This document shows, piece by piece, positions 1 through 42,422 of a stretch of DNA of 42,422 nucleotides (positions are counted from its first letter, which is position 1; each line of letters begins with the position of its first letter). A program made the translations under genes and the position numbers. Source of the DNA: Acidimicrobiales bacterium (GTDB taxonomy: Bacteria > Actinomycetota > Acidimicrobiia > Acidimicrobiales > CAIXPF01); assembly GCA_020846295.1 (NCBI GenBank), contig JADLEF010000138.1, positions 1 through 42,422 of the forward strand, read 5' to 3'. Below the pieces are notes generated by a model, which worked only from the letters and a program-made list of their open reading frames with translations, searched no databases and was not told the origin of the DNA.

Positions 1-178
1 ACAAGCACGGCCCGGCATGGGGTGGGGGCCCCGTGCTCGGGAGGAGGATGGGGTTGGGGCCCCATCCGGGAGCGGCGTAGCCGCCAAACAAGCACGGCCC
101 GGCATGGGGTGGGGGCCCCGTGCTCGGGAGGAGGATGGGGTTGGGGCCCCATCCGGGAGCGGCGTAGCCGCCAAACAA
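1..178. repeat. 87-bp tandem repeat, two full copies plus the start of a third
   Basis: Bases 1-87 and 88-174 are identical, and a third copy begins at 175 but diverges after four bases. The array may extend beyond the left edge. Each unit contains three inverted repeats, at 4-10/31-37 (AGCACGG), 46-53/60-67 (GGATGGGG) and 72-76/80-84 (GCGGC, GTA loop). Because 87 is a multiple of three, the reading frame of the downstream amidase stays open through the array. I nevertheless place the amidase start after it, because the paralogue downstream aligns from there. Confidence 0.9.
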
Positions 179-192
179 GAACGGATGTACCA

Positions 193-1602
193 ATGATCGA
201 TATCCCTCGCACGATGACCGAGGCGGCTGCCTTGCTGCGCTCGGGAGAGCTGACGAGCTTGGCCCTCACCGAGGCGTGCTTCACGCTCGCCGACGAGCTG
301 GACCCCCAGCTCGGCACGTACATCACCCGGTACGACGAGTCGGCCCTCCTCGCCGCCAAGGCGGCGGACGAGGAGTTGGCCTCCGGGGTGGACAGGGGCG
401 TGCTGCACGGTATGCCACTGGGCATCAAGGACATCATCGCCTGCAAGGAGGGCGAGACGACCGGCAACTCGGTGGTGTTCGATGCCGAGTGGTATGCCGG
501 GGCGGATGCGCCGGTGGTGGCCCGGCTGCGGGAGGCGGGCGCAGTCATCACCGGGAAGCTGACGACGATGGAGTATGCCTGCGGTCTGCCGGACGAGACC
601 AAGCCGTACCCGATGCCGCGCAACCCGTGGGACACCGCGACCTGGCCGGGTGGCTCGAGCTCGGGTTCGGGTTCCGGGGTGGCGGCGGGGCTGTTCCTCG
701 GTGCGCTGGGCACCGACACCGGGGGCAGTGTCCGCTTGCCGGCGGCGTTCTGTGGGATCACCGGTATGAAGCAGACCTACGGGTTGGTGCCCAAGTCGGG
801 TTGCCTGCCGCTCGGCGTCACCCTGGACCACATCGGGCCGATGACCCGGTCGGTGGCCGACGCCGCCGCCATGTTGGCGGTGATGGCCGGCTACGACGGC
901 GGCGATCCGTCGATGGCTCCGGGTGTCGCGGCGGGGGACTACCCGTCGATGCTCACCGGTGACCTCACCGGGCTCGCCATCGGGGTCGAGCGCGAGCACC
1001 ACCTCGGTCGGCCGGGCTGTGATCCGGCGCTGGTCGACGTGTTCGAATCGGCGGTCGCTGCGCTGGCCGAGGCGGGCGCCACGGTGGTGGACGTGTCGAT
1101 CCCGTACTACGACGAGCTGGCGTCGGCCACCATGTTGTGCTGGCCGGTGGAGGCCTTCGCCTTCCACCGTCGGTGGCTCGCCGAGCGTTGGACCGACTAC
1201 GGCCGCTGGACGCGCTCGGTGATCGCCGCCGGGGCGTTGCTCACCGCGGCCGACTACGCCCAGATCCTCAAGGTCCGTCGCATCGGCAAGGCCGCGCTCG
1301 ATCGGCTGTTCACCGGCGTCGACCTCATCGTCAGCCCCACGTGCACCGCCGGTGCCATCAGCTATGACGAGCTTGGGTGGGACAACCTGATGCACACCAT
1401 CTTCACGCCGTACTGGGATGCCGTGGGCAACCCGGCGCTGACCGTGCCGATGGGTTTCACTGCGGCGGGCCTCCCGCTGGGCCTGCAGATCGCCGGACGG
1501 CCGTTCGAGGACGGGCTGGTGCTGCGGGCCGGCGACGCCTTCCAGCGGCTCACCACCCACCACCTCCAGGTCCCGGCGCTCGCCGCGGGCGCCATCGCCT
1601 GA
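193..1602 (+). CDS. Amidase signature family hydrolase, copy 1
   Basis: A 469-residue amidase-signature enzyme, expected to hydrolyse a carboxamide to acid and ammonia in the cytoplasm; the substrate is unknown. The catalytic triad of the family is visible as Lys79 (in GIKD), cis-Ser155 (first Ser of [10 protein letters not shown]) and nucleophile Ser179 (TDTGGS), with the usual 24-residue Ser-Ser spacing. The ATG at 193 is chosen because it aligns residue for residue with the start of the paralogue at 1888, although the frame is open upstream through the 87-bp repeats. It heads an operon with a small protein at 1692 and two further amidases. It resembles GatA, but a GatB is not nearby and three copies in a row argue for a catabolic or AtzE-like role. 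The family is certain; the role is not. Confidence 0.9.
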   Translation: MIDIPRTMTEAAALLRSGELTSLALTEACFTLADELDPQLGTYITRYDESALLAAKAADEELASGVDRGVLHGMPLGIKDIIACKEGETTGNSVVFDAEWYAGADAPVVARLREAGAVITGKLTTMEYACGLPDETKPYPMPRNPWDTATWPGGSSSGSGSGVAAGLFLGALGTDTGGSVRLPAAFCGITGMKQTYGLVPKSGCLPLGVTLDHIGPMTRSVADAAAMLAVMAGYDGGDPSMAPGVAAGDYPSMLTGDLTGLAIGVEREHHLGRPGCDPALVDVFESAVAALAEAGATVVDVSIPYYDELASATMLCWPVEAFAFHRRWLAERWTDYGRWTRSVIAAGALLTAADYAQILKVRRIGKAALDRLFTGVDLIVSPTCTAGAISYDELGWDNLMHTIFTPYWDAVGNPALTVPMGFTAAGLPLGLQIAGRPFEDGLVLRAGDAFQRLTTHHLQVPALAAGAIA

Positions 1603-1691
1603 TCCATCCGGACGGTACACAGCCACACCCACACCCACACCGGCCCCCCTATCCCACCTGTACCCGCACCCTCGCAGCAAAGGAACCCACC

Positions 1692-1886
1692 ATGCCCACC
1701 GAGACGCCCGACACCGAGACCACCGTGCGCACCATGTTCGCCCTCGCCGGCGTGACCCCTCCGGAGGAGGAGATGGCGGCCTTCATCGCCGGCTACCCCG
1801 CCACGCGCGCCGCGCTGGACGCGCTCTACGCCGTGCCCGACACCCCGCTCACCGACGGCATCCTCGTCTTCCGGCCGGCGGACTGA
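1692..1886 (+). CDS. Small AtzG/GatC-like accessory protein
   Basis: A 64-residue acidic protein between two amidase genes, ending 1 nt before the next start at 1888. It has a short helical-looking body (VRTMFALAGV, EEEMAAFIAGY) and a C-terminal tail ending ILVFRPAD. This resembles AtzG/DUF4089-type small proteins, whose tails end in a similar VFRP motif and which form complexes with the AtzE amidase. Assignment rests on size, tail motif and operon position only. It was found by reading the frame open from 1377; the ATG at 1692 follows an A-rich AAAGGA ribosome-binding site at about 1679. Confidence 0.65.
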   Translation: MPTETPDTETTVRTMFALAGVTPPEEEMAAFIAGYPATRAALDALYAVPDTPLTDGILVFRPAD

Positions 1887-1887
1887 G

Positions 1888-3297
1888 ATGGCAGAGGTCC
1901 CCCTGACCATCGCCGATGCGGCCGCCGCGCTCCGGGCCGGCGAGCTGACCAGCGTGGCGCTGACCGAGGCGTGCTACGCGATGGCCGACCGCCTCGACGC
2001 CGAGCTCGGCACCTACATCACCCGCTACGACGAGACGGCGCTGGCCGCCGCAGCGGTGGCCGACGAGGAGCTGGCCGCCGGCATCGACAAGGGCCCGTTG
2101 CACGGCATACCGATCGGTATCAAGGACATCATCGCCTGCCGGGAAGGTCAGACCACCGCCAACTCGGTGGTGTTCGATGCCGACTGGTATGCCGGCGCCG
2201 ATGCCCCGGTGGTGGCCCGTCTGCGGGCCGCCGGCGCGGTGATCACCGGCAAGGTGACCACGATGGAGTACGCCATCGGCCTGCCCGATGCCACCAAGCC
2301 GTATCCCATCCCCCGCAACCCGTGGGACACCGCGAGGTGGCCCGGTGGCTCGAGCTCGGGTTCGGGTTCCGGGGTGGCGGCGGGGCTGTTCCTCGGTGCG
2401 CTGGGCACCGACACGGGCGGTAGCGTGCGCATGCCGGCGGCGTTCTGTGGGATCACCGGCATGAAGCAGACCTACGGGTTGGTGCCCAAGGCGGGTTGCC
2501 TGCCGCTCGGCGTCACGCTGGACCACATCGGGCCGATGACCCGCTCGGCGGCCGACGCCGCCGCCATGTTGAGCGTCATGGCCGGCTTCGACCCCGCCGA
2601 TCCATCGATGCCTCCCGGTGTCGAGGGCGGGGACTATGCCGCTGCGCTCACCGGCGATCTCTCGGGGCTGCGCATCGGCGTGGACCGGGTGCACCACCTC
2701 GGCATGGCCGGCGCGGACCCCGATCTCGAGACCCGACTCGACGCCGCGGTGGCGGACCTGGAGGCGGCCGGGGCCACGGTGGTCGAGGTCGAGCTGCCCC
2801 TGTTCGAGGAGATGATGACGGCGTGCATGTTGACCATGTGCGTCGAGGCGTTCTCCTTTCACCAACGCTGGATGCAGACCCGGTGGTCCGACTACGGCTT
2901 CGGGATGCGGAGCTTTGTGGGCATCGGCGCCACGTACACCGCGGCCGACTATGCCCAAGCCCAGAAGGTGCGGCGCATCGGGGCGGCGAAGCTGGCCGAG
3001 CTCCTCGGTACGGTGGACCTGCTGGCCATGCCCACCACCGCGGCGGGCGCCCCCGTACTGGACGGCATCTCGGTGGAGAGCTTCCTTGGGATCATCTTCA
3101 CCCAGTACTGGAACCCGGTCGGATGCCCGACGATCGCGGTGCCCATGGGCCTCGGGCGCAGCGGCCTGCCGTTGTCGCTGTCCATCGCCGGCAAACCGTT
3201 CGCCGATGCGCTGGTGCTGCGGGCGGCGGACGCCTTCCAGCGTCGGAGCGCCCACCACCTGCTCACCCCGTCGGTGTTCGAGGCGGTGAGCGCATGA
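1888..3297 (+). CDS. Amidase signature family hydrolase, copy 2
   Basis: A 469-residue paralogue of the enzyme at 193, with the same length and the same triad positions: Lys79, cis-Ser155 and Ser179 (TDTGGSVRMP). It presumably hydrolyses a related amide. The ATG lies 1 nt after the stop of the small protein, and its 3' end overlaps the next small gene by ATGA, so it is part of a translationally coupled operon. The core around the active-site loop is almost identical in DNA to copy 1, including a 71-nt perfect match (2344-2414 versus 649-719), while the remainder of the genes has diverged at synonymous sites. This suggests recent gene conversion or strong local constraint. Substrate unknown. 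Confidence 0.9.
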   Translation: MAEVPLTIADAAAALRAGELTSVALTEACYAMADRLDAELGTYITRYDETALAAAAVADEELAAGIDKGPLHGIPIGIKDIIACREGQTTANSVVFDADWYAGADAPVVARLRAAGAVITGKVTTMEYAIGLPDATKPYPIPRNPWDTARWPGGSSSGSGSGVAAGLFLGALGTDTGGSVRMPAAFCGITGMKQTYGLVPKAGCLPLGVTLDHIGPMTRSAADAAAMLSVMAGFDPADPSMPPGVEGGDYAAALTGDLSGLRIGVDRVHHLGMAGADPDLETRLDAAVADLEAAGATVVEVELPLFEEMMTACMLTMCVEAFSFHQRWMQTRWSDYGFGMRSFVGIGATYTAADYAQAQKVRRIGAAKLAELLGTVDLLAMPTTAAGAPVLDGISVESFLGIIFTQYWNPVGCPTIAVPMGLGRSGLPLSLSIAGKPFADALVLRAADAFQRRSAHHLLTPSVFEAVSA

Positions 3298-3533
3298 GCG
3301 GCGCACCGAGCGTCGGGTACGGTGAGCCGAGCGTCGAGCTGTTCGCACAGCTCGCCGCCTACCAGGGCATCACCTCCCTGACCGAAGCACGGTTGGCCCT
3401 GTCGGTGGCGTCCCACGCGGACCTGCGTCCCGAGCTGCTGGCCCTGCGGGCCAAGCCGATGCCGTTCCTGGAGCCGGTGCCCGAGCCTGCTCAGGCGCTC
3501 ACCTGGCTGGAGCGCGGCGGGGATCGGCCATGA
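3294..3533 (+). CDS. Small amidase-operon protein
   Basis: A 79-residue protein overlapped by ATGA at both ends, with amidase 2 upstream and amidase 3 downstream, which strongly implies coupled translation. Residues roughly 10-50 look helical ([32 protein letters not shown]). The tail carries [21 protein letters not shown], a proline-rich ending reminiscent of GatC/AtzG-like partners that wrap around an amidase. It is not obviously similar to the 64-residue protein at 1692 except in size and layout. I infer that it is a small subunit or stabiliser; no family was firmly recognised. Confidence 0.65.
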
Positions 3534-4942
3534 GCGATCTCGCCGATCTCACCGCGACCGAACTGCTGGACGGGTTCGCCGCCGGATCGTTCAGCCCGGT
3601 CGACGCGGTGCGGGCCTGCCTGGCCCGCATCGAGGTCACCGAGCCGGCCCTCAACGCGGTGATCACGCTCCTCGACGGGCCGGCGCTCGTTGCCGCCGAG
3701 CAGAGCGCGGCCCGCTGGCAGGCCGGCACGGCCCGGCCGCTGGAGGGCATACCGTACGGTTTGAAGGACATCATCGCCACGGAGTCGGTCGCCTCGACCG
3801 GCGGGTCGTCGCTGTACCTGGACAACGTGCCGGCGGAGTCGGCGGTGCACGCCTCCCGGCTGGCCGAGGCGGGTGGGATCCTGCTGGCCAAGCTCGGCAC
3901 GTTCGAGTTCGCCTGCGGCGGGGCCGACAACCAGGCCTTCGGACGGGTCCACAACCCGTGGGACCTGGCTCGGACCACCGGGGGTTCGTCCTCGGGTTCG
4001 GGCGCCGCGGTGGCGGCGGGCATGGTCCCGCTCGCCATCGGCACCGACACCGGGGGTTCGATCCGCATCCCGGCCGCCTACTGCGGGATCACCGGCATCA
4101 AACCGACGTACGGGCGGGTACCCCGCCACGGCGTGATGGGCCTGTCCTGGACGTTGGACCACGTCGGGCCGATGACCCGCTCGGCGGCGGACTGCGCGCT
4201 GATGCTCGGTGCCATCGCCGGGCACGACCCGCGGGACGCGACCTCCTCTTGCCGGGCGGTGCCGGACTACGTGGGCGGCCTGGCCGAGCCGGTGGCCGGG
4301 CTGAAGCTGGCCCGGCCCCGGGGATGGTTCGAGGACTGCTTCCATCCGGCGTTCGCCGCTGTCTACGAGGAGGCGGTGGGCTCGCTCGGTTCGCTCGGCA
4401 TCGAGGTCGTCGATGTCGAGGTGCCCGACGTGGCGCTGTCCGCCGCGGCCGGGTGGGTGGTCTGCTACGCCGAGATGTTCTCGCTGCACGAGGGCCACCT
4501 CCACACCATCGAGGAGCGCGACACCATGGGTGCGGGGCTGCTCGGCGCGGGGCCGTTCGTGACCGCCAACGACTACCTGCGGGCGCTGCGCTGGCGGCCG
4601 GCCTTCCAGCGTTCGCTGGCCGAGGCGCTCGGCGACTGCGCCGGGTTCGTGCTGCCCGGGGCGACCACGGCGCCGCCACGGCTCGACGGCATGTCGGTCG
4701 ACACTGGTGACGCCATGGTGGACTGGCTGATGGTGGCGACCCGCAACCACATCCCGTTCAACTACGCGGGCCTGCCGGGCCTGTGCCTGCCGTGCGGGCT
4801 GGCCGACGGCTTGCCGGTCAGCCTGCAGCTGGTCGGCTGGCCTCACGACGACGCCACGCTGCTGCGCATCGGGGCGGCGTACCAGGCGATCACCGAGCAC
4901 CATCGGGCCAAGCCGCCGATCCTGGCGACGACGGGGCCCTGA
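3530..4942 (+). CDS. Amidase signature family hydrolase, copy 3
   Basis: A 470-residue amidase-signature hydrolase, clearly more diverged than copies 1 and 2. The triad is Lys79 (GLKD), cis-Ser153 (GGSSSGSG) and Ser177 ([10 protein letters not shown]), again 24 residues apart. The C-terminal part ([17 protein letters not shown]) is typical of the family. The start overlaps the stop of the preceding small gene (ATGA). It is the last gene of the operon; 19-bp repeats follow about 50 nt later. The three paralogues could process different amides or successive steps of one pathway. The Rieske and flavin oxygenases downstream would fit a degradative setting, but this is inference. Confidence 0.9.
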
Positions 4943-4996
4943 GCGGGAAGGCCTCCCGAGGCGATGGCCGGTCCGCGCGTGCGCCGTCGCACGTGT

Positions 4997-5100
4997 GGGC
5001 CGGCCGCGCTGCGTCGGGCCGGCCGCGCTGCGTCGGGCCGGCTGCGCTGTGTCGGGCCGGCTGCGCTGTGTCGGGCCGGCTGCGCTGTGTCGGGCCGGCG
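4997..5100. repeat. 19-bp tandem repeat array
   Basis: Five full 19-nt units start at 4997, 5016, 5035, 5054 and 5073, with a partial sixth at 5092. The first two read GGGCCGGCCGCGCTGCGTC; the next three carry C-to-T changes (GGGCCGGCTGCGCTGTGTC). The units contain the GGCCGGCC/GGGCCGGC palindromic core. The array fills the gap between amidase 3 and the small gene at 5136. The 19-nt period shifts frame, so it is not a protein repeat. Copy number is likely to vary between strains. Confidence 0.9.
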
Positions 5101-5135
5101 CACCACCGGAGGCCGGGCCGATAGCCTCGCGACCG

Positions 5136-5366
5136 GTGACAGGCGAGAGCGCGAGCAGCGAGATCGAGTGCACGGCGTTCGGCACCGACGACGGTGACGG
5201 GCGGAACATCCTGGAGATCCCACCGTGCGGTTGCCCGCGCTGCACGGCCAAGCTGCTGCGCGCCGAGGACCCGGATCGCAACTGGCTGCGGGTCAGCGGC
5301 CGCTCGCAGCGCTACCGGGTGGAACCGGCCGAGCTGGGCCCGCTGGGTAAGACCGTCCTGGGCTGA
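5136..5366 (+). CDS. Small CxCxxC protein, unknown function
   Basis: A 76-residue hypothetical protein starting at GTG. It carries PCGCPRC at about residues 29-35, a possible metal-binding knuckle, followed by a basic and hydrophobic stretch (NWLRVSGRSQRYRV) and the tail GPLGKTVLG. The start is preferred because it lies right after the 19-bp array and follows a GATAGCCT element that could serve as a leaderless -10. No other in-frame start gives a shorter sensible protein. No family was recognised. The base composition resembles its neighbours. It could be a small regulator or redox protein; I do not assign a role. Confidence 0.5.
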   Translation: MTGESASSEIECTAFGTDDGDGRNILEIPPCGCPRCTAKLLRAEDPDRNWLRVSGRSQRYRVEPAELGPLGKTVLG

Positions 5367-5456
5367 TCTCCTCGGCTCCGAGCAGCGGTTCGGGCGAAGG
5401 TCAGCACCGCCGACGGATCGAACTGCGGTTCGACTCGCTGGGTCGCCGTCCGGCGG

Positions 5457-6656
5457 TCACGCCTGGTGCTCGACGGTCGAGCGGGCCAGCACGGCGCGGT
5501 ACGCGGCGTCGTCCTCGGCGGCGACGAGCGCGTCCACGATCCGGTGGAAGCGCTGGCCGCCCGCCTCGTTCCGGCCGAACAGCACGTGGTCGCGCCCGCC
5601 GGCGGCGAGGGCCCGCTGCACGGCGAAGCCGGTGGCGTAGTCCTCCTCGCCGACGACCCGCTCCAGGAACGACATCGTGGTGGCGATGCGCGTCCGGGCG
5701 GCCTCGTCCGGCTCGCCGGGCGCCAGGAACAGCTGCACCGTCGTGGAGGAGGCGACATCGGGCCCGGGCAGCAGTTGCGACACCATGATGAGCGGCAGCC
5801 CGGCATCGAAGCGGGCGATCGACACGTGGGGGAACACCGTCCACACCCCGATGGTCAGCGCGCTGGTGCGCCAGTCGGCTTCGGGGGTGGCGGCCAGCTT
5901 GGCCATGGCGGCGTCGGGGGCGCTGACGCGCTGGTGCGGCCCCCAGGCGTCGTACACCGCCTTGTCCGACAGCGCGTCCCCGAAGGTGGCGCGGTGCAAC
6001 ACGGGAAGGTGGTAGAAGTCGAGGTAGCCGTCATAGGCGACCTTCCAGTTGGGCCCCGCGATCGTCTGCCGCCCGACGAGCGCGTGGCCGGCCAGCCCGA
6101 GGTGGGCCAGCGCCTCGCCGTACCCGCACAGGAACTCGTCGAGCCGGAGCGGAGCGCCGGGCCGCAGCCCCACGAACACCAGCCCCGCTCGCTCCTCGCA
6201 GGCGAGGGGGACCAGGCCGTACTGATCGGTATCGAGCGCGCCGAACTCGGCGCGGTTGCGCACGGCGACGAGGGTTCCCTGCTCGTCGTACACCCACCCG
6301 TGATAGGGGCAGTGGAAGCGTCGGGCGGTGCCGCACCCCTCCGCCGCCACGGGCGAGCCCCGGTGGCTGCACCGGTTGAGGAAGGCGCGCAGGCCACCGT
6401 CGTGGCCGCGCACGAGCAGGATCGGGGTGTCGAGCAGGGTGAGCGCCTTGTGGGTGCCGGGAGCGGCCAGCTCGGCCGACGCCGCCGCGACCAGCGGCAC
6501 ACGGCGGAAGATGCGCTCCCGTTCGAGCGACCACCGCTCGGGATCGACGTAGTGGCGCGCCGGCACCCGGGCCACCGAATCGGCGAGCGGTACCGTGCCG
6601 TTGCGGGCGTGGGTCATCGTTCGTCGGGTGAGCTCCACCAGCAGCTGTCGGCTCAT
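5457..6656 (-). CDS. Rieske 2Fe-2S aromatic-ring-hydroxylating-type oxygenase, alpha subunit
   Basis: A 399-residue oxygenase. The N-terminal Rieske domain has CxH at Cys96-His98 and CPYH at Cys116-His119, which bind the 2Fe-2S cluster. The C-terminal catalytic domain has NWKVAYDGYLDFYHLPVLH, where His216, His221 and an acidic residue are expected to bind the mononuclear iron. Family members hydroxylate or demethylate small organic substrates using electrons from a separate reductase/ferredoxin, and neither is encoded nearby. The ATG at 6656 is chosen over upstream in-frame starts because a strong GGGAGGGGAGG Shine-Dalgarno precedes it. It faces the amidase operon convergently. The substrate cannot be told from sequence. 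Confidence 0.88.
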   Translation of the reverse strand: MSRQLLVELTRRTMTHARNGTVPLADSVARVPARHYVDPERWSLERERIFRRVPLVAAASAELAAPGTHKALTLLDTPILLVRGHDGGLRAFLNRCSHRGSPVAAEGCGTARRFHCPYHGWVYDEQGTLVAVRNRAEFGALDTDQYGLVPLACEERAGLVFVGLRPGAPLRLDEFLCGYGEALAHLGLAGHALVGRQTIAGPNWKVAYDGYLDFYHLPVLHRATFGDALSDKAVYDAWGPHQRVSAPDAAMAKLAATPEADWRTSALTIGVWTVFPHVSIARFDAGLPLIMVSQLLPGPDVASSTTVQLFLAPGEPDEAARTRIATTMSFLERVVGEEDYATGFAVQRALAAGGRDHVLFGRNEAGGQRFHRIVDALVAAEDDAAYRAVLARSTVEHQA

Positions 6657-6975
6657 CGGCCTCCCCTCCCTGGCCCGCGGTTCCGTCGCGCATGCTACGC
6701 CAGCGGCTGCCGCACGGTCGCCGAGAGCGTTGCTCCCCGGTTCGGACATCGCTCCGCCAAGGATCTGCATCAAATCATGCGTGACCTCCATCACCGATCA
6801 GCTCGGTTGCACCCATGTGTCCTGACCTGCGTTGACGCGTCGCAGTCAATACTCCAGAGTACGGAAAGCGCTTCGGGACCTTTTCCCGCATCGGGTGACT
6901 TTGGTACGTGTCGGGCCGGCGGGCGCCATCGGTACGGTCATCAGTGAGAAGTTCGCACTGCAAGGACGTGAGCAC
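6657..6975. other. Divergent intergenic region, no gene seen
   Basis: These 319 bp separate the Rieske oxygenase (minus) from the membrane protein gene (plus) and must hold both promoters. On the plus strand there is TTGACG near 6832 and a TACGGT element near 6943. Neither pair has textbook spacing. No repeat or RNA was recognised. Confidence 0.5.
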
Positions 6976-7626
6976 ATGACCGCTATCACCCCCAACGAGG
7001 TCCTCGGCGCCACCACCCCGATGGTGACCGTGCACCGTCGTACCATCGACCGCATCCTGGTCGGCTCCGGCGCCGTGGTGGCGATCGTGCTGGCCCTCGC
7101 CGGCGCCCTGCTGACGTGGGGCGCCAGCTTCTCGAGCGACTACGTGCACGACGAGCTCTCCTCCCAGAACATCGTCTTCCCTGACGCCGAGGCGCTGAAA
7201 GGCCAGCAGCGGGAGGATCTGCTGCAGTTCGCCGGCGCCCGGGTGGACACCGGCAAGGAGGCGGAGGCCTACGCCAGCTACATCGACGGTCACCTCGCCG
7301 CCATCGCCGATGGCCAGACCTACGCCGATCTCAGCGCACCGGAACGGGCGGCCAAGGCGGCGGTGACCACCGCCCAGTCCACTGGCGCTTCGGCCGAGGA
7401 GATCGCCGAGCTGCAGGCCAAGGCCACCGCCCTCACCGGCCAGCGCACCTCGCTGTTCCAGGGCGAGACGTTGCGGGGTCTGCTGCTGAGCGCCTTCGCC
7501 TGGTCCACCGTCGGCAACATCGCCGGGATCTCGGCCAAGGTCGCCTTCGTCGCCGCCGGTGCGATGGCGCTGCTGGTGATCGCCGGGATGTGGCACCACC
7601 GCAAGGTCGCAACCCAGGGGCGTTGA
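6976..7626 (+). CDS. Two-helix membrane protein, unknown function
   Basis: A 216-residue protein. A hydrophobic segment at about residues 28-50 (ILVGSGAVVAIVLALAGALL) and a second near the C-terminus (AKVAFVAAGAMALLVIAGMW) flank a mostly hydrophilic, Ala-rich middle of about 120 residues. The middle would sit outside the membrane if the N-terminus is cytoplasmic. A short cytoplasmic tail HHRKVATQGR follows. AAGGACGTGAG precedes the ATG as ribosome-binding site. The frame is open further upstream but lacks support there. Similar small proteins are common in actinobacteria; I recognise no functional motif. A strong hairpin terminator follows. Confidence 0.75.
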   Translation: MTAITPNEVLGATTPMVTVHRRTIDRILVGSGAVVAIVLALAGALLTWGASFSSDYVHDELSSQNIVFPDAEALKGQQREDLLQFAGARVDTGKEAEAYASYIDGHLAAIADGQTYADLSAPERAAKAAVTTAQSTGASAEEIAELQAKATALTGQRTSLFQGETLRGLLLSAFAWSTVGNIAGISAKVAFVAAGAMALLVIAGMWHHRKVATQGR

Positions 7627-7651
7627 TCGCAGCACGGTGACGAGGTTCCCT

Positions 7652-7693
7652 GCGACGGTGGGGCCGGACCGGTTGGTCCGGCCCCACCGTCGC
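7652..7693 (+). terminator. Perfect 19-bp hairpin terminator
   Basis: A perfect inverted repeat lies 25 nt after the stop codon at 7626: 7652-7670 pairs with 7675-7693 through the tetraloop GGTT. The stem is GC-rich and no T-run follows, as is usual in high-GC actinobacteria. Confidence 0.85.
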
Positions 7694-7697
7694 GTCC

Positions 7698-7732
7698 GCG
7701 CCCATACCGATCGGTTCGGTCGGTATGGGCGC
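7698..7732. repeat. Second inverted repeat, 13-bp arms
   Basis: The arm GCGCCCATACCGA (7698-7710) is perfectly complementary to 7720-7732 across a 9-nt loop, TCGGTTCGG. It starts only 4 nt after the terminator stem and ends 41 nt before the -10 of the monooxygenase gene. It may be a second terminator or an operator for that gene. Confidence 0.7.
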
Positions 7733-7773
7733 TGCGCTGGGCGCGTGGTTGGAGCGCGATGGCGTGGAACGCG

Positions 7774-7779
7774 TACCTT
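7774..7779 (+). promoter_or_regulatory. -10 element of a leaderless monooxygenase transcript
   Basis: TACCTT (TAnnnT) lies 6 nt before the ATG at 7786. This spacing implies transcription starting at or next to the start codon and favours 7786 over the upstream in-frame ATG at 7759. Confidence 0.45.
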
Positions 7780-7785
7780 CCTGCC

Positions 7786-9282
7786 ATGAACGCCAGGGGG
7801 ACGTCGCGTCGCATCATCGTCATCGGAGCGGGCCCGGGAGGGATCTGCGCCACCATCGGCCTGCTGCAGGCGGGCTTCGAGGACATCGTCGTGCTCGACC
7901 GGGCCGAGGGGGTGGGTGGCACGTGGTGGCACAACAGCTACCCGGGTGCCGCGTGCGACGTTCCCACCCACCTGTACTCGTTCTCCTTCGAGCTGAACGC
8001 GGCCTGGAGCCGGCCCTACGCCACCCAGCCCGAGATCCAGCGCTACCTGGAGCACGTGGTGGACCGCTATGGCGTGCGTCCGTTGCTGCGGCTGGGCACG
8101 GGGGTGCAGGGGCTGTACTGGGACGACGAGTGCCTCGTGTGGCGGGTGCTGACCGACGGCGGCGAGGAGCTCGAGGCCGACGCGGTCATCAGCGCCATCG
8201 GGATGTTCAACGAGCTGAGCTGGCCGCAGCTGCCTGGCCTGGAGGACTTCGAGGGCACGTTGTTCCATTCGGCCCGCTGGCGCCACGACCACGACCTGAC
8301 CGGGCGGCGGGTGGCCGTCATCGGCAGCGCGGCGAGCGCGGTGCAGTTCGTCCCCGAGATCGCGCCGAGCACCTCGGCGCTGCACGTGTTCCAACGGACC
8401 GCCAACTGGGTGCTGCCCAAGGAGGACACCCCGTTCGACCCGGAGACGCTGGCCGAGCTGCAGGCCAACCCGATCTCGGTTCGCCGCCGCCGTTGGAAGC
8501 TGTGGCGTGAGCTCAACCTGTTCACCCAGTTCAACGACGTCGAGCTGCTCGGCAAGGCGGAGCGTGCCGGGCTGCGCAACCTGTCGGTGGTGGCCGACCC
8601 GGAGGTCCGGGCCAAGCTCACGCCGAGCGAGCCGTACGGCTGCAAGCGGCCGCTGATCTCCAACGACTGGTACCCCACGTTCAACCTGCCGCAGGTGGAG
8701 CTGGTCACCGATCCCATCGCCCGCGTCACCGCCACGGGGGTCGTCACCGCGGACGGCACCCATCGCGAGGTCGACACGATCATCGCTGCCACCGGCTTCC
8801 AGGTGCAGCGCTACCTCTCCGCCCTCGATGTCACCGGGCGAGGCGGACGGGACCTGCGCGAGGCCTGGGCCGATGGTGCGCAGGCCTACCTCGGCATCGC
8901 CACCCACGGGTTCCCGAACCTGTTCATGCTCTATGGACCGAACACCAACCAGGGCTCGATCATCTACATGATCGAGTGCCAGGTGGCGTACATCGTGCGA
9001 CACCTGCAGCGCCTCGACGCCGAGGAGCTGGTGTGGATGGACGTCAAGGCGGAGGCGCAGACGGCCTACAACGCGGCGCTGCAGTCGGAGCTCGAGCGCT
9101 TCGAGGTGTGGAACCACGACTGCAACCACTACTACCGCAGCCCGTCGGGCCGCATCGTCACCCAGTTCCCCGGTGACATGGCGAACTACCGCGACCGGAC
9201 CGCGCAGCCCGACGACGATGCCTACGAGGTGCACGCCGGGCGGCCCTTCGGCACCCGCGTCCGCCGGCCGGTGCTCACCTGA
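7786..9282 (+). CDS. Flavin-containing monooxygenase, Baeyer-Villiger type
   Basis: A 498-residue FAD/NAD(P)H-dependent monooxygenase. The first Rossmann motif is GAGPGG at residues 14-19. The Baeyer-Villiger fingerprint FxGxxFHxxxW appears as FEGTLFHSARW, followed by Arg instead of the usual Pro or Asp. A second nucleotide-binding motif GSAASA follows, and an ATGF motif (IIAATGFQ) lies towards the C-terminus. Such enzymes insert oxygen next to a ketone or oxidise N/S atoms. The substrate is unknown. The gene is monocistronic between a double hairpin and a convergent gene. With the Rieske enzyme and the amidases it suggests breakdown of organic nitrogen or ketone compounds, which is inference. 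Confidence 0.88.
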   Translation: MNARGTSRRIIVIGAGPGGICATIGLLQAGFEDIVVLDRAEGVGGTWWHNSYPGAACDVPTHLYSFSFELNAAWSRPYATQPEIQRYLEHVVDRYGVRPLLRLGTGVQGLYWDDECLVWRVLTDGGEELEADAVISAIGMFNELSWPQLPGLEDFEGTLFHSARWRHDHDLTGRRVAVIGSAASAVQFVPEIAPSTSALHVFQRTANWVLPKEDTPFDPETLAELQANPISVRRRRWKLWRELNLFTQFNDVELLGKAERAGLRNLSVVADPEVRAKLTPSEPYGCKRPLISNDWYPTFNLPQVELVTDPIARVTATGVVTADGTHREVDTIIAATGFQVQRYLSALDVTGRGGRDLREAWADGAQAYLGIATHGFPNLFMLYGPNTNQGSIIYMIECQVAYIVRHLQRLDAEELVWMDVKAEAQTAYNAALQSELERFEVWNHDCNHYYRSPSGRIVTQFPGDMANYRDRTAQPDDDAYEVHAGRPFGTRVRRPVLT

Positions 9283-9682
9283 TGGGGGACTGAGCGCGCG
9301 GGGTCGCTGCCTTCAGCGGTCGTGGTCCACCCGACCGGGGGGATGGACTCGGACCAACTCACCAACAGGGGGCTGAAAAGCTCGAGCGAGGCCGCGAGCG
9401 GCCTGGCTTGATCGTACCGATGGGTATGGACCGCGGTGCCGCGTAGCACCAGAAGTGGCGGGTTGTGCAGGCGCGACGACCAGCCCCACCGACCGCACGG
9501 TGGCCTGACCGGCATCGTTTCATGAGGCAACGAGCAAGGCGACAGCGGAACCCGCCACGCTCGCTCGAACACCGCGGCGTTCGCGGCAACGACGAACATG
9601 TTGGGTCGACCCTGGTTCGGTCAACCGACCATCTTCAGCACGCTGCCAATGACCGTGTTGGGTCGGCCGACCGTGATCGGGG
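9283..9682. other. 400-bp convergent gap without a supported gene
   Basis: This lies between the 3' ends of the monooxygenase and the HAD gene. Open frames exist (for example minus 9222-9599) but have no ribosome-binding site, run into the flanking genes and show no family motif. TGTTGGGTCG occurs twice (about 9600 and 9656), the second copy leading into the palindrome GGTCGGCCGACC at 9661-9672, possibly the HAD gene's terminator. Confidence 0.5.
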
Positions 9683-10513
9683 TCAGCGGTCGCCGGCGTC
9701 GAGGCGCTCGCAGATGGCGACCAGCTGCGCCCAGCCCCCCTCGCCGGGTGTGTCGATCAGCTCGTCGGCGGCGGCGAGCACCTCGGGCGCCGCCGAACGG
9801 ACCGCCACCGCGTGGCCCGCGCCGTGTAGCAGCTCGAGGTCGTTCGCGGCGTCGCCGACACCGAGGATCTCGTCGGGTGCGACGTCGAGCAGCGCGGCGA
9901 AGGCGGCGACGCCGGCCCATTTGCTGGCGGCGGCCGGGATGACCGACAGGGAGGTCCCCCCGTAGAGCGAGTCGCTGGTCAGCGTGGCCCGGGCCAGGCC
10001 CTCGCCGGCGATGGCGGCCGCCAGCGGGGCGAGGCGCTCGAGCTCGCCGCCGATGACGGTGAAGGCGGCGACGCGGTGCTCGTGCAGCACCAGCTCGAGC
10101 GGCCCGATCAGCGCCCAGTCGGCCAGGCTCTCCGCCCGGTTCGGACGATGGCTGGGCGCCTCGGCGAGCAGCACGTCGATCTCCGGATGATCGACGAAGA
10201 CGTTGGGCGCGACGCCGTGGGCGGCGAAGGCGGCCAGCACGCGCGCCGCGGTGGCGGGCGGGAACAACGCCTCGTGGAAGCGTTCGCCGCGCACGAAGTC
10301 CTCGCCGAAGGTGCCGTCGAGGCACACGGCGGGGACGAACAGGCCGTTGTCGTGCAGGGCGGTGCGGGCGCTGCGGGGCCGGCGGCCGGTGGCGGCGAGC
10401 ACGGTGATGCCGCGCCGCTGCAGCTCCTCGATGGCGGCGCGGATGGCGGGGTGCAGCTCGACGCTGCGGTCCCACAGGGTGCCGTCGAGATCGGTGGCGA
10501 CGAGGCGGATCAC
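9683..10513 (-). CDS. HAD superfamily hydrolase, Cof type
   Basis: A 276-residue HAD phosphatase. Motif I is DLDGT with nucleophile Asp8 and acid/base Asp10, motif II is the Thr of AATGRR, the motif III Lys is in SKWAG, and motif IV is GDAANDLELL. The large insertion between motifs II and III is the C2 cap typical of Cof-type enzymes that dephosphorylate sugar phosphates or nucleotides. The start is GTG at 10513. It lies 32 nt downstream of the regulator gene at 10546 in the same direction, so it is probably co-transcribed with it. Exact substrate unknown. Confidence 0.88.
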   Translation of the reverse strand: MIRLVATDLDGTLWDRSVELHPAIRAAIEELQRRGITVLAATGRRPRSARTALHDNGLFVPAVCLDGTFGEDFVRGERFHEALFPPATAARVLAAFAAHGVAPNVFVDHPEIDVLLAEAPSHRPNRAESLADWALIGPLELVLHEHRVAAFTVIGGELERLAPLAAAIAGEGLARATLTSDSLYGGTSLSVIPAAASKWAGVAAFAALLDVAPDEILGVGDAANDLELLHGAGHAVAVRSAAPEVLAAADELIDTPGEGGWAQLVAICERLDAGDR

Positions 10514-10545
10514 CGGCGCAGCCTACGGCGCCGCCACCCCAGCCT

Positions 10546-11085
10546 TCAGCGCAGCGGCGCGCTCAGGGCGTGCAACACGTAGCCGCGCGCCCGGACGTTG
10601 GTCACCGAGAGCCCGGCCGGCTCGACCAGCTGCCGGATCCGGTGCAGGCGGGTGTTGAGGGCAGCAGCGGACAGCGGCGCCGAGTCGGCGTCGATGAGCC
10701 GGGCGCTCGGTACCAGCTCGTCGTAGCGATCGCACAGCAGCTCGGCGATGCGCTCGCAGCTCGGCGGTAGGACCACCGTGACACCTCGATAGAAGATGCA
10801 CCCGTCGCGGCACTGGGGTGGCTCGATGCGCTGCTGCCGATCGGCCTGGAGCCGACGGATCCGCCAGTGGACCTCGACCGGGTCGGCATCCGCCCGTACC
10901 CAGTCCTCGGTGGGCCGAAGGTCGTCGGGTGGGACATCGGCGGCCGGCACCAGGTAGAGGCAGAGCGAGCCCCGCGCCCGCAGTTCGGCACGGACCTTCG
11001 GGGGGACCGGCCACGCGACCAGTTCGATGTCGTCGGGCGACGCGAACTGCTCGGCATCGGACAGCGTGCGGGCGTGCAGCGACAA
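10546..11085 (-). CDS. Receiver-less OmpR/PhoB-type winged-helix protein
   Basis: A 179-residue protein. The C-terminal ~80 residues read as an OmpR/PhoB-type DNA-binding domain: strand pair FYRGVTVVLPPS, helices with ERIAELL and LNTRLHRIRQLVEPAG, and the terminal wing hairpin VTNVRARGYVLHAL. The N-terminal ~95 residues are too short and lack the Asp pocket of a receiver, so this is not a normal two-component regulator. The start is TTG at 11085, supported by GAGGGAGAACC just upstream and no better ATG/GTG. It diverges from amt and likely controls it, itself or the HAD gene behind it. Its leader carries the 19-nt block shared with amt. Confidence 0.7.
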   Translation of the reverse strand: MSLHARTLSDAEQFASPDDIELVAWPVPPKVRAELRARGSLCLYLVPAADVPPDDLRPTEDWVRADADPVEVHWRIRRLQADRQQRIEPPQCRDGCIFYRGVTVVLPPSCERIAELLCDRYDELVPSARLIDADSAPLSAAALNTRLHRIRQLVEPAGLSVTNVRARGYVLHALSAPLR

Positions 11086-11116
11086 CGGTTCTCCCTCTCG
11101 GTGATCGCTCTCTGTC

Positions 11117-11135
11117 GCCGACCAGACTTCCCGGC
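11117..11135 (-). promoter_or_regulatory. 19-nt leader block of the winged-helix gene
   Basis: Read on the minus strand this is GCCGGGAAGTCTGGTCGGC, identical to 11296-11314 on the plus strand. Its ends GCCG and CGGC can pair around an 11-nt loop. It begins 15 nt after TACATT (11151-11156 on minus), a plausible -10, so it would be close to the 5' end of the transcript and 31 nt before the TTG start codon. Confidence 0.6.
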
Positions 11136-11150
11136 ACGCCCTACGGGCTC

Positions 11151-11156
11151 AATGTA
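11151..11156 (-). promoter_or_regulatory. Probable -10 of the winged-helix regulator gene
   Basis: TACATT on the minus strand matches TAnnnT and lies 65 nt upstream of the TTG start. No clear -35 is visible. Confidence 0.4.
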
Positions 11157-11227
11157 GCAGCGCGCCATCGTCGTGCAAGGTGGCTGTGTGGTGCTCGCGG
11201 GCAACGGTGATCAGGCGGCTCGCATCC

Positions 11228-11283
11228 GTTCATACGCCGTTCACAGCCAACCCTTCCCACCCGGGGGGCGGGGCCCGTATCGT
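11228..11283 (+). promoter_or_regulatory. amt promoter with PHO-box-like direct repeat
   Basis: GTTCA occurs at 11228 and again at 11239, an 11-nt direct repeat as in actinobacterial PHO boxes. TATCGT (11278-11283) is a TAnnnT -10, 28 nt after the repeat. This geometry nearly equals that of pstS (27 nt). GlnR sites, the expected nitrogen control for amt, also have 11-nt periodicity, but the GTnAC/GAAAC half-sites are not matched. Confidence 0.45.
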
Positions 11284-11284
11284 T

Positions 11285-11327
11285 CGCATCGGTGAGCCGG
11301 GAAGTCTGGTCGGCATCGTTCGATGCG
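11285..11327 (+). promoter_or_regulatory. Structured leader element of amt containing the shared 19-nt block
   Basis: CGCATCG (11285-11291) can pair with CGATGCG (11321-11327), enclosing GCCGGGAAGTCTGGTCGGC (11296-11314), which has its own GCCG/CGGC closing pair. It begins right after the -10 and is followed by about 110 nt of leader before the amt ATG. The identical 19-nt block occurs in the divergent leader at 11117-11135, oriented toward the other gene. It is a candidate structured RNA or regulator site. I could not match it to a known riboswitch. Confidence 0.5.
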
Positions 11328-11438
11328 CGCCCTGGAGGCTTCGTTGCTCAAATCACTCGACTCCGATCTCGTGAACCGGGGACCGCCATGCCGATCGGGA
11401 TGTGGCTGGTGTTGTCCGTTTCGAGTTGAGGAGATGAG

Positions 11439-12818
11439 ATGAAAGTTCGGTTGATGGCCTGCCTCGGTGCGGCCGGTGTCGGTTTGATGGCAGCGGCGCT
11501 GCCGGCCGGCGCGCAGGATGCGGTGAGCGCGGAGGCGGTCCAGACGAACCTGGACAACGTCTTCGTGTTGCTCAGCGCGGTGCTGGTGATCTTCATGCAG
11601 GCCGGCTTCGCACTCGTGGAGGCGGGGCTCACGCGGGCGAAGAGCGTCGCCAACATCATGATGAAGAACATGATGGACTTCTGTGCCGGCGCGATCGCGT
11701 TCTTCGCAGTCGGTTATGCGTTCGCCTTCGGTGCGGGCAATGACTTCATCGGGTGGAACGGGTGGTTCCTCGGCGATGGTGCGTTCCAGTACGGCACGCT
11801 CACCGTGCCGGTCACCTTCGTGTTCCAGGTCGCGTTCGCGGCCACGGCGGCGACGATCGTGTCGGGGGCGATGGCCGAACGCACGAAGTTCAAGAGCTAC
11901 TTCGTGTACAGCATCGGCATCTCCGCGGTGATCTACCCGATCGTCGTGCACTGGAACTGGGGCGGTGGCTGGCTGGCGCAGCTCGGCACGCCGTTCCACG
12001 ACTTCGCCGGCTCGACGATGGTGCACATGACCGGCGGTGTCGCGGCGCTGGTCGGGGCGAAGATCCTCGGCCCCCGCATCGGCAAGTACGGGCCCGACGG
12101 ACGTCCGCGTGCGATCCCGGGCCACAACATCCCCTACGCGGTGCTCGGCACGTTCATCCTGCTGGTCGGCTGGTACGGCTTCAACCCGGGTTCAGAGCTG
12201 GCCGCCGATGGTGCCATCGGCGGCATCGCGGTGACCACCACGCTCGCCGGGGCCACCGGCGCGATCACCGCGATGCTCGCGGTGTGGTTCAAGGCCGGCA
12301 AACCCGATGTGGCGATGGCGGCCAACGGCATGCTCGCCGGCCTGGTCGGCATCACCGCCGGGTGCGCTGCGGTGAGCAACGTCGGCGCCGTGATCATCGG
12401 CGGTCTCAGCGGCGTGCTGGTGTTCTTCAGTGTGCTGTTCTTCGATCGCATCGGCATCGACGACCCGGTGGGCGCCATCTCGGTGCACGGCGTGTGCGGT
12501 GCGTTCGGCACGCTCTCGGTGGGCCTGTTCGCCACCGCCGACACGGACTTCTGGAAGCAGGGCCTGTTCTACGGCGGCGGTGCCAGCCAGCTGGTGAGCC
12601 AGCTGATCGGGGTGGTGGCCGTGGCTGCGTTCGTGGCCGTCACCGCGACGGGGCTGTTCCTGGCCATCAAGGCGACCATGGGCCTCCTGGTGCCGGAGGA
12701 GGAGGAAGTCGCCGGGCTGGACATCGCCGAGCACGGCAGCGCCGGCTACGGCCCCGATGTCACCTCCGGTGGTTCGCTCGGTGCGGGGCACTCCCCGCTG
12801 GCGGCAGCCGCTCGCTGA
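11439..12818 (+). CDS. amt: Ammonium transporter Amt
   Basis: A 459-residue Amt/MEP/Rh channel for ammonium uptake in the cytoplasmic membrane. It begins with a cleavable-looking signal sequence ending PAGAQD, as in many Amt proteins, followed by eleven expected membrane helices. Family landmarks are visible: the N-terminal QAGFALVEAGLTRAKS, MAERTKFKSY, HWNWGGGWLA, the pore-region FNPGS and DDPVGAISVHGVCGAFG with the twin-histidine region. The ATG at 11439 follows GAGGAGATGAG. No GlnK (PII) gene follows, which is unusual for amt; instead a bidirectional terminator does. It is divergent from a receiver-less winged-helix regulator and has a long leader of about 150 nt with a PHO-like repeat upstream. 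Confidence 0.95.
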   Translation: MKVRLMACLGAAGVGLMAAALPAGAQDAVSAEAVQTNLDNVFVLLSAVLVIFMQAGFALVEAGLTRAKSVANIMMKNMMDFCAGAIAFFAVGYAFAFGAGNDFIGWNGWFLGDGAFQYGTLTVPVTFVFQVAFAATAATIVSGAMAERTKFKSYFVYSIGISAVIYPIVVHWNWGGGWLAQLGTPFHDFAGSTMVHMTGGVAALVGAKILGPRIGKYGPDGRPRAIPGHNIPYAVLGTFILLVGWYGFNPGSELAADGAIGGIAVTTTLAGATGAITAMLAVWFKAGKPDVAMAANGMLAGLVGITAGCAAVSNVGAVIIGGLSGVLVFFSVLFFDRIGIDDPVGAISVHGVCGAFGTLSVGLFATADTDFWKQGLFYGGGASQLVSQLIGVVAVAAFVAVTATGLFLAIKATMGLLVPEEEEVAGLDIAEHGSAGYGPDVTSGGSLGAGHSPLAAAAR

Positions 12819-12829
12819 GATCCCGGAGC

Positions 12830-12865
12830 GGGTGCGGCGCCGGCCGAGCGGTCGGCGCCGCACCC
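12830..12865. terminator. Bidirectional terminator hairpin between amt and khtU
   Basis: A perfect 13-bp stem, GGGTGCGGCGCCG (12830-12842) with 12853-12865, encloses a 10-nt loop. It lies between two convergent stop codons (12818 and 12875) and can serve both genes. Confidence 0.8.
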
Positions 12866-12874
12866 CGCGGGCGC

Positions 12875-14053
12875 TCAGGTGCGAGACCTGGGCGCCCGGT
12901 CCGCGTAGCGCATGGCGATGGACCCGCCGATGGCGAGCACCAGCACGTAGCTGGCGGCCAGCGGCCCGAGGCGAGCTTCACCGCCCGATGCGACGGCGAG
13001 CCCGGCGATCACGATGGAGAACTCCCCACGGGGGATCAGCGAGATCCCGGCGCGGAGACGCCCCCGGGGCCCGACGCCCTCCCGCCTCGCCGCCCACCAG
13101 CCGGTGCCCACCTTGGTGGCGGCACCCACCAGGGCGAGCAGGACCGCCGGAAGCAGGGTGGGCGGCAGGGTGCGCGGGTCGATCTGCAGCCCGAAGAACA
13201 CGAAGAAGAGGCCGCCGAACACGTCGCGGATGGGCTGGAGGATCTCGCGGCTGCGCTCCGCGACGCGGTCCGACAGCGCCACGCCGATGAGGAACGCCGC
13301 CACCGCGGCCGAGATCTGCAGCCGCTCCGCGAGGCCCCCGATGGTGAGGGTGAGCCCCAGGATGCTGAGCAGCAGCAGCTCCGCCGAGCCGGTGTCCAAC
13401 GCCCGGGTGAGGTGGGTGCCGTACCGGGTGGCGGCGAGCAGCGCAACGCCCACGGCGAAGAGGGCGAGCCCGACCGACAGCGCCGCCTCGCCGAGCGTCG
13501 AGCCGACGAGCAGCACGCCGACGAGCGGCAGGTAGGCCGCCATGACGAGGTCTTCCAGCACCAGCACGGTCAACACGCTGGGCGTCTCCCGGTTGCCGAT
13601 GCGGCCGAGATCGATCAGCTGCTTGGCGATGATGCCCGACGACGAGATGTAGGTCACGCCGGCCAGCACCGTGGCGGCGGTCGGGCCCCAACCGAGCAGC
13701 AGCCCGGCGACGAACCCGGGGGTGGCGTTGGCGGCGAGATCGACCAGCCCGGCGGGCCAGCCGCCGGTGAGCCCCTGACGCAGCTCCGCCGGGGTGTACT
13801 CCAGCCCCAGCAACAGCAGCAGCAGGGCCACGCCGACATCGGCGGCGATGCGGATGAAGCCAGAGCTCGCCGCCAGCGGGATGACGCTGCCCTGGCCCAT
13901 GAGCAGCCCGGCGAGGAGGTAGAGCGGGATCGTCGGCAGGCGGACGCGGTGGGCGACGCGCCCGAGCACCGCCAGGACGAGCAGGACGCCGCCCAGTTCG
14001 AGCAGCGCATCGCCGGTGGTGGACGCGGCGAACAGCGCCGCCAGTTCGTTCAT
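12875..14053 (-). CDS. khtU: CPA2-family cation:proton antiporter (KhtU-like)
   Basis: A 392-residue membrane protein with about eleven or twelve hydrophobic helices. Landmarks are LPTIPLYLLAGLLMG near the N-terminus, VALLLLLLGLEY, the TYISSSGIIAKQL segment and VLVLEDLVMA, which corresponds to the ion-binding region of CPA2 antiporters. FFVFFGLQIDP and SLIPRGEFSIVIAGLA follow in the C-terminal half. It lacks the C-terminal RCK domain of KefB/KefC. That regulatory part is supplied by the separate gene 30 nt upstream (14084-14563), the arrangement of Bacillus KhtTU, a K+(NH4+)/H+ antiporter. Its location next to amt is compatible with ammonium/potassium traffic. The symbol is by analogy. Confidence 0.85.
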   Translation of the reverse strand: MNELAALFAASTTGDALLELGGVLLVLAVLGRVAHRVRLPTIPLYLLAGLLMGQGSVIPLAASSGFIRIAADVGVALLLLLLGLEYTPAELRQGLTGGWPAGLVDLAANATPGFVAGLLLGWGPTAATVLAGVTYISSSGIIAKQLIDLGRIGNRETPSVLTVLVLEDLVMAAYLPLVGVLLVGSTLGEAALSVGLALFAVGVALLAATRYGTHLTRALDTGSAELLLLSILGLTLTIGGLAERLQISAAVAAFLIGVALSDRVAERSREILQPIRDVFGGLFFVFFGLQIDPRTLPPTLLPAVLLALVGAATKVGTGWWAARREGVGPRGRLRAGISLIPRGEFSIVIAGLAVASGGEARLGPLAASYVLVLAIGGSIAMRYADRAPRSRT

Positions 14054-14083
14054 TGCCGGTCGGTCCCTCGGGTCGTGGTTCGG

Positions 14084-14563
14084 TCAGCCGGCAAGGGTGG
14101 TGGCGGCTGCCTGCACCGCCGCCGTGGAACCGATCACCAGCACGATGTCGCCCGCCGAGAAGCGGAAGTCGGGCCCCGGTCCGGGGATCGATGCACCACT
14201 GCGGATCACCGCCACGACCGACGCGCCCGTCGCGGTGCGGATGGTGCCGTCGCCGATGGTCCGGCCGGTGAGTCCGCCCGCGTCGGGCATGGTCACCCAT
14301 TCGATGGCGAGGCCCTCGACCTCGTGGCGCAGATCGGACAGGCGCTCGGTCAGCTTCGTGCCCCCGAGCAGTTCGACCACCACGGAGGACTCCTCCCCGG
14401 TGAGCTCGATGGTGGCCCGGCAGGCGTCGGGGTCGGCATCGTCGTAGAGGACGAGATCCCGGCGGCGGTCCCGCCGCGCCACGATGGCGAGGCGGTCTCC
14501 TGCCTGCGTGGTGAACTCGTAGCGGGAGCCGACGCCGGGCAGCGGCGTCTCGAAGACTTCCAT
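14084..14563 (-). CDS. khtT: TrkA-C domain regulatory subunit (KhtT-like)
   Basis: A 159-residue soluble protein. The N-terminal ~70 residues (VFETPLPGVGSRYEF, GDRLAIVARRDRRRDLVLYD) match KhtT-type N-domains. Residues ~80-159 form a TrkA-C (RCK-C) domain with AIEWVTMPDAGGLTGRTIGD, GASVVAVIRSG and FSAGDIVLVIGSTAAV. KhtT gates the antiporter KhtU in response to ligands such as c-di-AMP and pH. The gene precedes the antiporter gene in one transcript. GGGGAGGACC stands directly before the ATG. A TACGGT -10 candidate lies about 65 nt upstream on the minus strand, leaving too short a leader for a c-di-AMP riboswitch, which controls khtTU in Bacillus. Confidence 0.85.
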   Translation of the reverse strand: MEVFETPLPGVGSRYEFTTQAGDRLAIVARRDRRRDLVLYDDADPDACRATIELTGEESSVVVELLGGTKLTERLSDLRHEVEGLAIEWVTMPDAGGLTGRTIGDGTIRTATGASVVAVIRSGASIPGPGPDFRFSAGDIVLVIGSTAAVQAAATTLAG

Positions 14564-14790
14564 GGTCCTCCCCAGTCAGCTGATCGGCCACCTTGCCCTC
14601 GGGTGAGGGTTCCGGCGGTGGACACCGTACCTCGCCGCCGGTCGGGGCCGCCGGGAGGCCGGGTGGCCCCGCCCGGGGTGACGCCCCTGGAGCGACGAAC
14701 CGGCGGCTGGCGCCGAGAATCCGAATCCCGTTCGCCGATCGGTCCCGGGTCGTTTTCCTGCGGTTCACGCGGCGCTGGCACGATTCGGGG

Positions 14791-15546
14791 ATGGTCGTTC
14801 ACCGATGGTTGGAGCTCGAGGGCGTGGCGAACTGCCGCGATGTGGGCGGTTTGCCCCTGGCCGCTGGAGGGACGACCCGCGGCGGCGTGCTCCTGCGATC
14901 CGACGCCCTGCACGATCTCACCGAAGCCGATGTCGCGCTGCTCGTGGAGCGGCTCGGGGTGTGCCACGTCGTCGACCTCCGCGCCGCAGGTGAGCGCTCG
15001 GAGCGCGGTCGGGGCCGCCTGGCCGAAGCCGGCGTCCACTACTCCGAGTTGGAGGTGTTCACCGATGCGGTGCTGGCCGAACGTCGCGCCGCTCATGGGA
15101 ACGCGCTGAACCCGTCGGGCTCGATGGCGGACGCCTACCGGTTCTTCCTCGAGGTCGGCTCGGCGGCGTTCGTCACCGCACTGGAGCGCCTGGTCGGCCC
15201 GCACGGTGCGCCGGCGGTGGTGCACTGCGCCGCGGGCAAGGACCGCACCGGCGTGCTGGTGGCGCTGCTGCTCGATGCCGCCGGTGTGCGGCCCGATGCG
15301 ATCGTGGCCGACTACGCCGCGACCGCGAGCCGCATCGATCGCGTACGGGAGCGCCTGGCGTCGATGTCCGGCTATGCCCGCTTCGCCGCCGAGGCGACCG
15401 CCGCCGCCATGGCCTCCGACGCGGCGACGATGGAGGAGCTGCTGGCGTGGCTGCACGCGGAGCACGGCGGGGCCGCGGGCTGGTTCCTCGATGCCGGCGC
15501 GCCGGCGGAGCACCTCGAGGCCTGGGCCCGACGCCTGGCCGAGTGA
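14791..15546 (+). CDS. Tyrosine/serine protein phosphatase (PF13350-like)
   Basis: A 251-residue phosphatase with the P-loop HCAAGKDRTG, whose nucleophile is Cys146. The N-terminal ANCRDVGGLPL and RSDAL blocks mark the Y_phosphatase3 family, which includes the mycobacterial secreted phosphatase MptpB. No signal peptide is present. The family acts on phosphotyrosine, phosphoserine and phosphoinositides. The ATG at 14791 is chosen because the domain begins right there; upstream codons are Arg/Gly/Pro-rich and look non-coding. It stands alone between two minus-strand genes. Confidence 0.88.
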   Translation: MVVHRWLELEGVANCRDVGGLPLAAGGTTRGGVLLRSDALHDLTEADVALLVERLGVCHVVDLRAAGERSERGRGRLAEAGVHYSELEVFTDAVLAERRAAHGNALNPSGSMADAYRFFLEVGSAAFVTALERLVGPHGAPAVVHCAAGKDRTGVLVALLLDAAGVRPDAIVADYAATASRIDRVRERLASMSGYARFAAEATAAAMASDAATMEELLAWLHAEHGGAAGWFLDAGAPAEHLEAWARRLAE

Positions 15547-15567
15547 TCGCCGCCGTGCCCGGCCGGA

Positions 15568-16716
15568 TCAGAGGAACGCGCGCAGCGCGCCGATGAGCGC
15601 GCCGGCACCGACCAGCCACACGGTGTTGACTCGGTATCGGATCGCCACCGCCAGCGCCGTCACCGCGATGGCTGCGGTCAGCCCGTCGATCACCGCGGTG
15701 CGCACGAGCTCCACGAGCACACCCGCCATGAGCCCGAGCGAGGCCAGGGTCACGCCGTCGAGCGCGGCCCGGGCGGTTCGGTGCCGCTCCACCACCGGAA
15801 GGATCCGGCTCAGCAGCGCGACGAAGAGGAACGAGGGCGCAAAGATGCCGGCGGTGGCGACCGCGGCGCCGGCCGGCCCGGCGACCTGCCATCCGACGAA
15901 CGTGGCGGTGCTGAAGACCGGTCCGGGGGTGACCTGGCCGACGGCGACCGCATCGAGCAGCTGCTCGGTGCTCAGCCAGCCGCGCTCGTCCACGATGTTG
16001 CGTTGCAGGAACGCCAGCAGCACGTATCCGGAGCCGTACAGCACGCTTCCGATCTCGAGGAAGACGCCGAACAGCGGCCACAGCCCGGCGCGGCTCGAAC
16101 GCGTCGAGGCGGTGGTGAGCGGCAGGACCAGGGCGGCGAACCCCGAACCGCGGCGTCGGGGTCGGGGTCGGGCCACGACGAGGGCTGAGGCGGCGCCGGC
16201 GGCCGCCAGGATGGCGAGCTCGTGCACCCCGGCCAGGAAGCCGGCGGCGGCCGCGGCGGCGAGCAGCACGTGAGCGGGCCGCGTGAGCGAGGCCGCGGCG
16301 AGCCCGTGCAGCGCCTGGCCGACGATGGCGACGATCACCGGCAGGATGCCGTAGCGGAGGTCGAGGACCGTCGGGTCGGTGCCGTAGCGCTCGTAGAGCC
16401 AGGCGAGCACCCCGACGATGACGACGGCCGGGCCGATGAAGGCGGCTCCCGCCAACACCAACCCCCGCCAGCCGGCGCGCCGGTGCCCGAGGTGGATGGC
16501 CAGCTCGGTGGAGTTCGGTCCCGGGATCAGGTTGCAGGCGCCGACGAGGCGGAGGAACTCGGCGTCGTCGAGCCAGCGACGTCGACGCACGACCTCGTCA
16601 CGCATGAGCGCGATGTGCGCAGCCGGCCCGCCGAAGCCGATCACGCCGAGCTTGAGGAACAGCATCGCCACCTCGCGCCGCGACCCGCCCCGCCCGACGG
16701 GTCCTGCGGCGGTCAC
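15568..16716 (-). CDS. chrA: ChrA-family (CHR) transporter
   Basis: A 382-residue integral membrane protein with the two homologous CHR halves. The first half has FLKLGVIGFGGPAAHIALMRDE and LIPGPNSTELAIHLG. The second has FLEIGSVLYGSGYVLLAFLQ and VGQVTPGPVFSTATFVGW. Members export chromate, but many with this architecture have unknown anions as substrate, so chromate resistance is not certain. The start is GTG at 16716, overlapping the TGA of the upstream gene as GTGA, which indicates coupled translation. The frame continues upstream only as a shadow of that gene. Confidence 0.85.
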   Translation of the reverse strand: MTAAGPVGRGGSRREVAMLFLKLGVIGFGGPAAHIALMRDEVVRRRRWLDDAEFLRLVGACNLIPGPNSTELAIHLGHRRAGWRGLVLAGAAFIGPAVVIVGVLAWLYERYGTDPTVLDLRYGILPVIVAIVGQALHGLAAASLTRPAHVLLAAAAAAGFLAGVHELAILAAAGAASALVVARPRPRRRGSGFAALVLPLTTASTRSSRAGLWPLFGVFLEIGSVLYGSGYVLLAFLQRNIVDERGWLSTEQLLDAVAVGQVTPGPVFSTATFVGWQVAGPAGAAVATAGIFAPSFLFVALLSRILPVVERHRTARAALDGVTLASLGLMAGVLVELVRTAVIDGLTAAIAVTALAVAIRYRVNTVWLVGAGALIGALRAFL

Positions 16717-17189
16717 CGGCTCCCGACCCGCACCACCTCGGTGCGTCCGGAGCGCTCGCGGGCTGGGTGCTGCGGCGGGCAGACGGTGAGCAGCAGCTCG
16801 AGGTCCGGGTGCCGCCACGCCGTGGCCCGGATGGCGGTGCGCCAGCCGAGACCGGACCACCGGTGCTCGGGGTGCAGACCGCGGCGGGCCAGCGGCGCCG
16901 TCAGCGGAGGCGTCGCCGGTACCGACCAGTATGCAGGGTCGTCCGGCCACCACAGGGGCAATGGCTCCAGCGACTGGGCCAAACCGTCCAACCCCAGCGC
17001 TCGTTGCCATGCGGGCCGGTCGAAGCTGACGACCAGCAGGCGGCGGGGAGGGAACTCGTCGGCGAGCCGCCCGGCGATGGCCGCTGCGCCGTGCTCCGGG
17101 TCGACGTGGGGGTGCACCACCGCGGCGACGAACTTACCGCCCCCGGTGGGCGCCGGCGCCGGGCGACGCCGCAGGCGACGGGGTTGCAT
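16713..17189 (-). CDS. Hypothetical protein coupled to the ChrA-family transporter
   Basis: A 158-residue protein of unknown function. After a basic N-terminus (MQPRRLRRRP) it contains GGKFVAAVVHPHVDPEHGAAA, a Trp/Pro-rich middle (PLPLWWPDDPAYWSVP) and LELLLTVCPPQHP near the end. No transmembrane segment or known motif was seen. Its stop overlaps the GTG start of the transporter gene (GTGA), so the two are translated together and may work together. Two conserved-looking His residues (HPHVD) could bind metal, but that is only a possibility. Confidence 0.6.
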   Translation of the reverse strand: MQPRRLRRRPAPAPTGGGKFVAAVVHPHVDPEHGAAAIAGRLADEFPPRRLLVVSFDRPAWQRALGLDGLAQSLEPLPLWWPDDPAYWSVPATPPLTAPLARRGLHPEHRWSGLGWRTAIRATAWRHPDLELLLTVCPPQHPARERSGRTEVVRVGSR

Positions 17190-17326
17190 CACCGTTCGAT
17201 CGCGCCGTCGGCCATGGGCCGAAACGCTACGCAACCCGGGTTGAGGCCGGGTGAGCGCTCGATGACGGCGAGGTGGCCGTTGCGCGACGAACGGGCGGGT
17301 CGGGCGCGCCGCGATGGTGGCCCCGC

Positions 17327-18295
17327 TCAGTGCGGCACCTCGCCGGCCTCGGCCGCCACCACGTCGGGCGGGCCCACGATCAGCGGGTCGGGTGCGCCGA
17401 CGACGCGCTGGTCCTTGTCGGGGTAGTCGAGCGATGCCAGCACGAAGCGCATCGCCTCCACCCGGCCGCGCTTCTTGTCGTTGGAGCGCACCACCGTCCA
17501 CGGCGCCTCGGCGGTGTGCGTACGCCGGAACATCGATTCCTTGGCCGCGGTGTACTGATCCCACTTGTCGAGCGAGGCGAGATCGGTCGGGCTGAGCTTC
17601 CATTGGCGGACCGGGTCGATGCGGCGGATGGTGAACCGGGTGATCTGCTCGCGGCGCGACACCGAGAACCACAGCTTCACCAGGTGGATGCCGGCGTCGA
17701 CGAGGAGGTGCTCGAACGCAGGGGCCTGTTCCATGAACAGCTCGTAGTCCTCGTCGCTGCAGTAGCCCATGACGTGTTCGACGACGGCGCGGTTGTGCCA
17801 CGAGCGATCGAAGAGCACGATCTCGCCCCGGGTCGGCAGGTGGCCGATGTAGCGCTGGAAGTACCACTGGCCCCGCTCCCGCTCCGAGGGGGCGGAGAGG
17901 GCGACCACGCGGGCGAAGCGCGGGTTCAGGTGCTCCATGAACCGCTTGATGGTTCCGCCCTTGCCCGCCGCGTCGCGGCCCTCGAACAGGATCACCAGGC
18001 GCCGGCCGGTGTCGCCGAGCCACGTCTGGGCCTTCAGCAGCTCGATCTGGAGGAGGCGCTTGGCGTGGTCGTAGTCCTGGCGCGTCATCCGCTCGTGGTA
18101 GGGGTAGCCCTCGCGCCAGGTGTCCACCGGTACGCCGTCGGGCCCGACCAGGACCGGATCGTCGACCTCGTCGAAGGTCCCCTGCACCGACAGGCCGGGC
18201 GCGAGCAACTCCTCCACGGTGCGCTCGCGCAGCGAGGTGATGAGCTCGTCGATGCCGATGACCGACTCCGTCGCATGGGGGGACGGCGCGTCCAT
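17327..18295 (-). CDS. ppk2: Polyphosphate kinase 2
   Basis: A 322-residue PPK2 that transfers phosphate between polyphosphate and nucleotides. Walker A GRDAAGKGG is at about residues 106-114, the lid/Walker B stretch is FDRSWHNRAVVEHVMGYC, and RFTIRRIDPVRQWKLSP and DKWDQYTAAK follow. The single-domain layout resembles class I PPK2. The ATG at 18295 follows GAAAGGATC; the upstream extension lacks support. It lies downstream of the degenerate regulator gene in the same orientation, separated by 143 bp. It opens the phosphate island: polyphosphate storage beside Pst uptake and the CHAD protein. Confidence 0.92.
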   Translation of the reverse strand: MDAPSPHATESVIGIDELITSLRERTVEELLAPGLSVQGTFDEVDDPVLVGPDGVPVDTWREGYPYHERMTRQDYDHAKRLLQIELLKAQTWLGDTGRRLVILFEGRDAAGKGGTIKRFMEHLNPRFARVVALSAPSERERGQWYFQRYIGHLPTRGEIVLFDRSWHNRAVVEHVMGYCSDEDYELFMEQAPAFEHLLVDAGIHLVKLWFSVSRREQITRFTIRRIDPVRQWKLSPTDLASLDKWDQYTAAKESMFRRTHTAEAPWTVVRSNDKKRGRVEAMRFVLASLDYPDKDQRVVGAPDPLIVGPPDVVAAEAGEVPH

Positions 18296-18438
18296 TCGCA
18301 GATCCGATCCTTTCGCCCTCTCGGGCCTCGATGTGGGCGACACGATCGCGCACGGGTCGACCTGTTCGGATCGAGCAGACCAATCCGTATGGTACGGCAC
18401 GGTGGGCCGAGGCCGGCGGGTCCGGTCGGAGGCGCAGC

Positions 18439-19221
18439 TCAACCGGACGACACGAACTTGTAGCCGACACCGCGCACGGTCACGATCCGCGCCGGGTTGG
18501 CCGGATCCGGCTCGAGCTTCTCGCGCAGACGCTTGATGTGCACGTCGAGGGTCTTGGGGTCGCCGCTGAAGTTCGGTCCCCAGATGCGCCGGAACATGGT
18601 GTCCCGGGTGAGCACCCGGCCCCGATGCTCGATCAGCAGGGCGAGGATCTCGAACTCGCGCAGCGGGAGGTGCAGCGCCTCGCCGCGCACGGTCACCTCG
18701 TGGCTGTCGACATCGACGCAGATGTCACCGCCCTGCAGCGACGGCGTCGCCGGCCGCGGGCCGGCGCTCGCAGCGGGCGGGGAGCGCCGCAGCACCGCGC
18801 GCATCCGGGCGAGCAGCTCGCGGTGACGGACCGGGTGGGCGACGAAGTCGTCGGCGCCGAGCTCGAGGGCCAGCACCGCGTCGAGCTCGGCGTTGGTCGA
18901 CGAGACCACCACGATGGGCACGTCGGAGCGACCGCGCAGGACGCGGAGCAGGTCGAGGCCGGCGGGACGGCCGGCGGCGACCTCGATCAACACGATGTCC
19001 GGGTCGACGTAGTGCAGCAGCTCGACCGCATCGGCGTCGGCGGGCGCGACGCTCGCCTCGCATCCCTCCTCGGTCAGGGCGTGCGCCAGCCGCTCGGCGT
19101 CGGCCTGATCGACCGGGAACAGCAGCACGCGCGGCGCGGCGCGCCGTTCCGCGCCCGTGGCGGTGCGCCCGGGTCTCGGGACGACCTCGACCTCGTCCTC
19201 GTGATGGCGGTGTTGCCCCAT
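18439..19221 (-). CDS. OmpR-family regulator with degenerate receiver (Asp to Glu80)
   Basis: A 260-residue response-regulator-like protein. The receiver (about residues 30-145) lacks key residues: the acidic pair is replaced (LLFPVD where the paralogue has LLVEDE), the phosphoacceptor Asp is Glu80 (DIVLIEV), and the conserved Lys is His129 (VAHP). The C-terminal winged helix (LPLREFEILALLIEHRGRVL to TVRGVGYKFV) closely matches that of the canonical regulator at 20280. It may therefore bind the same PHO-box DNA without being phosphorylated, perhaps as an always-on or antagonistic form. It has a ~30-residue His/Arg-rich N-terminal extension. Its own promoter has a PHO-like box and its leader a strong hairpin. 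Confidence 0.85.
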   Translation of the reverse strand: MGQHRHHEDEVEVVPRPGRTATGAERRAAPRVLLFPVDQADAERLAHALTEEGCEASVAPADADAVELLHYVDPDIVLIEVAAGRPAGLDLLRVLRGRSDVPIVVVSSTNAELDAVLALELGADDFVAHPVRHRELLARMRAVLRRSPPAASAGPRPATPSLQGGDICVDVDSHEVTVRGEALHLPLREFEILALLIEHRGRVLTRDTMFRRIWGPNFSGDPKTLDVHIKRLREKLEPDPANPARIVTVRGVGYKFVSSG

Positions 19222-19261
19222 GTGGGCGCCCTCCCGCGCCGGGCCCGATCGGAAGCGGGCG

Positions 19262-19294
19262 GGAGCGGGGTGGCGTGAGCCGCCACCCCGCTCC
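19262..19294 (-). terminator. Leader hairpin upstream of the degenerate regulator
   Basis: Perfect 14-bp arms (19262-19275 and 19281-19294) surround a 5-nt loop. It lies between the putative -10 (19315-19320, minus) and the start at 19221, so it would be inside the 5' leader. It may act as an attenuator or RNA stabiliser; no T-run is seen. Confidence 0.6.
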
Positions 19295-19314
19295 GCTGGG
19301 TTGGAGAACTCTGC

Positions 19315-19380
19315 AAGCTAGGGACCGGAGATGTCCGCTTCTCGACCGACGGGCGACATCGAAGTGAACGAGTCGTGAAC
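19315..19380 (-). promoter_or_regulatory. PHO-box-like promoter of the degenerate regulator
   Basis: On the minus strand two GTTCA units fall exactly 11 nt apart (units 19370-19380 and 19359-19369). TAGCTT (19315-19320) is a -10, 38 nt after the box and in the same CTAGCTTGC context as the pstS promoter. Confidence 0.6.
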
Positions 19381-19434
19381 AGTTCGCCGGCAGCGGGTGG
19401 TCGACGGGTGGGCGGCGGGGTCGTGTTGCCAAGG

Positions 19435-19500
19435 GTTCACGCATCGTTCGGCTGCTCCTCACCTGGACTCAACGTCGCCGCCATCGCCGCCCCGTACGGT
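19435..19500 (+). promoter_or_regulatory. PHO-box-like promoter of phoU
   Basis: GTTCA at 19435 is followed by GTTCG at 19446, an 11-nt spacing. TACGGT (19495-19500) is a TAnnnT -10 placed 38 nt after the box, exactly the spacing of the divergent promoter. The phoU ATG lies about 60 nt further on. Confidence 0.5.
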
Positions 19501-19561
19501 GGCCGCTCGCGCGTGGCGCGACCGACCGGCCGCAACGCCGCGGCACAGGAGATGGGTGACG

Positions 19562-20266
19562 ATGCCGGACGAGATCCGCAAGAACTTCCACCGAGAGCTC
19601 GACGCCATGCGTCAGGACCTGGCGCAGCTCGCCGCCATGACCGCCGAGATGGTCACCCGGGCCACCGACGCGCTGCTCGACGGCGACCTGTTGATGGCCC
19701 AGGCGATCATCGACCACGACGACGAGGTCGACGTGCTGTCCGCCGACATCGAGCACCGCTGCTTCAGGCTGCTCGCCCTGCAGAACCCGATGGCGGCCGA
19801 TCTGCGCGTGCTCGCTGCCAGCATGCGCATCAACAGCGATCTGGAGCGTTCGGCCGACCTGGCCGTCAACATCGTCAAAGGTGCCCGGCGCATCTACGGC
19901 CATGACATCCCGCCGCGGCTGCGGGGCATCATCGCCCGCATGAGCGAACAGGCGGTGCGCATGCTCGCCATCGCCATGGACGCCTATGCCGCCAACGACG
20001 GCCCGCTCGGCGCCGCCCTGCACGACATCGACAACCAGCTCGACCAGCTGCAGCGCGACTTCATCGAGGCGATGTTCCAGGCGCACGACGCGTCGTTGCT
20101 GGAGTTGCAGCCCGCGGTGCAGTTGGCGTTGATCGCCCGCTACTTCGAGCGCATCGGGGACCACGCGGTCAACATCGGCGAGCGGGTGGCGTTCATCGCA
20201 TCGGGCGAGACCCCCGAGCACCCGGCGGCGGAGCGGATCCGGCTCCGCGCCGAGTCCAACGGCTGA
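19562..20266 (+). CDS. phoU: PhoU phosphate regulatory protein, copy 1
   Basis: A 234-residue all-helical PhoU protein with two repeats of the three-helix PhoU domain. The first is FHRELDAMRQDLAQLAAMTAEM to MRINSDLERSADLAVNI and the second is MSEQAVRMLAIAMDAY to IARYFERIGDHAVNIGE. The E(R)xxDxxxN-type metal/PstB-interaction motifs appear in both repeats (DLERSADLAVNI, YFERIGDHAVNI). PhoU damps phosphate signalling and Pst flux. The ATG at 19562 has GGAGATGGG upstream. It is followed after 13 bp by the response regulator, then by pstSCAB and a second phoU. Confidence 0.93.
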   Translation: MPDEIRKNFHRELDAMRQDLAQLAAMTAEMVTRATDALLDGDLLMAQAIIDHDDEVDVLSADIEHRCFRLLALQNPMAADLRVLAASMRINSDLERSADLAVNIVKGARRIYGHDIPPRLRGIIARMSEQAVRMLAIAMDAYAANDGPLGAALHDIDNQLDQLQRDFIEAMFQAHDASLLELQPAVQLALIARYFERIGDHAVNIGERVAFIASGETPEHPAAERIRLRAESNG

Positions 20267-20279
20267 AGGGCCGCCATCC

Positions 20280-20984
20280 GTGGAACAGCTCACCACCGTG
20301 CTGCTCGTCGAGGACGAGGAGTCCTTCGTCGACGCCCTGACCATCGGCCTGCGGCGGGAGGGCTTCCGCGTCGAGGTCGCCCGGGACGGCCACGAGGCCC
20401 TGCAACGCTTCGAGCAGGTCCGGCCCGACCTCGTCCTGCTCGACGTGATGCTGCCGCGCCGTTCCGGCGTGGACGTGTGCCGCGAGCTGCGCCGCAGCTC
20501 CACGGTGCCCATCATCATGGTGACCGCCCGCAGCGGGGAGATCGACGCGGTCGTCGGCCTCGAGGTCGGCGCCGACGACTACGTGACCAAGCCGTACCGC
20601 ATGCGGGAGCTCGTGGCCCGCATGCGCGCCGTCCTGCGCCGCACGGCGGAGACGGCGGACGATCCGGCCGAGCCGGCCGACCGTCTGGAGGCCGGGCCGG
20701 TGGTCATGGACCTCGATCGGCACGAGGTGACCATCCGCGGCGAGCCGACCGCCCTGCCGTTGAAGGAGTTCGAGCTGCTGGCCTGCCTGCTGGAGCACGC
20801 CGGCCGGGTGCTGACCCGCGAGACCCTCATCGACCGGGTCTGGGGCATCAACTACGTCGGGGACACCAAGACCCTCGACGTGCACATCAAGAGGCTTCGG
20901 GCCAAGGTCGAACTGGATCCCGCCAACCCCGAGCACATCACCACCATCCGGGGTCTCGGCTACAAGTTCGTGCCGGAGCGCTGA
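20280..20984 (+). CDS. OmpR-family response regulator, PhoP/RegX3-like
   Basis: A 234-residue response regulator with an intact receiver: Glu11/Asp12 acidic pair, phosphoacceptor Asp55 (LVLLDVMLP), Thr82 and Lys104 (YVTKP). The C-terminal winged helix (LPLKEFELLACLLEHAGRVL to TIRGLGYKFV) binds DNA. Position between phoU and pstS indicates the phosphate-starvation regulator, equivalent to PhoB/PhoP or mycobacterial RegX3, which bind 11-nt GTTCA-type repeats. The start is GTG at 20280, 13 bp after phoU. The partner histidine kinase (PhoR/SenX3) that usually neighbours it is not in this window. Confidence 0.92.
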   Translation: MEQLTTVLLVEDEESFVDALTIGLRREGFRVEVARDGHEALQRFEQVRPDLVLLDVMLPRRSGVDVCRELRRSSTVPIIMVTARSGEIDAVVGLEVGADDYVTKPYRMRELVARMRAVLRRTAETADDPAEPADRLEAGPVVMDLDRHEVTIRGEPTALPLKEFELLACLLEHAGRVLTRETLIDRVWGINYVGDTKTLDVHIKRLRAKVELDPANPEHITTIRGLGYKFVPER

Positions 20985-21028
20985 GCGCCGCATGGCCAGC
21001 GTGTCCCCGGTGAGTGCGGTCGCCAAGG

Positions 21029-21094
21029 TTTCAGTGATCGTTCACTGCTCGTTCACCCCGTGCTCGGATGCGCGCCACATGGCCTCTCTAGCTT
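21029..21094 (+). promoter_or_regulatory. PHO-box promoter of pstS
   Basis: Three 11-nt units in phase start at 21029 (TTTCA), 21040 (GTTCA) and 21051 (GTTCA), ending at 21061. TAGCTT (21089-21094) is a -10, 27 nt downstream of the box, giving a 5' leader of roughly 30-35 nt before the GTG. Confidence 0.7.
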
Positions 21095-21133
21095 GCCGGT
21101 GTACAACGACAACGAAGCCTCAGAGGAGCACGT

Positions 21134-22213
21134 GTGACCACCAAGCGCCGAGCCGGATTCGCGGCCAGCTTTCTCGCCCTGACGATCGTCGCGGGGGCCT
21201 GCGGCGGCGATGACGCGGCCGACGACGCAACCACGACGTCGGCCGCTGCCGCCGAAGGGACGGACAGCGCCGGGGGTTCCGGCGCCGCCGAGAAGCTCTC
21301 GGGGAAGATCAACATCTCCGGTAGCTCCACCGTCGAGCCCATCTCGCAGCGGGTGAAGGAACTGTTCAACGACGAGCAGGGCGACGTGGAGATCACCGTC
21401 GCCGGCCCCGGCACCGGGGACGGGTTCAAGGTGTTCTGCGCCGGCGAGACCGACATCTCCGATGCCTCCCGGCCGATCAAGGACGAGGAGGCCGAGGCGT
21501 GCAAGGCGTCCGGCGTCGAGTACGTCGAGCTGAAGGTCGCCTACGACGGCATGACCGTGGTGACGAGCCCCAAGAACACCGCCGTCGAGTGCCTGAGCCT
21601 GAACGACCTGTACGCGCTCATCGGCCCCGAGTCCGAGGGCTTCGACAACTGGTCCGACGCCCAGGCGCTCGCCACCGAGCTGGGCTCCACCACCAAGTTC
21701 CCCGACGCGCCGCTGTCCATCACCGCCCCCGGGGCGGAGTCGGGCACCTACGACAGCTTCCTCGAGCTCGCCATCGACCCGATCGCCGGGGACCGCGTCG
21801 AGGCCGGCAAGCTGACCGAGGACAAAGAGGGCACCATCCGCAAGGACTACAACCCCTCCGCCGACGACAACGTGATCGTGAAGAACATCGAGGGCACCGC
21901 CACGTCGCTGGGCTGGGTCGGCTTCGCCTTCGCCGAGGAGCAGGGCGACAAGATCGGTGAGATCGCCGTCGACGCCGGCGACGGCTGTGTCGACGCATCG
22001 GCCGAGACGATCTCCGACGGGTCCTACCCGCTCGCCCGCCCGCTGTTCATCTACGTGAACACCAAGAAGGCGGCGGAGAGCCACGCACTGGTGGGCTACG
22101 TGGACTACTACCTCGAGGCCGGCTACGAAGCCGTGAGCGAAGTCGGCTACGTGGCGCTGCCCGACTCGGAGCTGGCCGAGACCGTGGCGGCGTGGAAGGC
22201 CGTGACGGGCTGA
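21134..22213 (+). CDS. pstS: Phosphate ABC transporter substrate-binding lipoprotein PstS
   Basis: A 359-residue phosphate-binding protein. It has an N-terminal basic signal (TTKRRAGF), a hydrophobic stretch and a lipobox-like IVAGAC, so it is probably a lipoprotein on the outer face of the membrane. A low-complexity Ala/Thr/Asp linker follows. The mature part starts KINISGSSTVEPISQ, the phosphate-binding SGSSTV motif, and has APGAESGTYDSF later. The GTG at 21134 follows AGAGGAGCAC. It is the first gene of pstSCAB under a PHO-box promoter. A hairpin after it probably keeps its mRNA in excess over the permease genes. Confidence 0.95.
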   Translation: MTTKRRAGFAASFLALTIVAGACGGDDAADDATTTSAAAAEGTDSAGGSGAAEKLSGKINISGSSTVEPISQRVKELFNDEQGDVEITVAGPGTGDGFKVFCAGETDISDASRPIKDEEAEACKASGVEYVELKVAYDGMTVVTSPKNTAVECLSLNDLYALIGPESEGFDNWSDAQALATELGSTTKFPDAPLSITAPGAESGTYDSFLELAIDPIAGDRVEAGKLTEDKEGTIRKDYNPSADDNVIVKNIEGTATSLGWVGFAFAEEQGDKIGEIAVDAGDGCVDASAETISDGSYPLARPLFIYVNTKKAAESHALVGYVDYYLEAGYEAVSEVGYVALPDSELAETVAAWKAVTG

Positions 22214-22242
22214 GGCCCGAGCACGAACGACCGGTGACGCAC

Positions 22243-22271
22243 CGGCAGGGGCCGCACCGGCCCCTGCCGGG
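22243..22271 (+). terminator. Intercistronic hairpin between pstS and pstC
   Basis: Perfect 12-bp arms CCGGCAGGGGCC (22243-22254) and 22260-22271 flank the 5-nt loop GCACC, 30 nt after the pstS stop. It is a typical position for partial termination or 3' stabilisation in binding-protein operons. Confidence 0.7.
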
Positions 22272-22289
22272 GCACCGTCTGGAGCTTTG

Positions 22290-23231
22290 ATGACCGACAT
22301 CACGATCGTCGACCACCCGGCCCTCACCATCGGGGACCTGCGCGGCAGCCGCAAGCGCCTCGCCCGAGAGCGCCGGGTCAAGCTGTTCCTCATGGGCGCG
22401 GCCATGACCTCCGTGCTCATCTCCGTGCTGATCGTCGTGTCGCTGGTGACCGAGGCGGGGCGGTTCCTGAGCAGCGCGGATCTCGGCTCGCTGTGGACGA
22501 GCGGTTGGTTCCCCCGAGAGGGCTTCTTCGACATCAAGACCCTCGTCGTGGCGACGCTGATGGTGACCGGCATCGCCATCGTGGTCGCCTTCCCCATCGG
22601 GTTCGCCTCCGCCGTGTACCTGGCCGAGTACGCCTCGGCGCGGTCCCGGCGGATCATCAAGCCGGTGCTCGAAACCCTGGCCGGCATCCCGAGCGTGGTG
22701 CTCGGCTTCTTCGCGCTCACGTGGATCTCGCCCAACGTCGTGCAGCGACTGAACCCCGATGCGCCGTTGTCCAACCTGTTCGCCGCCGGCCTCGGCGTCG
22801 CCATCCTGACGATCCCGTTGGTGGCGTCGGTCTCCGAGGATGCCATGTCGTCGGTGCCCAACGCCCTGCGCGAAGCCTCGGCCGGCCTCGGGGCGCGCCG
22901 GATGACGACCAGCCTGCGCATCGTCGTGCCCGCTGCGGTGTCAGGTCTGGTGGCGGCGGCGATCCTCGCCATCTCCCGAGCCATCGGCGAGACCATGGTG
23001 GTGCTCATCGCCGGAGGGGCCGATCAGGCGCAGTTCACCGCCAGCCCCTTCCAGCCGAGCCTCACCATGACCGCGGCGATGGCGTCGCTCGCCGGCGGGT
23101 CGGACGCGGTCGTGGGGCAGGGCAACGCCTACCAGAGCCTGTTCTTCGTGGGCTTCCTGCTGTTCCTCATCACGCTCGGGTTGAACGTCGCCGCCACCCG
23201 CATCGTCCGCCGCGTGCGGCAGAAGTACTAG
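22290..23231 (+). CDS. pstC: Phosphate ABC transporter permease PstC
   Basis: A 313-residue membrane permease with about six helices and a cytoplasmic N-terminus of about 40 residues. PstC landmarks are FPIGFASAVYLAEYAS, ETLAGIPSVVLGFFAL and the EAA loop ALREASAGLGARR, followed by ISRAIGETMVVLIAGG. The ATG at 22290 is preferred over TTG at 22287; GGAGC precedes it. PstC and PstA form the channel through which phosphate from PstS enters, powered by PstB. Confidence 0.93.
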   Translation: MTDITIVDHPALTIGDLRGSRKRLARERRVKLFLMGAAMTSVLISVLIVVSLVTEAGRFLSSADLGSLWTSGWFPREGFFDIKTLVVATLMVTGIAIVVAFPIGFASAVYLAEYASARSRRIIKPVLETLAGIPSVVLGFFALTWISPNVVQRLNPDAPLSNLFAAGLGVAILTIPLVASVSEDAMSSVPNALREASAGLGARRMTTSLRIVVPAAVSGLVAAAILAISRAIGETMVVLIAGGADQAQFTASPFQPSLTMTAAMASLAGGSDAVVGQGNAYQSLFFVGFLLFLITLGLNVAATRIVRRVRQKY

Positions 23232-23242
23232 GAGTCCCAACC

Positions 23243-24178
23243 GTGGCGTTGCCCACCATCCTCGACCGTGGCACGGCCGAACGCGTCCGTCGCGACCTGA
23301 AGGGTTCGCGGGACCTGTCCGGCACGCTGTTCCGCACCGTGCTGCAGCTGGGCCTGCTGCTCACCGTCGTCATCCTCGCCGTGCTGCTGGGCCAGGTGCT
23401 GAGCCTGGGCTGGGGGACGGTGAGCGGGCGGCTCGGGGACTTCCTCACCGCGGAGTCCCGCTCGCGGGCCGCGGAGGCCGGCGTGTTCCAGGGCCTGCGC
23501 GGCACGCTGTGGATCGCCATCATCGTCACCATCGTCGCCTTCCCGCTGGGCATCGCCGCCGCGGTGTACCTCGAGGAGTACGCCCCGAAGACCAGGCTGA
23601 CCAACTTCATCGAGCTCAACATCCGCAACCTCGCCGGGGTGCCCTCGGTGGTCTACGGGATCCTCGCCTACACCATCTTCGTCACCGTGCTGGAGCCGGT
23701 GACAGGCGGCAAGACCGCCCTGTCCGGTGCGTTGGCCGTCGCGGTGCTGGTCCTGCCGGTGGTGATCATCACCTCCGCCGAGGCCATCCGGGCGGTGCCC
23801 TCCAGCCTGCGGGAGGCCGGCTTCGGGGTCGGTGCCACCCGCTGGGAGGTGACGAGGAGCCACGTCCTGCCCTATGCCGCCCCCGGCATACTTACCGGTA
23901 CGCTGCTGTCGTTGGGCCGGGCGCTCGGTGAGGCGGCGCCGCTGATCCTGGTCGGCGCCATCCCCGGCTCGGTCGGCTACAGCGGCGGGCTGCTCAACCC
24001 CGCCCAGCTGCACGAGCAGTTCACGGCCATGCCCATCGTCATCGCCAGCTGGTCGACCAACGCCCGGGAGGGGTTCGACCGGGCGACCGCGGCGGCGATC
24101 ATCGTGCTGCTCGTGGTGGTGCTCATGGCCAACGCCACCGCCATCATTATGCGCAATCGGTTCGAGAAGAAGAGGTAG
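23243..24178 (+). CDS. pstA: Phosphate ABC transporter permease PstA
   Basis: A 311-residue permease paralogous to PstC. Landmarks are [33 protein letters not shown], the EAA loop [16 protein letters not shown] and [16 protein letters not shown]. The start is GTG at 23243 after AGGAGTCCCAACC, 11 nt past the pstC stop. The frame is open far upstream as a shadow of pstC. The 3' end is 2 nt from the pstB start. Confidence 0.93.
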
Positions 24179-24180
24179 CA

Positions 24181-25047
24181 GTGAGCACCGAGCAGGTACG
24201 GGCCCCCCAGCGTCCCACCGTCAGCCGCACGCAACCCGAGGGAGTCGTGACCGAAACGCCAGCGTCGCCTGCGGTCCTGCAGGCGGATGACCTCCACGTC
24301 TACTACGGCGAGTTCCTCGCCGTGAAGGACGTGGACCTCGACGTGCCGCCGCACGAGATCGTCGCCATGATCGGCCCGTCCGGTTGCGGCAAGTCCACCG
24401 TGCTGCGGTGCCTCAACCGCATGAACGACCTCATCGAGGGTTGCCGCGTGACGGGCGCGGTGCGCTACCACGGCATCGATCTGTACCAACCGGCGGTGAA
24501 CCCGGTGGAGGTGCGGCGACGCATCGGGATGGTGTTCCAGAAGCCCAACCCGTTCCCCAAGTCGATCTACGAGAACATCGTGTTCGGCCCGCGCATCTCC
24601 GGCATGCCGAAGGCGGGCTTCGAGGAGCTGGTGGAGACCTCGCTGCGCAAGGCCGCGCTGTGGGACGAGGTCAAGGACCGGCTCAAGTCCTCGGCTCTGG
24701 GCCTGTCGGGCGGCCAGCAGCAGCGCCTGTGCATCGCCCGCGCCATCGCGTCGAACCCCGACGTGCTGCTGATGGACGAGCCGTGCTCCGCCCTCGACCC
24801 GATCGCAACCGGGCGGATCGAGGACCTCATGCACGAGCTCAAGGCGGACTACACGATCGTGATCGTGACCCACAACATGCAGCAGGCGGCGCGGGTCTCG
24901 GACAAGACCGCGTTCTTCACCGTCGAGGTCAACCCGGACTCGGATCGCCGCACGGGCGTGCTGGTGGAGTACGACGACACCGAGAAGATCTTCTCCGCCC
25001 CGGCGGACCAGCGGACCGAGAACTACGTCACCGGCCGCTTCGGCTGA
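24181..25047 (+). CDS. pstB: Phosphate ABC transporter ATP-binding protein PstB
   Basis: A 288-residue ABC ATPase. Walker [10 protein letters not shown] is at residues 65-73, the signature is LSGGQQQR, and Walker B is [13 protein letters not shown]. PstB-typical stretches include [16 protein letters not shown] and [18 protein letters not shown]. It is about 30 residues longer at the N-terminus than most PstB proteins. An internal GTG at 24247 would give the usual length, but 24181 has AGAAGAGG in front and fits the 2-nt spacing from pstA. It powers phosphate import and relays flux to PhoU and the sensor kinase. Confidence 0.94.
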
Positions 25048-25070
25048 TCCTCCCGAGGAGTGCACCTTCC

Positions 25071-25778
25071 ATGGCCGACGAACTGCGCAAGGGCTTCCAC
25101 CGAGACCTGGAGACGATCCGGCGGGACCTGGTGCGGCTGGCTGCGCTGACCACCGAGATGGTCACCCGTGCCACCGACGCGTTGCTCGACGGCGATGCGG
25201 TCACCGCCCAGATGATCATCGACGGCGACGACGTGCTCGACGTGCGATCGCTCGAGATCGAGCACGCCTGCTTCCGGCTGCTCGCGTTGCAGGCGCCGAT
25301 GGCGGCGGACCTGCGGGTGCTGGCGGCGACCATGCGCATCAACGGTTACCTCGAGCGGGCGGCGGACCTGGCGGTCAACATCGCCAAGGGTGCGATGCGG
25401 ATCCAGGGGGCGGACATCCCCGCCCGCCTGCGGGGGATCATCGCGCTGATGAGCGACGAGGCGGTGCGGCTGCTGCGCACGGCGACGGACGCCTACCTCG
25501 ACGGCGACGGCGCGCTGGGCGCGGCGATCGAGGACATGGACAACCACCTGGACCAGCTGCAGCGCGACTTCATCGAGGCCATGTTCGCCCTGCACGAGAC
25601 CGCCGCCATGGCCGTGCAGCCCGCCGTGCAGCTGGCGCTCATCTCCCGCTACTACGAACGCATCGGCGACCACGCCGTCAGCATCGGCGAGCGCGTGGCC
25701 TTCATCGAGACCGGCCTGCCGGCCGAACCCCCCGCCGCCGAGCGGATCCGGCGCCGCCGGGCCGCCCACCCGGCCTGA
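25071..25778 (+). CDS. phoU: PhoU phosphate regulatory protein, copy 2
   Basis: A 235-residue PhoU paralogue with two PhoU domains and motifs YLERAADLAVNI and YYERIGDHAVSIGE, where the second has Ser instead of the usual Asn. It is highly similar to copy 1 along its length (FHRDLETIRRDLVRLAALTTEM and so on). The ATG at 25071 follows GAGGAG and lies 23 nt after pstB, so it is the last gene of the pst operon. One PhoU per locus is usual; two flanking the transporter suggests division of labour, for example one for Pst/kinase signalling and one for polyphosphate or persistence control. Confidence 0.92.
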   Translation: MADELRKGFHRDLETIRRDLVRLAALTTEMVTRATDALLDGDAVTAQMIIDGDDVLDVRSLEIEHACFRLLALQAPMAADLRVLAATMRINGYLERAADLAVNIAKGAMRIQGADIPARLRGIIALMSDEAVRLLRTATDAYLDGDGALGAAIEDMDNHLDQLQRDFIEAMFALHETAAMAVQPAVQLALISRYYERIGDHAVSIGERVAFIETGLPAEPPAAERIRRRRAAHPA

Positions 25779-25791
25779 GCACCGGCCGTCG

Positions 25792-25818
25792 CGGTTCGGC
25801 GGCACGGCCGGCGAACCG
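25792..25818. terminator. Possible terminator after phoU copy 2
   Basis: CGGTTCG (25792-25798) pairs with CGAACCG (25812-25818), and inner CGG/CCG pairs may extend the stem. It sits between the convergent phoU and CYTH-CHAD genes. Confidence 0.45.
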
Positions 25819-25826
25819 TCCAGGGG

Positions 25827-25847
25827 CGATCAGCGATCAGCGATCAG
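25827..25847. repeat. Triple CGATCAG heptamer at a stop codon
   Basis: CGATCAG occurs three times head to tail (25827, 25834, 25841). On the minus strand each gives a TGA. Because 7 is not a multiple of 3, the three TGAs fall in all three frames; the first of them is the actual stop of the CYTH-CHAD gene. Confidence 0.8.
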
Positions 25848-27373
25848 CGAAGCCAGCTCACCGATCGTGGCGCCGCGGCCCGGTGCCAGGCGGCGAGCAC
25901 GTCGTGGAGGTCCGGCGCCGAGCTGCGGTTCACCTCCATCAGACGACCGAGTAGGAACGCCTCCTCGACGTCGGTGCTGTCACGCTTGGCCCGCAACAGC
26001 CATTCGTGCGCGGTGGCCGCGTCCTGGTTGTCGCCGAGGGTCTCCTGGAGGCGGGCAAGCCGCCGGGCGAGGCGATCGGTGCGCCCGCCGGAGATCGGCC
26101 CGACGAGCTCAGCCGCGTAACGGGCCCGCTTGGCCGCCTTGCGCAGGTCGTGCAGCGCCTCTGCGCTCGGGTGGCGGCCGAGCCGGCGAACCCGCTTGCG
26201 GACCCGTTGCACGGCGTCGGAGACGGCGTGGCGGCCGGCGCGCTCGGCGGAGGCCGACGGGTCCTGGCCGGCGGCGAGCGGCGGCTGGTCGGCCAGGCGT
26301 TGCAGGTCGGCCAAGAGGCCGAGGTAGCGGCTGGATCGCATGACGTCGTGGAGCTGGTGCACCGCGGCCCGGCGCTGCGCAGCGAGGCTATCCCGCACGG
26401 CGGCTGCGGCGGTGGCTGCCACGTCGGCGCCGCGGCCGACCGACTGCGAGCCGATCCGCTCGGTCAGCACGTCGAGGTCGCGCACCTCACCGAGCATGGC
26501 GCCCACCCAGGCCAGCTCGCGGCGCAGGCCGTCCACCCGGAAGGCGTCGACCCGCTCCCCGAGGGATCGAAGGTCGGAGCGGAGGCGTCGCGTGGCCACG
26601 CGCGCCTTGTGGATGTCGTCGGGCTCGGCCGAGAGCCGGATCGCCGGATCGCGCTCCAGCAGCTGGCGCGTGGCGCGTCCGATCGTCCAGCCGACGAGCT
26701 CGGCGACCGTCACCGGCACGGCGTCGGCGCCGACACCGGTCCCGGTCCCGGTGGCGGCCTCGGCCGGCACGCCGGCCAGGACCCGGGCGATCTTGGGGGT
26801 GGGGTCCGGTGTGCCGGCCCCACGCTTGCGCAGCAACTTTCCCAGCGAACGCAGAGCGGCGACGTCGCCGGCGAGCAGCTCGGCCTCGATCTCCCGGAAC
26901 GACGGTCCCGCCTCGCCCCGCACGGTCGAGGTGACCTCGTCCTCGACGAGCTCGATCAGCGTCGTGCCGTCGGTGCCGCGCAACAAGATGCGGTGGCGCA
27001 CGGTGGTGATCGTCGCCACGGGCGCCAGGCGATGATGGCCGACGATACCCTGCAGGATGTCGAGCGCCGCCGCGGGCGGGCCGGCCGGGGGGCCGTCGAG
27101 GTGGACCTCGCGCCGCTGGGCCATCGCGCCGGGGGGCGACGCCAGCTTGAGGGTCCAGCCGTCCTCGCCGCCGCGCACACCGGCGCCGTCGGCGCGGCGG
27201 TGGCGCATCGAGTGGCCGGCGGTGGTGAGCGTGAGGGATGGGGTATCCCAATAGGTCGCGTGCAGCGCCTCGGTACCGCCGTCGTCGACCGCGAACCCGT
27301 CGAGCGGTGCGCCGGCGAGGATGGGGCCCTCGGGCGCCGCCATCTTGAGCTCGATCTCGATGTGTGAACGCAC
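25844..27373 (-). CDS. CYTH-CHAD domain protein (polyphosphate-associated)
   Basis: A protein of about 509 residues. The N-terminal CYTH domain (about residues 4-195) has the triphosphate-tunnel signature ExExK (IEIELK) and EREIEAEL-like strands (SFREIEAELLAG); CYTH enzymes hydrolyse triphosphates. The C-terminal CHAD domain (about residues 225-505) has the conserved His/Arg helices DIHKARVATRRLRSDLR and ALHDLRKAAKRARYAAEL; CHAD domains bind polyphosphate. I start it at GTG 27373 because GGAGG lies 8 nt before it; the ATG at 27388 would add five residues but has no ribosome-binding site. With PPK2 and two PhoU proteins nearby, it probably acts on or tethers to polyphosphate. Confidence 0.88.
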   Translation of the reverse strand: MRSHIEIELKMAAPEGPILAGAPLDGFAVDDGGTEALHATYWDTPSLTLTTAGHSMRHRRADGAGVRGGEDGWTLKLASPPGAMAQRREVHLDGPPAGPPAAALDILQGIVGHHRLAPVATITTVRHRILLRGTDGTTLIELVEDEVTSTVRGEAGPSFREIEAELLAGDVAALRSLGKLLRKRGAGTPDPTPKIARVLAGVPAEAATGTGTGVGADAVPVTVAELVGWTIGRATRQLLERDPAIRLSAEPDDIHKARVATRRLRSDLRSLGERVDAFRVDGLRRELAWVGAMLGEVRDLDVLTERIGSQSVGRGADVAATAAAAVRDSLAAQRRAAVHQLHDVMRSSRYLGLLADLQRLADQPPLAAGQDPSASAERAGRHAVSDAVQRVRKRVRRLGRHPSAEALHDLRKAAKRARYAAELVGPISGGRTDRLARRLARLQETLGDNQDAATAHEWLLRAKRDSTDVEEAFLLGRLMEVNRSSAPDLHDVLAAWHRAAAPRSVSWLR

Positions 27374-27532
27374 GCCGCGTACCTCCATTGCGTCGACCGG
27401 TGGGGCGGCGACGCTACCGCTCGGTCCACGTCGAGACGTCGGAGCCGTCCGGCGGGTCCGAGGCCCATGGTGACAGACCGCCGTCGCGCCGGGTGCTGTT
27501 CGCCCGCCGTTGGCCCGGCCGACGCCCGATGT

Positions 27533-28105
27533 TCAACAGCGCCGTGGTGTGGCGAACGCGCTGGGTGCGAGCCGTTGCCAACGGTCGACCGGATGGCGTC
27601 GCCACAGACCGATCTCCCAGTCGCACTGCAGGCCGTCGTCCACCACGGCGTGGGCCAGGGCGCCATGCCGGTCGAGGGTGTCGCCGTCGGTGTCGTAGGC
27701 GAGGCTGAGGTGCAGCCAGTCCTTCAGACGGAGCGCGTCGTCACCCGGCTGCCGCCGGGGCGCGCAGGCCAGGGCGAAGGCGGCGGCGACCGCCGAGAGC
27801 CGCTCGGAAGCGAGCTCGAGCCCCAGCCAGCCGTCGTGGCGGCGAAGGCCGAGCAGCTGCACCTCGCACGCCTCGACGCGGCCCGCGGGGTCGAGCCCAC
27901 TGCGATCGAACGTCAGGGCCAGGGCATCGGTCGACTCCGCCACCCGGTGCACGGGCCGATGGAAGAACCCGGTGAGCGAGCAGTGCGGCGGGTAGGTCTG
28001 CGCCGCCGTCGGGGCGACCGCCCGGGCCATGCGGAAGAACCGGTCGCACTGCTCGCCGAGCAGACCGGTCGGTACGGCGTACAGGATCAGCTGTGCTCGC
28101 GGCAT
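27533..28105 (-). CDS. 2H phosphoesterase superfamily protein
   Basis: A 190-residue protein with the two HxS/T motifs of the 2H (LigT-like) family: HCSLT at residues 41-45 and HLS at 132-134. Members open cyclic phosphodiesters such as 2',3'-cyclic or 1'',2''-cyclic phosphates. The ATG at 28105 lies 8 nt after a TACCGT -10, so the transcript is probably leaderless, and the promoter has GTTCA units typical of the Pho genes here. The long upstream in-frame extension is a shadow of the opposite-strand gene. Given the C-P lyase operon nearby and no PhnP, it may hydrolyse the cyclic ribose phosphate released by PhnJ; this is inference. Confidence 0.8.
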   Translation of the reverse strand: MPRAQLILYAVPTGLLGEQCDRFFRMARAVAPTAAQTYPPHCSLTGFFHRPVHRVAESTDALALTFDRSGLDPAGRVEACEVQLLGLRRHDGWLGLELASERLSAVAAAFALACAPRRQPGDDALRLKDWLHLSLAYDTDGDTLDRHGALAHAVVDDGLQCDWEIGLWRRHPVDRWQRLAPSAFATPRRC

Positions 28106-28113
28106 CCCCGCCG

Positions 28114-28179
28114 ACGGTAGATCGCTCGGGCGAACGGGTCTGGCGGATCGCGTGAACCGGTGACGGCGGGCCGATGAAC
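28114..28179 (-). promoter_or_regulatory. PHO-box-like promoter of the 2H phosphoesterase
   Basis: On the minus strand GTTCA units lie at 28169-28179 and 28147-28157, exactly two 11-nt steps apart with a degenerate unit between. TACCGT (28114-28119) follows 27 nt after the box, the same gap as in the pstS promoter. Confidence 0.5.
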
Positions 28180-28229
28180 AGTTGTGCGGCAGCATTGAGG
28201 CGCCCGGCCGGCCGCGCTCGAATGCGATC

Positions 28230-29069
28230 ATGTCCCTTGAACGCGCGCTCCGCCCCGTCGATCCCGCCATGGAGCTGTTCCTGCCGCCGGGGGTGCACCC
28301 GGTGCTGCGGGCGGCCTGCACCGCTGCGTCGGAGGCCATGGACCGCTGCCAGCGGGCGTGGGACCGGGCGCAGCTGCTCGCCCCGGTGGCGGACGGCGCC
28401 GACGGCACGCCGACCAGCCGGCTCGACGAGCTGGTGGAGGAGGCGATCCTGCACGCCGTGCACCCGTTCCGGGTCAACGTGCTCAGCGAGGAGTGCGGCC
28501 ACCTGGACAACGGCTCCGCGCTGACCCTGATGATGGACCCCGTCGACGGGACCGGCAACGCCGCCGCCGGGCTGCCGCTCGCCACCTTCACCGCCGCGCT
28601 GGTGGTCGACGACCAGTACCACGAGGCGCTCACCTACTGGTTCGCCACCGGCCAGGCGTGGCATGCCACCCGGTACGGCGGGGCGACGAGGCGCGCCAGC
28701 GGCCGGTTGTGCCTCGACGGCGCGTTCCTGTCGATGATCCGCCCCAAGGGTGACGCCACCGCCTTCCTGACCCTGGCCCGGCGGGCCGACCGGGTGCGGG
28801 TGCTCGGATCCTCGTCGTTGGAGGCGGCGTGGGTCACGTCGGGGGTGCTCGACGCGTTCGTCGACGCCGGCACCGACACCCACCGCAGCGTCGATCTCGC
28901 CGCCGCCATGGTCCTCGCTCCCGCCGCCGGTGGCGCGGTGCTCGACGCCTACGGTCGGTCGCTGGCCTTCGACACCGACATCACGGCGCGCTACAGCGGG
29001 GTGGTGGCGGCCACCCAGTCCCTGGCCGAGGAGATCGCCGCGGTGGTGCGCCACGCCCATCCGCGCTGA
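28230..29069 (+). CDS. Inositol monophosphatase family protein
   Basis: A 279-residue member of the Li+-sensitive, Mg2+-dependent phosphatase family. The metal-binding motifs are SEECG (Glu pair), MDPVDGTGN (DPxDGTxN) and, near the C-terminus, the weakly conserved HRSVDLAAAMVLAPAAGGAV, where the usual WDxAAG Trp is Ser. Family members remove phosphate from inositol, fructose-1,6-bisphosphate, PAP or related compounds. The ATG at 28230 is favoured because upstream in-frame codons read as low-quality sequence. It diverges from the 2H phosphoesterase and precedes the phosphonate regulator by 34 nt plus a mini-gene, which hints at a role with phosphorylated ribose intermediates, but this is not shown. 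Confidence 0.85.
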   Translation: MSLERALRPVDPAMELFLPPGVHPVLRAACTAASEAMDRCQRAWDRAQLLAPVADGADGTPTSRLDELVEEAILHAVHPFRVNVLSEECGHLDNGSALTLMMDPVDGTGNAAAGLPLATFTAALVVDDQYHEALTYWFATGQAWHATRYGGATRRASGRLCLDGAFLSMIRPKGDATAFLTLARRADRVRVLGSSSLEAAWVTSGVLDAFVDAGTDTHRSVDLAAAMVLAPAAGGAVLDAYGRSLAFDTDITARYSGVVAATQSLAEEIAAVVRHAHPR

Positions 29070-29103
29070 GCGGCCGAGGCTCGACGAGGAAAGGTGCCCG
29101 ACT

Positions 29104-29223
29104 GTGCAGCCGCGACATCTGAGCTCCGCTTCCGTCCTGGTGGCCGGCCTCGCCGCCCTCGCGTTCGGTACCGGGTGCGGCGCGGAGCTGCCCGCGACGG
29201 CCCCGTGGATCGACCGGCGATGA
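29104..29223 (+). CDS. Mini-lipoprotein coupled to the GntR regulator
   Basis: A 39-residue product starting at GTG with basic residues, a hydrophobic stretch (SVLVAGLAALAFG) and TGCGAEL, a lipobox-like Cys. Its stop overlaps the regulator's ATG as ATGA. GAGGAAAGG lies about 10 nt upstream of the GTG. It may be a true small lipoprotein or simply a coupling leader peptide; the ribosome-binding site, signal-like composition and overlap together favour translation. Confidence 0.45.
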   Translation: MQPRHLSSASVLVAGLAALAFGTGCGAELPATAPWIDRR

Positions 29224-29987
29224 GCGGGCGAATCGGTGACCCATCGCCCGCTGCCGGCACGCCGTTCACGGCCTCGGACCTACCGCTCGACGCGGCGATC
29301 GCGGTGCTGCTGGGCGCAGCGCTGCCGGGTACCCCCGTGCCGCCGTTGGAGCAGCTCGCGCTCGGCTGCGACCTCGATCTGGTGCAGGTCGTGGCCGGCT
29401 TGGAGGCGCTGATGGCCCGCCGTGCGGTCGAGCTCGTCCCGGGGTCCAACCGCCTGGTCACCCGCCGCATCCCCTACCGGATCCAGCGGCAGGTCCACGC
29501 CTCGCTGGCCGAGCGCGTCCAGCGATCCGGCAGCATCCGGCCCGGTATGGAGTTCCGCACGCTGGTGCGATCGGTGGACTCCTCGCCGTTGCCGGGCGAC
29601 GTCGCGCCGTCCTTCGGCCTGGCCGCCGGCGCCGCGGCCGTCCACCTGCGCCGCGAGCGGATGCTGGCCGACGAGGTGGTGGTGGCCGGTACGTCGTGGT
29701 TGCGGCCGACCGACTGGCTGCCACCGGTGCACGAGTTGGCCGATCGACTGTTCGAATCCGCCAGCCTTGCGTCGTTGCTCGAGCAGCTGAACGACGACCG
29801 TCCCCTGCAACGGCTCTCCTACGAGCTGGCGCTGGCGCACCCGCCGCCGGAGGTCGCCGCGCTGTTCGGGCCGGCCCGCGACGAGCTCGCCTGGTGGGTG
29901 CAGTCCGTCAACGGCATCGACGGGGTCGCCCTCGAGGTGTCGCTCGGCTGGCTGCGGGCCGACGTCTTCCGCGTGCTCGCCGGCTGA
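29220..29987 (+). CDS. GntR-type regulator with UTRA domain (PhnF-like)
   Basis: A 255-residue transcription factor. The N-terminal ~80 residues form a divergent winged helix (LPLDAAIAVLLGAAL, VPPLEQLALGCDLDL, ALMARRAVELVPGSNRLVTRR), and residues ~100-250 match the UTRA ligand-binding fold (IRPGMEFRTLVRSVDS, VHLRRERMLADEVVVAGTSWL). UTRA-GntR proteins such as PhnF sense phosphonate or phosphate metabolites and repress phn operons. I start at the ATG overlapping the preceding mini-gene; a longer frame from 29094 has no supported start. Next to C-P lyase genes it is probably their regulator. The HTH half is weakly recognisable. Confidence 0.78.
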   Translation: MSGRIGDPSPAAGTPFTASDLPLDAAIAVLLGAALPGTPVPPLEQLALGCDLDLVQVVAGLEALMARRAVELVPGSNRLVTRRIPYRIQRQVHASLAERVQRSGSIRPGMEFRTLVRSVDSSPLPGDVAPSFGLAAGAAAVHLRRERMLADEVVVAGTSWLRPTDWLPPVHELADRLFESASLASLLEQLNDDRPLQRLSYELALAHPPPEVAALFGPARDELAWWVQSVNGIDGVALEVSLGWLRADVFRVLAG

Positions 29988-30538
29988 CGTCCTCCGGACA
30001 CGGCAGCGGCCACCGGACGAAGCGGCGCCTCGGCCTGGATCCAACGGCTGGGTCGGCCGAATGCCGTGAACGTTGCTCGGGTGGTGTCGTTGCCAGCGTC
30101 AGCGCTCCGGCGCGGTGTCGAGGTCAGCGCGGCCCACGGTCACGTCGCCGGCACCCGCGCCGTTCCGAGCCGAGACACTCCCGCGGACGACGCGACCTCA
30201 CCCCGCCGGTGGACCCGGGTGTTCAGCTGAACGGCGTCGTCCCGCTCGGGGGAACGGGCTGCGTTGTCTGTGCACTTCGCGTCGGGCTCGCCCGGCGCGG
30301 TTGGACGGGCACGGCTTCGACCAGGGCGTTTGTCGGACATCCTCAGCGGTACGGTCCGCCATGCGACCGTAGGTGCACAGACACCGCACGGCGATGGCCG
30401 AGCCGCCCGGCGTAGGACGTCCCGCCGAGGGCCGAGCACGGCGAGAACGAATCGACAACGATCCGGCGCGACGCCTTGCCGACCGCGCCCGGGCTGCGAC
30501 GCCGCACCCACCGCCAGCCTCGACCGGCCGATCCGGGC
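29988..30538. other. 551-bp convergent gap, no supported gene
   Basis: This lies between the GntR-UTRA stop and the stop of the HD oxygenase gene. Several frames are open on both strands, but none has a ribosome-binding site or recognisable motif, and all read as Arg/Pro-rich translations of high-GC spacer. An 11-bp inverted repeat (30265-30275 and 30373-30383) is present but is expected by chance at this size. A decayed gene is possible. Confidence 0.5.
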
Positions 30539-31093
30539 TCAGCGACGTCGTGCGGGCCGCTCCAGGCGATCGAGCAGCGCGGCGTACGACTCGAGAGGGG
30601 CCACCTCGGCGCCCGGCACCTTGGCCAGGTCGTCCCAGCGCCGCAGCGCGACCGCCGCCTCGGCCGCCGGGTCGGACCGGAACGCGGCGCACTGCGACGG
30701 GGTCATCGGGCCGCCCTGCAGGGCGAGGCTGTGCACCGACGCCGGTGACAACGAGGCGGCGTAGCCGTCGTCCACGGCGCACAGGTACCGCTTGGCGGCG
30801 ACGTGCAACGCCACCGGCCGGGTCACCTCGGCGCCGAACCCGCGGCTGAGGTGCACCGCCCCGACGCTCTCGTGCACGCGGTCATCGATCGGGCGGTGAC
30901 CGGTCACCGCGTCCGGCACCGTGAGGAGGTGCCCGATGTCGTGCAGCAGCGCGGCGGCGACGAGCGCGTCGTCGGCGCCCGCCTCCACCGCCAGGCCGGC
31001 GCACTGCAGCGCATGGTCGAGCTGCGTGATCGACTCGCTGTAGCGGGTGCGGGCCAGCGATCGGTCGAACAGCGACAGCACGTCGGCGCTCAT
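30539..31093 (-). CDS. HD-domain phosphonate oxygenase (PhnZ/TmpB-type)
   Basis: A 184-residue HD-domain protein of the type found in phosphonate operons (PhnZ family, di-iron oxygenases). QLDHALQCA places His near residue 27, AALLHDIGHLL gives the HD pair, and HRPIDDRVHESVGA and ALHVAAKRYL carry further His ligands. PhnZ cleaves 2-amino-1-hydroxyethylphosphonate after PhnY hydroxylates the substrate; TmpB acts on a trimethylated analogue. No PhnY/TmpA-like dioxygenase is present here. The ATG overlaps the phnM stop (ATGA), so it is the last gene of the phn operon. The substrate is unproven and it could instead act on a different hydroxyphosphonate. Confidence 0.82.
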   Translation of the reverse strand: MSADVLSLFDRSLARTRYSESITQLDHALQCAGLAVEAGADDALVAAALLHDIGHLLTVPDAVTGHRPIDDRVHESVGAVHLSRGFGAEVTRPVALHVAAKRYLCAVDDGYAASLSPASVHSLALQGGPMTPSQCAAFRSDPAAEAAVALRRWDDLAKVPGAEVAPLESYAALLDRLERPARRR

Positions 31094-32301
31094 CGGACGC
31101 CGACCACGTCGAGGGGCCCGTTCCAGCACCCCGCACCGGCGACCGCCCGGACCCGCGGCCAGGGGGTGTCGTCGGCGACCAGCACCAGATCGGCGCGAAG
31201 CCCGACCGCGATGCGACCGCGATCTCGCAAGCCGACCGCGGCGGCCGGGCCATGGGTGACCAGCCCCACCGCGTCGGCGAAGGGCAGCACCCCCTGGCGT
31301 GCGAGCGACCACACCGCGCCGAGGAGCGAGGAGGGCAGGTAGTCGCTGGCGAGGCCCGTGCACAGCCCCCGGGCCACCAGCTCGGTGGCGGACACGTTGC
31401 CCGAGTGGGACTGGCCCCGCAACGCGTTGGGCCCGCCGCAGACGACCGGCAGGTCGAGCCGGCGGGCCGCGGCCGCGGCCTCCACGGTGATGGGGAACTC
31501 GGCCACCCGGGCCCCCCAACGGAACGCGTCCTGCATGCCCGCCTGATCCACCACCTCGTGGGCCAACGCCCGGATGCGACCGGCGGTGGCGAGCTGCGAG
31601 ACGAGGCGCCGGTTGCGCTCGGCGAGACCCTCGGTGGCGGCGGACTCGGCGAGGATCCGGGTGAGGCGCTCCTGCCGGGACGTGCCGTCCGGTTGCGGCT
31701 CGTCGCCCATGGCATCGAGGAAGCGGGAGACGTCGCGGTACTGACCCTGCCCGGGGGTGTGGTCCTCGTAGGAGACCAGCGGCAGGATGTCGGACTGGTC
31801 GTCCGCGTCGACGCAGTCCCGCATGGCGTCGAAGCCGCCCTCGGTGCGGGCCTCGAGCCGGTACAGCACGCGGTGATCGAGCGCCGCCCGGCCGTCGCGC
31901 CGCCGGTCCACCACCGCAGCCCACAGCTCCCGCGCCGCCTCCAAGGTGCGCTGGTGGCCGGGCCGGTCGTCGAAGCCGATCCCGTGGAACACGGTCGTGA
32001 TCCCGGCCGCCCACAGCCTCGATTCGAACGAGCGGAGGGCGAACCCGCTGTCGAGCGCGGCGGTCTGACGGGGCTGCCGTTCTCGTTCGAGCCCGTCGGT
32101 GTGGGTGTCGACCAGGCCGGGCAGCAGGATCGCCCCGTGGCCGTCGAGGGCGTCGTTGCCGATGCGGGTCCCGGTGCGGATGTCGACGATCAGGCCGTCC
32201 TCGACGGTGATCTGGGCGTCGTCGACGAGCGTGCCGTCCAGTACGGCGCGCACCCCGGCGACGGTGTGGGTGGAACGGGGACGGGTGTCGACGAGGTTCA
32301 T
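31090..32301 (-). CDS. phnM: PhnM, alpha-D-ribose 1-methylphosphonate 5-triphosphate diphosphatase
   Basis: A 403-residue amidohydrolase-fold enzyme that removes diphosphate from the phosphonate ribose triphosphate before C-P cleavage. PhnM features are GLVDTHTDGLERE (metal-binding HxD with the following Glu), LVSYEDHTPGQGQYRD, the GGPNALRGQSHSGN segment, LASDYLPSSLLGA and the C-terminal GLRADLVLVADD. ATGA overlaps join it to phnL upstream and the HD gene downstream. The order phnL-phnM matches proteobacterial C-P lyase operons. Confidence 0.95.
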   Translation of the reverse strand: MNLVDTRPRSTHTVAGVRAVLDGTLVDDAQITVEDGLIVDIRTGTRIGNDALDGHGAILLPGLVDTHTDGLERERQPRQTAALDSGFALRSFESRLWAAGITTVFHGIGFDDRPGHQRTLEAARELWAAVVDRRRDGRAALDHRVLYRLEARTEGGFDAMRDCVDADDQSDILPLVSYEDHTPGQGQYRDVSRFLDAMGDEPQPDGTSRQERLTRILAESAATEGLAERNRRLVSQLATAGRIRALAHEVVDQAGMQDAFRWGARVAEFPITVEAAAAARRLDLPVVCGGPNALRGQSHSGNVSATELVARGLCTGLASDYLPSSLLGAVWSLARQGVLPFADAVGLVTHGPAAAVGLRDRGRIAVGLRADLVLVADDTPWPRVRAVAGAGCWNGPLDVVGVR

Positions 32302-33068
32302 CGATGGGCTCCGATCGAAGCGGTGAGCTCGGTGAGGATGTCGGTGGGCCGGCCGACGGAGGCCACCCGGCCACCGTCGAGGCGGATGACGCGGTCGGCG
32401 AGGCGCTCGATCGCCGCCAGGTCGTGGAACACGGCGAGCACGCTGGTGCCGCCGTCGGTGAGCTCGGCGATCAGCTCGAGCACCGCATCGCGGTTGGCCG
32501 GATCGAGCGCCGAGATCGGTTCGTCGAGCAGCAGCACCGGCGGCGGGCAGATGATGCCGGCCGCCAGGTTGACGCGCTGCTTCTCGCCGCCCGACAGCAG
32601 CGTGGGGAACGTGCCCCACAGCGCCTCGCCGATGCCGAGCCGCTGCAGCATCCGCCGGGCGGCCTCGGCCGCATCGTCGGGGGTGAGGCCACGCCGCCGG
32701 CCGGCCCGGGTGACCGAGTCGAGCACGCCCCGACGGGGTTCGGAACGCAGGAACTGCGACACGTAGCCGATCTCACGGACCCGCCGCGCCGCGAGGGACC
32801 GCTCGTCGAGGCTCAGGAGGTCGACCGGGTCACGCCCGTCCGGACGGAGCCACACCTCGCCCCGGTCGGGCAGGTAGGTGCGGTAGATCGATTTGAGCAG
32901 GGTGGACTTGCCGGCGCCGCTGCTGCCCACGAGCGCGACGTGCTCGCCGGGGTACAGCTCGAGGTCGATGCCCCGCAACGCCTCGATGCGCCGGCCGCCG
33001 ATCGCGTGCAACACGAAGGACTTGTGCAGATCCCGGACCTGCAGGACGGGTTCGGATCGCTCAGCCAC
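32298..33068 (-). CDS. phnL: PhnL, C-P lyase ABC-type ATPase
   Basis: A 256-residue ABC-type ATPase. Walker A GSSGAGKST is followed by LLKSIYRTYLPDRGEV, the signature is LSGGEKQRVNLA as in PhnL proteins, and Walker B is LLLDEPISALDP. PhnL binds the C-P lyase core together with PhnK and is not a transporter. The start is GTG at 33068, overlapping phnK's end by 8 nt; the longer upstream frame is a shadow of phnK. Confidence 0.94.
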   Translation of the reverse strand: MAERSEPVLQVRDLHKSFVLHAIGGRRIEALRGIDLELYPGEHVALVGSSGAGKSTLLKSIYRTYLPDRGEVWLRPDGRDPVDLLSLDERSLAARRVREIGYVSQFLRSEPRRGVLDSVTRAGRRRGLTPDDAAEAARRMLQRLGIGEALWGTFPTLLSGGEKQRVNLAAGIICPPPVLLLDEPISALDPANRDAVLELIAELTDGGTSVLAVFHDLAAIERLADRVIRLDGGRVASVGRPTDILTELTASIGAHR

Positions 33069-33897
33069 GGGCCGCCCCCACCAGTCGCTGGCTGTACGGG
33101 TGCTGGGGATCCTCGAGCAGCTGGTCGGTGAGCCCGGCCTCCACCACCCGGCCGTGCTGCATGACCAGCGCCCGTTGGGTGAGCAGCTCGATGACCGAGA
33201 AGTCGTGGGAGACGACGACCGCGGCGACGCCGAGCTCGTCGAGCAGGTCCCGGATGAGGTCGAGCACCGCGGCGGCCACCGACGCATCGAGCCCGGTGGT
33301 CGGCTCGTCGAGCAGCACCACCGGAGGGTTGTTGGCCAGCGCCTTGGCCAGCTGCACCCGCTGGCGCATGCCGCCGGAGAACTCCTTCACCGGGTCGTCC
33401 ATGCGGTCGAGGGGGACATCGGTACGGCGCATCAGCTCCGCCGCCCGACTGCGGATCCCGCCGAAGTTGCGCCAGCCGGCCGCGGTGAGCCGCTCGGCGA
33501 CGTTGCCCCCCGCACTGAGGCGTAGGTCGAGGCCCTCGGCCGGATCCTGGTAGACGACGGCCAGCCGATCGATGCGCAGCGCCCTACGGGCGGAGGCACC
33601 GAGCTCGGTGAGGTCGCGCCCGCCGCCGTCGACGCAGGCGAGGCGGATGGAGCCGGCGGTCGGTGTCTCATCGCCGCAGATGCAGCGCAGCACCGTCGAC
33701 TTGCCCGATCCCGACTCGCCGATGATGCCGAGCGCCTCTCCGGCGCCCACCGAGAACGACACGTCCCACGCCGCGACGACGCCACCCGAGGAGGGCGACA
33801 CCACCCGGCCGTGGTCCGGCCCGGTCCCCGCCACATCCGCCGCGCCGCCCGGACCGTAGATCTTGCCCAGGCCCTCGACCTGCAGTGCGGGCGTCAT
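33061..33897 (-). CDS. phnK: PhnK, C-P lyase ABC-type ATPase
   Basis: A 278-residue ABC ATPase with Walker A GESGSGKST, VVYQDPAEGLDLRLSAGGN (a PhnK-typical Q-loop region), signature EFSGGMRQRVQLAKAL and Walker B VVLLDEPTTGLD. It docks on PhnJ in the C-P lyase complex. An inserted Gly/Pro-rich loop of about 25 residues (GGAADVAGTGPDHG and onward) follows the first strand. It is absent from most PhnK proteins and may be lineage-specific. The ATG overlaps the phnJ stop (ATGA). Confidence 0.95.
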   Translation of the reverse strand: MTPALQVEGLGKIYGPGGAADVAGTGPDHGRVVSPSSGGVVAAWDVSFSVGAGEALGIIGESGSGKSTVLRCICGDETPTAGSIRLACVDGGGRDLTELGASARRALRIDRLAVVYQDPAEGLDLRLSAGGNVAERLTAAGWRNFGGIRSRAAELMRRTDVPLDRMDDPVKEFSGGMRQRVQLAKALANNPPVVLLDEPTTGLDASVAAAVLDLIRDLLDELGVAAVVVSHDFSVIELLTQRALVMQHGRVVEAGLTDQLLEDPQHPYSQRLVGAARG

Positions 33898-34847
33898 CGG
33901 CCCACCTCCTCGTGTTCACGAACCGGGCCGCCGGCGGCCGCCGTTCCATACCGGCTGGTCTGTTCGGTGCGTCGGGCGCACCAGTCGGTGTCGGAGCACA
34001 CCCACCGGCCGGCGCCGCCGGTGGAGGGCAGCTCGACCAGGAACGAGGAGACCGCCGATGCCGGCGAGCCCGAGCCGCACCGATGGCAGCAGGCGCCGTC
34101 CGGCTGCTCGACCTCGAAGGGCACATCGTCGAAGGTGAGGGGCTCCACGTCGGTGTGCGGAGGCACGGCGTAGATGCGCTTCTCCCGGCCCGCGCCGAAC
34201 AGCGACAGGTGTTCGCTGCGGTGCAGCTTCGGGATGTCCCAGCGCGGGATGGGGGTGGTGGCCATCACGTAGCGCCCACCGACCAGGCAGGGATACCCGG
34301 GGGTCTGGGTGATGACGCCGTTTCGCACGAGGTCCTCGTAGAGGCTCACCCACATGCGGGCGTAGTCCGTCTCGGCGTGCATGCGGCGCAGCTCGGTCAT
34401 GTCTCGCTCGACGCCCCGTAGCGGCTCGGGCACCGGGACCTGCAGCACGAGCAGCTGGTCGGCCCGCATCGGCTCCTCCGGGATCCGGTGTCGGGATTGG
34501 ATGACGGTGGCCTCGCCGGCCACCGTGGTGGTGGCCACGCCGGACGCATCGGCGACGAGGCGGCGGAGGTTCGCCGCGTTCACGCCGGCGTCCTCCCCCT
34601 GGTCGATCACCTTGAGCACGTCATCGGAGCCGATGACGGCGAGGGTGATCTGCAGCCCGCCGGAACCCCAGCCCCGCGCCACGGGCATCTCGCGGCTGGC
34701 GAAGGGCACCTGGTAGCCCGGTACGGCCACCGCGGTGAGCACGGCGCGGCGGATCTCCCGCTTGGAGAGCTCGTCGAGCAGCGCCCGCCGTGGCTCCCCG
34801 CCGGCGAGGCGCTCGACGGCGGAAGGGCGTGGTTGCACCAACGTCAT
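33894..34847 (-). CDS. phnJ: PhnJ, radical SAM-type C-P lyase catalytic subunit
   Basis: A 317-residue catalytic subunit that breaks the carbon-phosphorus bond. The PhnJ-specific GYQVPFASREMP and GWGSGGLQIT are present; Gly44 in AVPGYQ aligns with the radical-bearing glycine of the Escherichia coli enzyme. The cluster cysteines are Cys254, Cys257, Cys284 and Cys290 (CHRC, VCSDTDWC), with spacing as in the known enzyme. An extra Cys253 precedes the first. The C-terminus is extended by about 25 Gly/Ala-rich residues. ATGA overlaps on both sides. Confidence 0.96.
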   Translation of the reverse strand: MTLVQPRPSAVERLAGGEPRRALLDELSKREIRRAVLTAVAVPGYQVPFASREMPVARGWGSGGLQITLAVIGSDDVLKVIDQGEDAGVNAANLRRLVADASGVATTTVAGEATVIQSRHRIPEEPMRADQLLVLQVPVPEPLRGVERDMTELRRMHAETDYARMWVSLYEDLVRNGVITQTPGYPCLVGGRYVMATTPIPRWDIPKLHRSEHLSLFGAGREKRIYAVPPHTDVEPLTFDDVPFEVEQPDGACCHRCGSGSPASAVSSFLVELPSTGGAGRWVCSDTDWCARRTEQTSRYGTAAAGGPVREHEEVGR

Positions 34848-36019
34848 CGCTGTGCTCCGTTCTCGTTGGCGCCACGGTTGTGGCGACCGGTGCGCTGCTG
34901 GCGGGCTCGGTCGGTGCGCATGGCCTGCTTTCGTTCGATCATCGAGCGGAACGTGACGTAGTGGGGAAGCTTCAGGTGTTCGAGGAACCCGCTCGCATCG
35001 AGCCCGTCGGTGGTCATCAGCACCGACTGCTCGAGCGCGCCGTCGGCGCCGTGGCGGTGCACCGCGATGTCGAGGTTCGCCATGGCGATCGCCTTGCGCT
35101 CGTTGTGGCCGGCGACGAGGCCGTACCCGACGTCGAAGCGGGTGCGGTCCTCCTCGGCGCCGTTGAGGTCCTCGATGGCCTCCACCTCGGTGGCCCGCAC
35201 CACCCCGAGCCGGACGTCGCCGCCGGTGTGGGGATGGGTGACGAGCACGGGGAGCTCGCCATGGCGGACCTCGCCCAGCGTCACCTCGTGCAGGTGGTTG
35301 TCGGGCCCGAGGATGTTCCGGTACCAGAGGTTCACCAACGCGCCCGTCTCGGCCCGGGCCATCACCGACAGCACGCCGCTGCGCCCGATGCCGGGCCGGA
35401 CCGCGAAGCTGCTGATGTCGACCGGCTCGGGGTCGTCCGGCCGACGACGCTCGACCACCAGGTCGTGGTCGCGCAGCACGTCGAGCAGCCGTTGCGGGAA
35501 GCGCGCTGATCGCTCCTCGGCGGCGCGATCCGTCGCCTCGCCGGCGAGGGTCGTCTCGAACTCCGTCGGCTCGACGCGCGCACCGGCCGCGCCGGCCGCG
35601 TCATCGCGGGCGCGGTCCTCGTCGGCCAGGTCGAGGAGGCGGCCGGTGTAGTCGAGCGTGCGGCCCAGCAGCTGCGGGCCGGGTACCTCGCGAAAGGCGG
35701 GCACGATGCGGCGAAGCGGGTCGAGCCCGTCGGCATCGACCGCTCGGAGCCGGCACAGCCGGGGCAACGTGGAACGGTGGGCCCGCAGCAGGTGCGCCGC
35801 CTCGATGACATCGCCCTCCGCCTGGCGGATGGCGCGGGCGGCGAGCTCCGGCGCCCACAGGCCGCCCTCGCCCATCACCCGATCGGTGAGGTAGCGCAAC
35901 CGTTCGGTGAGCTGCTCGAGCTCCAGCCACGGCGCGGCGGCGTGCAGCCGGTGGCGCCGCACCAGTTCCTCGGCGGCGGCGATGGCCTCGGTCCCACCGC
36001 GGGCGGCGACATAGCCCAT
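34844..36019 (-). CDS. phnI: PhnI, C-P lyase nucleosidase subunit
   Basis: A 391-residue PhnI, which with PhnG and PhnH attaches the phosphonate to the ribose of ATP by displacing adenine. Family blocks are MGYVAARGGTEAI at the N-terminus, FPQRLLDVLRDHDLV, RAETGALVNLWYRNILG, HEVTLGEVRHGELPV and VGYGLVAGHNERKAIAMANLD. The ATG at 36019 fits the conserved N-terminus; the longer frame has no support. It shares one base with the phnH stop. An Arg/Gln-rich tail of about 20 residues is extra. Confidence 0.95.
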   Translation of the reverse strand: MGYVAARGGTEAIAAAEELVRRHRLHAAAPWLELEQLTERLRYLTDRVMGEGGLWAPELAARAIRQAEGDVIEAAHLLRAHRSTLPRLCRLRAVDADGLDPLRRIVPAFREVPGPQLLGRTLDYTGRLLDLADEDRARDDAAGAAGARVEPTEFETTLAGEATDRAAEERSARFPQRLLDVLRDHDLVVERRRPDDPEPVDISSFAVRPGIGRSGVLSVMARAETGALVNLWYRNILGPDNHLHEVTLGEVRHGELPVLVTHPHTGGDVRLGVVRATEVEAIEDLNGAEEDRTRFDVGYGLVAGHNERKAIAMANLDIAVHRHGADGALEQSVLMTTDGLDASGFLEHLKLPHYVTFRSMIERKQAMRTDRARQQRTGRHNRGANENGAQR

Positions 36020-36633
36020 CAGGACACCTCCGTACCGGTGCCGTCGAGCACGGTGATCCGGGTGGTGCGGGGCAGGCCGAGCACCCGCCCGCGCCGGTCG
36101 ACGATCCACGTGTCGATCCCCGCCGGCGGGCGCTCGTTGCGATCGCACAGCGCCAACATGAACTCGGCCGGCGCGCCGACGGTCACGGCGAACGGCGCCG
36201 CCACCCCGGGCCCGTCCAGGACGACGGTGGCGCCGGAGCCGAGATCCTCGACCTGCACGGCGAGCTTGGCGGCGGCCTCGGGCAGCTCGTCGCTACCGCT
36301 GCGCAGCCCGCCGACGGCCTCGGGGTCGGGGCGGCCCAGCACCACGATGTCCGCGTCGTACGGGATGGTATGGCGAGCGTCGGTGGCGAGGGCCACGAGG
36401 TCGCGTTGGGCGGCGGCCTCGGCCTCGTCGTCGGAGGCGATGCAGAACGAGGTGCCGAGGTCGGCCAGCGCCAGTGGCAGGGCCAGCGCAGGGGCGACGC
36501 CCGGCGGGAACAGCCCGGGCGGAAGCGCCTGCACCATGCCCGGCCTCGCCAGCGTGTCGAGCAGGACCCGGAACACGGCGGTCGAGCGATCGCCCTGGAG
36601 CCGCGCTCCGGCGGCGGTGCGGTGCAGCGTCAT
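36019..36633 (-). CDS. phnH: PhnH, C-P lyase core subunit
   Basis: A 204-residue PhnH, a dimeric PLP-transferase-like-fold subunit without bound cofactor that sits in the PhnG2H2I2J2 core. Visible features are STAVFRVLLDTLARPGMV at the N-terminus, ALALADLGTSFCI, PAEFMLALCDRNERPPAGIDTW and the C-terminal PRTTRI. Length is typical of the family. The ATG at 36633 overlaps the phnG stop. Confidence 0.93.
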   Translation of the reverse strand: MTLHRTAAGARLQGDRSTAVFRVLLDTLARPGMVQALPPGLFPPGVAPALALPLALADLGTSFCIASDDEAEAAAQRDLVALATDARHTIPYDADIVVLGRPDPEAVGGLRSGSDELPEAAAKLAVQVEDLGSGATVVLDGPGVAAPFAVTVGAPAEFMLALCDRNERPPAGIDTWIVDRRGRVLGLPRTTRITVLDGTGTEVS

Positions 36634-37058
36634 GCGTCGAGCTCCTCGAAGTGCACGATGGTGGGCTCCAGCTCCGCCCAGCGCCGCGCCCGGTCGGCGG
36701 CGTGCTCGGCGGCCACCAGCTCGCACAGCGCCAGCACGTCTGCCGCCAGCGGGCCGTTCCGCTGGACCTCGGCGTCGCACACGGCGGCGGCCAGGGTGCT
36801 GGCGCGGTCGTCGCCCATGCGCATCGCCCAGCCGCGATGGCCGTCGAGCTCGATCTCGGCGCGGGTGACGAGCACGTCGATCAGGCCGAAGCGGATCCGC
36901 TCGACCGGCTCGCGAACGTGCAGCGGGGCAGTTCCGACCGTCGGGCCGTCGAGCAGCACCGGCGGGGGGCTCGTCTCCAGCACCGCGTCGGCGAGGTGGC
37001 GCAGCGGTGCAGCTGCTGCGGTAGCCAGCAGACCGGCCAGTTCTTCTCGTGTTGGCAT
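36630..37058 (-). CDS. phnG: PhnG, C-P lyase core subunit
   Basis: A 142-residue small core subunit. PhnG-like stretches are REELAGLLATAA near the N-terminus, LHVREPVERIRFGLIDVLVTRAEIEL in the middle and GWAMRMGDDRASTLAAAVCDAEV. It opens the minus-strand phn operon, whose genes overlap or abut in the order G-H-I-J-K-L-M and end with the HD oxygenase gene. The ATG at 37058 follows GGTGAG. It diverges from phnD. Confidence 0.92.
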   Translation of the reverse strand: MPTREELAGLLATAAAAPLRHLADAVLETSPPPVLLDGPTVGTAPLHVREPVERIRFGLIDVLVTRAEIELDGHRGWAMRMGDDRASTLAAAVCDAEVQRNGPLAADVLALCELVAAEHAADRARRWAELEPTIVHFEELDA

Positions 37059-37267
37059 CGTCTCAGCTCACCGCATGGAGGTGGCCGCCAGGGGGCCGCA
37101 GGTTGGCGGTGGGATGAACGCTGATGGAGCAATCATCGCCGAGAGGGTTCGAGGCATCGATCGCGGTCGGGGCGGTGCATCCCGGTCCCCAAGGTTCGGC
37201 GAGCCGCCGTCTCGGCGCAGAGTGGAGGTGGTCTGCCGTTCACCTTCGCCATCTAGACAACAGCGCT
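37059..37267. promoter_or_regulatory. Divergent phnG/phnD promoter region
   Basis: Single GTTCA half-sites occur on each strand (37109-37119 minus, 37238-37248 plus), without a second unit 11 nt away. TAGACA (37254-37259) lies 8 nt before the phnD GTG and suggests a leaderless transcript. TCTAGAC at 37253-37259 matches one half of the TCTAGA-centred sites known for mycobacterial PhnF, so GntR control is plausible. Confidence 0.4.
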
Positions 37268-38329
37268 GTGAACCAATCCCATCGTGCAGCCCCCCGATCG
37301 CGCCGGCTCCGGTCGTTGACCGCGTTGACGGCCCTTCTCACCCTCCTCGCCGCCGCCTGCGGCGGTGACGACGACGGCGAAGCCGGCGCATCGGCCGCGG
37401 CATCGACCACCACCGAGGCGCCCGCGGCGAAGGCCGGGACGAGCGCGCCCGCCGGCTCGGTGGCGGGCGACGGCGTCGACCGATCCGGCTGGCCGGACTC
37501 GATCGTGATGGGCGCCGTCCCCTCCGAGGAGTCGAGCGCCCTCCAGGAGAGCTACGCCAAGCTCCTGCAGGTGATCGAGGAGGATCTCGACATCGAGGTC
37601 GAGTTCTTCCAGGCGACCGACTACGCCGGGATCATCGAGGCGCAGGTGGCGGGACGGGTCGATCTCGCCCAGTACGGCCCGTTCTCCTACGTCATCGCCA
37701 AGAACGCCGGCGCCGACATCGTCCCCATCGGCGCGATCGTCGAGGATCCGGAGGAGAAGCCGGGCTACCAGAGCTACGGGATCGCCCGTGCCGACAACGC
37801 ATCGGTGAGCACCCTCGCCGACTTCGCCGGCAAGACGGTCTGCTTCGTCGATCCCGGTTCGACCTCCGGGTACCTCTACCCGTCCGCCGGACTGCTGGCC
37901 GAGGGCATCGACCCCGCCACCGGGGTGAAGCCGGTGTTCGCCGGTGGACACGACGCGTCGGTGCTGGCGGTCAACAACGGTGACTGCGAGGTCGGGTTCG
38001 CATTCGACGACATGGTCGACAACGCCCTCATCGAGGCCGGCGACATCAAGGCGGGCGACATCAAGACGGTGTGGAAGTCCGAGGTGATCGCCGGCTCGCC
38101 CATCGCGGTCAGCAACGAACTCCCGTCGACGCTCGTCGATGAGCTGACCCGGGTGATCCTCGAAGAGGCGAACCAGGAGCGGCTCCTCGAACGCGGCATC
38201 TGCACCGACGTCGCGAGCTGCGGGTTGACCGACGAGAACGCGTGGGGCTGGGTGCCGGTCGACGACGCCTTCTACGACGGGGTGCGCAAGGTCTGCGAGC
38301 AGACCAAGTCCGCCAAGTGTGAGAACTGA
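37268..38329 (+). CDS. phnD: Phosphonate ABC transporter substrate-binding lipoprotein PhnD
   Basis: A 353-residue binding protein. A basic N-terminus and hydrophobic stretch end in LLAAACGG, a lipobox-like Cys, followed by a low-complexity Ala/Thr/Gly linker. The mature part has VMGAVPSEESSALQESY, DYAGIIEAQVAGRVDLAQYGPF-like binding elements, the FVDPGSTSGYLYP motif that binds the phosphonate group and GDCEVGFAFDD. The GTG at 37268 is chosen because the signal sequence begins there. It feeds PhnCE and is divergent from the C-P lyase operon. Confidence 0.94.
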   Translation: MNQSHRAAPRSRRLRSLTALTALLTLLAAACGGDDDGEAGASAAASTTTEAPAAKAGTSAPAGSVAGDGVDRSGWPDSIVMGAVPSEESSALQESYAKLLQVIEEDLDIEVEFFQATDYAGIIEAQVAGRVDLAQYGPFSYVIAKNAGADIVPIGAIVEDPEEKPGYQSYGIARADNASVSTLADFAGKTVCFVDPGSTSGYLYPSAGLLAEGIDPATGVKPVFAGGHDASVLAVNNGDCEVGFAFDDMVDNALIEAGDIKAGDIKTVWKSEVIAGSPIAVSNELPSTLVDELTRVILEEANQERLLERGICTDVASCGLTDENAWGWVPVDDAFYDGVRKVCEQTKSAKCEN

Positions 38330-38389
38330 CGAGGGCCGAGCCGCAGCCGAGCCGTAGTAGCCGACCCGCCCGCAACGACCGGAGCCACC

Positions 38390-39238
38390 GTGCGCAACCC
38401 CGCTCATGCCGTCCGCCCCGCCGCCGATCCGATCGTCCGGATCGACGGCCTGTCCAAGCAGTTCCCCAACGGGCCCCTGGCCCTCGATCAGGTCAGCCTG
38501 GCGGTGCCTCGAGGGCAGCTGCTGTGCCTGATCGGGCTGTCCGGCAGCGGGAAGTCCACCCTGCTGCGCCACCTCAACGGCCTGCACCGGCCGACATCGG
38601 GTGACGTCGAGGTGATGGGCGTGGACGTGGTGCGGGCCAAGCGGTCCCAGCTGCGCGAGCTGCGCCGCGAGGTCGGCTTCGTCTTCCAGCAGTTCGGCCT
38701 CGTGGGGCGCCTGTCCTGCCTGGAGAACGTGTTGTCGGGAGCGCTCGGCCGGTTGCGGGCCCCTCGGTTCGGGGTGCTGTCGTACTCGACCGCGCTGCGC
38801 CGTCAGGCGTTGGAGCACCTCGACCGGGTGGGCCTCGCCGACCGGGCGTTCCAACGGTCCGACACCCTCTCCGGTGGCCAGATGCAGCGGGTGGCCATCG
38901 CCCGCACCCTCATGCAGGAGCCGACGCTGCTGCTCGCCGACGAACCGGTGGCGTCGCTCGACCCGGAATCATCGGCACAGGTGATGGACGTGCTCTTCCG
39001 CATCGTGGTGGAGGAGCAGCTCACCGTCATCTGCACCCTGCACCAGGTCGAGTTGGCGCTCGGCTGGGCGAACCGCATCGTCGGGTTGCGCGATGGCCAC
39101 CTCGTGCTCGATCAGCCGGTTGCAGAGCTCGACGAGCGCGAGGTGATGGACGTCTACCGGCGTGTCGAGCCGGGCGCCGGCCCCGCCGCCTCGCCTGATC
39201 GGGCCGGGGAGCGGCGGGCCACGAGGATCCGCTCATGA
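38390..39238 (+). CDS. phnC: Phosphonate ABC transporter ATP-binding protein PhnC
   Basis: A 282-residue ABC ATPase with Walker [31 protein letters not shown] (PhnC-typical), signature [13 protein letters not shown] and Walker [14 protein letters not shown]. The tail is about 20 residues longer than usual (Ala/Arg/Pro-rich). The start is GTG at 38390 after GGAGCCACC, 60 nt past phnD. The stop overlaps the phnE ATG (ATGA). Confidence 0.94.
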
Positions 39239-40959
39239 CCGCGCTGGTCGACCGGCCCACGGCCCCGGCCTCGGAGCCGGCCCAACGACTGCGGCCGCCG
39301 GTCACCCGCCGCACACTGCTGCTGCGACTGGTGCTGGTCGGCTTCCTCGTCGCCACCGTGTGGGCGTGGTTCTTCATCGACATGTCGCTCACCGCCATGT
39401 TCGGCGGACTCGGGGACATGGCCCGACTGTTGGGCCGGATGACGCCACCGCGCTTCGACGACCTCGACCAGGCGATCGACCTTGCGTTCGAGACGTTGTG
39501 GATGGCGGTGATCGGCACGGCGCTGGCCGTGCTGCTGTCGGTGCCGCTCGCCTTCGGGGCGGCGCGCAACACCACCCCGCACGCGGTGGTCATGGCGGTG
39601 TGCCGCGGGGTCATCGTGGCCACCCGGGCCATCCCGGACCTGATCTTCGCGGCGATCTTCGTCCGCGCCCTCAGCATCGGGGTACTGCCCGGCATCCTGG
39701 CGCTCGGCGTCCACTCCATCGGCATGATCGGCAAGCTCTTCGCCGATGCCATCGAACAGGTCGACGAGAAGCCGAGGGAGGCGGTGCAGTCCGTCGGGGC
39801 GGGGAAGTGGCAGGCGATCGCCACGAGCGTCGTGCCGCAGATCATCCCCGGCGTCATCGCCACAACCCTCTACCGGCTCGACATCAACCTGCGGTCCTCG
39901 ACGGTGCTGGGCATCGTTGGTGCCGGTGGCATCGGCTTCCTGCTGCAGCAGAACCTCCGCTCGCTCCAGTACGACCGTGCGCTGGGGGTGGTGATCGTCA
40001 TCTTCGTGTTCATCACGGTGATGGAGTTCCTCTCCGCCGCGGTGCGCACCACGCTGCTCGGCGGCGACCGCGCCTCGGCCGGCGGCCGGGCCCCGAAGGG
40101 CAGCATCGGCGCTGCCCTGGCCCGAAGGATCGGCGCCGCCGGGCCATCACGCCAGGGCGTGGAGGAGTTCGACCCGGACACGGTGCGCCCGCCGTTCCGA
40201 GGCGAACGGCGAACCAAGACGATCTACGCCGTCGGCTTCGCCGTACTGCTCGGTATTGCGCTGCGTTCGGTGCAGCTGAACCCGTTCGAGGTGCTCGGGT
40301 CGCTGTCGGACATGGGGCGGGTCGCGCTGCGGCTCCTTCCACCGGACTTCACGACCGCCCGCGACGGGATCTGGACGGGCATGCTCGAGTCGATCGCGGT
40401 GGCGCTGGTGGCGACGTTCCTGGGCGCGATCGTCTCGATGCCGTTGGGCCTGCTCGCCGCCCGGAACGTCGCGGTCAACCGGGCGGTGTACCTGGCGGCG
40501 CGGCTGTTCGTGGTGTTCCTGCGAGGTGTGCCGGAGCTGATCGTGGCCGTGCTGTTCGTCTCCGCCATCGGCCTCGGACCGGTGGCGGGGACGTTCGCAC
40601 TGGTGGTCGGCACCGCTGGCTTCTTCGCCAAGCTGATCGCCGACGCCGTCGAGGAGGTCGACCCGGCGCCCCGCGACGCGGTGTTCGCCACCGGAGCGAC
40701 CCGATCCCAGGAGACGCTCGTGTCGGTGGTGCCCCAGGCCATGCCGGCGCTCGTCGGGAACCTGCTCTACGTCCTCGACATCAACCTGCGGGTGTCGACG
40801 GTGCTCGGCATCGTCGGTGGCGGGGGCATCGGCTTCCTGTTGTTCAACTCGCTGCGCGTCCTCAGGTGGGAGACCACCGGCGCCATCCTGATCGCCATCT
40901 TCGCGGTGGTCTACGCCATTGAGCTGCTGGCGGGGTGGGTGCGCAAGCAGCTCCTCTGA
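39235..40959 (+). CDS. phnE: Phosphonate ABC transporter permease PhnE, duplicated (two domains fused)
   Basis: A 574-residue permease in which two complete PhnE domains are joined. Half 1 (about 1-280) has SVPLAFGAARNTTPHAV, RAIPDLIFAAIFVRALSIG, the EAA loop PREAVQSVGAGKWQAI and LDINLRSSTVLGIVGAGGIGF. Half 2 (about 330-574) repeats the same with SMPLGLLAARNVAVNRA, RGVPELIVAVLFVSAIGLG, PRDAVFATGATRSQE and LDINLRVSTVLGIVGGGGIG. A hydrophilic linker of about 50 residues (GGRAPKGSIGAAL to RGERRTKT) connects them. It would form the whole pore with one polypeptide instead of two PhnE copies. Confidence 0.94.
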   Translation: MTALVDRPTAPASEPAQRLRPPVTRRTLLLRLVLVGFLVATVWAWFFIDMSLTAMFGGLGDMARLLGRMTPPRFDDLDQAIDLAFETLWMAVIGTALAVLLSVPLAFGAARNTTPHAVVMAVCRGVIVATRAIPDLIFAAIFVRALSIGVLPGILALGVHSIGMIGKLFADAIEQVDEKPREAVQSVGAGKWQAIATSVVPQIIPGVIATTLYRLDINLRSSTVLGIVGAGGIGFLLQQNLRSLQYDRALGVVIVIFVFITVMEFLSAAVRTTLLGGDRASAGGRAPKGSIGAALARRIGAAGPSRQGVEEFDPDTVRPPFRGERRTKTIYAVGFAVLLGIALRSVQLNPFEVLGSLSDMGRVALRLLPPDFTTARDGIWTGMLESIAVALVATFLGAIVSMPLGLLAARNVAVNRAVYLAARLFVVFLRGVPELIVAVLFVSAIGLGPVAGTFALVVGTAGFFAKLIADAVEEVDPAPRDAVFATGATRSQETLVSVVPQAMPALVGNLLYVLDINLRVSTVLGIVGGGGIGFLLFNSLRVLRWETTGAILIAIFAVVYAIELLAGWVRKQLL

Positions 40960-41072
40960 CGCCGGGCCCGCAGCTGCTTGGCGCAGGGCAGCGAGTACGA
41001 TCGCACCAGGAAGAGTCGCCTCGTTTGGGCCGGCCGGCTGTTTGGCAGCTGTCGCCCTGTGCAGGCCGGACG

Positions 41073-41093
41073 CCTCGACCTCCCGAGTCGAGG
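41073..41093 (+). promoter_or_regulatory. Hairpin over the ribosome-binding site of the glycosyltransferase gene
   Basis: CCTCGAC (41073-41079) can pair with GTCGAGG (41087-41093) around a 7-nt loop. The second arm forms part of the GAGGGG Shine-Dalgarno sequence of the ATG at 41104, so folding would hinder ribosome access. A TACGAT -10 candidate lies at 40996-41001. Confidence 0.4.
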
Positions 41094-41103
41094 GGTTGTG
41101 CAC

Positions 41104-42294
41104 ATGGTGAACGGTCATCCGTTCGGTTCCTCCGAGGCGCCCGGTGGGCGTCGAGTCGGTCTGCTCAGTACGTACCCGCCGCTGTTGTGCGGGCTCGCCA
41201 CCTTCGCTGCCGCGCTCGGCCGCGCCCTGCAGGAGCGCGGCGATGTGGTGGAGGTGGTGCGCATCAACGAGCGCGCCGACCATTCGCCGATGGTGCCCCC
41301 CGTGGTGGCCGAGCTGGTGGCCGGACAGCCGGTGTCGCTGCGCCAGGCGGCCCACGCGCTGTCGCGCTGCGACGTGGCGATCGTCCAGCACGAGTACGGG
41401 ATCTACGGGGGAGCGGACGGCGAGGAGGTCCTCGACCTGCTGCGCGCCGTCGCCGCGCCGACGATCGTCGTGCTGCACACCGTGCCCCAGGCGCCGAGCG
41501 CCAACCAGCAGCGGGTGCTGAGCGGGGTGGTCGCCCTCGCCGACCGCGTCGTGGTCATGTCGGACATCGCGCTGCAGGGTCTGCTCGCGACCTACCCCGT
41601 GGATCGGGCGAAGGTCTCGGTCATCCCCCACGGCGCGGCGGTGCCGTCGTTGCAGCTGTGCGACGCCGATCGTGAGCGCACCACCCGACATCTGCTCACC
41701 TGGGGGCTGATCGGGCCGGGCAAGGGCATCGAGCACGTGCTCGACGCGCTGCACCTGCTCGGCGTCGACTACCGCCGCACGGTCCGCTACACCGTCGCCG
41801 GGGTGACCCACCCCAAGGTCCTCGCGGCCCAGGGCGACCGCTACCGCGACGACCTCATCGAACGGACCGAACGGTATGGCATGGCCGAGCGGGTGGTGTT
41901 CGACGGGGCCTACCGCGATCTGAACCGCCTCACTGCGCTGGTCTCCTCCGCCTCGCTCGTCGTGCTGCCCTACGACTCGCGCCAGCAGGTCACCTCCGGT
42001 GTGCTGGTCGACGCCAGCGCCGCCGGCCGCCCGGTGATCGCCACCGCGTTCCCCCACGCCGTCGAACTGCTCGGCAGCGGGGCGGGCATCGTCGTGCCGC
42101 ACGGCGATCCCGTCGCACTCGCCACGGCGATCCGCAGCGTCCTCGACGACCCGGACCGCCTCGCCGCCATGGGCGAGGAGGCGCGCCGCCTCGCCCCGTC
42201 GCTGAGCTGGCGGGCCGTTGCCGGACGGTTCACCGCACTGAGCGACGAGCTGGTGCGCCGGCCGGCGGCGAGCGGACGATCGGCGGCGATGTGA
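41104..42294 (+). CDS. GT4-family glycosyltransferase
   Basis: A 396-residue glycosyltransferase of the GT-B/GT4 type. The N-terminal domain begins RVGLLSTYPPLLCGLATFAA (acceptor-side loop) and has VAIVQHEYGIYGG. The linker region is VSVIPHGAAVP, the C-terminal donor domain has LLTWGLIGPGKGIEHVLDAL, and the GT4 signature region reads SGVLVDASAAGRPVIATAFPHAVELL. It would use a nucleotide-sugar donor to extend a glycan or glycolipid. The ATG at 41104 is 8 nt after GAGGGG. It is followed by an overlapping gene at 42291. The relation to phosphorus metabolism, if any, is unclear; it probably marks the next region. Confidence 0.88.
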   Translation: MVNGHPFGSSEAPGGRRVGLLSTYPPLLCGLATFAAALGRALQERGDVVEVVRINERADHSPMVPPVVAELVAGQPVSLRQAAHALSRCDVAIVQHEYGIYGGADGEEVLDLLRAVAAPTIVVLHTVPQAPSANQQRVLSGVVALADRVVVMSDIALQGLLATYPVDRAKVSVIPHGAAVPSLQLCDADRERTTRHLLTWGLIGPGKGIEHVLDALHLLGVDYRRTVRYTVAGVTHPKVLAAQGDRYRDDLIERTERYGMAERVVFDGAYRDLNRLTALVSSASLVVLPYDSRQQVTSGVLVDASAAGRPVIATAFPHAVELLGSGAGIVVPHGDPVALATAIRSVLDDPDRLAAMGEEARRLAPSLSWRAVAGRFTALSDELVRRPAASGRSAAM

Positions 42295-42422
42295 TCGTCA
42301 GCCAGGCCATGGACCTCACCCACCTCGCCGCGCTGACCGCCGGGCGGGGCGGGTTCGAACACGCCGACGGCGCGGGGCGCTCAGCCGAGCAAGGCTACGG
42401 CACCCACGACACCGAGCGCGTC
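42291..42422 (+). CDS. Partial gene in a glycosyltransferase operon, cut by the window end
   Basis: GTG at 42291 overlaps the glycosyltransferase TGA (GTGA). The 44 visible residues include DLTHLAALTAGRGGFEHAD and EQGYGTHDTERV. They resemble the start of six-hairpin-glycosidase-like proteins often encoded beside such glycosyltransferases, which begin with GLFEHA and HGYCxDD-type motifs. An ATG at 42309 is an alternative start. The 3' part lies outside the window, so the assignment is tentative. Confidence 0.6.
   Translation, partial: MIVSQAMDLTHLAALTAGRGGFEHADGAGRSAEQGYGTHDTERV

Follow-up and report, generated by a model that had tools for sequence, protein, structure and literature searches.

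Why should two divergently transcribed genes carry the same 19 nt immediately behind their promoters? In the window analyzed here (the whole stretch of 42,422 nucleotides from an Acidimicrobiales contig), the sequence GCCGGGAAGTCTGGTCGGC occurs exactly at 11296-11314 (+), toward the ammonium transporter gene amt, and at 11117-11135 (-), toward a gene for a winged-helix protein, as a preliminary description of this DNA had stated; the window holds no further site with up to 3 mismatches, and two matches were obtained in 0 of 100 dinucleotide shuffles of the window. Both -10 hexamers named in that description are likewise present, TATCGT 12 nt before the plus-strand copy and TACATT 15 nt before the minus-strand copy. 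It weighed a small structured RNA against a site for a protein.

Copies and extent of the element

The draft genome to which the window belongs (5.88 Mb, 475 contigs) has four exact copies of the 19-mer, all in leaders and each directly downstream of a promoter; in the rest of this genome the sequence is found only at the 3-mismatch background, equal to the control level. The copies precede amt, the winged-helix regulator gene, a Na+/Ca2+ exchanger gene (CaCA, PF01699; locus L001) and an operon (L269) in which a Usp-like ORF, so labeled from sequence appearance alone and with no Pfam match, precedes the gene for an Mrp antiporter subunit of 802 aa (PF00361, MbhD, MbhE). A dispersed repeat, raised at the outset as a reading that would undo a regulatory role, is rejected, as only four copies exist genome-wide and every one lies in a leader.

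Among the matches listed from same-order relatives and from 84,980 species genomes (GTDB), 160 distinct copies define a 25-nt consensus, GGNGY-GCCG-GGAAGNCUGGU-CGGC-R. The two copies first described are thus real, and the 19-nt block was incomplete: it is preceded by an invariant GGNG(Y) and followed by a covarying R. Numbered from the 19-mer, position -5 is G in 158, position -4 in 159 and position -2 in 158 of the 160 copies; position -1 is T, C or A, and any base may stand at position 10 of the 19-mer (T 106, C 35, G 10, A 9). In 97 of the 160 copies a TAnnnT hexamer begins 18 or 19 nt upstream of the 19-mer (0 to 6 at other offsets). From this spacing, the first G of GGNG is probably the transcript start in Actinomycetota. 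In the window, TATCGT occupies exactly the standard place and TACATT lies a few bases farther off (Table 1). The further 7-bp stem proposed around the amt copy (CGCATCG/CGATGCG) needs DNA upstream of this likely start and is probably absent from the amt RNA.

The element is present in 28 of 59 same-order relatives and at no fewer than 119 loci in the scan of GTDB genomes. Covariance model R1 finds it in 8 of 101 Chloroflexota and in 22 of 47 genomes of one Chloroflexota class, to which we gave the label "Ktedonobacteria-type" by appearance.

Table 1. Positions of the element and neighboring features in the window
Feature	Position	Strand	Basis or remark
25-nt element before amt, GGTGA-GCCG-GGAAGTCTGGT-CGGC-A	11291-11315	+	Covariance model, 44.2 bits
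P1 of amt element	11296-11299 paired with 11311-11314	+	
25-nt element before winged-helix gene, GGCGT-GCCG-GGAAGTCTGGT-CGGC-G	11140-11116	-	Covariance model, 43.7 bits
-10 hexamer TATCGT, amt promoter	11278-11283	+	Sequence; standard position (-18 to -13 from the 19-mer) according to 160 copies
-10 hexamer TACATT, winged-helix gene promoter	11151-11156	-	Sequence
Shine-Dalgarno GGAGG of leader ORF	11334-11338	+	Sequence
Upstream ORF, 32 codons, TTG start	11344-11442	+	TGA overlaps amt ATG (ATGA 11439-11442)
amt, ammonium transporter (PF00909)	11439-12818	+	
Shine-Dalgarno GAGGGAG, winged-helix gene	11091-11097	-	Sequence
OmpR/PhoB-type winged-helix protein, 179 aa	10546-11085	-	Small N-terminal domain replaces canonical receiver

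The 179-aa protein has no match in Pfam and NCBIfam profile searches; homologs with 27 to 40% identity occur in 25 of 59 relatives. Its predicted fold is confident (AlphaFold pLDDT 87), Foldseek matches PhoP, CosR and PrrA, and the C-terminal half resembles OmpR/PhoB winged-helix domains, so that the earlier label of a receiver-less winged-helix protein is fair. The gene is a target of the element here, with no sign of a general partner role. On the other side, the upstream ORF (11334-11442, +, including its GGAGG) encodes LLKSLDSDLVNRGPPCRSGCGWCCPFRVEEMR, a Cys-rich leader peptide, to which amt is possibly translationally coupled. A CPA-type Na+/H+ exchanger gene (PF00999; 12875-14053, -) is convergent with amt, which gives the element region a neighborhood of ion-transport genes.

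Compensatory changes in a 25-nt RNA hairpin

The stem was assessed in a search of 396 Actinomycetota genomes in which the loop and GG.G were held fixed and the stem was left free. Stems other than GCC/GGC in real leaders are fully Watson-Crick paired in 18 of 18 cases, nine from Actinomycetota and nine from Chloroflexota, the Chloroflexota loci having been found with a stem-containing model. The alternative types are GTC/GAC, TCC/GGA, GCT/AGC, GGC/GCC and ACC/GGT, with G-C pairs changed to U-A or A-U and C-G pairs to U-A or G-C. The 11 background hits that lack promoter context form 0 to 2 of 3 pairs, which equals the chance expectation. In sets of 47 and 75 distinct sequences, themselves pre-filtered for pairing, 100% of cells are paired and three of four pairs are changed on both sides, a degree of covariation reached by 0 of 500 shuffles and by no slid version; these shuffle tests correct only partly for shared ancestry. 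Because the other sets are filtered for pairing or modeled with a stem, the stem-free Actinomycetota search is the unbiased test of covariation.

The pair flanking the stem (-1/+1) also covaries (U.G 91, C.A 57), with a mutual information of 0.47 against a shuffle maximum of 0.08. U.G and C.A share a similar wobble geometry, which would be sensible in RNA and not in duplex DNA. At the level of sequence, these changes show that P1, a GCCG/CGGC stem lengthened by the U.G or C.A pair and bearing the 11-nt loop GGAAGNCUGGU, exists as RNA. The search for recurrence with covariation that had been recommended for the 19-mer thus returns compensatory changes in three of four pairs and repeated occurrence before transporter and regulator genes, in line with the small, riboswitch-like structured RNA with GCCG/CGGC closing pairs that had been suggested. 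The 19-mer is the core of a 25-nt leader RNA hairpin, apparently undescribed, in ion-transporter leaders of Actinomycetota and Chloroflexota. Alone, P1 is weak (about -5 kcal/mol by nearest-neighbor energy) and it is absent from the predicted ground state; it would therefore need a stabilizer.

A loop variant, CUGG to CGGG, recurs in different families (L170, L171, L182, L220, L261) with the stem intact and mostly with a promoter; it may represent a subclass with an altered ligand.

Competing helices in Chloroflexota leaders and, probably, in those of Actinomycetota

Of 42 Chloroflexota copies, 29 lend the 5' strand of the element to a terminator stem of at least 6 bp that is followed by a U-tract, as compared with a mean of 4.4 and a maximum of 9 in shuffled Chloroflexota leaders; 13 of the 42 lack a recognized terminator. 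Examples are GGAGUGCCGGG...CCCGGCACUCC-UCUUUUC and CGCCGGG...CCCGGCG-UUUUUUU. The anti-strand tracks changes in the element at positions 5 and 6 (C5 with G, U5 with A or G, A6 with U). As these pairings show, terminator and P1 are mutually exclusive in Chloroflexota, and the proposal of a structured RNA gains from a hairpin that excludes terminators; a mutually exclusive expression platform, a general feature of riboswitches, is found in these 29 copies. The anti-strand often starts 0 to 5 nt after the element (in many copies, in Ktedonobacteria-type leaders), so that in those leaders a sensor can hardly extend past 25 nt on the 3' side. In this phylum the element can be located deep within the transcript, with a promoter-like site about 50 nt upstream. 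The terminator of L289 was missed by a generic terminator scanner because its loop exceeds the scanner limit. In L299, also from Chloroflexota, an apparent terminator is formed from the 3' half of the loop (AAGACUGGU/ACCAGUCUU) and not from the 5' strand; it again excludes the aptamer.

Actinomycetota leaders are short: the start codon follows the first G at a median distance of 60 nt. Here the 3' segment of the element, CUGGUCGGC, is complementary to the leader beyond expectation (mean duplex energy -10.35 versus -9.03 kcal/mol expected; z = -7.8); other segments of the element have no excess leader complementarity (z between 0 and 1.3). The signal arises mostly from CCGACC abutting or overlapping the Shine-Dalgarno sequence; among 92 non-redundant leaders 22.8% contain this motif, as compared with 3.4% of 204 control genes from the same loci. 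On this statistical evidence, a helix of the 3' strand beside the Shine-Dalgarno sequence would exclude P1. Forcing P1 (ViennaRNA) does not raise mean Shine-Dalgarno accessibility, which goes from 0.44 to 0.39, and in nine stem variants the complement ahead of the Shine-Dalgarno sequence does not clearly change together with the stem. The Actinomycetota switch may act on translation, a candidate platform favored by the enriched complement and supported neither by the accessibility calculation nor by the variant comparison. In the window itself, the predicted fold of the amt leader pairs loop GAAGUC with the 3' part of the GGAGG region (RNAfold; z = -1.5, not significant alone), and that of the winged-helix leader pairs CGGCGAC with the UUG start region (likewise not significant alone).

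Target genes, candidate signal and alternative readings

Sequence clustering of the first genes behind the 160 copies, among the matches listed, gives 84 NhaA, 13 CPA antiporters, 6 CaCA, 6 CBS proteins, 5 MrpA/MnhA, 4 APC-type permeases, 3 PPDK-like proteins and 3 alpha/beta hydrolases, 2 each of ArsB/NhaD, DUF2254, ABC ATPase and CDF, and single cases of TrkH, TrkA_N and others. To quantify the association with NhaA, PF06965 and covariance model R1 were both run on 89 genomes. In these, 29 of 44 strong copies have an NhaA gene downstream in their own orientation, the matched domain being in most cases no more than 160 nt away, and 27 of 60 NhaA genes carry the element; at the genome level it is present in 26 of 45 NhaA-bearing genomes versus 1 of 44 NhaA-less ones (Fisher p = 3e-9). 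The NhaA gene of the genome studied here has no element. In some genomes the copies are clustered: of the nine in Lentzea, most share a single region with NhaA, CPA and TrkH/TrkA-like genes. Chloroflexota copies lie upstream of CPA antiporters, NhaA, DUF2254 and others. Targets that are not obviously sodium-related include amt, alpha/beta hydrolase, PPDK-like, ABC and glycosyltransferase genes.

A riboswitch-type RNA of about 25 nt in ion-transporter leaders is the reading we favor, with moderate confidence; it would probably be among the smallest riboswitch-like gene switches known. Stabilizing an anti-terminating hairpin usually prevents termination and turns the gene on. By this logic a ligand would stabilize P1 and its loop, and the stabilized P1 would prevent the terminator or free the ribosome site, so that the gene is on with ligand. 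The antiporter-rich target set makes Na+ the favored signal, closely followed by alkaline or general cation stress; judged from gene content, the element may sense sodium or a closely linked ionic signal. The genome studied here would then co-regulate amt, the divergent winged-helix regulator, the CaCA exchanger and the Usp-Mrp operon, a regulon that the element predicts from sequence alone. Somewhat below even odds, in our estimate, stands the fuller proposal that this is an undescribed class with the smallest natural aptamer, a direct sensor of Na+ or another monovalent cation that turns on antiporters by antitermination in Chloroflexota and by translation control in Actinomycetota (including Streptomyces and mycobacteria). 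If the aptamer truly measures 25 nt, the minimum size of natural riboswitches would be lowered, and very little RNA would prove enough for sensing a monatomic ion. Being widespread on genes for NhaA, Mrp, CPA and CaCA proteins, the short element is a ready candidate, and a 60-nt RNA suffices to test it.

The element matches no described family where we looked. Rfam 15 has no family at the gathering score in the window and nothing relevant up to E = 10 around its two copies; no family reaches its cut-off at the element in 20 related loci, where two tRNAs are the only matches, and the Infernal/Rfam check recommended for the 19-mer is negative in that respect. A partial resemblance to cobalamin riboswitches, noted earlier, finds no counterpart in the window or these loci; with neither a cobalamin model match nor a B12 box, this and other known riboswitches are rejected. 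In the open-access literature, we found neither the exact 19-mer nor a paper on the element, and a recent survey of ncRNAs does not mention it (PMC11109978). A literature search found no described sodium-sensing RNA in Actinomycetota.

Several described switches invite comparison. The PreQ1-I riboswitch has an aptamer of about 34 nt that competes with a terminator or ribosome site; it is unrelated to the element in sequence, fold and gene context, and the element would be smaller still. Na+-I (DUF1646 motif) and Na+-II/Li+-I (nhaA-I) riboswitches are reported to activate expression in response to ions (PMC9337991, PMC9646797), and like the element they are found in leaders of genes for Na+/H+ antiporters and other cation transporters. 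The element shares the association with sodium-transport genes that marks Na+-I; it gives no match to the Rfam model of that class, and where these riboswitches have two extended helices, P1 and P2, it conserves a single 25-nt hairpin and no second helix. The DUF1646 motif is reported from Firmicutes, Proteobacteria, Acidobacteria and Verrucomicrobia, and the element occurs in Actinomycetota and Chloroflexota. The Li+-II riboswitch (nhaA-II motif) shares nhaA leaders with the element, at which no Rfam match is found. The element may thus work like a sodium riboswitch yet stand outside the known Na+/Li+ families.

The chief rival, which we regard as unlikely, is that the hairpin is read in trans by an RNA-binding antiterminator protein that itself senses the ion or stress. 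In RAT, read by LicT/BglG, a short hairpin overlaps the 5' strand of an intrinsic terminator. The Chloroflexota leaders share this architecture, a short hairpin with a conserved loop on the terminator 5' strand, and both the weakness of P1 alone and the unusually small size of a 25-nt aptamer would suit a protein partner. The conserved loop differs from that of RAT, however; no regulator gene was found linked to the element across loci, where neither a BglG-type regulator nor a sugar operon was seen; and both phyla have nearly the same loop. Where other switches on genes of this kind respond to an ion, they bind it directly (PMC9337991, PMC9646797).

That the hairpin is a ligand-free 5'-terminal stabilizer of mRNA, travelling with ion-stress promoters, would agree with an element that begins at the likely transcript start in Actinomycetota; it is improbable, as such a role needs neither the invariant 11-nt loop nor GG.G, and the Chloroflexota element can lie within the transcript and feeds a terminator.

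Highly improbable is a DNA operator at which a transcription factor would bind a short way downstream of each of the two starts, as the protein site in the preliminary description would have it. The imperfect inverted repeat, its fixed distance from the -10 hexamer and the divergent pair in the window are what one would expect of an operator, and RAE, in the leaders of actinobacterial rifamycin genes, is likewise a palindrome, of 19 bp (PMC10719064). Against this reading stand single stem pairs in which both bases have changed in compensation, together with the invariant asymmetric loop, U.G/C.A covariation, the strand-specific orientation toward the gene and terminators built from one strand; covariation and these terminators lead us to reject it. 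RAE and the element are alike as 19-bp inverted repeats in actinobacterial leaders and are set apart here by position and targets: RAE is situated some 20 bp downstream of one start, where it overlaps the -35 of a second promoter (PMC10719064), whereas the element begins with the likely first base of the transcript and its targets are mostly ion antiporters. Control of rifamycin-inactivation genes (rph, rgt, rox, helR) is rejected for the element, as its targets are mostly ion transporters and NCBIfam scores are below cut-off (PPDK-like L078, 498 bits versus 999 for Rph; GT L155, 137 versus 800 for Rgt).

A near-leaderless leader peptide (GUG-UGC-CGG-GAA-GNC-UGG-UCG, V/M-[CRS]-REVWS), suggested by GTG at positions 2 to 4 in 146 of 205 copies and a frame often open in GC-rich DNA, has a negligible chance and is rejected: in 59 of the 205 the supposed start codon reads GAG, GCG or GGG, the free base is a second codon position (GNC) with synonymous third positions invariant, and the stem covaries.

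Some target genes and upstream sequences deserve mention beside the riboswitch-type reading. DUF2254 membrane proteins are repeated targets in both phyla (L054, L154, L307, L309, L313, L316, L319), which suggests a role for DUF2254 in ion homeostasis. Elements also lie before or near PPDK-like, GT28, FAD monooxygenase-like and ABC genes (L078, L106, L118, L155, L258, L262) that look like antibiotic-inactivation enzymes, possibly reflecting a response to ionophores. Finally, a direct-repeat-like sequence, TTTRCGGCATCTTTRCG, stands at the promoter position upstream of the element in L052, L062, L108 and L139, and suggests that, ahead of antiporter and CBS genes, the RNA element is combined with a KdpE-type operator stacked on it.
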